A stretch of 64,000 nt of DNA from Nymphaea colorata (Eukaryota; Streptophyta; Magnoliopsida; Nymphaeales; Nymphaeaceae), in NCBI RefSeq assembly GCF_008831285.2, contig NC_045138.2:18139934-18203933 (forward strand), read 5' to 3'. Within the stretch, counting starts at the first letter, position 1; each line of letters begins with the position of its first letter. The translations under genes were made by a program, and so were the position numbers. The notes under the pieces were generated by a model. The model saw nothing but the letters and a program-made list of their open reading frames with translations. It had not been told where the DNA came from and did not search any database. Shown here piece after piece: positions 1-64,000 of the stretch.

Positions 1-814
1 AGTTTATGCTACCATGTTTCTTTCACCATCGCGGCAAGCTTTACCATATATTATTACCATAATTTTAAATATGAACCCCACTTTTTTATTCCTTTGGTGC
101 CGATTTCACTTTTGCCAATATAACTGTACTATGACATTGTCCTTGTTGAATGAAAAGAAAACTGTCATTTGACTCATCTACCTTATTCTGGCTCTCGTAG
201 GCCTTTAATTGATAATTATCAGTAAATTGAGGCTCTTGTTGCAAAAAGTACAAGCATGAGGCTAACGCCTTAAATGCTGTCCCTTAAATGAAAATTTCTT
301 TGAAAAAAGAATGTCGTATAAGTAAATGCAGGTAACGCCTCCAATTTATTGAGGCTGAGTGGACCCCGCTTAGCGGGCATTTGGCTGCCCAGCATCACAT
401 AAGGGGTTCATTTTAAATCTATGATATTAACAAACTGGATTTGAGAAATGAAGATCTGAAATCACCATTATCTTAAATTCATGGATCTCGAGGAAGAGGG
501 TTTTAACTCGAGATCCATGAGTTCCAAGTTATATATGCGTTGCATACTGCAAGCATGATTTCATATTACTGTCAAACTTGAAGAATATTACTCAAATAAT
601 CTAACGCACCCTTACAAGTGGCTTAAGATGAGGACTAGACTTGTCAAAATACCAGCCATCGTGACTCATTTAATTTCATATTTCTGAGCCTTAATTTTGA
701 CAAGTTCTAAAGTGGTTATACGTCGTCAACCAGAAGCTTCGTTCTGATGTGAAAGGAAAGAGTTGTTTTGAAGCTTCCTTTTTTTCTCCCTCTTGAGTTA
801 AGGCCCTTTTTTTT
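1..814. other. Intergenic DNA, no gene seen
   Basis: AT-rich sequence with no open frame of coding character on either strand. The only structure noted is the short perfect hairpin at 480-519, listed separately. Confidence 0.6.
480..519. repeat. Perfect 13-bp hairpin
   Basis: CATGGATCTCGAG at 480-492 is followed by a 14-nt loop and its exact reverse complement at 507-519. It may be the core of a small decayed MITE. No target duplication was found. Confidence 0.6.
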
Positions 815-1140
815 CACTTGGCTAAAAGAACGTTAGTAAAAAACCAAAGTGAAAACATCAATAAAACATTTAGTGACGTTCATTTGACGCTAAACAAAAG
901 GTGAGCGAACACTATATCGCTAATGACTTTATTGACATATCTAGCAACATCAGTTAAAATTTATTATTAGTGACATTAATAAAAAAAAAGTTAGTAAATA
1001 CTGAACTTTCTGACGTTCTTACCGTAATTAACAAACGCCTGTCGGTGAAAACCCTGGCGAAGGATTTACTGACGCAATGTAACGTTGATAAAATAACAGT
1101 TATTTACTGATGCATTGTCATCATTTGACGGTTAATATAT
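815..1140. repeat. Possible CACTA-like subterminal repeat tract
   Basis: Many short variants of a motif like TTTACTGACG or TTTAGTGACGTT occur in both orientations within about 300 bp (for example around 880, 1000, 1066 and 1120). Clustered short motifs of this kind are typical of CACTA transposon ends. No CACTA terminus or 3-bp target duplication could be pinned down, so the family assignment is a guess. Confidence 0.3.
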
Positions 1141-1429
1141 ACTTCTACTTTCTTCAGTTTACATTATAAATGTGACATTTAAATATTGAATATATGAACC
1201 ATCATGCTTTGTAAATATGTAGATACATTCTATATGATTGTAAAAATGTTCGTCAAAAATATCATTTTGGTTTTAATCCTCTTACGTTTACAAATATATG
1301 TAATGTGGCCCACGTTCCACGACCCAGTGTTCAACTCATAAAATGCAAGACCCACTAGCTTCAAGTTCCGCGTTTGGGCAATAAATTGATTAACTTTTAG
1401 GTTCTGACCGGGTCCTATACGCATACGCC

Positions 1430-1648
1430 CTCCTCCTCAGATTTTTCAGTTTATGGACAAGATGAAGGAAATAGGAAGGTCCTTCATGCCAACCTCTCTT
1501 AGCTACTTCTACTTATAAGCTTCCTTCTTCTTTCCCTCTCTCCATCTCGAAGTTCTTCTGTTGATTTTCCATTGTCCCCCTCCCTCTCTCTCCCCCCCGC
1601 CCCTCCTCGTAGTGATTAGGTGGTGGCAGGCAGAAGACAAGTAACAAC
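1430..1648 (+). promoter_or_regulatory. LFG gene 1 promoter and 5' leader
   Basis: A TATA-like TATAAG lies at 1514-1519, followed by a pyrimidine-rich leader (CT/CCC tract at 1570-1606) up to the ATG at 1649. The block from GATTTTTCAG (about 1440) through the TATA element to the CT tract recurs twice upstream of the second LFG copy (20.08 and 20.60 kb). That conservation supports it as the core promoter and 5' UTR. The transcription start is inferred, not seen. Confidence 0.6.
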
Positions 1649-2865
1649 ATGAAGGGTGGTGATGTCGAGGTTGGAGTGGCACCACCATTGTATCCCGGGA
1701 TGATGGAAAACCCCGAGCTTCGATGGGCATTCATCAAGAAGATCTATTCCATCCTCACCGTGCAGATCCTCCTCACCGTCGCGGTCTGTGCCGTCGTAGT
1801 GGCCGTTCATCCGATAGCCGACTTCTTATTCACGACGAGCCCCGGACTCGCCATCTACATTGTCTGCCTTGTTCTGCCATTCATCAGTGAGTACTATTCT
1901 CATTTCCTTTCCGTGTTTCCTGGAATAATTTTTCACTTTCGGTCTCTTCCTGTTGCGCCTCTCTCGATCATCTGCTGCACCCTTCCCCCATTTCTTATTT
2001 TTCTATTTTTCTCATATTCCTAATGATTTTTGTCGTTTTTTCTGCCTTCCTTTCTAACTTCTAGCTTCTTAGTCTTGGATAATCTTGGCGTTATTGAATG
2101 TATTCTTGCTTGAATATTCTGCTAGTTCTTGATTTCTAAGAAATTCACTCATTGAATTGATTTTGTTCTTTGTTTTTGGTTGGTTCAGTTTCGATCCTCT
2201 TGTACACCTATCGGCAAAAGCACCCTTTCAATTTTGTTCTACTCGGTTTCTATACGGTTTCCATAAGCTTCGTCGTGGGCCTCACCTGTGCCTTCACCAG
2301 CGGTAAGCTAACAGCCTAACACCCATTCTCTTCATGAACTTCCTGCTTTTTCCTTCCCGGTTCTTGTTGATTTTCTTATACTTATTGTGAATGTGGATTT
2401 GTTGGAAAGCCTAACGACAATCCGGTGCTTCCGGTCCTTTTATCTGCATTGGACAAATTAAAAGCCAAGACTATTATAACACCAATTTTTTACATTCTTC
2501 TATTTTATTTGCGCACTAACAAATTGTAAGAAATTAAAGTAGTTGGAAGAGCCGGCAAAGGAAATCACGATAGGTGAAACGTGTTTGAGTACTCTGTCGA
2601 CCTCTTCAGGTCTGTTATATACATAACTATCTAAGGTCACCCAGTATCAGGGACGCAGTCTGATTTATTGTGATGGATTATTAAAAGAAAAACAGGGCGA
2701 AAATATATGAAAAAAAGTACTAGAAGATGAGAAAACCTATCACTTTTTTTTCTCAACCACCATCTACAAAAAGACACAATGGCAGAAAGTGTTCCTCATC
2801 CAGTGCTTGTGTCTTGCACCTCCCTCCCTCCCTCTCTCACTAGAGGAGACTCCACAAAAGTGGAA

Positions 2866-2944
<79 letters not shown>

Positions 2945-3608
2945 CTCTACAAAAGCGTTTCTTATTATTCATCAAACCGATGTTTTTTGAAGCATTCAAC
3001 CAACAATGTAACACCTGCCCTCAAATCACCAATTAGTCTTAATGTCATTTGAGTTCAGTTTATGCAACATTTCCTGAGAAAATTTCATGGAACCCCTTAC
3101 ATTGGTTGGAGCAGGCAGGGCCATCTTACAAGCAGCTAGTGTGACGGCATTGCTAGTCGTGGGCTTGACTCTTTACACATTCTGGGCAGCAAAACGCGGC
3201 CGTGATTTCAAAATTCTTGGGCCTTTCCTCTTCTGCTCATTGGTTGCTCTTATTGGCTTTTGCGTCATCCGGGTATATATGCCTTTTCTTGTCAATAGCT
3301 GATAAAAATATTTGCATCCTTCTATTTCCTTTGGCTTGAAGATCTGAATTTCTGCGACAACTTGTTTGGATCAGTTTTTGTTTCCGTTTGGCAAAATCAC
3401 CAATACCATCTTCGGCTGTATTGGGACAATCATCTCTAGCGGATACATAATCTACGATACAGATAATCTGATCAAGAGATATGACTACGACAATTATATC
3501 TGGGCTTCAGTCAATATTTATTTGGACATCATCAACCTATTCCTTAGCTTTTTCTCACAAGTACTCAAACTGCTTCTCTCTCTTAAGGCTCGAGCGTCGC
3601 AGGCCTGA
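1649..3608 (+). CDS. LFG: LIFEGUARD (BAX inhibitor-1 family) membrane protein, four exons
   Basis: Exons are 1649-1886, 2189-2302, 3115-3272 and 3375-3608, all with GT-AG introns and consistent phase, giving 744 nt and 247 residues. This is the plant LIFEGUARD/TMBIM family: seven-helix ER/Golgi/vacuole-type membrane proteins that affect calcium leak and restrain stress-induced cell death. Hydrophobic segments lie near residues 32-52, 60-80, 93-115, 122-140, 150-168, 182-198 and 215-231. Family hallmarks seen are LGPFLF, GYIIYDTDNLIKRY and YLDIINLFL. D198/D200 and D221 match the di-aspartyl pair that in bacterial YetJ acts as a pH-sensitive latch. The ATG gives the usual family N-terminus and has no competing upstream start. 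Odd point: after NLFLS the C-terminus diverges and runs about 12 residues longer than its paralog (usual ending SAFKA), and a Copia element begins 65 bp beyond the stop. The gene is probably functional. Confidence 0.88.
2868..2942. repeat. Compound (CT)n-(AT)n microsatellite in LFG intron 2
   Basis: About 20 CT units run directly into about 16 AT units within the second intron. Open frames reported across it are repeat artefacts. Confidence 0.95.
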
Positions 3609-3673
3609 ATCTTCTACAAGGGGGTGAGAGCCTACTGAAGGGGGAGGAGGAGGTGCAACCGGGGGGTGATAGA

Positions 3674-4212
3674 TGAAAAGAGCCATCATTGACACTCTTA
3701 AAAAATCATAAGCCTCCTCTTGTAAGTTGGTGACTGATGATAAAGTGGTAGAACCTTCACCACCGTCCTTCTCAAACTCTATAAATAGGATGTTGGTCTT
3801 TGTGTCTACCATCAAGAGAGTGGTGAGTGTCTTGAGCAAGAGTTTGGTAAGTTCGTGTGTTCGAGCTCGAGTGTGGAAATTTTAAGTGTGTGCTCAAGTG
3901 CAAAGACGTTGGTACTTGGATAATAGCTCACTGTGTGAGTTTGTTGAGGTGAGTTCTTGTATCTCACTTTTGTAAGTTTCATCTTGACAAATAATGCAAG
4001 TATATTATTTAAGTATACTTGGTGCATTTACGTCATTTTTGTTGAGATCATTTTGTGAATTTTGTTGGTTTGGTGATTATGCTTTTATTAAGTAAGTTTC
4101 GTCAAGTTTTATTAAGAATTGTTTTGAACGTTGATAATCTGCCACTTTTTCTTCGCATAAATTATTTGTTTTTGGATCTAAGTTATATCTAGGGCCCACA
4201 TTTTCACCTATA
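3674..4212 (+). repeat. Copia 5' LTR
   Basis: Begins TGAAAAGAGCC and aligns end to end with 8433-9014. A clean TATAAATAG at 3780-3788 is the likely LTR promoter TATA box. The 3' end (TATA where the other LTR has TACA) has lost the canonical CA. It lacks an approximately 33-bp AT-rich stretch present in the 3' LTR. Confidence 0.92.
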
Positions 4213-4214
4213 AT

Positions 4215-4226
4215 TGGCATCAAAGC
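4215..4226 (+). promoter_or_regulatory. Copia primer binding site
   Basis: TGGCATCAAAGC lies 2 bp inside the 5' LTR and matches the plant initiator tRNA-Met complement TGGTATCAGAGC at 10 of 12 positions. Confidence 0.85.
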
Positions 4227-4379
4227 GAGGTTCGGTCTAAGGGCCACTTTAATAGTGAGATTAATTGGGCTAATTATATTATAAGATTATAGTAACATTA
4301 GCGGTTGTATTAAATAATATTGAAAAGCTCAACGATAACAATTATGATTATTGAAAATCTTGCATGGGGTCGTATTTTT

Positions 4380-5140
4380 TAGGACATGAATTATGAGATA
4401 TAGTATTGGAATTATGCACAAATATTCCTGTCGATGAATAAGCTAAGAAGAACTGGATGATCAAAGTAGGAAAAACCTTATTTGCAATCAAGATATCAAT
4501 TGAGAAAGATTTATTAGAGCATATACGTGATGCTAAGACTCCTAAAAAAGCAAAAGATGCTTTTGCAACACTATTTTCTCGAGCTAATAATGCTCGCCTA
4601 CAACTATTAGAAAATGAGTTAGTTACATTAACACAGGAAAACATGTTTATATCATAGTATTTTATAAAAGTTAAAAACATCTATAGAGAGATTTCTCAAA
4701 TTGACCTTGAGTCTAAGATTAGTGAGGCCCGTGTGCAGAGAATTCTTGTTTGTGGACTTCGTCTAGAATTTAGCAGTTTTATAATTGATGTTCAAGGCTA
4801 TCAGTTCAACCAACTTTGTTGGAGTTAGAGAATCTTTTTATCAATAAAAAAACATTGGCAAAGCAAATGACTGGGCTTTTACTCAAAGTAAATAATGAAG
4901 AAGCTTTACTTAGTAAGGATAGAAATCATGTTGACCAGCTAAGTCGGTCATTAGGTTTCAAAGTAGAAATGTTGCCGAAAAAAGAGAAAAATATAAATAA
5001 GAGAACAAGAGAAACTACACAGCAGTGGAGACCAAAAAAGAAATGTGTTAGATGTGAAAAATTAAGTCATTTTGCTCATGACTGTAGAGTCAAACTAGAT
5101 GAAGAAGATGCAGTCATGACAAGTAAGCAGTATGGGTGAG
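4380..5140 (+). pseudogene. Copia gag (broken)
   Basis: Open pieces at 4457-4657 and 4816-5139 read as a Copia nucleocapsid/capsid polyprotein. A perfect zinc knuckle CX2CX4HX4C is encoded at 5044-5085. A stop after about 4657 and frame changes break the frame, so no functional Gag is expected. Confidence 0.85.
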
Positions 5141-5267
5141 TTAATTAGACTGCACAGAAAAGTTTGTTTCTGTATTCAATGGAGGTTAAAGAGGATTTAA
5201 ACAAGAAAGACGTAATTCTGCTCATATAAAAACTATAAAAGTAAAAAAAGAAAATATCAATTATCAA

Positions 5268-6616
5268 AATGATTGAATAATTGATTCTGGAAGGTAAAAA
5301 CATATGACTGGTGATGAGAACAAGTTTGCAAGTATGAAAGAATATGATGGAAATCGAGTTGTTACTGCTAACAACACAAAGCTCCCAGTGGCACGTATTA
5401 GAGAAGCAAAGGTTGTAGCTAACATTGGTAAAGACCAGATTTTACTGAACATTTGTCATGTTTCAAGAATGAGTAAGAACTTGTTGTTTGTGCCACAACT
5501 TACAACTTTAGGTCACTATGTATTGTTCAACCCAAAAGATGTGAAATTTTTATAAAGACGCAGATGTTCAGGGAACTCCCACATTTGAATGAAGAAGAGT
5601 TCAATTAATATATGTTTTATCAGCAAAAACAACATATATTAACAAAACAAAGAAGCATGACACTTCTGATATCTAGCATGAGAGACTTGTTCATGTTGGA
5701 TATAACAAACTCCAAGATATTTCTAATAAAGGGCAGTTGATGGGCCTGCCAAAGCTTAAGGTACGAATAGACAAAGTATGCCTCAGATGTCAATATGAAA
5801 AGATGCATAGGAGGTCATTCAAAGAATCAAAAGTATAAAGCAAAAGCACCATTTGAGCTTGTGCATTTAAATGTATTCGAGAAAGTACCAAACCCATTAG
5901 TCAAACGCAAAGTGGTATTTTATCACATTTATTGATGATTTTTTGACATATACTTGGGTTTATTTCATAAAAGAAAAGTTTGAAGCAATTGAAAAGTTTG
6001 AGGAGTTTTATCAGATGGTGAGAAAAAAACTTGGGTATAAAGTTTGGTGTTTTGGTGTCTAAAAACCGATATTAGTGGCAAAAATACATCTGACATGTTT
6101 ATGGCAAATACGAGACAACATGATATTTGAAGGTAATTTATATGTGCCTATACACTTCAACAAAATAGAGTGGCAAAACGAAGGAATCGTAATATAGAAG
6201 AAATATGCTAAAGCTTGATGCATACAAAGAACATGCCACCAAGATTTTGGGCCGAGTGTGTCAGCACAACTGTCCACGTAATTAATCGATTATCATTGCC
6301 GAGATTTAATTTTAAGTCTCCATATGAAATGCTCCATAAAAAGAAGTCATCTGTGAGTTATTTTAGAGTCTTTGGTTGTACATGCTATGTTTTTTATCTG
6401 AGCAACACAAGACTAAATTCGACAAGAAGGCACAAAGGTGTGTTTTTGTTTGATATGGTCAATATTGGAAGAGATAGAGATGTGTTAATCCTAGCACAAG
6501 ACAAATTTATATTTCTCGGGATGTCATATTCGATGAAGCATCATCTTGGTGGTCAGAAGAAAATAAGGCACTTCCAGACTCTCCAGTTATTGAGGAAGTT
6601 GTTTGAAACAAAATAA
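5268..6616 (+). pseudogene. Copia protease and integrase (broken)
   Basis: The aspartic protease active site DSG is encoded at 5283-5291, followed by the MTGD-type protease body to 5555. The integrase HHCC zinc region lies around 5680-5815 and the core follows. The longest open piece, 6215-6616, carries the usual integrase C-terminal FWAE and FGC motifs. Several in-frame stops and shifts separate the pieces. Confidence 0.85.
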
Positions 6617-6869
6617 TATTTGAGATAAATCAATGAAAGCCTAAGCTGAAAGACACAAAAGCAAGATGATCAAATCAACAAGTTCAAATGCCTGAAAATA
6701 GCCCAATACGAGAAGAACGAGAGATCTGTGGAGAACAGTTAGTCCTGTTCAACAACAAATTATAGAAGAAGAAAGACCATCACAAGTTAAAAAGCTAAAA
6801 GAAGCATCTATAACATTAAGAAGACCGACAAGAATACTCAAACCAAATCCCAAGAATGCAAACACAGAC

Positions 6870-8330
6870 TATGCCATCATGAAGGAAATCAAGTCAGCTT
6901 CTTTTGAGAAATCAAAAGATGTCGAAAAATGACAAACTATAATGAAAGATAAAATGAAGACATTAGAGCATAACGAGACCTGAGAGCTCATATCAAAGCC
7001 AGCAGGGGTAAAGCCCATTACTTATAAGTGGGTTTACAAAATAAAAAGAAAAGTATATGACTCAGTTGATAGATATATGACTCGACTAGTTGCGAGAGAA
7101 TTTTCACAGTAGTATAACATTGACTTTAAGAAATTTTTAATCATGTTATGAAGATCACATCTATATGTATGTTGATAGCTAGCGGGCAAGCATGTCTTGG
7201 AAGCTACTGGAAAATGAATGTGAAGAATGCTTTCTTGCATGAAAATCTCGATTATGAAATCTATATGGAGCAGCCTGAATGATTCAAGTTTCCAAACAAG
7301 CCAGACTACATCTGCAAACTAAGAAAAGCACTATATGGATTGAAGCAAGCATCTAAAACATGGTATAGGAAAATAACTGAATTTTTGGTGTTTAGTAGAT
7401 TCCAAGTCGCCTCAGCAGATTTGAGTCTCTTCAACAAGACAAGAGGTATGAAGATTACTCTTTTGTTAATTTATGTTGATGATTTAATTATTACTGAAGA
7501 TAACAAGGAAGCAATTAATCTCATTCGTGAACATCTCACAGTGAAATTCAAAATGAAAGAGATGGGGTAATTGCGACACTTCATTGGATTGCAAATTGAT
7601 TATGAATCTAAATAATTATTTTTAAGTAAAAAAAAAGTATGCTTGTAACTTACTACATAAGTATGGTATGCACGATCGCATACATATCTCAACACCAATT
7701 AAGATAAATGCAAAACTTAGAATTGATGAAGGAGACAAGCTAGAAGATGTCACTATGTACATACAACTAGTTGGAAGCTTAATCTACTTAACATTGTCAA
7801 GACAAGACGTTGCCGATACAGTTGGTGTGGTGAGCAGATTCATGCGAGCTCCAAGGACGCCACATTTAGAAGCAGTGAAAAAAATATTAAGTTATGTCAA
7901 AGGAACTCCTGACCTGGTATACTTTATGGAAAAAGATCAACCTATCAAGTTGTTGGTCATTTTGATGCAGATTATGCTGGAGACTTATCAACTTGAAGAT
8001 CAACCGCTCGACATACATTCAGTCTTGAAAGTGGTGCAATTTCATGATGCAGTAAAAGACAGCTGACAGTTTTATTGTCTACAACAAAAGTAAAGTATAG
8101 AGCAGTGTCTCAAGCACAAGAATGTGTGTGATTGATGCAATTGCTGAAAGACATTAAAGAAGATTTAAATTATGTAGTGAAACTCTACTGCATTAATTAA
8201 AGTGCAATTAGACTTGCAGAGAATCCTGTCTTCCATGCTTGAACGAAACATATCAAGGTGGAACATCATTTTATCAGAGAGAAGGTACTCAAAAAAGAGA
8301 TTTAGTTATAGTTAATCGTTGTAAAAGATC
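6870..8330 (+). pseudogene. Copia reverse transcriptase and RNase H (broken)
   Basis: The RT begins with a TYKWVYKIK-like motif near 7020. ALYGLKQA follows near 7330-7355 and the catalytic YVDD is intact at 7472-7483. The RNase H region with RPH-type and KYRA/KHI motifs runs to about 8280. Multiple stops (for example 7568-7570) interrupt it. Confidence 0.88.
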
Positions 8331-8418
8331 AAGTCACTGACATTTTTACCAAAGGCTTGCCAATGCAAACATTCACCAAGCTTAAAAGAATGTTAGGAAT
8401 CATAAGTAGAGAGACAGT

Positions 8419-8432
8419 AATGAGGGGGATAT
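8419..8432 (+). other. Copia polypurine tract
   Basis: A G-rich purine run (AATGAGGGGGATAT) lies immediately upstream of the 3' LTR, where plus-strand DNA synthesis is primed. Confidence 0.8.
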
Positions 8433-9014
8433 TGTAAAGAGTCATTGCCAACTCTCTCGAAAAATCGTAAGCCTCCTCTTTTAAGTCAGTGACTAATGAT
8501 AAAAACATAAAAAATAATAAAAAGTAATTAGAAAGTGGTGGAACCTTTTCCACCGACCTTCTCAAACTCTATTAATAGGAGTGTTGGCCTTTGTGTCTAC
8601 CATCAATAGAGTGGTCAGTGTCTTGAGCAAGAGTTTAGTAAGTTCATGCGTTCACTTTGTGAGCTCGAGTGTGAGAGTTTCAAGTGTGTGATCAAGTGCA
8701 AATATGTTGGATACTTGGGTGATAGCTCACTATGTGAGTTTGTAGAGGTGAGTTATTGTACCTCACTTTTGTAAGTTTCATCTTGACAAATAATGCAAGT
8801 ATATCATTTAAGTATACTTGGTGCACTTACCTCATCGGTTGTTGAGATCACTTGTGAACTTTGTTGGTTTGGTGATTAAACTTTAATTAAATAAGTTTTG
8901 TCAAGTTTATTATTAAGAATTATTTTGGACATCGAGACTCTATAGGTTTTTCTTTGCATAAATTATTCGGGGTTTGGATATAAGTTATATCTAGGACCCA
9001 CATTTTCGCCTACA
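8433..9014 (+). repeat. Copia 3' LTR
   Basis: Begins TGTAAAGAG, ends CTACA, and is followed by the target duplication ATAGA. Its TATA box has decayed to TATTAATA. It is about 40 bp longer than the 5' LTR because of indels. Confidence 0.92.
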
Positions 9015-9019
9015 ATAGA

Positions 9020-9843
9020 CATTGAGGAGTTCCCTCCACTTGGTGGTTTGGGAATCAAGGCCACATGGGAAAGGGCCAGCAGGTGGAGAAGCCTCGAATG
9101 AAGCCAGCCTTCGTGGGTTTGTAAGGACCCTAATGTTTTGGTCAATTTTTTACTAGAACATGAAACCGTTAGAGTTAATAGTTGCTGTCAATGTCAAATA
9201 TGTTTGCATATGGAAGTTAAAGCACTTTACAACAAGAAGTATTCACGGTACAATCATTAAAATATATGTATGCATACATGCAATATTAATTATTAGTTGG
9301 TATGCTTGCAACAACATTTAGTTTTTCTTGCCAACAAATTGTGGGCACTATGGGGGTGATAACCCTTCTGGCTCTAGTTTATTCACACAACTATTTTTGT
9401 TTTATATAGTGTCCATAGGTACAACAAAAAATATTATCAACATAAACAACTTAAGTGCTAGTACTAGACATACAAATCAATTAATTGTCTTCCTCCATTG
9501 AGCCGGCCTTTAAAAAGACAAATTGAAGGGATGTTCTCCAAATCTTGTGGCAGGGAAATGGGTCACCCCTAAACAATCATGTTCAAATAAATGCATCGCA
9601 GAAACAACAACAACAACAACAAACAACCAAAAACCGAGGTGACTATTATTGGCCCTACTCAGCACGTGTCACCATGTTCCTCTAAACAGTTCGGACCATT
9701 TAAGGTCAAGTCAAATATGCATTAATCATTATGAGCATTCAATGTGTAGTTTAAATAGTTAAACACACTTTCAATGCTTATATGATTCATTCATTACATG
9801 TGGTGAACACAAAGTTATATATAGTGTCTGAACTTACATAATT
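9020..9843. other. Intergenic DNA behind the Copia element
   Basis: No gene recognised. A short (CAA)n run lies near 9605-9625. The first 120 bp is GC-richer and may be the original LFG 3' flank displaced by the insertion. Confidence 0.5.
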
Positions 9844-10122
9844 GGCATAATACGAGTTTCTAGCCATTAAGATCAATTTCAATCATATGTTCACAACCAC
9901 ATGCATTTCATTCATTAGCACACAGTTTTGGATCACAAATAAAAATTCAAGCAAATTTGTAAAATGCAAACACATACATATGTCTCAAGCCAAGCTAGAT
10001 CTAGATCCAAGTCCATGGCCAACCATTAATCACGCATTGATGTATATACTTGATCAAATCAAATACAAGATTATGTCATAAGCATCATACGATTCAAATG
10101 TATCAATTAGCAAAGTTACACT

Positions 10123-10161
<39 letters not shown>

Positions 10162-10501
10162 ATGTATGTATGCATATGTGTAATTCTACAAGTCATATCC
10201 AAATCCAGTTTTTGATGATGGCATAATATAATTTTATAGCCATTAAGGTCAATTTCAATCATGCGTTCACAAACACATGCATCACATTCATTAGCACAGA
10301 GTTTTGTTTCTCAAATAATAATTCAGACAATTTTGTAAAACACAAACACATACATATGTCTCAAGCCAAGCTAGAAGCAAATCTAAGTCTCTGTGCTACC
10401 ATTAATCATGCATGGATATATATATATACTCGACCAAAGCAAGTGCAAGATTATGTCATACCATCATACGATTCAGATGCATCAGTTAGCAAAGTCACAA
10501 T

Positions 10502-10532
<31 letters not shown>

Positions 10533-10573
10533 ATGTGTCCATATATGTAATTCTACAAGTCATATCCAAATTT
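9844..10573. repeat. Tandem duplication, 376-bp period
   Basis: Unit 1 starts with GGCATAATACGAG at 9844 and unit 2 with GGCATAATATAAT at 10220. Each unit runs through a block around ATGTCTCAAGCCAAGCTAGA to a (TA)n(TG)n microsatellite and then TAATTCTACAAGTCATATCC. The units differ by scattered substitutions and small indels. Confidence 0.9.
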
Positions 10574-13400
10574 AAATGCATTTTTAGCAAAAGAATTTTA
10601 GATCTATGTATGATCATGCAAATATATTTGATTGGAACAACTATGGTCCTTAACTGATTTGCATGATCGATTTTAATATGTGAACTGCACTCTAGGTAGT
10701 TGATACCATTGGTATGTAGTCTAATTTATTATTATTATTATTAATTTTTAAACGTGATTATTTTCTTTGTTTATCCCTCTTTAGGTAATCTTAACTTAGT
10801 TCATGAATTTAGTTCATAAGTATTATTGGTTTCTCGTTTAGTTTTTATTTTTACTTATTCTAGTGACGTAGTCTACACTAGTTAGTGGTAATGTCTAATG
10901 TAAAATAATTAACTTTCATTTATTTTGTGATTGTTAGTTGTCACATTAGTTATAGATAGTTTAAAAGTGGAAGCTGTTCGTTATTGCATTGTCTAATTTG
11001 AGATTAGTGTGTATGCATATTAGTTTGTTGCTAATTGTATTTTGACTGAAATTTCTATTATAGAATAGTAGGATGAATAGTTATCTTTCAATCATATTAG
11101 TTTTAGATATAAATATAGTTGTTAAACTTCATTTATAGCTAATCTAATATTGTGAACTGTTGTCCTCTGTATTTTTTGGTTTGTGTAGTGCATGCATATT
11201 TTATCATGTTCGTTAGCATGTTTTACTCCAATTTCTGCTATAGGTCGGTAAATTAGTGAATAATATGTTATTTAGATTAGTTTCTAAACGAAAGCTAGCT
11301 GTAAATAATTAGAAATACTCAATTTTGTCTGTACGCATTACTGCAATTTCAGATTTATAGCATAGTCCAATTATAGTCTACCTAACTATTTATCATGATT
11401 AATGTCGTTCATGTTGTAGCTTTGTAGTTTATATACTAACTTTTGAATTTAATTATTTTCAGAGTAATCACATGTCAGAATTAGTTTTTATGTTATGTTT
11501 TAGATATGTGGCTGTATTTTAGTCAAGGTAGCAATTTAGATTTAAATAGTTTTCTATTTACAGAGTTTAGAGGTCTGCTGGTAAGTGGGGTTGTATTTGC
11601 AGCTGTTAATTGTGCGTTTTATTTCAAATATTGTTTTCTTAATCATAGTAGATAGTTACCTTAAATATAAAGTCATTTTTAGGTGCATACGAGTTGTTAG
11701 TAGCTAATTGTAGTTAATTTCAAGGTGCAAACTGTTCATTACTATTTTCTGTGTTTTACAGAGAAAAATTCTGAAATTAGTGTTGTCTAAGTTTTTATTA
11801 TATTTTTTATAATTTGTAGTGTAATTTGGTATAAAAATGGTTATCTTTTGTTAAAAAATAGTTTTAGATGAGAAGTAGTTGTTAATGAGTATAGATGTAC
11901 TTATTTTTTAAATATGAATTGTTCTAGAGAGAGAGTGCACAATTTACTTGAATGTTTGTTATTTTAGTGTATTTCTCATTGTAGTTCATTGGTTTAGATT
12001 ATTATTCTTCAAAATTTATGTCTTTGTAGTATTTAATTTATTAGGTTTAGGATCATTTTGTATTTTAGCAATTTAAAATAGTGGGTTGCGTATTTTGAGT
12101 TCACGTAAGAAAGAACAAGTGCACTAGTCTATGCTTGGGTTAATCAGCATTAACCAAGTCGTAGACTCGTTTGTCACATATGACACGAAATACTGTTTGC
12201 ATTTTGTATTAGCAACTAACTAGCACATACCTACACTAATTTACGTAGAAAGTGTCTTCGTTTTCGCAGGGCAACGATGTGTAGTTGCCATTTTGTTTTT
12301 TAACGTATTATGTAGTTAAATATTCTTTCTTGGACAATTCACAACTTGTTGAAAAGAGAAGTAGAGCAATGACAAGGAGAATGACGGCCACACATGTTGA
12401 AAAAATTTGAATCACCATTGAAGATGGAGTTCTAGTGTCTCAAAATGGCCACTACTCTTACGTTATTTGTTCTTGCTAGTTGGAACATTTTGTATGAGTG
12501 TTTGTGCAACATCATTACATATTTTAAAACTACATAAAACTTTAATTGTTGTAATAGAACTTGTTTCTTTTGAGTATGAGGATTTTTGTTCTCTAGATTC
12601 TATTGTAAATTTGCTAGATTTTGACTAGATAAATTAATAGTCAAATAGTTGTAGCCAGAGTTCGACCCAGACTCTCTATATGTAAAGTTCGGTAAACATA
12701 ACTAGTGCACGGATTCACTTTGTATTGCCACAAGTTATTTAATTTTACATATGTGAACTGAGATTTGAATTGTATTGTAAAATTATATCTTTATCTAAAA
12801 TAACACCATCGACAGAATTAATGAATGAGATAACAATTAATGAAACACAACAAAAATTAACATGACATAGCAAGCTAAAGTAGGGCAAACATTGAACTAT
12901 TAGCACATTAAAAGGAAAATACTAATATTTCAGATAGAATTAAAGAACCTAGTTTCACGTTAACCAAAGCAATAACACTACTGAAAAACACTCTGCAGAA
13001 TTGATTGAAACAAGGTTGAATAAACTAAAATCAAGACAGACCAATTGAATTAGCTAGAACAGATTGGACACAAGAAGGTCTAACCAACCAGCATAAACTA
13101 CTCCTAAACTAGGTATGGAATTGAATCACAAAGAAACTCTGATCCTAAATTCAAAAATGAAAGAATCTAAGTTATGCTATTAAAAATTGTATGAGCAACA
13201 TAATCAGGCACCGTATTACTAATTTACAGCAATATGTTGAACAAGATTTAACTAAAAACAAGTAGCATAACTGAAGTACTTGACAAACTATTGAATGCAT
13301 TCATCCCTACACTGCATAAAATAGATCCTAAAATCTTGATGAAGAAGAAGAAGAATTAGAACAAGAAGAAGAGAGTGGAGACGGAGAGAGACAGAGACTC
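10574..13400. other. AT-rich intergenic DNA
   Basis: No coding frame of any weight. The plus strand is strongly T/TAG rich from about 10.7 to 12.5 kb. Positions 13012-13085 recur with substitutions at 49933-50003, which marks a dispersed repeat. A GA-rich stretch with several ATGs follows at 13340-13400. A 71-codon frame at 13406-13621 resembles nothing known to me. Confidence 0.5.
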
Positions 13401-13840
13401 GCTCGGTGCTGCAGCGGAGATTCATGGAGACATCAACGGGTGGTAAGGAAACACTTTTAGTTGCAGGGAAGGTAAATTATTTCAGAAAAATCATCCAACT
13501 CCTCGATACCAACTTTCTCCCAAATGTGGTTCTGAAATTCAATCGGAGGGAACTGTTGTTACTGGGAGTTATGGTGTTACCTATTGGTTTCATGACAAGG
13601 CGTCCAGGCCCCTGGGGTTAGATAAGAAGATAGCAAACACAAGAAGTTGTGAACATTTTGTTCTCATTTTCATGTTTTAATACGTTCCTCACATCGAAGA
13701 TTTCAGACCCATTATTCTATAATTGTTTGTGTAAGCTTATCTTTAAAGTGATGATGAACATAAAGAAAGGGGATTCAGCAAGAATCACAGGCATGGCATA
13801 GGGAGCTATTCTCTGAAATGGATTCTAGCTCATGATACGG

Positions 13841-14059
13841 TCAGTAGTTCATGTAATTATCGCGGTCACTATCTATCAATCCCACTTCGTATACCTTTTC
13901 TTCATTTTGCTGTTGTTCTTGATGGTACAGAAATGCTTTCCTTTTAGCCAGAAGGAATTCCTTACATTTACTCTCTAGCTCCACTTTCTTTCTTCGTTGT
14001 GATTGAAAGATGGTTTCTAGAAAAATAAATGCTGTAGATATGCTAGGTAAGGACTGCAA
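13841..14059 (-). CDS. Uncharacterised short open frame, possibly an exon fragment
   Basis: This minus-strand frame encodes 72 residues rich in K, E and Q, including a charged stretch (KKVELESKCKEFLLAKRKAF) that looks like a coiled coil. Its composition is more protein-like than the other frames in this AT-rich region. No family was recognised and no splice partners are evident. It may be a relic exon. Confidence 0.2.
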   Translation of the reverse strand: MQSLPSISTAFIFLETIFQSQRRKKVELESKCKEFLLAKRKAFLYHQEQQQNEEKVYEVGLIDSDRDNYMNY

Positions 14060-14127
14060 TCGCTTGGCTCTACATTTTGCATATGATGTCAGTTTTTTGG
14101 TAAAACCAAGAATGCCATTCCATCAGT

Positions 14128-14159
14128 TTCATGTGTTTCTCTATTCGAATTTCCCAAAT

Positions 14160-14211
<52 letters not shown>

Positions 14212-15480
14212 AAAGGAAGCATTTTTATCATAAATCTCTAGTTTAGGGTTTTAGTCTGTGCTAGCTCCTCATCAGCAATTCACCTCAGATAAGATGAAAT
14301 AAGAGAGAATCGAAACTGTGCAGGAAGGGGTGGGAAACTTCACATTCCCTATTTCAATCCTCACTGTCATTTTTTCTTTTTAACTTTTAACCTTGTCATC
14401 CTTTAAATACCCATAAAACTTCTCTCTTCCTACACCCAATGGCAAAAGATCTTAATGAGAGCTTTCACTTTTCCTCTCAGCAGTAAGATGAAATACTTCT
14501 CATATTCTCTTAGAAAAGAGCTCTAATGGATGAAAAGTTCTTTTTCCGGTGACATTTCCCTCTTGAGGAGGCAGGGTAAAACTGTAATCCAACTTGGAGA
14601 ACATTATACACTAAATTACCATATTAAAACTTGGATTGACAGTTAGCTAACAAGAGATTTTTCTTTCAGTACTGTTGCCCAGAAAGAGTGGGTTGGATTT
14701 CTTTGTTATTTTTGCTTCAGAGAGATCAGGGAGGAAGGAAGAGAGACGAGGCAGAATTTCTGGCGGAATGAGGGCATGCCCATAGGAGATAGCTAACTAG
14801 CATGGTCATGGCAGCGACGAATCAAGGCAATCAGCAGTACTATTACTACTATTGAATAGTAGTACCGCTGGTCGTCTAGATTCATCACCAGTGTGACTGT
14901 AAAGTTTAGTTATCTCCGCAGGTATTCCTCCCTCGCTCTCTCTCCCTGTCTTTGAAGTAAAAGGAACATAGAAATCCGACCCACTCTTTCTGAGCAGTAG
15001 TGACCAAAGAAACAGCCTGTGTCAGCAGTGCCGAAAGAACGTCAATCTGATTCTTAATATGGTAATTTGGCCTGTAATGTTGTCCAAGTTAGATAACTGT
15101 ATTATCCTTCCTCCTTAAGGGAGGAACATCACATGAAAAAGAGCTTTCATCCGTTAGGGCCTTTTCATAATTTGGATTAGAAAGAGAGGTTTTCTGGGCA
15201 TCTAAACTTGGGCATGTTGAAAGCTAAAGAAGAGAAAAAGTGAAAAAAAAAATTAGTGAGGATTGAAATGGGGAATGCGCAGCTCCCTCACCTCATCTCA
15301 TCTCATCTCATCTCATCTTAGGTGGCTTGTTGATGAGGAGCATCAACTAAAAACTTAGAACTGGGAATTTATGGTAAAAGCCTCTCTTTCTCTTTCTCTG
15401 TCCCTGACTCTCTCTCTCTCTTATTTGGGAAATTCGGATTGAAACATGATAGGCATTTACTAACTAAAGCCCAAATGAAA
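14128..15480. repeat. Large inverted duplication, about 0.65-0.7 kb arms
   Basis: The left arm (about 14128-14840) and right arm (about 14850-15480) are reverse complements with moderate divergence. The centre lies in AGTACTATTACTACTATTGA near 14845. Matched landmarks include AATTTCCCAAAT with a GA tract at both outer ends, CAGAAAGAGTGGGTYGGATTTCT and AAATTACCATATTAA. The outer right end abuts an antisense LFG relic. It could be a fold-back transposon or a tail-to-tail duplication. Confidence 0.85.
15293..15319. repeat. (CATCT)n pentanucleotide repeat
   Basis: About five CATCT units, present only in the right arm of the inverted duplication. Confidence 0.9.
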
Positions 15481-15815
15481 TAGTTGTAGTAGTATCTCAT
15501 GATCAGGTTGTTTGTACTGTAGATTATGCATCTGCTGAAGATGGTTGTCCCGATATTCCTGAAGGTGTAGGAAATGTCCAATGAATCTATCTCAAATATT
15601 GAGGTAGGTTCATGGAACAATAGTTTTAGTGTTCCATGAACCTGTTCTAATATTTGGTGCACTCTAATATTTGGGACAGATCCATTAGACACTTCTTTAA
15701 GTGTTTTTCCGTCAGAACGTCCCCAAAGGTCACATTTGGTGATCTTGCCAAATGGAAAAAATATAACCAGAATTCAACACTTTACGCCAACTAAACTGAA
15801 AGGAAATGGCAGGAA

Positions 15816-15832
<17 letters not shown>
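15448..15832 (-). pseudogene. LFG 3'-end relic (intron 3 and exon 4)
   Basis: Read on the minus strand, about 15830-15770 matches LFG intron 3. Next comes the start of exon 4 encoding FPFGKIT (about 15734-15756). After a 117-bp fold-back insertion, about 15571-15455 encodes a decayed version of IGTIIFSGYIIYDTDNLIKRY and WASV. The two acidic residues of the DTD motif are changed (STN). Homology stops before the last 20 or so codons, where the inverted duplication begins. No other exons were found nearby. It is non-functional. Confidence 0.82.
15575..15691. mobile_element. 117-bp fold-back MITE inside the LFG relic
   Basis: The whole element is one imperfect palindrome. Its two ends read TGTCYAATGRATCTRTCYCA in opposite directions and meet at GGTTCATGGAACA ... 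TGTTCCATGAACC around 15605-15641. It splits LFG exon 4 between the FPFGKIT and IGTT codons. Confidence 0.75.

Positions 15833-15883
<51 letters not shown>
15819..15883. repeat. (TA)n microsatellite
   Basis: About 32 uninterrupted TA units. Confidence 0.97.
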
Positions 15884-15889
<6 letters not shown>

Positions 15890-16179
15890 GAGGATAGTAG
15901 AAAATTAGAAATGGGAGAAAGGTGCACTAGATTATTGAGAGTGGCAAGAAGGGGAGATGAGAAGTGAAATGAAACGTGGAAGGTTAGCAGAAAAAAGAGA
16001 GGACGGTGGAAGCTCAGAAAAAATGCTTGAGGAAGAAAAGAGGAAAGGAAGAGGGGAGTTTATATAGCCAGGAGAAGTTGGACCCATGAACCTTTTTACT
16101 ACCTTCTCACTTTGACCATAATATGAAAGACGGGAGGCTACGTGAATTTTACGTATCATCGGGTTGTTCAATTCAAATT

Positions 16180-16330
16180 TCTAATATGATTTCTTCCTAA
16201 ATGAAAAGATTCATTCTTATCTTTTTGAATTATCACTTCTAATAAGATTTCTTTCCTTACTGAAAAGATTCTTTACTTTCTAAATTCCAATTTCTAAAAA
16301 GATTTCTTTGCTGCATATAGAGATTCCTAA
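16180..16330 (-). repeat. Copy of the ~70-bp tandem repeat
   Basis: Two to three decayed units of AATAAGATTTCTTTCCTAAATG with the spacer ATTCATTCTTATCTTTTT. The same repeat, mostly in the opposite orientation, precedes the LFG exon-1 relics at 29.3, 39.0, 42.9, 46.7 and 57.6 kb. No LFG fragment lies next to this copy. Confidence 0.65.
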
Positions 16331-16875
16331 TTTTTTTTACTTGTACATTTTAAACTGCCCCAACAGTATAGCAAAGCTATTCAGGTCATTCATTATCAGT
16401 TCGATTTTAGTGGATATTATATTCCTATGGCACATGAGGTGGGAATGTACCGGTGATATATTTCACTGCTGTAGGTAACTGATAACTATGCACACGAACC
16501 CTCCCGGTATAGACACGCCAGTTTACGACTTCTTTTGTTTTTGTAGTAAACCCAATTGACAACTATCCGTATACTAAACACAATTAACCTTGACAATAGA
16601 GGCAAGGAAAAAGGGGTACTTCCACTCTCATCTAGGCGGCGGGATTTTATTATTACTCCCATTCATTATTTACTAGAAACCTTACATCTTTTTTTACATA
16701 CAGAACTCATTCTTGCAAATAGTTTTGTGATATCAGCAAAAATTGTGGAGGCGAATTTTATGCATTCCCTAGGTTAGATAAAAGTGACTCTTATTAGTCT
16801 TTAAACGCACATGCACACACACACACACACAATGAAACTCCAAGTAAGCCCCCAAAGACTTTTGGGGGGGGGGGG

Positions 16876-16911
<36 letters not shown>

Positions 16912-17439
16912 CAAGGTAATTACAAAGAATTTGCCTGATTTTATGATAAATAAACTTCCTGTTACTTTCTCATTGGGATGTCCTGATCATACCTTCTGAA
17001 TAATTTCACATTGATCTTTATTGGCCTTAATCTTCTTTGTTCACTTTCAAACAGTGTACACGCTAATTTTATTTGTCGAGAAGCTACATATGTATAATTT
17101 CATCCATCAAATGATCATGGTCATTTCATGACTTTATTATATTGCTTCTGGATACAGAAAACCGGGTATGAAACACGGGAAACATTGTAACTATTTGTAC
17201 ATGTAGGTAGGATGAGTTAAACCAAAAATGGTTTAAGAAAACGATTGGACTATATCGCATAGAATGGTATCCACATATTTCAAATGCAAGCATACTTTTT
17301 TTTATTACTGCACAATTGTGAGGTTGTTTCCTCATGAAGGTGACAAAGACAACATCTGCTGGAAGCCGGAAATTGCATCTGCGAGAGAGAAAGAGAAAGA
17401 GAGAGGAAACAACTCTTTCCTATACTTCGAATAAAGCTT
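16331..17439. other. Intergenic DNA
   Basis: No gene seen. It contains a 15-G homopolymer at 16864-16878 followed by a (GA)n run to 16909, and an (AC)n run near 16815-16830. Confidence 0.55.
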
Positions 17440-17640
17440 GAACTTATCCAACGGCTCATTAATATGAAATTGGGTGAGTCAGAATAGCTGATAATTAAGA
17501 AACTGGCCCACTCGACCTTAGCCACCACTAAGGGTATGTCAGTTCAAACGTGAACTCATCCAAAGGCTCATTAATATGAATTTGCATGAGACAAAGTAGC
17601 TGATATTTGAAAAACGCACAATCTTAGCCAACATTAAGGG
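17440..17640. repeat. Tandem duplication, 112-bp period
   Basis: GAACTTATCCAACGGCTCAT at 17440 recurs as GAACTCATCCAAAGGCTCAT at 17552. Homology continues through CTTAGCCA..A..TAAGGG in both units. Confidence 0.85.
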
Positions 17641-18009
17641 CCTGTTGTGTTAGTTTAGATCTTAAATTAATTTGTGGATTTTAAATTCTTGATATGAAAT
17701 CATATGCTTGGAAGATACAAGGATTAACCATACTTAATCTATATCTTGAAATCCATGCATCTCAAGTAAAGCCCCTCTTCCCTCTGACTTGTGATTCATG
17801 CCAAACACATGGTGGTTATTCTTACCCCTATCAACCCACTTTGGTTGGGGCCATCAAGAATTGTGTAACACTTTTAGGCATTTGATGGGTGAAAATTTGT
17901 TCTTGCTGTCTGTTGTCGAGCTATGAAGTCCTGAAGATTCTCTTCAGATCGGCTTCCTGTTACATGGCAACGCTACATGTATCATGTTTCCCTTTGATGG
18001 TTATTGCAA

Positions 18010-18360
18010 TATTTCTAGGTACTGAAAGAACAGGCCCAAGCCTAGGCATCGGCCTGGCCTGGCCCGACAAGGAGCCGGGCTCCGGCTAGCCCAATACCCA
18101 AAACTTGGGCCTGGGCTCCGCTCGACCATTAAAACCTGACCTCGAGCCCGGCTTGATTAAATTAAAAAATATATTTTTAATATAAAATAATATATAAATA
18201 TAATTAATCGTAATATATATTATACATATATAACTAATAAAATAAATAATTAAAAAAAATTATCGATCCCAACCAGACTTATCGGGCCATCTGAGCCTGG
18301 GCCCAAGTCCGGTGAGGTATCGAGTGCCGGGTGGCAGCCCTGCCCGGTGGCCAACCTTAA
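18010..18360. mobile_element. GC-rich GGGCC repeat with AT-rich core
   Basis: Ends rich in GGCCTGGGC/GCCCGAGC motifs flank a very AT-rich core (18160-18260). The same architecture recurs at 20290-20580, 36240-36420, 37860-38060, 38410-38600 and 41450-41700. The outer TAGGGCT/CAGCCCTG-like ends resemble non-autonomous hAT elements. No target duplication was verified. Confidence 0.45.
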
Positions 18361-19873
18361 AAACATGTCCAGTTTTTGGATAAGGCAATGGAAATTGGTA
18401 GTTCACAGCTGCAGCAGAGTGATTGGTTTAATTTGCTCTAGTCATGGCATCTACTGTACATCCCGGAAGGGAAAAAGAGTCTCTGCTATATACGTGTACT
18501 ATTAATTGATCTGTATGTGAGGTCCCCAAGCAACCCTCGACATTGGGGAAGTGGGAAGGAGGGGTAGCTTAGCCTCTTGCAAACCGGCAGAAGCAAATTG
18601 TATGAGGAAAAAAAAATGAGAACTTTTGTTTATAAATGTCTTTGTGACGATAGGTAGCATAGCTAGTCGGATAAGTGACATCTCGTTAGTTTGATTTTTG
18701 TGGATGCTACTCTTTCAAGACTGCAATTAATGGGATAGTGACATCCCTTGAATACCCTACCCAAATTCTTGACGTAACCCAGAACTTCAAGAGTTGAGAA
18801 AGGGGGTCATTGGGCTTTTTTGGTTGTAAAAGTTTCATGACATGTCACATTTTTGGCATGTCCTTGGCAAAACATTTGGTGTCTCGTATCTTCATCATTG
18901 TCTCTTGCTATTCTGGTCCTTATTGATATGAATCAGCCACACGATTTGTGGTAACGGGCTTAGAATGGTGTGTTGCGCTCCTGAAGGTCATGTCTAATGC
19001 AATAGCAGAATCATAATTTGTGATGGTTTTCTTTTGGTGGATAAATTAATGTCTCCTTATAACGTATATGTGTAGAAAAACTTTTTCAATGAACTAGTTA
19101 TATATTTCTTTAAGCAAGTCCCGCATGAAATATGAAACTTCGTGCTCTCGTCAGGGAGCGCAACTTGTTTCAACAAAAAGGAAAATCATTTGAGTAGACA
19201 CTAGTCAAATAGACAGCTGATGAAGACCGACAATCTTGAAATGGAACGACCCTTATGCCGTCTTATTTTATTTTATGTTTTTTCACAATTTCTCTCTCAT
19301 CAATCCAACCTTTCCCTTGTACAAGTCCCTGGCTCTCTGCCTCTTCCTTCCTCCCACCACCACCATAGGAGCACCAGGATTTTACTTTCACAGGTGGGCC
19401 GAACAGTTTAACTTGTCGATTTGTGCGGGATCAAACTGAATTCTAATCCATGACACAACTAAAAATTTTAATTTTTTTAAAGTTTTTTTTTTTTTTTCAA
19501 TTTGCTGGAATGGAGGAAGCAAAAGGCCCAGGTGCCTCCCCCAACCCCCCCTACACAAGAGTAGGTGCCCGAGGAATCCCTGATGCTGGTGGGCCTGCTC
19601 ACCAACATCGGGGATGCCCCCTGACAGCCACCCTTGCGATAATGGTGAGGAGGGAGGGTGGGAAGGAGTAGAAGGGTGGACTACTAGTGTCTCAGCAAGT
19701 CGTCGAAAGTTGCCCCTGTGATGGTGGTGAGGTGGAAGGAAGGAATAGATGGATGAAACAATCCACCTATCTTCACTGCTGCTGCCGGGCGGTCAGTCAG
19801 TCAGTGGAGCTCCGACAGGCCCGGCAGCAGCGGCAAAAATGGATGGTTCTCCTCCTATGTTAAAAAGAACAAG

Positions 19874-19911
<38 letters not shown>

Positions 19912-20046
19912 GTTGAACAAGAAATGGAAGCGGCCGCAAGCAACCTTCCGGGCGGTCGGAAAGGATCAGCAGTTCTGTAGGGCAAGAAAGGGAGGCAGAT
20001 GCAATCATGCAAGCAACCTTCCCTCATGGTGGTGGGCCCCATTAGC
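18361..20046. other. Intergenic DNA upstream of LFG copy 2
   Basis: No convincing gene. From 19.5 to 20.0 kb it is GC-richer, with short frames of no recognisable family, and it includes a 34-A homopolymer at 19875-19908. Confidence 0.5.
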
Positions 20047-20745
20047 AACCCGGCCCTATAAGCAGAGGCTTTCATTATGAGATTTTTCAGTTGTGGCCAA
20101 CATGAAGGAAACTAGAAGGTCCATCGAACCAAACTCTCATCGCTACTTATAAAATCCTTCCATCCCTTTCTCTCTCCATCCGCAAATTTTTCTGCAATCT
20201 CCCATTGACCTCTCTCTCTTTTTTTTTTTTTTTTTTCTCTCTCTCTCTCTCTTTCAAACACACATACACACACTCACAGTGGTCATCAGGTGGAGCCGGT
20301 CTAACCCGGTAAGAACCGGGTCCAGGCTGCCCGATGTCTGAAAGTCGGGCACGAGCCCAACAGCTGAAAATCGGGTCCAAGCCCGGCACAGCCCTACCGG
20401 GTTCAAAATAAAAAATATTTTAAAAATACAAAATACAAAATAATTTTTACTATAAAATATATCTTTAATAATAAAATATATATTAGTAATAATAAAAAAT
20501 ATTTTTTTAAATGTTATCGGGCTCTTATCAAGCTGATACGAACCAAGTTTTTCGAGCCCGAACCTCAACCCGGCCCTATAAGCATACACCTTCATCCTGA
20601 GATTTTTCAGTTGTGTCCAACATGAAGGAAACTGGAAGGTCCATGGAACCAACCTCTCCTCGCGACTTATAAAATCCTTCCATCCCACCCTCTCTCCATC
20701 CCCAATTTTATCTTGCTGATCTTCCATTGTCCTCTCTCTCTCATG
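20047..20745 (+). promoter_or_regulatory. Duplicated LFG-type promoter/leader, 520-bp offset
   Basis: The block AACCCGGCCCTATAAGCA ... GATTTTTCAGTTGTG ... TTATAAAATCCTTCCATCC occurs at 20047 and again at 20567. Each copy has a good TATAAAA (20148-20154 and 20668-20674) and a CT-rich leader, matching the LFG gene 1 leader. The upstream copy keeps more of the 5' UTR (GTGGTCATCAGGTGG near 20279). A GC-rich repeat at 20290-20580 separates the two. Confidence 0.75.
20290..20580. mobile_element. GC-rich GGGCC repeat between duplicated leaders
   Basis: Same family as 18010-18360: GC-rich ends (ACCCGGTAAGAACCGGGT; GAGCCCGAACCTCAACCC) and an AT-only core at 20405-20510. It interrupts the LFG 5' UTR homology. 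Confidence 0.5.
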
Positions 20746-21839
20746 GGCATTCATTCGAAAGATCTATTCCATCCTCACCGTGCAGATCCTCCTCACCGTC
20801 GCGGTCTGTGCCATTGTTGTGGCCGTTCATCCGATAGCGGACTACTTAGTCACGACGACCTCCGGACTTGCCATCTACATTGTCAGCCTTGTTTTACCTT
20901 TCGTTAGTGAGTACTGCTCTCATTTTTTCTTGTGTTTCGTGCAAGAATTTTTGGTTTTCCATCTCTTCCTGCTGCGCCGCACCTTTCACCCGTTTCTTAT
21001 TTCTCTACTTTTCTGTATTCCTGACGATTCTTTCTTGAATCTGCTGCCAGTTCTGTTTCTAAGAAATTTACTGACTGAATTTACGTTGTTCTTTGTTTTG
21101 GCTGGTTCAGTTCTGCTCCCCATGTACTTCTGTCGGCAAAAGCACCCGTTCAATTTTCTTCTGCTCGGTTTCTTTACAGTTTCCATGAGCTTCCTCGTGG
21201 GCTTCATCTGTGCCTTCACCAGCGGTAAGTTAAACCCCATTCTCTCCATGAACTTTCTGCAACTTGTCTTGCTTGATTGGAGTAGGCCGGGTCACCTTGA
21301 CCTGCCGTCGAATCGCCACATATTTTTAATGTAATTTGAATAGCGTTCAAGTAAATTTCATTGAATCCCTTACATTGGTTGGAGCAGGCAGGGTCATCTT
21401 GGAAGCGGCAAGCGTGACGGCAGCGTTGGTCGTGAGCTTGACTCTCTACACATTCTGGGCAGCAAGACGCGGCCACGATTTCAAATTTCTTGGGCCTTTC
21501 CTCTTCTGCTCATTGGTTGCTCTCATTTGCTTTGGCATCATCCGGGTAAATAGCTCATACAAATATTCCTAATCCTTCCATTTCCTTTCATCTTAATTTG
21601 GCTTGAAGTTTTGAATTCCGGTGATATTTTGTTTGGATCAGATCTTGTTTCCGTTCGGCAAAATCACCAACATGATCTACGGGATTCTCGGGACAATCAT
21701 CTTCAGCGGATACATAATCTACGATACGGATAATCTGATTAAGAGATACAGCTACGACGATTACATCTGGGCTTCAGTCAGTCTTTATTTGGACGTCATC
21801 AACCTGTTCCTCAGCCTGCTTAGCGCGTTTAAGGCATAA
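20744..21839 (+). pseudogene. Second LFG copy lacking its start codon
   Basis: Exon 1 remnant 20744-20906 and exons 21111-21224, 21388-21545 and 21642-21839 keep GT-AG sites, phase and lengths identical to LFG gene 1 (114 and 158 nt for exons 2 and 3). All 210 codons are open. The family motifs LGPFLF and YIIYDTDNLIKRY and the normal ending LSAFKA are present. A deletion joins the CT-rich 5' UTR directly to the codon for W26, removing residues 1-25. The ATG at 20743 is out of frame, an in-frame TGA lies at 20717-20719, and the next in-frame ATG is in exon 2. It would need a non-AUG start or an unseen upstream exon to work. Exon 3 differs from gene 1 at 10 of 53 residues. Open reading without decay suggests the loss is recent or the copy still has a use. 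Confidence 0.85.
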
Positions 21840-22069
21840 GTGTAGTTCTTATTTTAATCAGAAGTACTACTGCCATTTCGTTTTCTTCATGGTGGCGCAA
21901 TTTGCCTCGTGCAGTGGGCCATGTGTGACGTTGGTTACATTTGTATTCTTATCATATGAAGCGCTGTACATGTGTGAATGTGCGTGTGTGACTCATTCAT
22001 TATCATTTAATTTGTCATTCATTTTCTTCACCTACCAAAACGAGGATGAAGATAATGTGCACAATTTCA

Positions 22070-22075
22070 AATAAA
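22070..22075 (+). terminator. Possible polyadenylation signal of LFG copy 2
   Basis: AATAAA lies 230 nt after the stop codon in an AU-rich context. Inferred from position only. Confidence 0.35.
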
Positions 22076-22123
22076 AATTATTTGTAATGAGTTGTGTGTG
22101 AATTATGTACACGGAATGATTGC

Positions 22124-22161
<38 letters not shown>
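22124..22161. repeat. (CT)n microsatellite
   Basis: About 19 uninterrupted CT/TC units. Confidence 0.97.
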
Positions 22162-22164
<3 letters not shown>

Positions 22165-22389
22165 TCCTTGTCCCCGCATTTTGTTTTTATAAATTTTCAT
22201 TTCGTCGGCTCTTTCTCTCTCTTGACCACAAACTAATTTTAGGCACAGTGGCTATGGGCACGGCTGGTAGCTGCTTGCGAGGATGGTGCTGGTTCTAAAC
22301 CGTTGTTTTAACAAGTTTTTATAATTTGTAGCTGCGGTTTTAAGCATCGCCAAAAAGTCACATCATAAACCAAAGATAACGTTATAAAG

Positions 22390-23253
22390 CCTGACACTCA
22401 TGTCGGGAACAAAAATCAAACCCTTTTATATTTTGCTAAAAAGTTATCTTAATAAAAGATAAACATCCTAACATATTTATGAAAATTATTTTGATATAAA
22501 ACATGTTTTAAATCTAGTTTTTTTTGTGAAAAGAGATCGATTTTTTTATTATCAAAATGTTGAAGTTATGAGAGCCATTCATTTTTGCTTATTATAAAAC
22601 CTATTAAAACAAAAAAATAGTCAACATACTATATATTGTGCATCAACCTATCTTTAAAATAGCATTGGTAAGGTTAGATTTCAAAAAAACAGTTTAAATG
22701 TAATATTTAAAGAGTCTGGTTTTTTACCCGTGACTTATTGGTGTGTGTGTCTATATATATATATCTATATATATATATATATATATATATATCACATACC
22801 CACAAATGCGGACGTAGAAGGCACCCACCCTTTGTTTTTAGTGGTTTTAATTTCTCCAGTTTACCTTATAAATGATTCAGATCACTTACAGATGAAATTT
22901 ATATCTATGTAGCTTCTTAGCAAATAAAATTATCATGCCATTTGAAAGTGAAGAAGGGAGATTAAGGGCATCAAGGATCAAAGAATAATATTGCACAAAA
23001 AATTTGGGTGTAAATTATTTTCAAAAGACATGATCCAGGTGGACATGATTTCCAATAAAAAAAGTTGGAGAAATTTATTTAGAAAAAAAATCAGAAAATT
23101 TGTTTGAAATTATCTTGAGGCTATCTCTCTTTCTTTTCTTACTACAAAACTTTTACTCCGAGTTTCACTTCCTTGTTCCTTGCGTGCACACGTGTTGAAA
23201 TTGAAATTCGACAATCTGGTGATACCTATAACAAGTGCAAAAATCCACCGCAT
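22390..23253 (+). repeat. LFG-associated repeat module, copy E
   Basis: Matches 56440-57160 collinearly (ACATCCTAA.ATATTTATGAA, TATATATTGTGCATCAACCTA, a (TA)n tract at 22752-22792, GACATGATTTCCAATAAAAA). It matches parts of 27150-28500 on the same or opposite strand. No coding content. It leads into an LFG exon-1 relic. Confidence 0.8.
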
Positions 23254-23300
23254 GCACCACCACTATTTCCAGCGATGATAGAGAATCCCAAGCTTCTAAA
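23254..23300 (+). pseudogene. LFG exon-1 relic 1
   Basis: CACCACCACTATTTCCAGCG and GATAGAGAATCCCAAGCTTC match LFG gene 1 codons from APPLYPGMMENPEL (about 1678-1722). Homology then ends. Confidence 0.65.
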
Positions 23301-23499
23301 TCTACATCATCCTCCATGTGCATCGCACTCAAGTTTCCTTCAGGTTTCTTGTCTGAATTTCTCACTTTTTGCGTCGGGTTGAAAAGAGAGAGATAGAGAG
23401 AGAGTAGATATATATATATAAAGTAGAGGGAGGGAGGGAGGGGGATTATATATAATGATGACGGATGATGTTAAAATGGCTATAGTGGTTTTTCCCAGT

Positions 23500-24140
23500 C
23501 GGATGCAGGAAATATGTAATTTTTTGACCATGCAAGTAAATTGCAAGCACTAGTGGGAGAACACCCACTAATGGGAGGAGAAACAGTTCTAATTGCAATC
23601 TGTTGAGGATGCATTTCAATATAGATAAACTCTTAGCAGCAGTGATGAATTAGGGGAGGGTTGTGGGATTTCTCTGTGTTCCAATGCCTGATTTCTGCGA
23701 GGTGCCTTCTTCATCTTCCCACCCATTTTTTGGTTGGAAGTAAAGGTAGAGCTAGAAATTTTTATTTAGAGGGCTAAAACAGTTTTCCAAAAATTTTATA
23801 AGGGACACACAATGTTTTTCGAAATTGAAAATTTAAAAATTATAAGTAACAAACTTTTAAAAAAAGAAGGTTGAGACTGTTAACCAGAGAATTGGTGGGG
23901 AGATATGAAAGCGTCTCGCAGAAATCAAGCGCTGGAATGCAGAAAAATCCGACAACCCTCGCCGGATTCATCACACAGCTGCTAAGAGTCTTAGCTACAC
24001 TGAAATGTGTTTTCAGAGGGTTGCACTTGAAACCGTTTATGCTCCTGTATAACCCTGGGTATTCCCCTGCTAGTGCTTGTAGTTTACTTGCATGCATGGT
24101 CAGAAAATTACATATTTCCGGTGTCCGACCAGGGAGAAAC
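23500..24140. repeat. Inverted repeat, ~200-bp arms (beta element)
   Basis: 23500-23712 and 23915-24140 are reverse complements (GACCATGCAAGTAAATTGCA versus its complement near 24080; AGAAATC..GC.TGGAA near the inside). Single or collapsed copies lie at 38785-38925, 47576-47830, 58360-58610 and, decayed, near 62060-62150. A short frame on one arm (CMVKKLHIS) recurs between copies but belongs to no known family. Confidence 0.75.
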
Positions 24141-24545
24141 TGTAACACCCCAAGAAATTTTTAATCATGTATTAAAGATTGCGAAGGATCTTCAATGGCT
24201 TAAAAAGAGGTTGGGGGGGATCATTAATGAGATGACTGTCTTGATTCCTAGCCTTTTTGAGGCTGGAACCGAAACTGCTAGGTGGCGGGTTGGGAACCGT
24301 TGAACCAGGGGCCTGAGCCCAGAAGTGGGTTGGATTGTTACAGTGGTACCAGAGCTGGTTCAACACTCGGACCTAGGGTTTCACACGCGCGGACGTGTGT
24401 GCCTTAAGGAGGGTGGATTGTAACACCTTAAGAAATTTTTAGTCCCGTATTGAAGATTGTGATAGATCTTCAAATACTTATAAATGGAGGTTATTAATGA
24501 GATGATTGTCCTGCTTCCTAGCCTTTTTGAGGTTGGAGCTGAAAC
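24141..24545 (+). mobile_element. TRIM (terminal-repeat retrotransposon in miniature)
   Basis: LTR 1 is 24141-24342 (TGTAACACCCC ... GATTGTTACA). A PBS TGGTACCAGAGC at 24344-24355 matches the initiator tRNA-Met complement at 11 of 12 positions. After only 76 bp of interior comes a polypurine tract (AAGGAGGGTGGAT) and LTR 2 from 24419 (TGTAACACCTTAAGAAATTT). LTR 2 is cut short near 24545. The element sits in the outer arm of the beta repeat; copies at 47800 and 58570 show the empty site. Confidence 0.88.
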
Positions 24546-24883
24546 CATTGAACATCATTCCTCACTACTATGATTAGAGTGCATCCATGGAGCACTTCTT
24601 GATGGGTGGAGAGTGCGTGACTCACCAAGACGGGTTTTTGATGCAATGTTGTTCAAGCAGCAGGGGCCATGGTGTTCCCTCAGATTTTTAGAAATTCATG
24701 ATTTTACATATAAAATTTTAAAAATTGTAATTTAACTTATATGAAAATTTTGAACAATTATATTCCGGTCTCTATTAAAATTTTGAAACTATAGCTTGAT
24801 CCGTGCAATAAAAAAGTTTCTAACTATTCTCTCTTGCTTTCTAATTCAATCCTGTGAAGATACAATTAAATCTAAATCTGGTA
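24546..24883. other. Beta-flank repeat and AT-rich DNA
   Basis: The first part (CATTGAACATCATTCCTCAC and onward) matches 47820 and 58590. The rest is AT-rich without features. Confidence 0.5.
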
Positions 24884-25894
24884 ATAAATCTAAATTCACG
24901 ATCATTTAAATCATAAGTTATGATAATTGAGTGTGGACGCTGCACATCAAAGCACCTTTTTTTTGGCATTATCATGTGTATGATGTATTAATCTATTATT
25001 CATCCAATCATCAATCATAATATAAATGGGACTTTCAAAATATAGAAGTTCTTTCTTGGTATCCATAAGCTACAGTTTGGTAGACTTCTAGCAGATCAGG
25101 TTGAATAGTTGGCCTCCTTTAACACAAAAGCCTAAACAACTTAAATTCAAAATTAATTTGTTCTTACTGTGTTGTAGCTTCCATCAATGTGGGAATCTCT
25201 TTATAGAATTCAACTGAACACCAAAAAAAGTAAATAGCATATGGCATTGATACTTTTTTTCTTTTTTCTTTCATTCATCAAATTCCTTCAGATCCCATTT
25301 TCAATATGGTTGGATTACTGGAATCCAAGTTATTTCCTAAGTATGGCATTGGTCCTTGTGATAAGCATTTAAGGGCATCTAAGTGAATTGGAACTACGGG
25401 CATGTCACGAGAACCAATGCCATACTTAGGAAATAACTTGGATTCGAGTAATCCAACTATATTGAAAATGGGATCTGAAGGAATTTGATGAATGAAAGAA
25501 AAAAAAACAGTATCATATGCCATATGCTATTTACTTCTTTTGGTGTTTAGTTGAATGCTGTAAGAGATTCCCACTTTTAATTATAAGCATTGATGGAAGC
25601 TACAACATATAGTAAGAACAATTAATCATGAATTCAAGTTGGTTAGGCTTTTGTGTTAAAGGAGGCCAACTATTCAACCTGATCTGGTAGAACTCAACCA
25701 AACTGCAGCTTATGGATACCAAGAAGAACTTCTATATTTGGAAAATGCCATTTTTATTATGATTGGTGATTGGATGAATAATAGATTAATACATCATACA
25801 CATGATAATGGCAAAAAAAAAAATGCTTTGAGGTGCAACGTCCAAACTCAGTTATCATAACTTATGATTTAAATGATCGGGAATTTAGATTTAT
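24884..25894. mobile_element. 1.0-kb fold-back element
   Basis: Arms 24884-25353 and 25413-25894 are reverse complements over about 470 bp with scattered differences. The loop is 59 bp. The outer ends read ATAAATCTAAATT and the inner ends CCTAAGTATGGCATTGGT. There is no coding frame of its own. No clear target duplication was found. The right flank continues as a sequence shared with 62940. Confidence 0.88.
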
Positions 25895-25896
25895 GT

Positions 25897-26315
25897 CATA
25901 AAGCTGCTGTCGGAGCTGCACTATCTGCTGCAGCAATAAAAGCTAAACTCTTTCCAGATCATGAAGAACATTATAGTGAATGAGTGCCAACATTGTCAAC
26001 CATCAGGTTCATCGTTAAAATGCTTCGCATATCTGTTGCGTTGTACGAGACTGTAACTGTTGAAACGGTTTTTTGATATGAAGGTAGCAACCGACTGCTT
26101 CTCCATGCGTGTGCTTTCTCTATCATTTTATTCCTTTATTTCCCGTGGTCACAGATTTGGTTCTCTCTACAGGTTGGTGTGTTATGATAATGGATCATAT
26201 ATTGGTGTTATTTTGTAATTTAATTTGAGCTTAGTGCATGTGGTTGAGCAAGTCTTCACCAGCTATTCTTGTTCTGTAACCAAATGAAACAGCTGATTTT
26301 TCTGTTCTTGTGTGA

Positions 26316-26368
<53 letters not shown>

Positions 26369-26422
26369 CGGGCGAATGGTAATGGCTGTATAACTGCATT
26401 TGAATAATTGGTGTTGCTGGCA
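25897..26422 (+). repeat. Duplicated segment shared with 62930-63460
   Basis: Collinear match to the right end of the window, including GCACTATCTGCTGCAGCAAT, TTGTACGAGACTGTAACTGT, and a TA/TG microsatellite at 26321-26368. The first 80 bp can be read as an Ala-rich helix (KAAV.AALSAAAIKA), possibly the end of a lost gene. The family is not recognised. Confidence 0.7.
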
Positions 26423-26766
26423 GCTGATTTCCTCCTTTAAGGTAGCATTTGATTATTTGATGAAAAAATGTTTGTTATTAAAATCTCTGGTATTTAATAC
26501 TGGTTCATTTGTAAGGTGGAAATAAAAATTCGAGGTTCCATAACCCCAACGTCTGCAAATACTTGATATTTTTCATCCAGACATCATATTTTCATGTTTC
26601 ATTCAATGCGGTATAAAAATTTGTGGTTGCCTCTTTATTGTTGAAAAAAAAATTACTGTTCGAGTTGACATTCCGTCCATGCAATTTTGTAGGAACTTTC
26701 ATGATCAGTGAAGGAGCGACAATGCACCAGGTGTGGGCAACTGCCCACACCAGTCTCTTAAAATTT

Positions 26767-26769
<3 letters not shown>

Positions 26770-26849
<80 letters not shown>
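26770..26849. repeat. (TA)n microsatellite
   Basis: About 40 uninterrupted units; its counterpart in arm B (45563-45713) is about twice as long. Confidence 0.97.
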
Positions 26850-26852
<3 letters not shown>

Positions 26853-27227
26853 GCCCCACGCCCCCACCAGATATGAGTATTTTTAAACGAGTGACCCTAC
26901 AACTAATTTTTCTGGCTCCGTCATTGTCGACAATAATCTGGTAACTTCTGCACATGATCACCATATTTAATTATCTTAATTATAAAACAGAAACAATCCC
27001 ACCCCGCCACAAACAAGAAATTATCAATGGGAGAAAATTTTCACAATCAATTTTAGCACAAATAATTACAAACATTTCCATGCCATGCAAAAAGAATTCC
27101 GAAGAAAGATTAAACAACAATAACAAGGCCGAATGATAAAACAAAAGAATGTTTTATATCAAAATAGCTTTTATAAGTATGTTAACATGTTTCTATTTCA
27201 TTTGAACTAATTTTTTCAAAAAAAAAT

Positions 27228-27350
27228 TAAAGGGTCTAGTTTTTATCCCCGACCTAAGTGTCTGGCTTCTACCAGTTTCTTTGAATATATGAGTGATTAG
27301 TAGGAGCCAGACCAATAAGCCACGGACAAAAACCAAGCCCATTAAATATT
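27228..27350. repeat. Short inverted repeat, ~50-bp arms
   Basis: AAAGGGTCTAGTTTTTATCC and CCGACC..AAGTGTCTGGC at the left are mirrored by GAGCCAGACCAATAAGCC and GGACAAAAACCAAGCCC at the right. The matching piece in arm B is at 45140-45240. Probably a small MITE. Confidence 0.65.
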
Positions 27351-27481
27351 ATATTTAAAGTGATTTTTTTAAAATCTAGCCTTACCAATATAACCTTAAG
27401 TATAAGTTGATGCGAAATATATATTAAGTTGATAATTGTTGTGTTTTTACTAGTGTTTTTATGATGAGCAAGAATGAATGG

Positions 27482-27484
<3 letters not shown>

Positions 27485-27532
<48 letters not shown>
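27485..27532. repeat. (AT)n microsatellite
   Basis: About 24 uninterrupted units. Confidence 0.97.
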
Positions 27533-27535
<3 letters not shown>

Positions 27536-27937
27536 ACATAGGAATATAGATACAAAAGATATCAGTCATTTCTCTCCCTCCTTCCACACACGCCCACACA
27601 CACACACACAAAACACCAATCCCTTTGTTCTTAATACTTTTACTTTCTCCTGTTAACCTTATCACGGATCTTTAAATCTAAAATATCGTGAACTTATAAA
27701 AAAAGATGTTTTTTAATATCCAGATACAATTTTGTATGATTTTAATTTGCTTTCATCATTTTGGTTTAACACATCCAACACGTATAGATATGTGCAATGT
27801 GCCCAATTTCAACCTGGTGTTCTGTATATAAAAAAGAAAAACAATGAAATCAAGTGAAGAAATATATATCTATGTAGCTTCTTAACAAATAAAATTATCA
27901 GGTTATTTGAAAGGGGAAAAAAAGGAGATTAAGGTAA

Positions 27938-28372
27938 GGATGCCAACAAATCCGATTTTGATTGGGTATATCCGACCAAACTGTTCCAAAAAAAAATTGG
28001 ATATGGAAAAACATTTAATATCTATTTAAAAAATCAGATCCGATTCGGATTTGAGAAATGACATCTGATTGAAATCGGATATATATAAATATCTGATGGG
28101 ATTTAGATATGGATTTGGATTGGATTTATGTTTAAACAAATACCTTATATCTAATTCTCTTACACTTTGAATGTAGGCCAAATTTGGTTAAAAAATTTGG
28201 ATTTGGATGTTTATATCAAAAATTGGATTATGATTGTAAAATTGGATTTCAGATATGACTTTTCTTTGTTTGCATTTGAATCTGAATTTGAATTCGAGTG
28301 TGTGAACATCTAATAAAATGGATACAGTCGATGGTATATATCTCATTCGAATCCGATCCGTTGACATCCCCA
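27938..28372 (-). mobile_element. hAT-type MITE, copy 1
   Basis: Ends AAGGATGCCAAC and GTTGACATCCCC. The interior is full of ATCCGAAT/ATTCGGAT-like motifs on both strands. It is the counterpart of the element at 44039-44425 in the inverted duplication. No function or coding capacity. Confidence 0.8.
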
Positions 28373-28524
28373 TATTATAGACATCAAAGATCAACAAATA
28401 ATATTGAATAGAAAAATGGGGAAAGTATTTTTTTTCAAAAGGCATGATCGAGGTGGACATGATTTCCAATAAAAAAAAATTATGAGAAATTGATTTAGTA
28501 TAAAATCAGTTAAATTGTTTGTCA

Positions 28525-28526
<2 letters not shown>

Positions 28527-28578
<52 letters not shown>
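28527..28578. repeat. (AT)n(AC)n compound microsatellite
   Basis: About 18 AT units followed by about 8 AC units. Confidence 0.97.
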
Positions 28579-28797
28579 TTGGAGTCCACTTCCTTGCATG
28601 TGTGTGTGTGTGTGTCTAATCAAACTTTAAAGAAATTCACCGTCCAACTCCCAAGTACCGCTTGTGCTACTATTCACAAATCTAATTACATAAGAACTAA
28701 AAAACTCCTCCTTTCCCTCGCCAATAGGCATGGAGTTCCATTTGTGTTTGAGGTAGCAACAACACTATCAATTATGTACCTCGCACCACCTCATATG

Positions 28798-29225
28798 TAG
28801 GGATGTCAATGTATTTGATTTGGATCAGATGTCCAACAGAACCATTCCAAAAAAACTGGATATGAAGGAAAATTTAATAGCTGATTAAAAAACCAGATCA
28901 TATTTGGATTTAAGAAATGACATTTGATTGGATTCAAATACAGATTCAGATATAAACGAATATCCTATTAGATACAGATTCAGATTGAATTATTTATTTT
29001 TAAACATACATCTCATATCCGAAACTCTTACATTTTAAAAGTTGGCCAAATTTGGTTTTCCGATTCGGTTATAAATGTAAAATTCAGATTACGAAATTGG
29101 ATTTTGGGTTCGAATTCAGATGTGACTTTTCTTAGTACGTATTAGAATGCAAGTTTGTGAATATCTGCAAAAGCGGATATGGTTAAGGGTTTATTTGAGT
29201 TGAATTCGATCAGTTGATGCCCATA
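28798..29225 (+). mobile_element. hAT-type MITE, copy 2
   Basis: Begins TAGGGATGTCAATG and ends TTGATGCCCATA. The flanks CTCATATG and CTCATACA look like an 8-bp target duplication with two changes. Counterpart of 43187-43602 in the inverted duplication. Confidence 0.8.
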
Positions 29226-29324
29226 CTCATACACCACAGAGATGTAATGCTAGTTAATAATGGAAGACCTCATTCACATAAAGTTTAAACAACCATGTTA
29301 AGCCCATTAGAACAGTAAATAAAG

Positions 29325-29540
29325 GTAAAACTAAAAGATAATTTATGAATATTTTCATTTAGAAATGAAATCTTATTAAAATTGGAAATGAAAAGGTAAG
29401 AATAGAACATAATTTCTGAATTTGTTCATTTAGGAAAGAAATCTTATTACACATTGGAAATAAAATATATAGGATTAAAAATAATTTATTAGTCTTTCAT
29501 TTAAGTTAAGAAATCTTATTGACAATTGGAATTCAACAAT
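29325..29540 (+). repeat. ~70-bp tandem repeat, three units
   Basis: Units contain TCATTTAGGAAAGAAATCTT followed by ATT.GGAAATGAAA and AATTTATGAAT. The array ends 40 bp before the LFG exon-1 relic. Confidence 0.8.
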
Positions 29541-29578
29541 CTTGTGACACATATATAAAATGGAAAATCCGCCCTAGA

Positions 29579-29656
29579 CACCACCACTATTCACTGGGAT
29601 TATAGAGAATCCCAAGCTTCTTTGGGCATTCATCCGTAGATCTACTCCATTCTCCC
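29579..29656 (+). pseudogene. LFG exon-1 relic 2
   Basis: About 78 bp aligns without gaps to LFG gene 1 at about 1678-1755, including GAGAATCCCAAGCTTCTTTG and GGGCATTCATCCGTAGATCT. It contains a TAG and other changes; there is no splice site or further exon. Confidence 0.78.
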
Positions 29657-29930
29657 TTTAAATATTATATTTAAAGTGTCTTTTTGAAATCTAACCTTAC
29701 CAATGTGATCTTAAAGATAGGTTGATGCACAATATATAGTACGTTGATTTTTTTTTGTTTTAATTGCGTTTTATAATAAGCAAAAATGAATTGCTCTCAA
29801 AGCATGAACATTGGTAAAGGAAATCGATATTAAAACAACTAGATTCAAAACATGTTTTATATCAAAATAATTTTCATAAATATATTAGGATGTTTATCTT
29901 TTATGTAAGATAACTTTTGAGCAAAATAGT
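29657..29930 (-). repeat. Module-alpha copy, inverted relative to 22390-22720
   Basis: TTAAATATTATATTTAAAGT and ATAGGTTGATGCACAATATA are reverse complements of landmarks at 22650-22700. It ends where homology to the alpha module runs out near 29930. Confidence 0.7.
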
Positions 29931-30716
29931 ACTCATGTCTATGCTGAGGCGGCTGTCTAGTTTAATTGAGCCTGGTTTCTTTAGTGTAGTGCGCCTCCTT
30001 ATGTCTTGTTCCACCGTCCTTATGGGCCTCTCGCAGCAAGATATTGAGGCGCTATAGCCTTGACACCACCGTTGGGTTTCAGATGAGGAAGGGCACTCTC
30101 ACTGGCGTACTTGCCATATTGTTTTCGTCTCCCAAAAAGGTTAACAGGCTATGCTTGTTGGATTGCCAAGTCTTGCCAACCAAGCTTGTGGTATTGGTTT
30201 CGCCATCGGAATTTTATAGTGCCAAATTGGGTGTTTCTAATTATTGAATACGATTCATGCCAATGTTGGGGTTTTAGGTTGTTGGATTTGGATAATAACA
30301 TGTAAGGGTTTTAGGTATTAAATTTATGGTAAGATGTGCTTTTTTGATTGGTATGCCATGATATTGTATGGAGTTCTCATTGTTGATTGTGTGTTTTATA
30401 TAGGAAGACGCCTGGGTTATGCATTCGTTTGCTTTTGTTGGTGCCGTTTTGGGAGCTGTAGTTATTTGGTTTGGTTAATGCCCTGGTTGGGATTCTACTT
30501 GTCAAGTGCATCACAGGCTAAAGATGCTATGCAAGTGTAAAAACCTTAGCGTTAATCATCTAAGGGCCGATGAATGATTGAATAACATCATGGCCTAGAT
30601 ATAGAAACTCAGCATATTTTCCTTTCTGTTGTATAATGTGTAGACAACGTAATGGCTTTCTTTTTCTCTTTTTGTCTCTCAACGACAGTGGGCTGTGTAT
30701 TCAGCGATGGAGAAAA
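29931..30716. other. Intergenic DNA
   Basis: Short overlapping frames at 30044-30247 and 30334-30540 have no recognisable family and no splice or promoter support. Confidence 0.4.
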
Positions 30717-30920
30717 AGAAATGCAGCTTTTTATATTATTATAAATGCCCAAGGTTATGCACTTTTAAGGGAGGATTAAATTTAACTACACTAAATAATA
30801 TTGATATAAAATTAAATATCACATTGAAATAAGCTGAAGGTAAACAATATGCACTTATGTTTAAAATTGAAATCTTTGGGATGCATATGTCTCCCATGAT
30901 TAAAAATTAAAACTTTATAA
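30717..30920 (+). repeat. Solo arm fragment of the 32.4-33.8 kb fold-back
   Basis: AAATGCAGCTTTTTATATTA through CATATGTCTCCCATGATTAA matches 32625-32815 closely with no partner arm. Confidence 0.8.
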
Positions 30921-32102
30921 CTAAAAACACCAGAAATTGTTTGCACCATTAGACATCTCAAATGATGGGATTGCACCGAAGTTCATTACCCTAATATTTT
31001 CTTTTTCAAAGAACTAAAGATAAACTTGAGGACGATATCTACTAATAAATATAAAAGAGCTACTTCCCGCTCACCACAAAAGTTGTCCCCGTAGCTTGAC
31101 CGTAGAAAAGCAAAGGCGACTCCGAAGCGCGAGCAGGATTAAATTTCATCTCAAATTTGACCGTAGAAAAACTGAGAAGACCTTAGCATATTATATCAAG
31201 CGGTATTCATCTCACGGATACCAATAGCTTCTTCTGGCGTTTAATTAAAAGTAGGAGACCAGCCTTATTGGTTGGTGGCAGCGAAGCAGTAGTGCTCTCT
31301 TCCCATTTACTATTTCTGAACGAGGTGGCGCATGAGAGGGAGGGAGAAAGAGATACCGCCGTCGGCCATCTTCATGTTGTTGTCAAGAGTTATATCACAT
31401 GTTTTCCAGAGTTTACCAGAATTAAGTTTTCCTAGCCCAAGAAAAAGGAACAGCGTATAGATTAAGTTATTAAATTTAGTAGCTTGTTTTAACTGTGGCC
31501 ATGATCAACAAATATGTGCAAATATGATAGATGAGTTGTGGAAGCAAGCTGGTTCTTATTGTCGTCAACTTAGGGGGGGAGAACCTTAGCTCCCCATTTC
31601 AAATTGGAAGCTTTCACCTCACTTCAAGAAATATTTAGTTGCTTAACCAGATTTGACATGACAGATGCAAAGAATTAAGAGGGTCAAAGCAATTTCTTTT
31701 CTCGAAGCAATCTCTTTTATGTTGCTAAACTAGTGAGCTTAGGGGGAGATCTACATTGTCTATCAGAAATCATAAACCTCAATCTGATGGAGATAGAGCT
31801 ACCACGGTTTATTTAGTTGAACTCAGGATTAGGGATACTAGCTTGTTGATTTTGTAGGAAATTTTGATCTTTTACGATGAATGAGTCTTCTTTTAAAGGG
31901 CATGAAGTATTAATGCCACTACTGGCGTGGTTCCAAGAAGTTACTTCCCGCTCAGGACAATAAGAACCAGCTTGCTTCCGCAACTCATCTATCATATTTG
32001 CGCATATGGCCTGTTATTGTTGACTTGCACCAGAATATTCTGTTTCAGTCGCTTCTCATCTCATTGACAATTGTGTTTTCTACAAAAGCCATGTAAGATG
32101 CT
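30921..32102. other. Intergenic DNA with a ~65-bp inverted pair
   Basis: 31510-31575 and 31940-32005 are near reverse complements (AATATGATAGATGAGTTG; GGAAGCAAGCTGGTTCTTAT). The left copy is preceded by codons for a CFNCGHD-like zinc knuckle, possibly a decayed retroelement Gag. Nothing else was recognised. Confidence 0.45.
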
Positions 32103-32178
32103 TTTGCATAAGATGATAGTTGTTGGTGTCCTTAAATCTATTTGCATAAGATGATAGTTGTTGGTGTCCTTAAATCTT
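32103..32178. repeat. Perfect 38-bp tandem duplication
   Basis: The unit starting TTTGCATAAGATGATAGTTG at 32103 is repeated exactly at 32141. Confidence 0.95.
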
Positions 32179-32439
32179 TTCTACCGTCACTGATTCGATC
32201 CGTTGCTTGCAGAAAGTGAATAGGATATGAAATAATATATTTAAAATGACTGTATTCATTGTATGTCTTCATTAGAAGAGCGTAAGGTTATGATTCCGCT
32301 TATAAGTTAAATACCTAGGCCTTTGAGCCAAATAATAACTTCAAAAGCTTATATTTATTACTCCCCACAAGCATCCGAGTATGTGGAGTTTCAAGCCTAC
32401 ACCTAGAAGTTTGGATTAACATTTTCTATTTTTATTAAA

Positions 32440-33765
32440 AAAAATGCTATTTTAAACTACATTCACTTTTTATGTTTTTACTAATATACCCTTCTCAGTG
32501 CGACGGTTGAACAAAAAGGGAATTTTTGTTACCCTTTAAATACTCGCTGGTTTTCGCCAACCTTTCCAAAAATTAAAAAAAAGAAAAACTTTTCAACCAA
32601 AGAATGATTATAATAGAAAAAACGAAATGCAGCTTTTTATATTATTAGAAATGCCCAAGGTTGTGCACTTTTAAGCGAGGATTAAATTTAACTACACTAA
32701 ATAATATTGATATAAAATTAAATATCACATTGAAATAAGCTGAAGGTAAACTATATTCATTTATTTTTAAAATCTAAATCTTTGGGATGCATATGTCTCC
32801 CATGATTAAAAATTAAAACGCTATAGAAATCAAATGGGAGAGGGAGGAGTCCGACCTTTTAAATCTATGAAAAGATCTCAAATCATCGTGAATCTCATAA
32901 CACAACCTAAAGTTTTGAAAATTTAGTATCACGATAAGCCTTTGTCTTACTCTTTTTTTTCTTTTTCATATACATATGATGATATGGAAAATGTATAGTG
33001 GTGCTTTATTAAAAAGACAGCAAAGGACTTACATGACAGCACATCATCAAGAAAAAGCTTTTATTGTTATGGCGACCCACCAATGAGTATGTGCCTTTAA
33101 AAAACGCAAAAAAAAAAAGGAACAGACTCATTAGTGGGTCGCCATAACAATAAAAGCTTTTTCTTGATGATGTGCGGTCATGCAAGTGTTTTGCTGTCTT
33201 CTTAATAAAGCACCAGGTTATATTTTCCATATCGTCATATGTATATGAAAAAGAAAAAAAGAGTAAGACAAAGGCTTAACATGATACTAAATTTTAAGTT
33301 GTGTTATGAGATCCACGGTGATTTGAGATCCTTTCATATATTTAAGGTCAGACTCCTCCCTCTTCCATTTGATTTTAAATCCATGGTTTCATAGACATAT
33401 GCATCCCAAAGATTTATATTTTAAGAATCAGTGCATATAGTTTACCTTCAGCTTATTTCAATGTGATATTTAATTTTATATCAATATTATTTAGTATAGT
33501 TAAATTTAATCCTCGCTTAAAAGTGCATAACCTTGGGCATTTTTTATAATATAAAAAGCTGCATTTCTTTTTTTCTATTATAATCGATTCTTTGGTTGAA
33601 AGTTTTTCTTTTTTTTAATTTTTGGAAAGGTTGGCGAAAACCAGCGAGTATTTTAAGGGTAACAAAAATTCCATTTTAAATGTTCAATTCTCGCATTGGG
33701 AGGGGTATATTAGTAAACACATAAAAAAGTGCATGTAGTTTAAAATAGCATTTTTTTTCATATCA
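32440..33765. mobile_element. 1.3-kb fold-back element
   Basis: Arms 32440-33088 and 33125-33765 are reverse complements over about 640 bp; the loop is 36 bp. The inner ends carry GGCGACCCAC..AATGAGT and its complement. The outer ends read AATGCTATTTTAAACTACAT. The frame at 33009-33230 is a palindrome artefact. A solo arm lies at 30717-30920. Confidence 0.9.
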
Positions 33766-33794
33766 AATTTATGTAGACATAAAAAAGGGGCACC

Positions 33795-34089
33795 AGATTC
33801 ACTAACTCCAATTGCCAAAGTTTGTTGTTTTTCTTCGAATGTTTCTTTTTTGGCTTCTATGACGTTTTAAGTGGTTCGTACCATTACAACTATGTCATCT
33901 AAATCGTTCACTACAATGATTACATTTTGCATACTCTTTTTCTTTAAATTGTACAAATGTGAAGTCATTACATACTTCTAAAGTTCTTTTCCTCTTGGAT
34001 TCAACTTCATTTGTTGTAGATAAAAACGATTCATTCTCCTCTATATCTGCCATCAGATGATATTCTTCATTCCAAGAGTGGAAAGACAT
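33795..34089 (-). pseudogene. hAT transposase BED zinc-finger relic
   Basis: The minus-strand frame from the ATG at 34089 encodes an acidic leader, then KRKRTLEVCNDFTFV and a BED-type finger: CNHC followed, after one in-frame TGA, by NGTNHLKRH. That gives the C-X2-C ... H-X4-H spacing of RICESLEEPER-like hAT transposases. No catalytic domain follows; the fold-back element begins 30 bp further on. It is a dead fragment. Whether it ever drove the adjacent fold-back is unknown. Confidence 0.7.
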
Positions 34090-36010
34090 AACTTACTATT
34101 TGAATGAAACCCAAACAACCTAAGCACATGAAATGATTCAACTCTTAAAAACGAAATGATTTAATTTTAAGCAGCATAGAAGTAATCTAATATGTAGGGA
34201 AGTTATGCAGTATTTAGAGTCAACAATGCATTTTTATCTTTAGCAACTTCCACTACAGGTCATTTTATAGTTTTCAGGAAACTTCTTAATCAGCACAAGT
34301 CACTTGGTATTACTATTCTCAAGCCACATATAGAACATTAAGAACATGAATCAGTAAAGTCATTGATTAGTATTTGGAGCTTACTATTGTCATCAAGCCT
34401 CTTGACAAAACATTCAAAACATGATCCACAAATTATATGTATATTTTCGGTGTAAATGAAAATTCACCTTCAAAGACCAAAAAAGACATTTTTCAATTAA
34501 AATGAACATAGGACAGTAGGATGCTTTCCAAATATGCATCATACTGGGGGGCCAAAACATAAAAATATGCAACTCAAAAGTTTATGAATCCATCCTGGAA
34601 GAACTTTCACGTAAGAAAACGTATGTGAATGACAATAATGTCAATATAGAGATCCGTAGTTTAGAGTCATCAGACAGAATCTAAAACCAATATTTGGTCG
34701 TTAAACCAGTCCAATGAATTAGGCCATCAACTATGAAATAAAAGACAAACAAAAGTTCAAAAATGAAATGTTCGCGTGAAGCAATAAGCTATTAAAAACA
34801 AGTCATTCACTAATTACATAATAAGTGATGAGTTGCTCAAGAAATGTCGATAAAGCTAAAATAGTAGTACACCCAAAATGCCATCAAATCAACTAATAAA
34901 AAAGCAATAATTATGATCAGACCAACCAATAAATAAAAAAATATTACCTGAATGCAAAGTATAGCAGTAAGTTGTTGCTTAAAGAGCATAGTAGGATATA
35001 ATGCCTCTACATGAAATGCACAATCACAAGTTCAATTAAGTAGCAAAGGACTAGCACTTGAAGGAGATTTGAAGCTCTGCGAAATTGAAAAGAAATCATA
35101 TTCAGCAAGGTGAGGCAAAGTAAGTCTAGCAGTAAGAAGGTGTAACAGCTCTAGAGGCCACTCTTTGCGTAAGAACTGGGACAATTGTACCTTGTTTCAC
35201 TTATTTTATAGCACTATTTAAGCACTATGCTTGTCCAATTAGAGATTCAACTTCCCGTTGGTAGTGCTCTGATGCAGATTGAGTGTGAGACAGCGCTATG
35301 ACAAAATGGCCAATGAAAGAAGTCAGACCATAATCAAAATGGCCAATGAAAATCTTTTATTTGAATTACCACACAAGCGCTAAGACATGTTGCTGTAAAA
35401 CAACTGAAAAATCAAGTAATTTTTATAATGCAAGAAATTCCCATGAGGGTTCTGACTACATTATTATATTCAAATGTGCAACATTAACAAAACTAACATA
35501 AACAAGAAGACAAGCTACCCAAGAACCAAATGGTCAGAAAAAAAATACAGTAATAATTCACGGCTTTGACAACAGACTGCAAAACACACGAATTTATTTG
35601 AATTAGGTCATTAACTATGGCTTAAAGAGTATAGCTTGATATCGTGCGTCTACATGAAATGAAATGACGAGTTCCATTAAGCAGCAAAGAACCAGCATTT
35701 GAAGGAGATTTGAAGCTCTGCGAAATTGGAAAAAAATCATATTACATGACTTCGACAGCATACTGCAAACCACACGAATTCAACTCTTTCCTACATTATT
35801 ATGTTCAAATATGCAACCTTAACAAAACTAACATAAACAAGAAGACAGAAGCTACCCAAGAACCAAATGGTCAGACAAAAAAGATACAGTAATAATACAC
35901 TGCTTCGACAGCAGACTGCAAACCACAAGAATTTTCCCAAAAGGCAGTCCGAATGCTACAAAAATCGAGTTAAAACTTAAAACGCACAGCAGTCGAACGG
36001 TCATTGATAT
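34090..36010. other. Intergenic DNA with partial duplications
   Basis: Direct repeats with substitutions: 34970-35110 with 35610-35750 (GAAGGAGATTTGAAGCTCTG) and 35510-35590 with 35850-35935 (AAGAACCAAATGGTCAGA). A TGCTCTGAT motif near 35265 resembles a reversed tRNA-Met primer site, but no LTRs could be defined. No gene seen. Confidence 0.45.
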
Positions 36011-36239
36011 TCTAGATGGATTTACCACCGGAGGGTGAACAGAGATGGTGGACAGTGATGACTGATGATCGAACGGTCGAACCCCAAAGCTGCACAGTCG
36101 TGGCGGACCGGAAGTCCACGGCAGCTATGGCAGACTGGCGGCGGTGCGGTGACGACGGTGGTGGCAGTGGCTCAACTCTCTCTTTCCAAACAAAAACCCT
36201 AATGCATCCAGATGTTTTTGGAAGTTGGAAGGTGATTAA

Positions 36240-36420
36240 AGTTATCGGGCCAAACGGGCCCGAACCGGCCAATTTGGTTAACTCGAACCCGGCCCGTTAT
36301 TATGTCGGGCCGGCCGGGCACAATGGGTTAAAGCTCGATACTAAAAATATTGGCCCGAACCTGGTCCCAGAGTGGGCCGGGTACTGGTACTCGGTAGGGG
36401 CCTGGCCTGGCGCCTAGCCC
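36240..36420. mobile_element. GC-rich GGGCC repeat
   Basis: Same family as 18010-18360 (TCGGGCCAAACGGGCCCGAA; GCCTGGCCTGGCGCC). The 133-codon frame at 36016-36417 runs through it and is not a gene. Confidence 0.45.
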
Positions 36421-36509
36421 TACCTACACCTGCTCGACTTGCTTCGGTCCAGTGGGGAATAAGTGTGGAAATGCTTTGATATATTTGACTTTATATATGT
36501 ATACAACTC

Positions 36510-36603
36510 TACGTAGCTTCAAAAGGCATGATCAAGGTGGATTGATTTTCGATAAAAAGAATTATGACAAATTTATTTAGTATAAAATCAATTGAATTGT
36601 TTG

Positions 36604-36648
<45 letters not shown>

Positions 36649-36800
36649 TATAGAATAACTTGAAGCTGTGTGTAATTACACTTTAATCAGATTCACTTTT
36701 ATCTGACCTAATTATCAGATTCACTTTTATCTGACCTAATTAAGCCGTCCAACTCCCCTTGTATTGTATCCCTTCCCCAATAAGACACAGAGCTGCATCC
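36510..36800 (+). repeat. Fragment of the LFG-associated repeat module
   Basis: Matches 28430-28760: GGCATGATCAAGGTGGA, the (TA)n tract at 36605-36640 and a degenerate tail. It contains a perfect 28-bp tandem duplication (36686-36713 and 36714-36741, starting ATCAGATTCACTTTTATCTG). Confidence 0.75.
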
Positions 36801-37540
36801 ATATTTATACATCACAAACTTTTGTTTGCATAATAAAATAGAAAGAGTAGGAGGGAGAGATCCTAAATATGAGGTACTGTTAGAACAGGGACTCGTGACC
36901 CGTCATCATCCGTTTGTAAGTTGCCGTGTCAGCATTATTCCGGGGCCGCCGCTCTAGGGCTTCAAACAGATCAGATCCACTTTCTGACCATTGGTTTCGG
37001 ATCGCACCGGTTCACAAACTTGAACGTTTCAGCTCAACCAAATCCAAATCCAAGTAGACGAGGTGCCTGGGTCTTGGATACAGGTGTAGATCCAGATCCA
37101 AATCATGATGAGATTACGGATTACATAGAGATGCCGGATGCGTGCCCCCAGGTAGCCCTGAAATCTCGGATGCCTGCACGCACATGGAACCGAACCGCTA
37201 TTGGTTGGTAGCCGCTCTCCCCGATAACTATGTGATGTGGCAATGAGATAGCCGCCTCCTCCTTTCCCACCTTCTCATTTATAACCTTTCCCCACAATTT
37301 GTGGGAATAGCCGCACCTTCTTCTATTTCTAAATATTGATTTTCCCTGTAAATGGGGATGCTCACGTAATGGATCCAAGTAGGGGCTGTGACACATGATG
37401 TCTAAGAAATGTGACACCCTGTGCTCTTGAAACTATGGCTGATTAGTTTGAATATGAATACCACAATTTCCGAAAGCTTGGGTGTTGTTCATCGTATCCT
37501 GTTCATGTCACGCCCCAAATCCGTCTTCGGTTATGTCACG
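36801..37540. other. Intergenic DNA
   Basis: Somewhat GC-richer with overlapping short frames on both strands (36921-37211, 37121-37417) and no recognised family. Confidence 0.4.
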
Positions 37541-37544
37541 CAAG

Positions 37545-38200
37545 TCTTCACTCTTTCACCCAAACGCCCCAAAAGGTAGGAAAAAAATTTTTGGGGTCCG
37601 CTAGAGTTTTTGACACCAATTGACCATGGTGTACCTAATGATCAACTCCCCCACAAAAAAAAAAATTCAAATGTAACAAAGACTGGAGTGGAGCCTTTGA
37701 CAATTTTAAATTCATTTAAGAAAACACAAGCAGCCGTGAACGATTGTTATTGTTATGTTTCAAACTACGTCTCAAGGGCAGCCGCTTTTATGAAAGAGAA
37801 AGGAGCCATTTGACCCAAAAACAAGATTTCTCGCACTAGCCAACAGCTAGCGGTATGCTTGGGCATTAGGCCTCACGTGGCATAGAAATTGAGCACCTCG
37901 TCAGCTCGGGTGAACCCGATTCAATTTAATTAAGTCAGATAATTTATATTTATTAAATTTTTATTACTAATATATATAATTATATATTTTTTATTATAAT
38001 TAAATTACATTTATATATTTTTTGTGCTTAAAATATATTTTGAATATTAATTTTAAAGAATTTAAATTTTCCAAAAACTCTATCTCTGCTACATTTGTTT
38101 TTTTTTTTTTTTTTCTTTTGGGGTGATCAATGGGTACTCAATGCTCTCTTTGACTTTAATCCCTTTACTTGGATTTTAATGTGTACGATTCCATATAGTT
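37545..38200 (+). repeat. Dispersed direct duplication, copy 1
   Basis: Collinear with 41185-41800 (CGCCCCAAAAGGTAGG; TTTAAATTCATTTAAGAAAA; AGGAGCCATTTGACCCAAAA; TTTTAATGTGTACGATTCCA). Each copy has a GC-rich GGGCC element with an AT-only core at its centre, so that insertion preceded the duplication. Confidence 0.85.
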
Positions 38201-38265
38201 ACCCAAGACATTGCCCTTGTTGGTAGGAACCCGTCTTTTTAATTTGGGTTGGTAGAACTCGTCAT

Positions 38266-38277
<12 letters not shown>

Positions 38278-38305
<28 letters not shown>
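38278..38305. repeat. (TA)n microsatellite
   Basis: About 14 units directly after a short (CT)n run. Confidence 0.95.
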
Positions 38306-38308
<3 letters not shown>

Positions 38309-38409
38309 CAATCCATTTTTGCCTTTCATCTCTTCCCTTTCTCTTCCAAGCCGCATGTCAATTCCTATTTAATTTTTGTGGTCCCTACTCTACCATGTGA
38401 GCGGTCTTT

Positions 38410-38600
38410 TCTCCATTCCCCATTCTGTTGACCGAGCCGGCCCCCATTAGGTACCAGTACCTGGCCCCGTCGTTACCGGTCCTCTGCCCAGTCGGGTGTG
38501 GGTTCGGGGGCTCGATGCTTCGGCTCGGGTCCGACCGGAGCCGATCCAACCCTGTAATATATTTAAAAATTATTTTTTTATTATTTTTTAATTTAATAAT
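38410..38600. mobile_element. GC-rich GGGCC repeat
   Basis: GAGCCGGCCCCCATTAGG and TCGGCTCGGGTCCGACCGG flank an AT-only tail, as in the 18.0-kb element. Confidence 0.4.
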
Positions 38601-38784
38601 ATGTATTTCCCTCCCTCTTTCCACTCCGACTTGACTTGGCCCACCCGACCTCACCCACGCAGCCGTCTCTCTATCTCCCCCGCTTCCCTTGCCTTATGTC
38701 GGTCAGACAACTTCTCTTCAAAGGTCTGTCCCGTGCATCAACTGTCCAATGCACATTATCAGCCCCATGCGTGTTGTACGACTT

Positions 38785-39272
38785 CTTTTGACCATGCAGG
38801 TGAATTGCAAGCACTAGTAGGGGGAACACCCACAAATGGAAGGAGAAACGGTTCCAAGTGCAATCCGCTGATGATACATTTCAATCTACATAGACTCTTA
38901 GCAGCGGTGATACTTTTTCTCTTCCTATATAGGAGATATAATGCTGGCTAATAATAGAGGACCTCATTCACCAAAAGCTTAAACAACTAAGTTAAGCCAT
39001 TGAGGACAGTAAATAAGGGTAAAACTAAAAGATAATTTATGATTATTTTCATTTAGGAATGAAATCTTATTAAAATTGGAAATGAAAATGTAAGAATAGA
39101 ACATAATTTATGAATCTATTTATTTTGAAAAGAAATCTTATTAGAACATGGAAATAAAAAATATAGGATTAAAAACTAATTTATTAATCTTTCATTTAGG
39201 AAAGAAATCTTATTGGCAATTGGAATTCAACAAGCTAGTGATACATATATAAAATGGACAATCCACCCTAGG
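38785..39272 (+). repeat. Beta element and ~70-bp tandem repeat, module F
   Basis: 38785-38925 matches the beta element at 23500. 39010-39240 is the ~70-bp repeat array, nearly identical in layout to 29325-29540. It leads into an LFG relic. Confidence 0.78.
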
Positions 39273-39349
39273 CACGGCCACTATTAGTAGCAATGATAGA
39301 GAATCCCAAGCTTCTTTGGGCATTCATCCATAGATCTACTCCATTCTCC
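39273..39349 (+). pseudogene. LFG exon-1 relic 3
   Basis: GATAGAGAATCCCAAGCTTC and GGGCATTCATCCATAGATCT align to LFG gene 1 exon 1 and to relic 2, with which it shares derived changes. Non-functional. Confidence 0.75.
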
Positions 39350-41184
39350 CTTTAAATATTATATTTAAAGTGTTTTTTTTTTTAAATCTAACCATACCAA
39401 TGTGATCTTAAAGATAGGTTGGTGCACAATATATAGTATGTTGATTAGTTTTAATATATAGTAAATGGATGCTCCGCCTGAATTTCCTATAATGATGCCG
39501 AAGTAGTTTATCTATCAATGGCATAACGACTTAAAGATGTTTAGGTATCTATACTTGGATCTGCAAGTTCCATCTAGTATGCTTGACTGTAATAAAGAAG
39601 AACCATGGTCCAGGAAAGCTGTGAACTAATAATAAAAGGATATGTTGGCTAAAGAAGCGATATTGCTTCCAATTAAGCTGGATTCTCGATTATCTGCTTG
39701 ATTTTCTATCTTACCTAAAATTCAAAAGAGAAATTGGTCCTTGGCTACAGGTACATTGTATATTTGAACCTTGAATCCCTTGTGTATCAAATATGTTTCT
39801 CTGTTTGTGTGTGTGTAGTGCTCACTTGTAAGTGCGTTGAGCTTAGAGCTGGTAAATAATTTTTTGTTACCAAGATGACCATTAGAGGGGAGGTACATAA
39901 TAGAGAAGGTGCCCGCAATCGTGGAGAGTGTGATATTGAACTCCAAACTTTATCAGTTTTCATCAGAGTGACAGGAAACCCATCCAAAATCTTCTATTCA
40001 ATGAATATCTTATGACCATCCGGAGCTCTAAATAAAATTACTAGTCAGGCGTTGTGGAAGCTAGTCTGCCCTATTCAACAAAAGAAAAAGGAAAAAGTGG
40101 TTAAAATCAATCCACTTAGTCATACACTTTTGTCATATTAAGATCCCCCTCTTACACCATCGGTGGGTTGCATTACTTCTGCAATTACATCGTCATAGAG
40201 CCATCTCCCATTAAAAATATCGCTTGCTTTTTTCCAATAATCTTACTACGAATGCTCCACATACAATATGATTGCATATTTGATTTTATATAAAAAAATT
40301 GCATAGGGAAATAGGTCTGAGCTCTTAACGGTAGTTCTATTAATTTTATAAACAAACTTAGTGATGATAATTAAAATTTTCAGAGGAACAATGTCTTAAC
40401 TTAGCTCAGATAGAGTTCGAGAATAAAGAATGAATCCTTACTTCTTCAAGCGTTGGGGAGATAATTTGAAGCTACTCTCCTAAACTTTCCAATCACAAAA
40501 GCCAAGATATTTATAAATATATGAGTGGTATCTTTTAAATGTATTAATTTTATTTTGAGCTATCCTTAAACGTATGTTTCATACCACATTTGTGCACATA
40601 TGGGTGGGTGGCTGGCAACCACTACCTATCTCAATGGTAGCACGAAATGGATTCAAAATGGAATAAACCTGATAACTGGGCCCACTCATATGTGTATTTT
40701 ACAGTTGATAGAGACTAGCAGTGAAGTTTTCGAGGGCATTACTAACTTCTTTGCTGATTCACATAAAGAATCCTGCTCTTACTAACTCCTTTAGCTCTAG
40801 ATCAGCGGTAGACAACTGAAAAATAAAGCAGTAATGAGTCATTTTCTTTCCATATTTAAGGGAGAAAATTCATGAGTCCCACACGGTTGTAGAACCTGAT
40901 AACCTTTTAGGTGTTTGGTTTTGACTCGAAGAAACTGCCATGGTATTCACTCTTATGGCATCCAGCTTTCGGCGCAATCGAGTCGCGTACAAATGTCGAA
41001 GCTGAAAAGGGTCCAGCAGCCACATTGTTACGGGCTAAGTGCATGATCCGGATCCGGATCCAGTTCGTATCCACAATTGAATACAGAATATGTGGATCTG
41101 TAGTATGATGGAAAAAGAGTTGTTAAATAAATGCATGGGTTTGGGAGTCACTATTCAACCCAAAACGCTGTGTGGTTGGTGCAC
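39350..41184. other. Intergenic DNA
   Basis: The first 100 bp is a module-alpha fragment. The rest has only short frames (for example 39722-39946 minus, 40600-40785 plus, 40911-41108 plus) without recognisable family. Confidence 0.4.
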
Positions 41185-41800
41185 GCCCCAAAAGGTAGGG
41201 AAAAAATTTTTGAAAAAAAAAAAAATCAAATGTAACAAAGACTTGAGTTTTTGACAATTTTAAATTCATTTAAGAAAACACAAGCACAGCCGTGAACAAT
41301 TGTTATGTTTCAAACTACATGTCAAGGGCCAGCCACTTTTACATAACGAAAGACAAAAGGAGCCATTTGACCCAAAAACAAGTTGGGTCTTTATCTTTTG
41401 CATGCATGGTGGAGAAAGGGTGCTCGCACTAGCCAACAGTTAGCAATATGCTTGGATATCGTGCCCGACTTGGGCTTAGGCCCAAGCCCAGATATTGAGC
41501 GCCAGGTCGACTTGGGTGGGCCCGACTCAGTTCAATTAATCCAAATAATTTATATTTATTAAACTTTTATTATTTATATACACAATTATATATTTTTTAT
41601 TATGGTTAAATCCCATTTATATATTATTTTATGCTTAAATTTTTTCTTAATGTTAATTTTAAAGAATTTAAAATTGTCGAATACTCTAGCTGTGTTACAT
41701 TTGATTTTTTTTTTTTTTGTTGTTTTAGGTGATCAATGGGTACGCAATATTCTCTTTAATCCCTTTACTTGACCTGGATTTTAATGTGTACGATTCCATT
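41185..41800 (+). repeat. Dispersed direct duplication, copy 2
   Basis: Counterpart of 37545-38200. Its end is followed by the fold-back hairpin at 41819, which is absent from copy 1. Confidence 0.85.
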
Positions 41801-41818
41801 TTTCTTAATGTGTACGCA

Positions 41819-42286
41819 ATAAGTCCCTACTGGGCGTGTGGAACCTCTATGATTCGGATCATAGAGGTTCTCATGTTAATTCCTCTGAAGGAGCCCGCTT
41901 TTGCTTTTGCTTTCGCCCTTTACATCCACTTGAAAACTGGCCACGCCATCGTTCATTTTTGGCAAAGATGAGAACACTTTTCAACTTGGTAGAATAATAT
42001 AAAAGGTAATAAAGTTTCAAAGAGCCTTCAAATACATTATAAAGCTTGATTCATGAAAGTTGAACCAAATGAGAAATTTCTCATGTGGAACCTCTATACC
42101 TTTTATATTATTCTACCAAGTTGAAAAGTGTTCTCATCTTTGCCAAAAATGAACGATGGCGTGGCCAGTTTTCAAGTGGATGTAAAGGGCGAAAGCAAAA
42201 GCAAAAGCAGGCTCCTTCAGAGGAATTAACATGAGAACCTCTATGATCCGAATCATAGAGGTTCCACACGCCCAGTAGGGACTTAT
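41819..42286. mobile_element. Near-perfect 190-bp inverted repeat
   Basis: Arms 41819-42008 and 42097-42286 are 190 bp each and reverse complements with a single mismatch (C/T in GAGCCYGCTTTTGC). The loop is 88 bp. Each arm also holds its own 13-bp hairpin GAACCTCTATGAT/ATCATAGAGGTTC with a 4-nt loop, and the main loop carries a further GTGGAACCTCTATA. The frame at 41729-41971 is incidental. No clean target duplication was found. Confidence 0.93.
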
Positions 42287-42764
42287 GCCTCCAGCTCGGA
42301 CTCTTAGTTGGTTCTCCGCATCAATGTGCTCAACGTCTGGTGTTTTTTCTTTTCAGTTTTAACCATGCCATCGTTTAAATCCTCATAAAACATCTTGCTT
42401 TTTAAAAGAGATACGGTGAGCAGAAATGGTGAAGAAAGCACCCTTCTTACTCTACCCAAGAACAGTGAAGAAACATTTTTGGCAAGTCTACTTGGAAATC
42501 AACCAAGTTGGCTCGGCTTTGTTGGGTCATGATTCAGAACCCAAGCCAGTTAGCACCAAAATTAGGCCATAGTGGCCGACTCGCTGGATTTAATGCAACA
42601 GTCCAAGTTTGGTTCAACTGTTTTAAAGTGTAAAAACTAATCTGTGGTCCTTAGTTTTTCAGCCATTTTTTTACTTTTTTTTTTCTCTCTAATGAAAGCT
42701 TTTAGTGGGGGCATGAAGCAGTACATAGGAAGGAAACAAAAGTGGTACGGCGCAGGAAGAGTGG
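42287..42764. other. Intergenic DNA
   Basis: No gene seen; the 65-codon frame at 42644-42841 overlaps an antisense LFG relic. Confidence 0.45.
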
Positions 42765-42767
42765 AGT

Positions 42768-42836
42768 GGGGGAGTGAATCTACGGATGAATGCCAACAAA
42801 AGCTAGGGATTCTCTATCATTACGGTGGTGCGTGGG
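42768..42836 (-). pseudogene. LFG exon-1 relic 4 (antisense)
   Basis: The minus strand reads CACCACCGTAATGATAGAGA then ATCCCTAGC, TTGGCATTCATCCGTAGATT, homologous to LFG exon 1. It is followed on the minus strand by unrelated sequence. Confidence 0.7.
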
Positions 42837-43186
42837 GTTGATTTTTCATTTTATATATGTATCTCCAGCTTGTTGAATTTCAATTGTCAATAAGATTTCT
42901 TTCCTAAATGAAAGATTAATAAATTATTTTTTTAATCCTATATTTTTTTTTCAAGTTCTAATAAGATTTCTTTCTTAAATGAAAAGATTCATAAATTATG
43001 TTTTATTCTTACCTTTTCATTTCCAATTTTAATAAGATTTTTATTACTAAATTAAAATATTCATGAATTATCTTTAAGATTTATCTTTATTTACTGCCCT
43101 AAAGGGCTTAACTTAGTTGTTTGAGCTTTTTGGTAAAAGAGGTTTTCCATTATTAGCCAGCATTATATCTCTATGGTGTATGAGTA

Positions 43187-43602
43187 GGGATGTCAAGTGA
43201 TCAAATTCAACTCAAATGTACCATTCACTGTATCCGCTTTTGCAGATATTTACAAACTCGCATTCTAATACGAACTAAGAAAAGTGACGTCCAAATTCGA
43301 ACCTGAAATCCAATTTCATAATCTGAATCTGAATTTTACATTTATAACCAAATACAAATTTTGAACCAAATTTGACCAACTTTAAAAATGTAAGAGTATC
43401 GGATATGGGATATTTGTTTAAAAATAAATATTTCAATTCGAATCTGTATCTAATAGGATATTTATTTGTGTATTCAAATTCAATCAGATTTCATTCCTTA
43501 AATCTAAATATGATTTTTTTTTAATCAGATACTAAATTTTCCATCATATCCAATTTTTTTGGAATGGTTCTGTGGACGTTGCAAGTACATTGACATCCCT
43601 AC
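43187..43602 (-). mobile_element. hAT-type MITE, copy 3
   Basis: TAGGGATGTCAAGTG at one end and CATTGACATCCCTA at the other. Counterpart of 28798-29225, so it was inserted before the inverted duplication arose. Confidence 0.8.
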
Positions 43603-44038
43603 CATATATGAAGTGAAGCGAGGTACCTAATTGACAGTGTTGTCGCTACATCAAATACGGATGCAATTTTGTGCCTTATTGGCGAGGGAAAGGAGAGGGA
43701 TTTTAGTTCTCAAGCAATTAGATTTGCAAACAGCAGCACAAACTGTGCTGAGAGTTGGATGGCCTAGCTAGGTCACATAAAAGTGAATTTCATTAAAGTT
43801 TAATTGCACACACACACACACAAGGAAGTCGACTCCAAGTTAGCCTCCAAAGTTTTATGGTAAGAAAAAGATACTCTCAAGATCTGTGTCAAACAACTTA
43901 ACTCATTTTACACTAAATAAATTTCTCTTAATTTTTTGTTATTGAAAATCATGTCCACCTCGATCATGCCTTTTGAAAATAATTACTATCGCAATTTTTT
44001 TGTGCAATATTATTCGTTGATCTTTGATGTCCTTAATC

Positions 44039-44425
44039 TAGGGATGTCAATGGATCGGAGTCGAATGAGATACATACCCTCGACTGTATCCATTTTATTC
44101 GATGTCTACATACTCGGAAACTTCAGATTCAAATACGAACGGAGAAAAATCATATCCGAATCCAAATTTTTAACTGAATTTGGCCTACATTCAAAATGTA
44201 AGAGAATTAGATATATGATATTGGTTTGAAAGTAAATCCAATCCAAATCCATATCTAAATCCCATCAGATATTTATGTATATCTGAATTCAATCATATGT
44301 CATTTCTCAAATCCGAATCTGATCCGATTTTTTAATCAGATATTAATTTTTTTTTCATATCAAATTTTTTTCAGAACAGTTTGTTTGGACATCCCCAATC
44401 TGAATCGGATACATTGACACCCTTA
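44039..44425 (+). mobile_element. hAT-type MITE, copy 4, with exact target duplication
   Basis: TAGGGATGTCAATG ... CATTGACACCCTTA is flanked by an exact 8-bp target duplication, CCTTAATC (44031-44038 and 44426-44433). This is the hAT signature and fixes the family for all four copies. Confidence 0.9.
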
Positions 44426-44840
44426 CCTTAATCTCCTTTTTCTCCCTTTCAAATAACATGATAATTTTATTTGTTAAGTTGCTTCATAGATATAGATTTC
44501 TTCACTTGATTTCATTGTCTTTTTTTTTTCTTTTTTGTATACAGAACACCAGGTTTGAAACTTGGGCGCATTGCATATATCTATAATGTAGGATGAGTTA
44601 AACGAAAAAGACGAAAGCAAATTAAAATCATTATAGAATTGTATATGCATATTAAAAGGCATCTTTTTTTATAAGTTCACGATATTTTAGACTTAAAGAT
44701 TATTTATAAGGTTAAGTGGAGAAAGTGAAAGTATTAAAAACAAAGGGATGGGTGTCTTTTGTGTGTGTCTGGAGAGAGGGAGAGAAATGACTGATGTCTT
44801 TTGCATCTATTTTCCAGCGTCATATATATATATATATATA

Positions 44841-44916
44841 TGACCGATTCATTTTTGCTCATTATAAAAACACTATCGAAAACACAAAAATGATCAACTT
44901 AATATATATTTTTCAT

Positions 44917-44989
<73 letters not shown>

Positions 44990-45064
44990 CCGATTCATTT
45001 TTGCTCATTATAAAAACACTATCGAAAACACAAAAATGATCAACTTAATATATATTTTTCATCA
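44841..45064. repeat. Exact 78-bp direct repeat around a (TA)n tract
   Basis: TGACCGATTCATTTTTGCTC ... TTTTTCATCAA occurs identically at 44841-44918 and 44987-45064 (offset 146 bp). A (TA)n tract (44920-44986) lies between them and another (44822-44840) before. Arm A has a single unit, so this is a late event. Confidence 0.93.
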
Positions 45065-45559
45065 ACTTATACTGAAGGTTATATTGGTAAGGTTAGATTT
45101 CAAAAAAATCACTTTGAATATCATATTTAATGGCCTTGGTTTTTGTCCCTAGCCTATCGGTCTGTCTCCTACCAATATTTAGAGAAACTGGTAGAAGTGA
45201 GACACTTAGATCAGGGATGAAAACTAAACCGTTTAATTTTTTTCTTTAAAAAATTATTCCAAATAAATAAAAACATGCTAAGATACTTATAAAAACTATT
45301 TTGATATAAAACATTCTTTCTGTTTTACATCATTCGGGATTGTTTTTGTTGTTTAATCTTTCTTGAGAATTCTTTCCCCATGGCATGGAAATGTTTGTAA
45401 TTATTTATGCTAAAATTGAAAGTGAAAATTTTCTCTCATTGATAATTTCTTCTTTGGGGCATGGGTGGGATTGGTTCTGTCCTATAATTAAGATCATTAA
45501 ATATGGTGATTATGTGCAGAAGTTACTAGATTGTTGTCAGCAGTGTTAGAGCCAGAAAA

Positions 45560-45716
<157 letters not shown>

Positions 45717-46069
45717 ATGGTCATTTAAAAATAAAGAAATTTAAAGAGACTAGTGTAAACTAGTTGCCCACACCTGTCACCATGTGGCTCCACCACTAGT
45801 CATGGGAGTTCCTAGATGAAATGCTAGCTCGTAATTTTTTCAACAGTTAAGAGACGACAACCAATTTTTATACCGCATTGAATGAAACATGAAAATAAGA
45901 TGTCTAGATGAAAAATATGAAGTATTCGCAGACGTTGGGTTATGGAACCTAGAACTTTTAGTTCCACCCCACAAATGAAGCAGTATTAAGTACCTTAGAT
46001 TTTAATTCCAAACATTTTTTCGTCAAATAAACAAATGCTACCTTAAAGGAGGAAAACTTGGCGCTTGAG

Positions 46070-46420
46070 CTCTAGCTCAAGATAGCTCAAGCACAATAAG
46101 AAGAAGGAAAGCCGACAGGTTAGAAGACATGATCATATTTTGAGCCTTGATATTCATAACGAGACAGAGGTGAGCCATTCTTCGAGAGCTTTATATAACT
46201 TACCTTTCTTCATTATTGGAAAATGCATGCGTCCAAAATTTTCATATTTGCCTAGACACTGACTGCCATATATAGGTTCAAAATATTTGAGTCCTTATAT
46301 TCAAATTTTCGTGTAATTATGGTGATGCTCGGACATACACTTCAGTATCTAATCTCACTTTTCTGCTGTAGTAATTGAATTACCTTAAGTCCATATATGG
46401 ATTAATTGAGCGACTTAAGT
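46070..46420 (-). repeat. Segment shared (inverted) with 63700-64000
   Basis: GAAGACATGATCATATTTTGAG, GAGAGCTTTATATAACTTACC and GGACATACACTTCAGTATCT are found reverse-complemented at the right edge of the window. Confidence 0.85.
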
Positions 46421-46439
46421 AAAGTATTTTCTTAAGCTC

Positions 46440-47456
46440 TTATTAAAATTACTTTTATTTGACTTAGGTTGTCCAACTTCCATGCATAAATCGTGCTGGG
46501 ATTCGCAAGTCTAATTGCATGAATGACTTCAATGTCAAACAATGTAAAATCTGGTATGACATAGGAGTATTAATTACGTCTACCCTCATATGCTACAACT
46601 GTGTCTGTGTTTGGTGTAGTGATGACATACTGGCAAAAATCGAGAACCACATTTGCCAGTATCTTGAACAACTATGGTATACTCCTTAGGACAGTTAAAA
46701 AAGGTAAAATTAAAAGACAATTTATGAATATTTTCATTTAGAAATGAAATCTTATTGTAAATTGGAATTCAAAAGCTAAGATTAAAGCATAATTTATAAA
46801 GTTTTTCATTTAGGAGAAAAATCTTATAAGAAATTAGAAAATGTAAGATTAAAAAATAATTTATCAATCTTTTCTTTCAAGAAAGAAATTTTATTAACAA
46901 ATAACATTCAACAATATGGTGATACCTATATAAAGTGCAAAATCCACCCGAAGCAACACCACTATTCCTAGAGATGATAGAGAACCTCAAGCTTCTGTGG
47001 CCACACCACCCAACACACACAACTTTCATCATATTGTGCCCTCCAAAGAGCAACTCGTCTCAAAACAAAAGATGCTGGTTTAAAGAATGAGTGATTGCCA
47101 TTCTCCGACCTCTACTGCCCAAACAGAGAATGGAAAGCTAATGCGTTCCACTTATTGAACAAGGTATTCATGAACGGTCTATGACCCCTAGATGCCAAAG
47201 GCGTCCATGGGGTGATCTTGTAGTTCCTACGAGGTGGAGATGATGAGGTCGGTCCATAGATTTTCCTTCCTTTTGCCTCATTTTGCTCAAAGGGTTGAAG
47301 GGAAATAGGGTATCAAGCTGTTCTCAGGGGCCAACTTGATCCTCTTCCCCAGTCGACCCATATATCCACTCCATCCTCCTTGTGTGTACCACTATAATTT
47401 CCTTTTAGGTTTCTTGCATGAATTTCTCACTTTTTATGTCAGCTTTGACTTCTAGT

Positions 47457-47542
<86 letters not shown>

Positions 47543-48112
47543 CTACGGTGGTTTCCTCCCAGATCTGATGTAATCTTTTGACCATGCAAGTAAAATTGTA
47601 AGGCACTAGTAGGAGAACACCCACGAATGGGAGGATAAACGGTTCCAAGCGCAATCAGCTGAGGACACATTTCAATCTAGATACACTATTAGCAGCAGTG
47701 ATACATTTCTCCTCCTATATAACTCTGGATGTTCTCCTGCTAGTGCTTGTAATTTACTTGCATGCATGGCCAGAAGATTACATATTTCCGGCGTCGGACA
47801 TGGGAGAAACCATCAAAACCATTGAACATCATTCCTCACTGCTCTGATGAGAATGCATACGTGCACGTCTCTGCTTTCCTTAGGAGGGAGGAGAGAGAGG
47901 GATGTTGTGTCTGGGACCCAAGAAGCAAAGCCAAAGACAACAAAACAATAACATGTGTTGAGGGGCAATGTGGTGTAGGTTCGGATCGGGTATTTGGTTG
48001 AACCAATTTCAGTCGGGGCTGGGTTTGGTGAACCACTTTGGTGAATTGCGTGGTTGAGCAAAGGATTCCCTTCAACGACCTTGGAGGGATGGGGCAGATT
48101 GGATCACACATT
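46440..48112 (+). repeat. 1.6-kb direct duplication, copy 1
   Basis: Collinear with 57235-58925. Landmarks are TTGTCCAACTTCCATGCATAA, the ~70-bp repeats (46705-46925), LFG relic 5, GTTCCTACGAGGTGGAGA, a (TA)n tract (47459-47540), the collapsed beta element, and TCCCTTCAACGACCTTGGAG. Copy 1 stops where the PPR pseudogene starts. Confidence 0.88.
46953..47004 (+). pseudogene. LFG exon-1 relic 5
   Basis: CAACACCACTATTCCTAGAG and AGAACCTCAAGCTTCTGTGG align with LFG exon 1; homology ends at GGCCAC. Confidence 0.68.
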
Positions 48113-49306
48113 ATTTCTCATGATTTCAAACCATCGACGGCCCTCCTCCACCTTGCCTGCATGGCTGCAAGCAACCAAAACCCCAACGAACGTGATCCCA
48201 TTGGGCCTAACCATTTTCTCCCTTTGCATCTCCTCAAAGAGGGAGAGAGCCGACTCGGCATGGCCATGAAATGTCAACCCCACAATTATTGAGTTCCAGG
48301 AAGAAACATCTCTTTCATGCATCTGGTTAAACACCCTCAGCGAATCAACTATGCTACCGCATTTTGCATACATGTCTATGAGTGCGTTTCCCAGAACGAC
48401 GCGCAATTCATTGACTGCATCACCTTGTTCCAAAACAGTGTGAATCCTCTTACCAATGTCTAAGGCCCCGACATCAGCGCAAGCCGAAAGTAGACTCAAC
48501 ATGGTAACCTCATCAGGCCTCTCACCCGCCTACTGCATCTCCTCGAACAACTCCATTGCTCGGCTCTGATCCCCACAAAGCACATATCCAGAAATCATTG
48601 CGTTCTCTGAGGGATCTCATTGAACAGTCGACGAGCCGACTCCATATCGCCGCATTTTGTGTATGCGGTGACCATGACATTCCATGAAATCAGGCATTCT
48701 ATCAAACAAGTCGCGTGCATCCTCGATCTTACCCTTCCTCGCGTACCCAACTGTGAGAGCAGACCAAGCAACAACATCTCTTTGAGCCATTTCATCAAAC
48801 AATTGGCGGGCAACTTCCAAGCTGCCGCTACCTGCATTCAAGTGGATGAGAGAGTTCCTTACAAACACATCCGATTGAAGCCCCAGATTTAGAACACAAC
48901 AGTCCACTGGTTTCCGACAGAAATAGATCCTAACTTCGAGCATGCCTTCAGAAGAAAAAGGGAACGTGAAGCTATCTGGTTTCACGTGAGATTTCTCCAT
49001 CTGGGAGTACAGAAAAATGGCGTCAATGGGCACCGAACTTTGAGAGAAACCTCTGATCATGGTGCTCCAGATGAAAACCTCCGGTGTCAGGACATGGCCG
49101 AAGATATTCCGAGCGTAATGCATGTTGCCAGGGATGGTGATGGCACAGGCAAACACAAGCTCTCGCAGCGCAGATGCATCGCTGTTGAAGCCATGGACAA
49201 CCATGTGAGCATGAATTTGCTTGAGAGTGCGGAGGGTGGTGATCTTCTTCCAGATAGAGCTAATGGCCCGCTTGGTTGCGGGGTTTGCCTTCGATTTCCT
49301 AGATGA
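48104..49306 (-). pseudogene. Organellar PLS-class PPR protein, truncated and broken
   Basis: The minus strand encodes pentatricopeptide repeats of the PLS type. The start is near TLKQIHAHMVVHGF (about 49240). It continues through VFIWSTMIRGFSQ, RNSLIH, ARQLFDEMAQRDVVAWSALT, SWNVMVTAYTKCGDMESARR, GNALIDMYAKCGS and NGITFVGVLVACSHAGKVEEG. Such proteins bind RNA in mitochondria or chloroplasts for editing or processing. Breaks: no ATG for the upstream frame (TGA before it), shifted frame around 48900-48950, frameshift near 48695, frameshift near 48610, and a TAG at 48530-48532. The C-terminal E/DYW part is missing: homology ends after FEIMRNN exactly where the 46.4-48.1 kb repeat begins. The gene is intronless, as usual for the family. 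Confidence 0.88.
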
Positions 49307-49319
49307 TCATAACTCAATC

Positions 49320-50300
49320 CCCTCCCCTGCGATGGCGGAGAGATTTTTGGCGGAGGCGGAACTAATCCGCAGTAAATGAAAAAAACTGTAAAATTAAAAT
49401 AAACATTATGTTAAAGGCAAGTCAAATAGCTACAATTATGAGCAGTAATTTAAAATTGGTCTCAAAAAGTACATCGGTTTGATCAAAGTTACGACTGGCC
49501 ACACAAAAACAGATCAAATAAATGTAGTTCATACTTGTCCAATTTTCTATGTCCATGTTATGGATAACATGCATCTTTTAACAAATTCTATCATTAGCTA
49601 AATCATCACAATTCAAGCTGCTGATTTGTCTCAATTATTTCCCCTCTTTAACAAATACCTTCTATCAGTGCATGTAAAAAAAACATCACAATAACCATAG
49701 CATTACAACTATAGGCTTTTGGCATGTCTCAGCAAATAGCTTTTATTAATGGATCCTATCCTAAATAACTTCTAGCAAAATATGTAGAACATAATCTTGT
49801 ATTGCTAAACATGTTTTAACAAAAAGTGCATTAATATGTTCAATATCTTGAAGAACTTGGAAAGAAAATCATGAAGATTTTCTATGTTTTGCAAGTCTCT
49901 CTGAAAGAGCACTTCCTTTGACAAACTAAAATCAAGGTTGAACAAACTAAAATCAGGACACACCAATTGAAGTAGCACAGACTTGACACAAGAAGTTTTA
50001 ATTGTCACAAAAAACGGCGTTATATTAAAAAAAACGCGTATTTAACGTCAAAAAAGTTCCAGACCAAAAAAACGGCAAAAAGACACGTTTTTTTGAAAAA
50101 AACGGCAAAATTTAAAAAACGCATATAAAACGCGCATAAAACGATTTTTTGCATTTTCTTTTAACGTGCGAGTGCAAAATGGCATAGCTTGTAATATTTT
50201 TTAAGACGTTGGTTTTTTTTAAACTTGTTTGACCTTTTAGTGGCAAAAAAGTATTTTAACAATTAACATAAGAAAAGAGGGCTTAGGGTTAACTTGAAAT
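49320..50300. other. Intergenic DNA and left flank of a hAT relic
   Basis: 49933-50003 repeats 13012-13085. From about 50010 to 50160 many AAAAAACGGC/AAAACGC motifs cluster, as in the subterminal regions of hAT transposons. The hAT left end may lie near 50005, but no terminal inverted repeat was proven. Confidence 0.45.
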
Positions 50301-50699
50301 CGAAAACTTGTTGCGAGACAGAGAGGCGTAACAGGGCAGGGCAGAGTCTTCTTCTTCGAGTGAGGTGAGAACTTCTTCTTTCGTCCGTTCCTCGACCTCA
50401 CCTCTCAATCGGCTGAAGAGGAGGGCATTCGAGATTCGGCTGGTTTCGTCTGATCGTCTTCTTCTCGTTTTCATCCGGCTAAAGAGGAGGGCATTCGAGA
50501 TTCAACTTCCTTCGTCTCCAATCTCCATCTCTTTTTCATTGGAGCGGTGAAAGGTTCTCTTTAGTCTTTCCAAGTTTCCATTTCGTTTTTTTACAACGTA
50601 TAGACTATAGTATACATGTGCTGTTCGATTTTTCTTTTTTCTTGTTGTCGTATGCATCAATGATTCAATGCATGTCTTCGTCTCCATCTCGTCTTCTTT

Positions 50700-52700
50700 T
50701 GTTTCTAAAACTTGTTAGATGAAGCGTTCTTCACTGTCTGTTAATTTGTTGAATGGTTTAGGTGGTGGTGATAAATTTTATATTTTAATCATGCCTAAAG
50801 GCAAGGACATATTCTGGCGACATGCACAATTAAAAGAAGATGGAAAATTGGCTTGCAATTTTTGTGGAGAAGAATATACAAGAGGAATCACTCGGTTTAA
50901 GTATCATTTAGCTGGTCTTTCATGTCATGATGTTGCTATATGTCATCAAGTGTCAGACAATGTCAAACAAATGGCACTAAAAGCTTTTGAAGGTATGAAC
51001 GAGAAGCCTACAAAAAAGGGAAAAATGTCAAGCTACCGAATAAGTTCAAGTGCAAGTGGACCACATTTAGGTTCTTCCGGTTCAACTTCAAACTCATTGA
51101 CTAAAGAAGGAGGACAACTTCAGACAATTTCAAACATATTCAGGAAACAAGAAAAGGATAATATTGATAGGCTCCTCTTTAAAGCTATGGCTATGAACAA
51201 TTTGCCGTTCAACTTACTTCGATCGAATGATTTCAAGAATTTTGTCAGCATGGCCCAGGATACTTTCCACCAAGTAGTGAAACAACGAGAAAAAAGCTAC
51301 TAGATGATGCAAGGAAAGAGGTTGATGCATATATTGAAGAAATGAAATCTACATGGGCACATTATGGGTGTACTATCATGTCAGATATTTGGAAGGATAC
51401 AATTAGAAGCAGATCATACATAAATTTGTTGGTAAGTTGTCCAACATGTACAATATTTTGGAAAGCAAAACATATAGAAAAGGTTCCTAAGAATGCAGAA
51501 CTTATAACTGAATTTTTATCTTCAGCTATTGAAGAAATAGGGCCAAAAAATGTTATACAGATTGTGACAGACAATGGAAGCAATTACAGAAAGGCAAAAC
51601 TTATCCTTGAAGAAAGGTATTCAAATATTTTTACTACATCATGTGCTGCTCATTGCATTGATTTAATGCTTGAAGATATTGATACTTTGGAAAATGTAGC
51701 ATCTATCATGACAAAAGCTAGACAAATTGTTAAATTCATATACAATAAGCAGCAAGCTCTAGATGTAATGAGAACTTACACAAAGGGAGCTGAGTTGAAA
51801 AGGCCGGGTGCAACAAGGTTTGCTTCTCATTTCATTTGTTTACATTCTATTTTAAAACAAGAAGAAAATTTGAGGTTCATGGTTGCCTCAAATGATTGGA
51901 GACTTGTCGAAGAAGTGGAAAAAGATCATGCAAGAGATATTACACATCTTATTCAAAATGAAGATTTTTGGAATATGGGAAAAGAAATAATCATGTTTGT
52001 GGAACCATTAGTGAAAGTATTGAAAATGGTAGATGGAGAAGGATCCACTATGGGATATTTATATGAGACACTTGACAGAGCTAAAGAAGCTATAAAGGCT
52101 GCAAGTAAGGACAATAAGGAAAAATATATGTCATATTGGAAAATCATTGATAGGAGATGGGCTCGTAACTTGCACAATCCAGTACATGCTGCAGCTGCTT
52201 TTTTAAATCCTCTTTTATTTTAGAAAAAAATGGTCACAATGGATGAAGAAGTTCGTGAGGGTTTGGATATAGTGACAAAAAAGCTTGTTCCTCTTGAAAA
52301 CTTTTCTGAAATAGCTAATGAGTTGGTCACATACCATAACAAGGATCCTACATTGTTTCACAAGGGATTAGCCATGACAATTATTCATACTGCACATCCA
52401 CGTAAGTGTCTCATTTTATTAGTTTTTCTATTATGCAATCAACATTCATTATTGGTTGTGCCCTTTTTTTTTTAATTTTGTTTTGTTTTCTAATTATAAT
52501 AGGGGTTTGGTGGGAGATGTTCGGTTCTTTTGTTCCTGTGCTTCAAAGTGTAGCAATCAAAATTTTAAGTCAACCATGCAGCGCATCAGCCTGTGAAAGA
52601 AATTGGAGTGGATTTTGGGGCTCCGTGTCTTCTCCATTCCTTAAAATCCATCAATCTTAGGTGGAACGAGGGTTGCTAAATGAGAAAATGAGAAATAGAA
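50700..52700 (+). pseudogene. hAT-family transposase (BED finger, DUF659, C-terminal dimerisation), broken
   Basis: MPKGKDIFWRHA from 50791 begins a BED finger: CNFC at 50854-50865, then FKYHLAGLSCHD. After a low-complexity linker the DUF659/catalytic core has GPGYFPPSSE (about 51255), MSDIWKD (first Asp, about 51380) and VTDNGSNYRKA (second Asp, about 51567). The C-terminal dimerisation part has WWEMFGSFVP and SASACERNWS (about 52505-52610). A probable intron with GTAAGT...ATAG lies at about 52399-52502. Breaks: a frame change near 51250 where a few codons are missing, an in-frame TAG at 52221-52223, and a frame change after the ERNWS motif with loss of the final helix. The frame is otherwise well kept, so inactivation is fairly recent. 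Related to the plant hAT proteins with BED and dimerisation domains. Confidence 0.9.
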
Positions 52701-54897
<2,197 letters not shown>

Positions 54898-55045
54898 TTT
54901 ACTGGAGCAACTGTCAAGCTGGTCCGCAACAACTCGAGGGGTGCCGATGGTGGTGGAAGGGATGACAGACAAGAACGGCTACTTCTACATCGAGTCCTTC
55001 AAGGTGAAAGTCACCAGCTACGGCGTCCACAAGTGCAAAGCAGAG
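54898..55045 (+). pseudogene. Ole e 1-like (pollen allergen/extensin) domain exon fragment
   Basis: GATVKLVRNN in one frame is followed, after a single-base frame change around 54935-54945, by VEGMTDKNGYFYI and KVTSYGVHKCK. That order (strand with RN, then G-T-D-NGYFYI, then YG-HKC) is typical of the Pollen Ole e 1 domain of secreted cell-wall proteins. Upstream signal peptide and first half, and downstream Cys, are missing; purine-rich sequence follows. A captured or left-over exon, non-functional. Confidence 0.65.
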
Positions 55046-55470
55046 ACAAATAGAGGGAGGAAGCGAGAGAGAAAACAAGAGAAAGAGAAAAAATGAGAAG
55101 TGTACTTCACCTGGAAAAAGTTACTCATGGCAATGGAGCTCCTTGTAGTAATGAAATGGGCGTAGAGAGCAGCAGAGAGAGCGGGAAGAAAGGGGTAGAG
55201 CAGTTGGCCAAGAGGAGACTCAGAAGAGACATTGAGGAGAAGGGAAGCAAGAGAGGGCGAGAAAAAGAAAGGGCGATGGCAGCTCAGGGGCGGAGACAGA
55301 GGAAAAGGAGAGAAAGAAAAAAGACTTGGGCAGCTGGAGGGCTAAGGCGGAGGAGAAGGGGCAGCTCGGGGGCGGAGAGGGAGACAAGAGGAGAGAAAGA
55401 GAAAAGGGGGTTGGGGGCAAGGGCAGGCCGAGGGCAGGAGGGAGGCGTGTTTTGTTCCGCTCGAGCCCAT
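55046..55470. repeat. Purine-rich low-complexity tract
   Basis: About 400 bp with strong G+A bias on the plus strand. The Arg/Glu/Lys/Gly-rich frames here (55093-55503 and its antisense) reflect composition, not a gene. Confidence 0.7.
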
Positions 55471-56439
55471 ATGGAACAGAGCATAATTTATACTCCTCTC
55501 TAATCGTCTACCAAGTTTATCTTGTAGTGCAGACAGTGTTTGATAAAAAAAACTTGACTAAAAAAGACGTGTTTTGTTCTAAAAATATTAATATATATGT
55601 ACTCACATTGCCATATGTATACAATGACAGTCTCAAAACGTTGCTTGTTTTCAGTTATTGTGTTTGTTAAAGTCTTGTAAAGTGTGCATTGTGCTCTTAT
55701 AAGCTCGTCTTATGATGCCCTCTTATTTTTTCCTCTTTTTTACCAAAAGAGCCTGGCGGGCGAACCCAAATCAAATTATTCGAAGAAACGTAACTCTGGT
55801 TGCCTTAATTTTACCTTTGAACATGTGGACGTTTTTGTTGCTATTTCTGTGGTTGCATATAGAGCAGCCCAAACATGCATCATATTAATTGATGCTCCAG
55901 CCTCAGTCTCTCAGTCTGTAGAGATTGCAACCTCGATGGGGCAACCTTCTAAAAACCATTGTTATGCACCCTATTGTTATACACAACCAGGGGGCGAAGT
56001 TAGAAATTTTTTATTAAAAAGAATTAGTAATAAATTTAAAATTTAAAATGTCAATATAAAAACAAGTATTTTATGTAGGTCATTCGCAGCTACATATTTA
56101 TCCAGCTCGACAATTTCTGTCAATGTAGTCCTAATATACATGGTGACGTCTTTCCTTTTCCTTTCTTTTTGGCAAAAGGCTTTAAGCCATCAGCTAACTT
56201 GGTCAGGTGCATGAAACTCGCCTAGGCAAGATCCCTTTTTTCCAATTGATTCTAAGTACTCTGCATACTCGCCTCGTATAAGCTACACCTGATATTGTCT
56301 GTTGTTGAAAACAAATCATAAATGCAATCAACAATCCAGGCTAGCTTCAGACTCAACTAAACTACAACACCGATAACTACATGAAAGAAACCAGACCCGA
56401 TTTAACTGGATGACCGCCTCACCATTGACGAGAGTACAA
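55471..56439. other. Intergenic DNA
   Basis: No gene recognised. The frame 55684-56046 lacks any known motif. Confidence 0.4.
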
Positions 56440-56759
56440 CTGTCAAACCCTTTTATGTTTTGCTAAAAGGTTATCTTAAATAAAAGATAAACATCCTAAT
56501 ATATTTATGAAAATTATTTTGATATAAAATGTGTTTTGAATCTAGTTGTCTTTATGAAAAATATCGATTTTTTATTACCAAAATTTGATGCTATGGGAGC
56601 TATTCATTTTTGCTTATTATAAAACACTATTAAAACAAAAAAAAATCAACCTACTATATATTGTGCATCAACCTATCTTTAAGATCATATTGGTAATTTT
56701 AAATTTCAAAAAAACACTTTAAGTTTAATATTTAAAGGGTTTATCCCTGACCTATTGGT

Positions 56760-56819
<60 letters not shown>

Positions 56820-57234
56820 TAAACAGGGACACAGAAGACATCTGTCCCATTGTTTTTAGTGGTTTTATTTTCTCCAGTTTACCTTATAAATTATTCAGAT
56901 CATTTACAGATGAAACTTATATATATGTAGCTTATTAGCAAACAAAATTATCAAGTCATTTGAAAGTGAAGAAGGGTGATTAAGGACATCATCGATCAAA
57001 GAATAATATTGCACAAAAAATTTGGGAGTAAATTATTTCAAATGACATTATCCAGCTGGACATGATTTCCAATAAAAAAAGAAGTTACGAGAAATTCATT
57101 TAGAATAAAATCACAAAATTTGCTTGAAATTACCTTGAGGCTGTCTCTCTCTCTTTTCTTACTATAAAATTTGGGAGGCTTACTCCGAGTCCGAGTTTTA
57201 CATCCTTATTCCTTGCGTGTGTGTAACTAAATTT
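56440..57234 (+). repeat. LFG-associated repeat module, copy D (alpha part)
   Basis: Collinear with 22390-23160, including the (TA)n tract at 56762-56816, CTCCAGTTTACCTTATAAAT and GGACATGATTTCCAATAAAA. Confidence 0.82.
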
Positions 57235-58925
57235 TAATGAAATTTACTTTTATTTGACCTAGGTTATCCAACTTCCATGCATAATTCGTGCTGTTATTCG
57301 TAAATCTAATTGCATGAATGAGTTTTATATGTCAAACAATGTAAAATCTGGTACGGCATAGGAGTATTAATTATGTACAACCCTCATATGAAAATCAAAT
57401 GCCATCCTTTCCCTAACCTATAAGGTCTAGAACACTGTCGGTGTTTGGTGTACTGACGGCATGCTGTCACTTAGGTATCAACCCACACCTCATACGCGAA
57501 AATGGAGAACCACATTTGCCAATATCTTGAACAGCTAGGGAATACTCCTTAGGACACTTTAAAATCTAAAAGATAATTTATGAATCTTTTCATTTAGGAA
57601 TGAAATCTTACTGTAAATTGGAATTCAAAAGCTAAGATTAAAGCATAATTTATGAAGTTTTTCATTTAAGAAAAAATCTTATAAGAAATTAGAAAATGTA
57701 AGATTAAAAAATAATTTATCAATCTTTTCTTTCAGGAAAGAAATCTTATTAACAATTAACATTCAACAATATATACCTACATAAAGTGCAAAATCCACCT
57801 GAGGCAACACCACTATTCCCAGGGATGATAGAGAAATCCAAGTTTCTGTGGGCACTCCCCCCGAACACACACAACTTTCATCATATTGTGCGCTCCAAAG
57901 AGCAACCCATCTCAAACCAAAAATAGAGAATGGACAACTAATGCATTCCACTTATTGAACAGGGTATATGGTCGGTCTCTGATCCCTGGATGCCGAAGGT
58001 GTCCATGGGGTGATCTCATAGTTCCTACGAGGTGGAGACGATGGGGTTGGTCCGTGGATTTTCCTTCCTTTTGCCGCATTTTGCTCAAAGGGCTGAAGGG
58101 ATATAGGGCATCAAAGCTGTTCGCAGGGGCCAACTTGATCCTATTCCGGATACATAGATCCACTCCATCCCCGTTGCACGTAGCACTATAATTTCAGTCT
58201 AGGTTTATTGCATGAATTTCTCACTTTTTATGTCAGCTTTGATCTTTGGTTAATAAAAGGGAGATTTGGTTAATAAAAGGGAGAGAATATATATATATAT
58301 ATAATGATGAAGGATGATGTTAAAATGGATGCGGTGGTTTATCCCACATCTGATGCAGGAAATATGTAAGCTTCTGACCATGCAAGTAAATTGTAAGCAC
58401 TAATAGGGGAACACCCACGAATGGGAGCAGAAAAGTTTCCAAGTGCAATCCGCTGAGGACACATTTCAGTCTAGAGCAGTGATACATTTCTCCTCCTAGG
58501 TGTTCTCCTGCTAGTGCTTGTAATTTACTTGCATGCATGGCCAGAAGATTACATATTTCCGGCGTCGGACTTGGGAGGAACCATCAAAACCATTGAACAG
58601 CACTCCTCACTGCTATGATTAGAATGCACACGTGCACGTCTCTGCTTTCCTTAGGAGGGAGGGAGGGAGAGGGATGTTGTGTCTGGGACCCAAGAAGCAA
58701 AGCGAAAGACAACAAGGCACTAACATTTATTGAGGGGTTTGGAGATAAATAAGGAGATAAAAGAAGTTGGCAATGTGGTGTAGGTTCGGATCGGGTATTT
58801 GGTTGAACCAATTTCAGTCGAGGCTGGGTTTGGTGAACCGCTTTGGTGAATTGCGTGGTGTGAGCAAGGGATTCCCTTCAACGACCTTGGAGGGATGGAG
58901 CAGATTGGATCACATATTATGTGTC
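57235..58925 (+). repeat. 1.6-kb direct duplication, copy 2
   Basis: Counterpart of 46440-48112, with ~70-bp repeats (57565-57775), LFG relic 6, the GTTCCTACGAGGTGGAGA block, short (TA)n (58287-58302) and collapsed beta element. It continues past the point where copy 1 is cut by the PPR pseudogene. Confidence 0.88.
57803..57856 (+). pseudogene. LFG exon-1 relic 6
   Basis: CAACACCACTATTCCCAGGG, ATGATAGAGAAATCCAAG and TTCTGTGGGCACT align with LFG exon 1; it is the partner of relic 5 within the direct duplication. Confidence 0.68.
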
Positions 58926-60355
58926 ATCCATTATCGATTTGGATCTACCGTAACACATTATCTATATATCTTCTTATCTTCCCTTTTAACGATTGGTGAA
59001 CATATTGGTGAAATACTTGACTCAATTTAACGATTTGGATCTGATATGGTTTGGGTCTGAACCCAAAAAAATTATATATTTCTGGAGTCAATTTAACGAT
59101 TTGGATCTGATATGGCTCGGGTCTGAACCCAAAAATTTTATATATTTCCTGTTTGGAGCTTGGAGAAAGTTGACGTTGTCAATGTGGATCATATGATTTA
59201 TTATATTGGAAGAAAGAAAAAGATAGAAACCAATAAGGAGGGAGTGGTCAAGCAAAGGAGAACTTGGCAACCCCTCGAGGCATAAATGAGGAGGTCCGGG
59301 TCCCATCTCAGGTACCGCCAAGGGCGACTCTTCTTCTCCAACCATATGGTGCCCACAATACCTGTGAAGCCTACCGCCTCCTTCCCCTCTCCCCTTTCAA
59401 TCGTGGGGCGGGGAGAACCTGACTCCGGCTGACTCCTCCCTCCCTCCTCTATATAAGCCACCCTCCCCCCACCCGTCTCATGTTTGAAAGGGGAGAGGGC
59501 TACATATAGGCTAGCGTGCTAACAACAAAATTTTTATTTATTTTTACATAGATTTTTTATGATTATTTACTTAGTTATATATGTTGTGCTCCTTGAAAAA
59601 TGAGAATTTCTATAAGGGTGCCCCACGCCACTGGGAGAGGGGAGTCAGCCGCAGTCAGGCTCTCTCCGTCCCACGATTGAAAGGGGGGACAGGAAGAAGG
59701 CAGACCGTATGGTTGGAGAAGAAGAGTCGCCATTGGCGGTACCTGAGATGGGACCCGGACCTCCTCATTTATGCCTCAAGGGGTTGCCAAGTTCTCCTTT
59801 GCTTGACCACTCGCTCCTTATTGGTTTCTATCTTTTTCTTTCTTTCTATATGACAAATCATATGACCCATATTGACAACGCAACTTTCTCAGAGCTCCAA
59901 ACAGGAAATATATAAAATCTTGGGGTTCAGACCCAAATCATATCAGATCCAAATCGTTAAATTGAGTCCAGTATTTCACCAATATGTTCAGCAATCGTTA
60001 AAAGGGTAGATAAGATGATATATAGACAATGTGTTAGGGTAGATCCAAATCGATAATGGATGACATATAATATGTGATCCAATCTGCTCCATCCCCCCAA
60101 GGTTACTTACAAACAGTTCGTTGAAGGGAATCCCACGCAAATTCATCAAAGCGTTCACTAAACCCAGTCCCGACTGAAATTGGTTCAACCAAATACCCGA
60201 TCCAAACCTACACCACATTTCCGACTCCTTTTAACTCCTTATTTATCTCCAAACCCCTCAATAAATGTTAGTGCCTTGTTGTCTTGGCTTTGCCAGACAC
60301 AACATCCCTCTCTTTCTCCTTCCCTCCTAAGGAAAGCAGAGACGTGCACGCGTGA
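58622..60355. repeat. Large inverted duplication, ~0.8-kb arms
   Basis: The left arm is about 58622-59465, the right arm about 59620-60355, and the spacer is centred near 59540. Matched landmarks: GCAGAGACGTGCACG, TTGGTTGAACCAATTTCAGT, GGAGCAGATTGGATCACATA, GGTTGCCAAGTTCTCCTTTG and GGTACCTGAGATGGGACCCG with their complements. The long frames on both strands here are mirror images, not genes. Confidence 0.9.
59022..59152. repeat. 66-bp tandem duplication in the left arm only
   Basis: TCAATTTAACGATTTGGATC at 59022 recurs at 59088. The right arm (about 59925-59965) has one unit, so it arose after the inverted duplication or was lost from the right arm. Confidence 0.9.
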
Positions 60356-60399
60356 CTGTTCAACCAAGACGGGTTTCTGATGCAATGCTGTTCAACCAT

Positions 60400-60614
60400 G
60401 AAGTGGACATGCTAACGATCAGATCGAAAGAGCTATATCCATTTAACTCGCACTTTATACTCCTTCAATTATATTAAATATCACACTCCTGTATAACCTT
60501 CAGCCCATACATGGACTAACTGACTGAAGTAAAGAAAGCATCTGCTTAAGCTCAGATTAAAATTACTTTTCAGCATCCTGAGATCTCTGCCCATTTTTTG
60601 TAGTTTCGAATTTA
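60400..60614. other. Short intergenic stretch
   Basis: No features seen. Confidence 0.4.
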
Positions 60615-60850
60615 AAGTATGCAGTTCCAAAATTCATTACTTGTTTTTCTCTACGTGTTCCTCGTCGGTTTATAGAGAGAGTTGTTCTTAGTATGCAATT
60701 CCAGACTTATTTAAAGTATGCAGTTCCAAAATTGATTACTTATTTTCTCTATGTGTTTCTCTTGGTTTATAGAGAGAATTGTTCTTAGTATGCAATTCCA
60801 GAGTTGATTCCTTATCTTCTCTGCGTGTTTCTCTTCAGTTTACAAAGAGA
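60615..60850. repeat. Tandem repeat, ~97-bp higher-order unit
   Basis: AGTATGCAGTTCCAAAATT at 60617 and 60714 and AGTATGCAATTCCAGA at 60690 and 60787, each followed by variants of TTCTCT.YGTGTTYCTC and TTTATAGAGAGA.TTG. Confidence 0.85.
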
Positions 60851-60872
60851 ACTGAAGTTAGAAGCGGGAGAT

Positions 60873-61388
60873 GGCGAGCTTTGACAAGGCCCCTTCTTCC
60901 GAGGAGTTAGCGGGTTTCATGCCCGGCCATTCTCCATCCGTTTCCGTTTCCATGTAAACTCCACCCGACCATCCATGCTAGTTTGAGAATTCTCCGGCAA
61001 ACAGTCCCATCATTTCCTTGAAATTTCTGAATTTCCAGACCCGTCACTCCCATCCCATTAGTCCGCCTACTTTTTTTTCCCTTGAACCAATGGCCGTCTA
61101 ATGTGCTTTTCAGTTTAACCGCAACCATCCATCGACCTTCCTTTTGGACCCGAGCAGCCTAATGCAATCGCGAAAGGAAGGTTGATTGATAGCTATGATT
61201 CAACTGAAAAGAAGGTTAGCCGATCGTTGGTTTAGGGGAAAAAACGGAGGTGGACTAATGAGAGGGCAGTCAAAGAGAATTCTCAAACTGTCATGGTAGT
61301 GTTTCTGCAGAAACGTGAAAGAATCGAGAATGGCTAGGGAAGAAATCTGCTCACCTCCTCGAAAGAAGAGGCCTTGTCAAAGCTCGTC
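60873..61388. mobile_element. 0.5-kb inverted-repeat element
   Basis: The left end GCGAGCTTTGACAAGGCCCC (60874) and right end GGCCTTGTCAAAGCTCGTC (to 61389) are complementary. Homology extends inward to the centre near 61165 with a roughly 60-bp gap in one arm. Probably a MITE or fold-back element; family unclear. Confidence 0.78.
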
Positions 61389-61589
61389 TTTTTGGGCTGC
61401 CAACTTCAATTCTCTCTACATAGACGGCAGTGGCGTGGGGCACCATCCTTCTTGCAGGTGCGCCACTTGTGTTTCCTTATAGGTGAAATCCAAGTTTGTC
61501 ATTGGGCCATTGCAAGTGCAAGAGCAAGCAGAGCAAGCAGGACTGCAATAATGGTGGACATAGACGAGGACTGCAATCATGGTGGACAT

Positions 61590-61720
61590 AGAGGGTTATT
61601 CAGATTTGTTAGTGAAACATATGTAACTAGGCCACTAATTGAGTGATTTTCATTTGTCTATAGACCCTTAGAGGATTATTCAGATTTGCTCTCGAAACAT
61701 ATGTAACCAGGCCCAATGAT
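61590..61720. repeat. ~80-bp tandem duplication
   Basis: GTTATTCAGATTTGTTAGTG and GATTATTCAGATTTGCTCTC, each followed by AAACATATGTAAC.AGGCC. Confidence 0.8.
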
Positions 61721-62929
61721 TAAATGATTTTATATTGCAATGGATTGAGGTGCTCAATTCTTTACAAGAATGGTGTGATTTATGTTCTTTATTAGATTCA
61801 GTCTCATATACTGCTGACATTTTCAATATATTCAATTTTTATATAATTTTCTTTGGCTAAATGTTGGTAATTTGTTGACAATTTATAGCTTTCATTGGCC
61901 AAATGTTGATAATTCGTTGACAGGTGCCGGGCCCTGCAACTTCTATTTTTTAACGATGTGTTGCATCAAACGAGAGTCTTTAATAAACCCTTGGTTAAGT
62001 TTACTAGTATAATTTCTTGCTTTTTGTTAAGTGCACATGGTTGATCTTGCGTTTTCGAGAATCAGGCTCAGGAATGCAGAGAAATCCCACAAACCTCCCC
62101 CAATTCATTCACAACTGATAAACTTGCATCTAATTTTTCAACGAGGGCTTCACGCTTGTCATCTTTTCTTTAATAATAAGCAGGTTTTCTTACAATAAAA
62201 ACTGGGACTTATTTTTATACCAAGATACCATATATATATTATATATATTACATGAGCTTGATGTGGATCCGTTTAATTTCCTCCAGCGGCGATCGACTAT
62301 GACGAAGTGCATCTCTCGTAATCCCCGTCCTTTCCTCTTCTCTCTCCCTCGTCCGCATCTTCTTTTTCTTCATATTGATTCATGTGACAAATTTTTGGAT
62401 TTGGGGATTTCTCTGAGTTTGCATTGTGTTCTCTTTCTGTTTATTCGTGGAACTTCTTGGTCCTGATTTAAACTACACGTTTTGCCAGAATTGCCAGAAT
62501 TTGGAGTTTGTGTTTGAGAGGTTATTGTCTCCAAGAGGATGTAACCATTATGTTTGGCTTGAGTTTCGTTTTCCCATTTTCTGATTTTCTTCACCAACGA
62601 AAACGTGCATTGTGAAGACAACAGAGCAAGTTAAAAAATGAAATATGAAGCAAATTGTGAAGAGCTTCCTGTTGATCTCGTACGAAGAAGCTCATTGTCC
62701 CCGAGTTTCATCCTATTTGGGAAGAGTGAAAAAAGCTTCCTGTTCCTGAAATGTGTGTCCTGCTAAACATTTGTGATTACTTAAGCAATATGATTATCAA
62801 AAGCAGAGGGCGTCCTAAAGGTTGGTAAATGTTAATAGTTTTTCAATTGATTCTGATATTCGTACTCAATCTTAGTCAATGGGTACAGAAGAGATGAAAG
62901 CAGAGACCAAATGAAACTATGGATGGTTC
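61721..62929. other. Intergenic DNA
   Basis: Contains a decayed beta-element fragment near 62060-62150. The frames at 62263-62466 and 62370-62621 have no recognised family. Confidence 0.4.
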
Positions 62930-64000
62930 TTACAAGAAATTGTGAAAGCTGCTGTGCAAGCTGCACTATCTGCTGCAGCAATAAAAGCTAACTCTTTTCA
63001 GATCATGAAGAATATTATAGTGCTTTGCCAACCATCAGGTTCATTGCTGCCCATGATTCGTTAAAATGCTTTGCATATCTGTTGCTTTGTACGAGACTGT
63101 AACTGTTGAATCAGTTTTTTGATATGAAGGTAGCAACGGATTTCTTCTCCGTGCATGTGCTTTTTTTTATCATTTTATTCCTTTATTTCCCTTGGTCACA
63201 GATTTGGTTCACTATACGGGTTGGTGTGTTATAATAATGGATCATATATTGGTGTTATTTTATAATTTAGTTGGAGTTTAGTGCATGTGGTTGAACAAGT
63301 CTTCACCACCTATTCATGTTCTGTAACCAAATGAAACAGCTGATTTCTCTGTTCATGTGTGTGTGTATATATATATATATATACATGTGTGTGTGTATGC
63401 GCACGAATGGCAATGGCTATATAACTGCATTCGAATCATCGGTGTTGCTGGCAGTAGCAGCAGCAACAGGTAGCTTCTTTAATCCCAAAAATCCAATAGC
63501 GTCATTTAGAAGTGCCGGCATGATACTTCCGACTGCACGTGTCCCAATATACGTAAGCCATCGGGAGGGTAGCGGCAGAAAGGTCTTCTACCGACCGAAT
63601 GGCCGGGCTGAGTTAAACTTCAGTTACGAAACTATGAAAATGGGAAGGAGGTCTAAGGTGATAAAGAAATGTAATTTTAATAAGAGTTTAAGAAGATACT
63701 TTATTTACGTCGCTCAGTCAGTCCATATGTGGACTTAAGGTAATTCATTTGCTAGAGCAGAAGAGTGAGATTAGATGTTGAAGTGTATGTCCGAGCATCA
63801 CCATAATTACGTGCAAATTTGAATATAAGGATTCAAATATTTTGAAACCATATATGGCAGTTAGTGTCTAGGCAAATATAAAAACGCATGCACTTTCCAA
63901 CAATGAAGAAAGGTAAGTTATATAAAGCTCTCAAGAATGGCTCACCTCGGTCTCACTATGAATATCATGGCTCAACATATGATCATGTCTTCTAACCTCT
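62930..64000 (+). repeat. Duplicated segment C, runs off the window
   Basis: 62930-63460 matches 25897-26422 directly (GCACTATCTGCTGCAGCAAT; GTTTTTTGATATGAAGGTAG; TA/TG tract at 63360-63400). 63700-64000 matches the reverse complement of 46070-46420. The right boundary lies outside the window. The 140-codon frame at 63316-63738 spans the microsatellite and shows no known domain. Confidence 0.8.

Follow-up and report, generated by a model that had tools for sequence, protein, structure and literature searches.

A young, almost perfect 190-bp hairpin in Nymphaea colorata as a probable scar of template-switching DNA repair

The stretch of Nymphaea colorata DNA analysed here (64,000 nucleotides, hereafter the window) contains an almost perfect hairpin with 190-bp arms, which raises the question of what process produced it. 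We propose, with a probability of roughly 0.7, that the hairpin is the scar of a DNA break or a stalled fork that was repaired by repeated template switching with a fold-back inverted copy, which would make it a new case of a known process. The features on which the argument depends are listed below in window coordinates, except where C1, the contig that carries the window (C1:18139934-18203933), is named.

41190 to 41799, plus strand: left flank, a diverged duplicate unit; its nearby paralogs lie at 37.57-38.19 kb of the window, C1:18223299 and C1:18226319
41800 to 41821, plus strand: putative left-junction filler, covered by three overlapping forward flank words, 41642-41653 (12 nt), 41781-41792 (12 nt) and 41740-41749 (10 nt)
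41819 to 42008, plus strand: left hairpin arm of 190 bp, complementary to the right arm except at one position (189 of 190)
41841 to 41870, plus strand: nested 30-nt hairpin in the left arm, 13-bp stem
41873 to 42019, plus strand: putative captured segment, like C1:23774672-23774849 (L006 4973-5150, minus strand)
42020 to 42085, plus strand: loop core, most simply local DNA (42015-42090 is 92% identical to the paralog C1:18274147-18274222)
42069 to 42084, no strand: 16-nt perfect palindrome in the loop, read from the sequence
42084 to 42097, plus strand: putative inner-junction filler, 14 nt, identical to left-arm positions 41837-41850 in the same orientation
42097 to 42286, minus strand: right arm, an inverted copy of the left arm, defined by arm-to-arm pairing
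42235 to 42264, minus strand: nested 30-nt hairpin in the right arm, from inverted repeat finding
42287 to 42619, plus strand: right-side sequence, in place of which the paralog carries an unlike 287-bp stretch
42620 to 44477, plus strand: right flank, collinear with the paralog from C1:18274510 onward at 88.5%

The hairpin is real and young, and from end to end it occupies 468 bp (C1:18181752-18182219). Its arms differ at a single position, 41896 (C versus T), and enclose a loop of 88 nt; in the search for repeats within the window, the inverted pair extends to 201 nt with six mismatches. Both nested 30-nt hairpins have a perfect 13-bp stem, and TGTGGAACCTCTAT, a 14-mer of the left arm, is present again at 42084-42097, at the inner edge of the right arm. 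The initial annotation had described this same structure, with its almost identical arms, its nested hairpins and an arm motif repeated in the loop. Its statement that the arms have diverged far less than other repeats also holds among the 25 longest of the 70 inverted pairs in the window, where the hairpin reaches 97% complementarity over its 201 nt, against 76-94% in the remaining 24 pairs. One difference in 190 bp fits the very young age proposed at that time, and gene conversion is not required if the arms are young. No Rfam match was obtained at gathering scores in the window, and a tRNA scan led nowhere.

The origin of the loop was addressed by genome searches (407.8 Mb, 783 contigs), which score the best candidates only and skip very common words, so that the absence of another copy means throughout that none was found. 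The loop matched only the hairpin locus and C1:18274147-18274222 (2/2 candidates). This paralogous place, 92 kb away, is devoid of the arms and is followed by the same downstream sequence, since it sits 287 bp upstream of the segment collinear with 42620-44477. Because the loop paralog lies upstream of this collinear segment, the loop is most simply local DNA, displayed by the paralog in its arm-free form. The 16-nt loop palindrome is imperfect in the paralog, where two bases differ, and its perfection at the hairpin would fit a templated correction. The loop also has a match of 12 nt in inverted orientation at 42608-42619, which was discarded as evidence, being at chance level (149/8550 controls). 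On the right side, a second copy of 42287-42520 was not found among the 40 of 61 genome candidates that were scored, and a 54-bp stretch of this segment is 83% like 14370-14423 of the window.

Immediately upstream of its loop-homologous stretch, the paralogous region (C1:18271000-18278500) has inverted copies of its own (L031 2009-2693 and 2904-3083), with a self-inverse 685-bp stretch at 92% and a third copy at 96-97%, which match nothing in the window or in the other loci compared. Given inverted insertions in two paralogs, the region may be prone to rearrangement. The window further contains a large inverted duplicate block (26428-29648 versus 42771-46055, about 80-90% identity), and relatives of part of this block occur at many places on C1 and at few on other contigs. 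Other content includes two ORFs (50719-52223) in which BED zinc finger and DUF659 domains were found, as in hAT-type transposases, and pentatricopeptide-repeat (PPR) gene fragments at 48104-49306 on the minus strand, the PPR domains being found by scan in one ORF and recognised by eye in the others. These PPR, BED and DUF659 domains point to a plant.

The palindrome might also be an artefact of assembly or library preparation, as long-read libraries are known to fail on palindromes that are nearly perfect. However, the arms differ at one base, the loop and the junctions are distinct sequences with their own relatives, and a missed adaptor should fold back directly, without enclosing a local loop. 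We consider an artefact very improbable.

Regarding the left side of the locus, similarity of the flank to its paralogs stops at 41796-41799, 20 bp short of the hairpin. The segment 41300-41818 gave 46 genome matches. On C1, the three paralogs close by (the 37.7-kb copy of the window, at 18177683, and those at 18223299 and 18226319) continue into related sequence that is absent at the hairpin locus, and the two C3 places examined also continue differently past the shared stretch. The initial annotation had pointed to the related segment at 37545-38200 as one without the hairpin. The hairpin is indeed absent there, but the segment does not represent an empty-site allele, because its homology ends at 41799, before the hairpin, and it was rejected as an empty site. 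The left-flank unit has internal inverted repeats (41213-41280 and 41651-41717, 61 aligned bases, 90%), also present in the paralogs, and may thus itself be an old MITE-like element.

Between this end of similarity and the hairpin, the junction is made entirely of flank words of 10-12 nt, which tile 22 of its 22 nt. Full tiling of this kind was reached at 18 of 8082 places in real-sequence controls, from which simple-repeat places and places near the hairpin had been removed before counting. A longest flank word of at least 12 nt, taken alone, was found at 138 of the 8082 places, and 1 of 1000 first-order Markov versions of the flank reached 12 nt. At the inner right junction, all 14 nt likewise occur in the left arm; 2000 first-order Markov versions of the arm yielded matches of 11 nt at most, and the 14-nt match was equalled in 26 of 8722 real-sequence controls. 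Like the donor-like sequence described below, the right arm ends in CACATG at its inner edge, so that this 14-nt match might instead be due to a later conversion. Repeat and left filler have 3 nt in common (41819-41821), an overlap expected if the right arm was copied from an assembled left arm, although 3 nt could be chance. At the right exit junction (42286/42287), no templated word was found, the longest being 5-6 nt in the three stretches compared, and this exit without templating lowers the claim of a repair scar but does not defeat it; filler is not a feature of every repair joint. No target-site duplication of at least 4 nt was present within about 8 bp of the hairpin ends.

The inner 147 bp of the arms resemble one sequence of the same contig, C1:23774672-23774849, at a distance of 5.6 Mb. 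When the 201-bp arm was searched against the genome, five matches were obtained, namely both arms, their nested hairpins and this place (2/2 candidates scored); a search in the opposite direction, with 601 bp from this donor-like place, returned three, namely the place itself and the two arms (2/2 candidates). The search for a source locus suggested by the initial annotation thus yielded one source-like place only, which matches the inner arm with some divergence. The left arm and this place are alike at 16 of 16, then 55 of 59, then 72 of 72 bases, and the donor-like place has 7 and 24 further bases missing from both arms. Three of the four substitutions are common to both arms; the fourth is the arm-to-arm mismatch, at which the right arm has the donor base. 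The contrast between one difference in 190 positions from arm to arm and three shared substitutions in 147, plus two gaps, between arm and donor would fit a later inverted copy or an error-prone first synthesis, the counts being too small to decide. We infer that C1:23774672-23774849 is the donor and not a derived copy. The outer 58 bp of the arm had no match elsewhere in the genome, even at E up to 10 (four matches, all at the hairpin locus), and their alignment as diverged donor sequence was too weak to be used.

These results bear on the possibility of a fold-back or MITE-like DNA transposon, perhaps Tc1/mariner-like with a TA target site, that would have captured host DNA in its arms and now be single-copy. 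Fold-back transposons and MITEs have by definition long inverted arms, and those of the hairpin are long and near-perfect. Each end of the repeat bears a TA (41820-41821 and its mirror) that lies inside the repeat, which makes a TA duplication possible, and the hairpin ends may have distant relatives. However, the arm and outer-end searches found no other copy of the ends or of an element, no direct duplication of at least 4 nt was detected, and the left junction is tiled. Moreover, the loop is local and lies in the same order in the arm-free paralog, whereas a single inserted element would not enclose local DNA. No multi-copy element was found in the arm, outer-end and reciprocal genome searches taken together. 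A transposon origin is thus unlikely, and a clean transposon insertion, given the lack of a duplication of at least 4 nt, the absence of other copies among those searched and the local loop, was rejected.

The joints still hold readable traces, which favour template-switching repair over a transposon. Support for a repair scar comes from the one match that resembles a donor, from the local origin of the loop, from the tiling at the left junction and from the 14-nt match at the inner right one, together with the absence of an end duplication of at least 4 nt and of other copies in the genome searches. In the proposed course of events, a broken end next to 41799 would first have been extended by short hops on its own flank, giving 41800-41821. 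An outer stretch of about 50 bp would then have been added, for which no donor was found, a point that weighs against the proposal, followed by the capture of about 147 bp like the sequence 5.6 Mb away. Thirdly, the growing end would have joined the local DNA that is the present loop. At the far side of the loop, synthesis would have restarted with a forward copy of 14 nt from the new left arm, before a strand switch and the backward copying of the whole left arm into the right arm. This scheme takes the matches as copying events directed from donor to hairpin, with the left arm presumably preceding the right arm in one or two events, and with either Pol theta or a replicative polymerase as the likely enzyme.

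Overlapping templated inserts have been described for Pol theta in one study (PMC5068794), in which about 85% of inserts were primed at most 10 bp from the breakpoint and snap-back inserts formed a minor part. Of the three flank words at the hairpin, two come from sites 50 and 146 bp away from the break, which departs from this mostly proximal priming and counts against a repair scar. Induced breaks in Arabidopsis reportedly acquired fillers from other, unrelated donor molecules (PMC10923293). In yeast, fold-back inverted insertions formed at breaks, with a 41-nt loop and a need for Pol delta; most inserts of that study were ~5-34 bp, up to about 150 bp (PMC11724301), and the 190-bp inverted copy exceeds them, which also speaks against the proposal. 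In the literature, we found related processes but none with such a junction anatomy, and we make no claim that none is in print.

Alternatively, selection might have kept the hairpin for a function, as a young source of small RNAs (a proto-MIRNA or a hairpin-siRNA gene) that silences the donor region or its neighbours. The initial annotation had called it an ideal dsRNA substrate. As a statement on folding this stands, with a predicted RNA fold of -374.4 kcal/mol against a mean of -108.6 (sd 5.6) for shuffled sequences, none of 100 shuffles folding as well; the fold says nothing on transcription. This predicted hairpin is very stable, and as expected of a proto-MIRNA, the foldback has homology to another locus, C1:23774672-23774849, on which it could act. 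New MIRNA genes have been described to arise by inverted duplication, which is also a proposed first step toward new plant small-RNA genes (PMC3237417), and in Arabidopsis, endogenous inverted repeats that are transcribed undergo dicing (PMC12825306). This MIRNA route, and the expectation that a long inverted repeat is diced once transcribed, as is IR71 of the latter study, make a siRNA function of our hairpin plausible in principle; for this locus such a function would be possible but is not supported. No gene was recognised over the donor segment, and the single arm mismatch reflects youth as readily as selection. Maintenance by selection as a small-RNA locus is, in our judgement, quite improbable.

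The surroundings of the donor segment were inspected for genes. Among L006 stop-to-stop frames of at least 70 aa, only one of 72 aa overlaps its edge (L006:4761-4979), hence no gene was seen over it. The Pfam scan around the donor covered eight ORFs of the 50-kb region and leaves untranslated exons invisible. Two L006 ORFs (3611-4138 and 7051-7470) had no Pfam match, a 176-aa frame among them lying 0.8 kb from the donor, and of the ORFs scanned, the closest to give a match, at a distance of about 9 kb, is an alpha/beta hydrolase-like frame (L009:4481-5905). Retrotransposon reverse transcriptase and protease domains lie about 18 kb from the donor (L007 5967-7277, minus strand). About 6 kb or more from it, ORFs at L008 2804-8549 (minus strand), which by eye we take to resemble a TIME FOR COFFEE-like protein, gave no Pfam match in the two pieces scanned.

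Both ideas could be joined in one scenario, in which a repair accident captured a distant regulatory sequence and copied it backwards, and the hairpin is now transcribed into siRNAs that silence the donor region 5.6 Mb away, before any selection. We hold this scenario to be highly doubtful. If transcribed, the hairpin would give dsRNA and could serve as raw material for a new silencing RNA; if RNA is made, it would represent the young start of a silencing locus whose donor is identified.

Among known systems, fold-back transposons and MITEs share the long inverted arms of the hairpin, which differs from them in that one copy was found, that its loop is local DNA and that no target duplication of at least 4 nt was detected. 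Plant endogenous inverted repeats and young MIRNA genes, such as IR71 of Arabidopsis, resemble it in having a long near-perfect hairpin and a homologous locus elsewhere (PMC12825306 and PMC3237417). However, IR71 is a transcribed dsRNA of about 3 kb (PMC12825306), whereas transcription of the present hairpin is hypothetical, and no gene is recognised over its donor. The templated insertions, or filler DNA, of polymerase-theta-mediated end joining (TMEJ) combine overlapping flank-copied inserts with sequence from another molecule or place, as does the hairpin (PMC5068794 and PMC10923293); the 147-bp capture and the 190-bp inverted copy exceed the short fillers described there, most of the flank words (two of three) are remote from the break, and the locus is a natural one. 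The hairpin differs from fold-back (snap-back) inversions in the 190-bp length of its copy and in the 14-nt forward filler between loop and inverted copy, but it shares with them, as exemplified by the 41-nt loop in yeast (PMC11724301), an inverted copy set apart from its original by a loop of pre-existing DNA.
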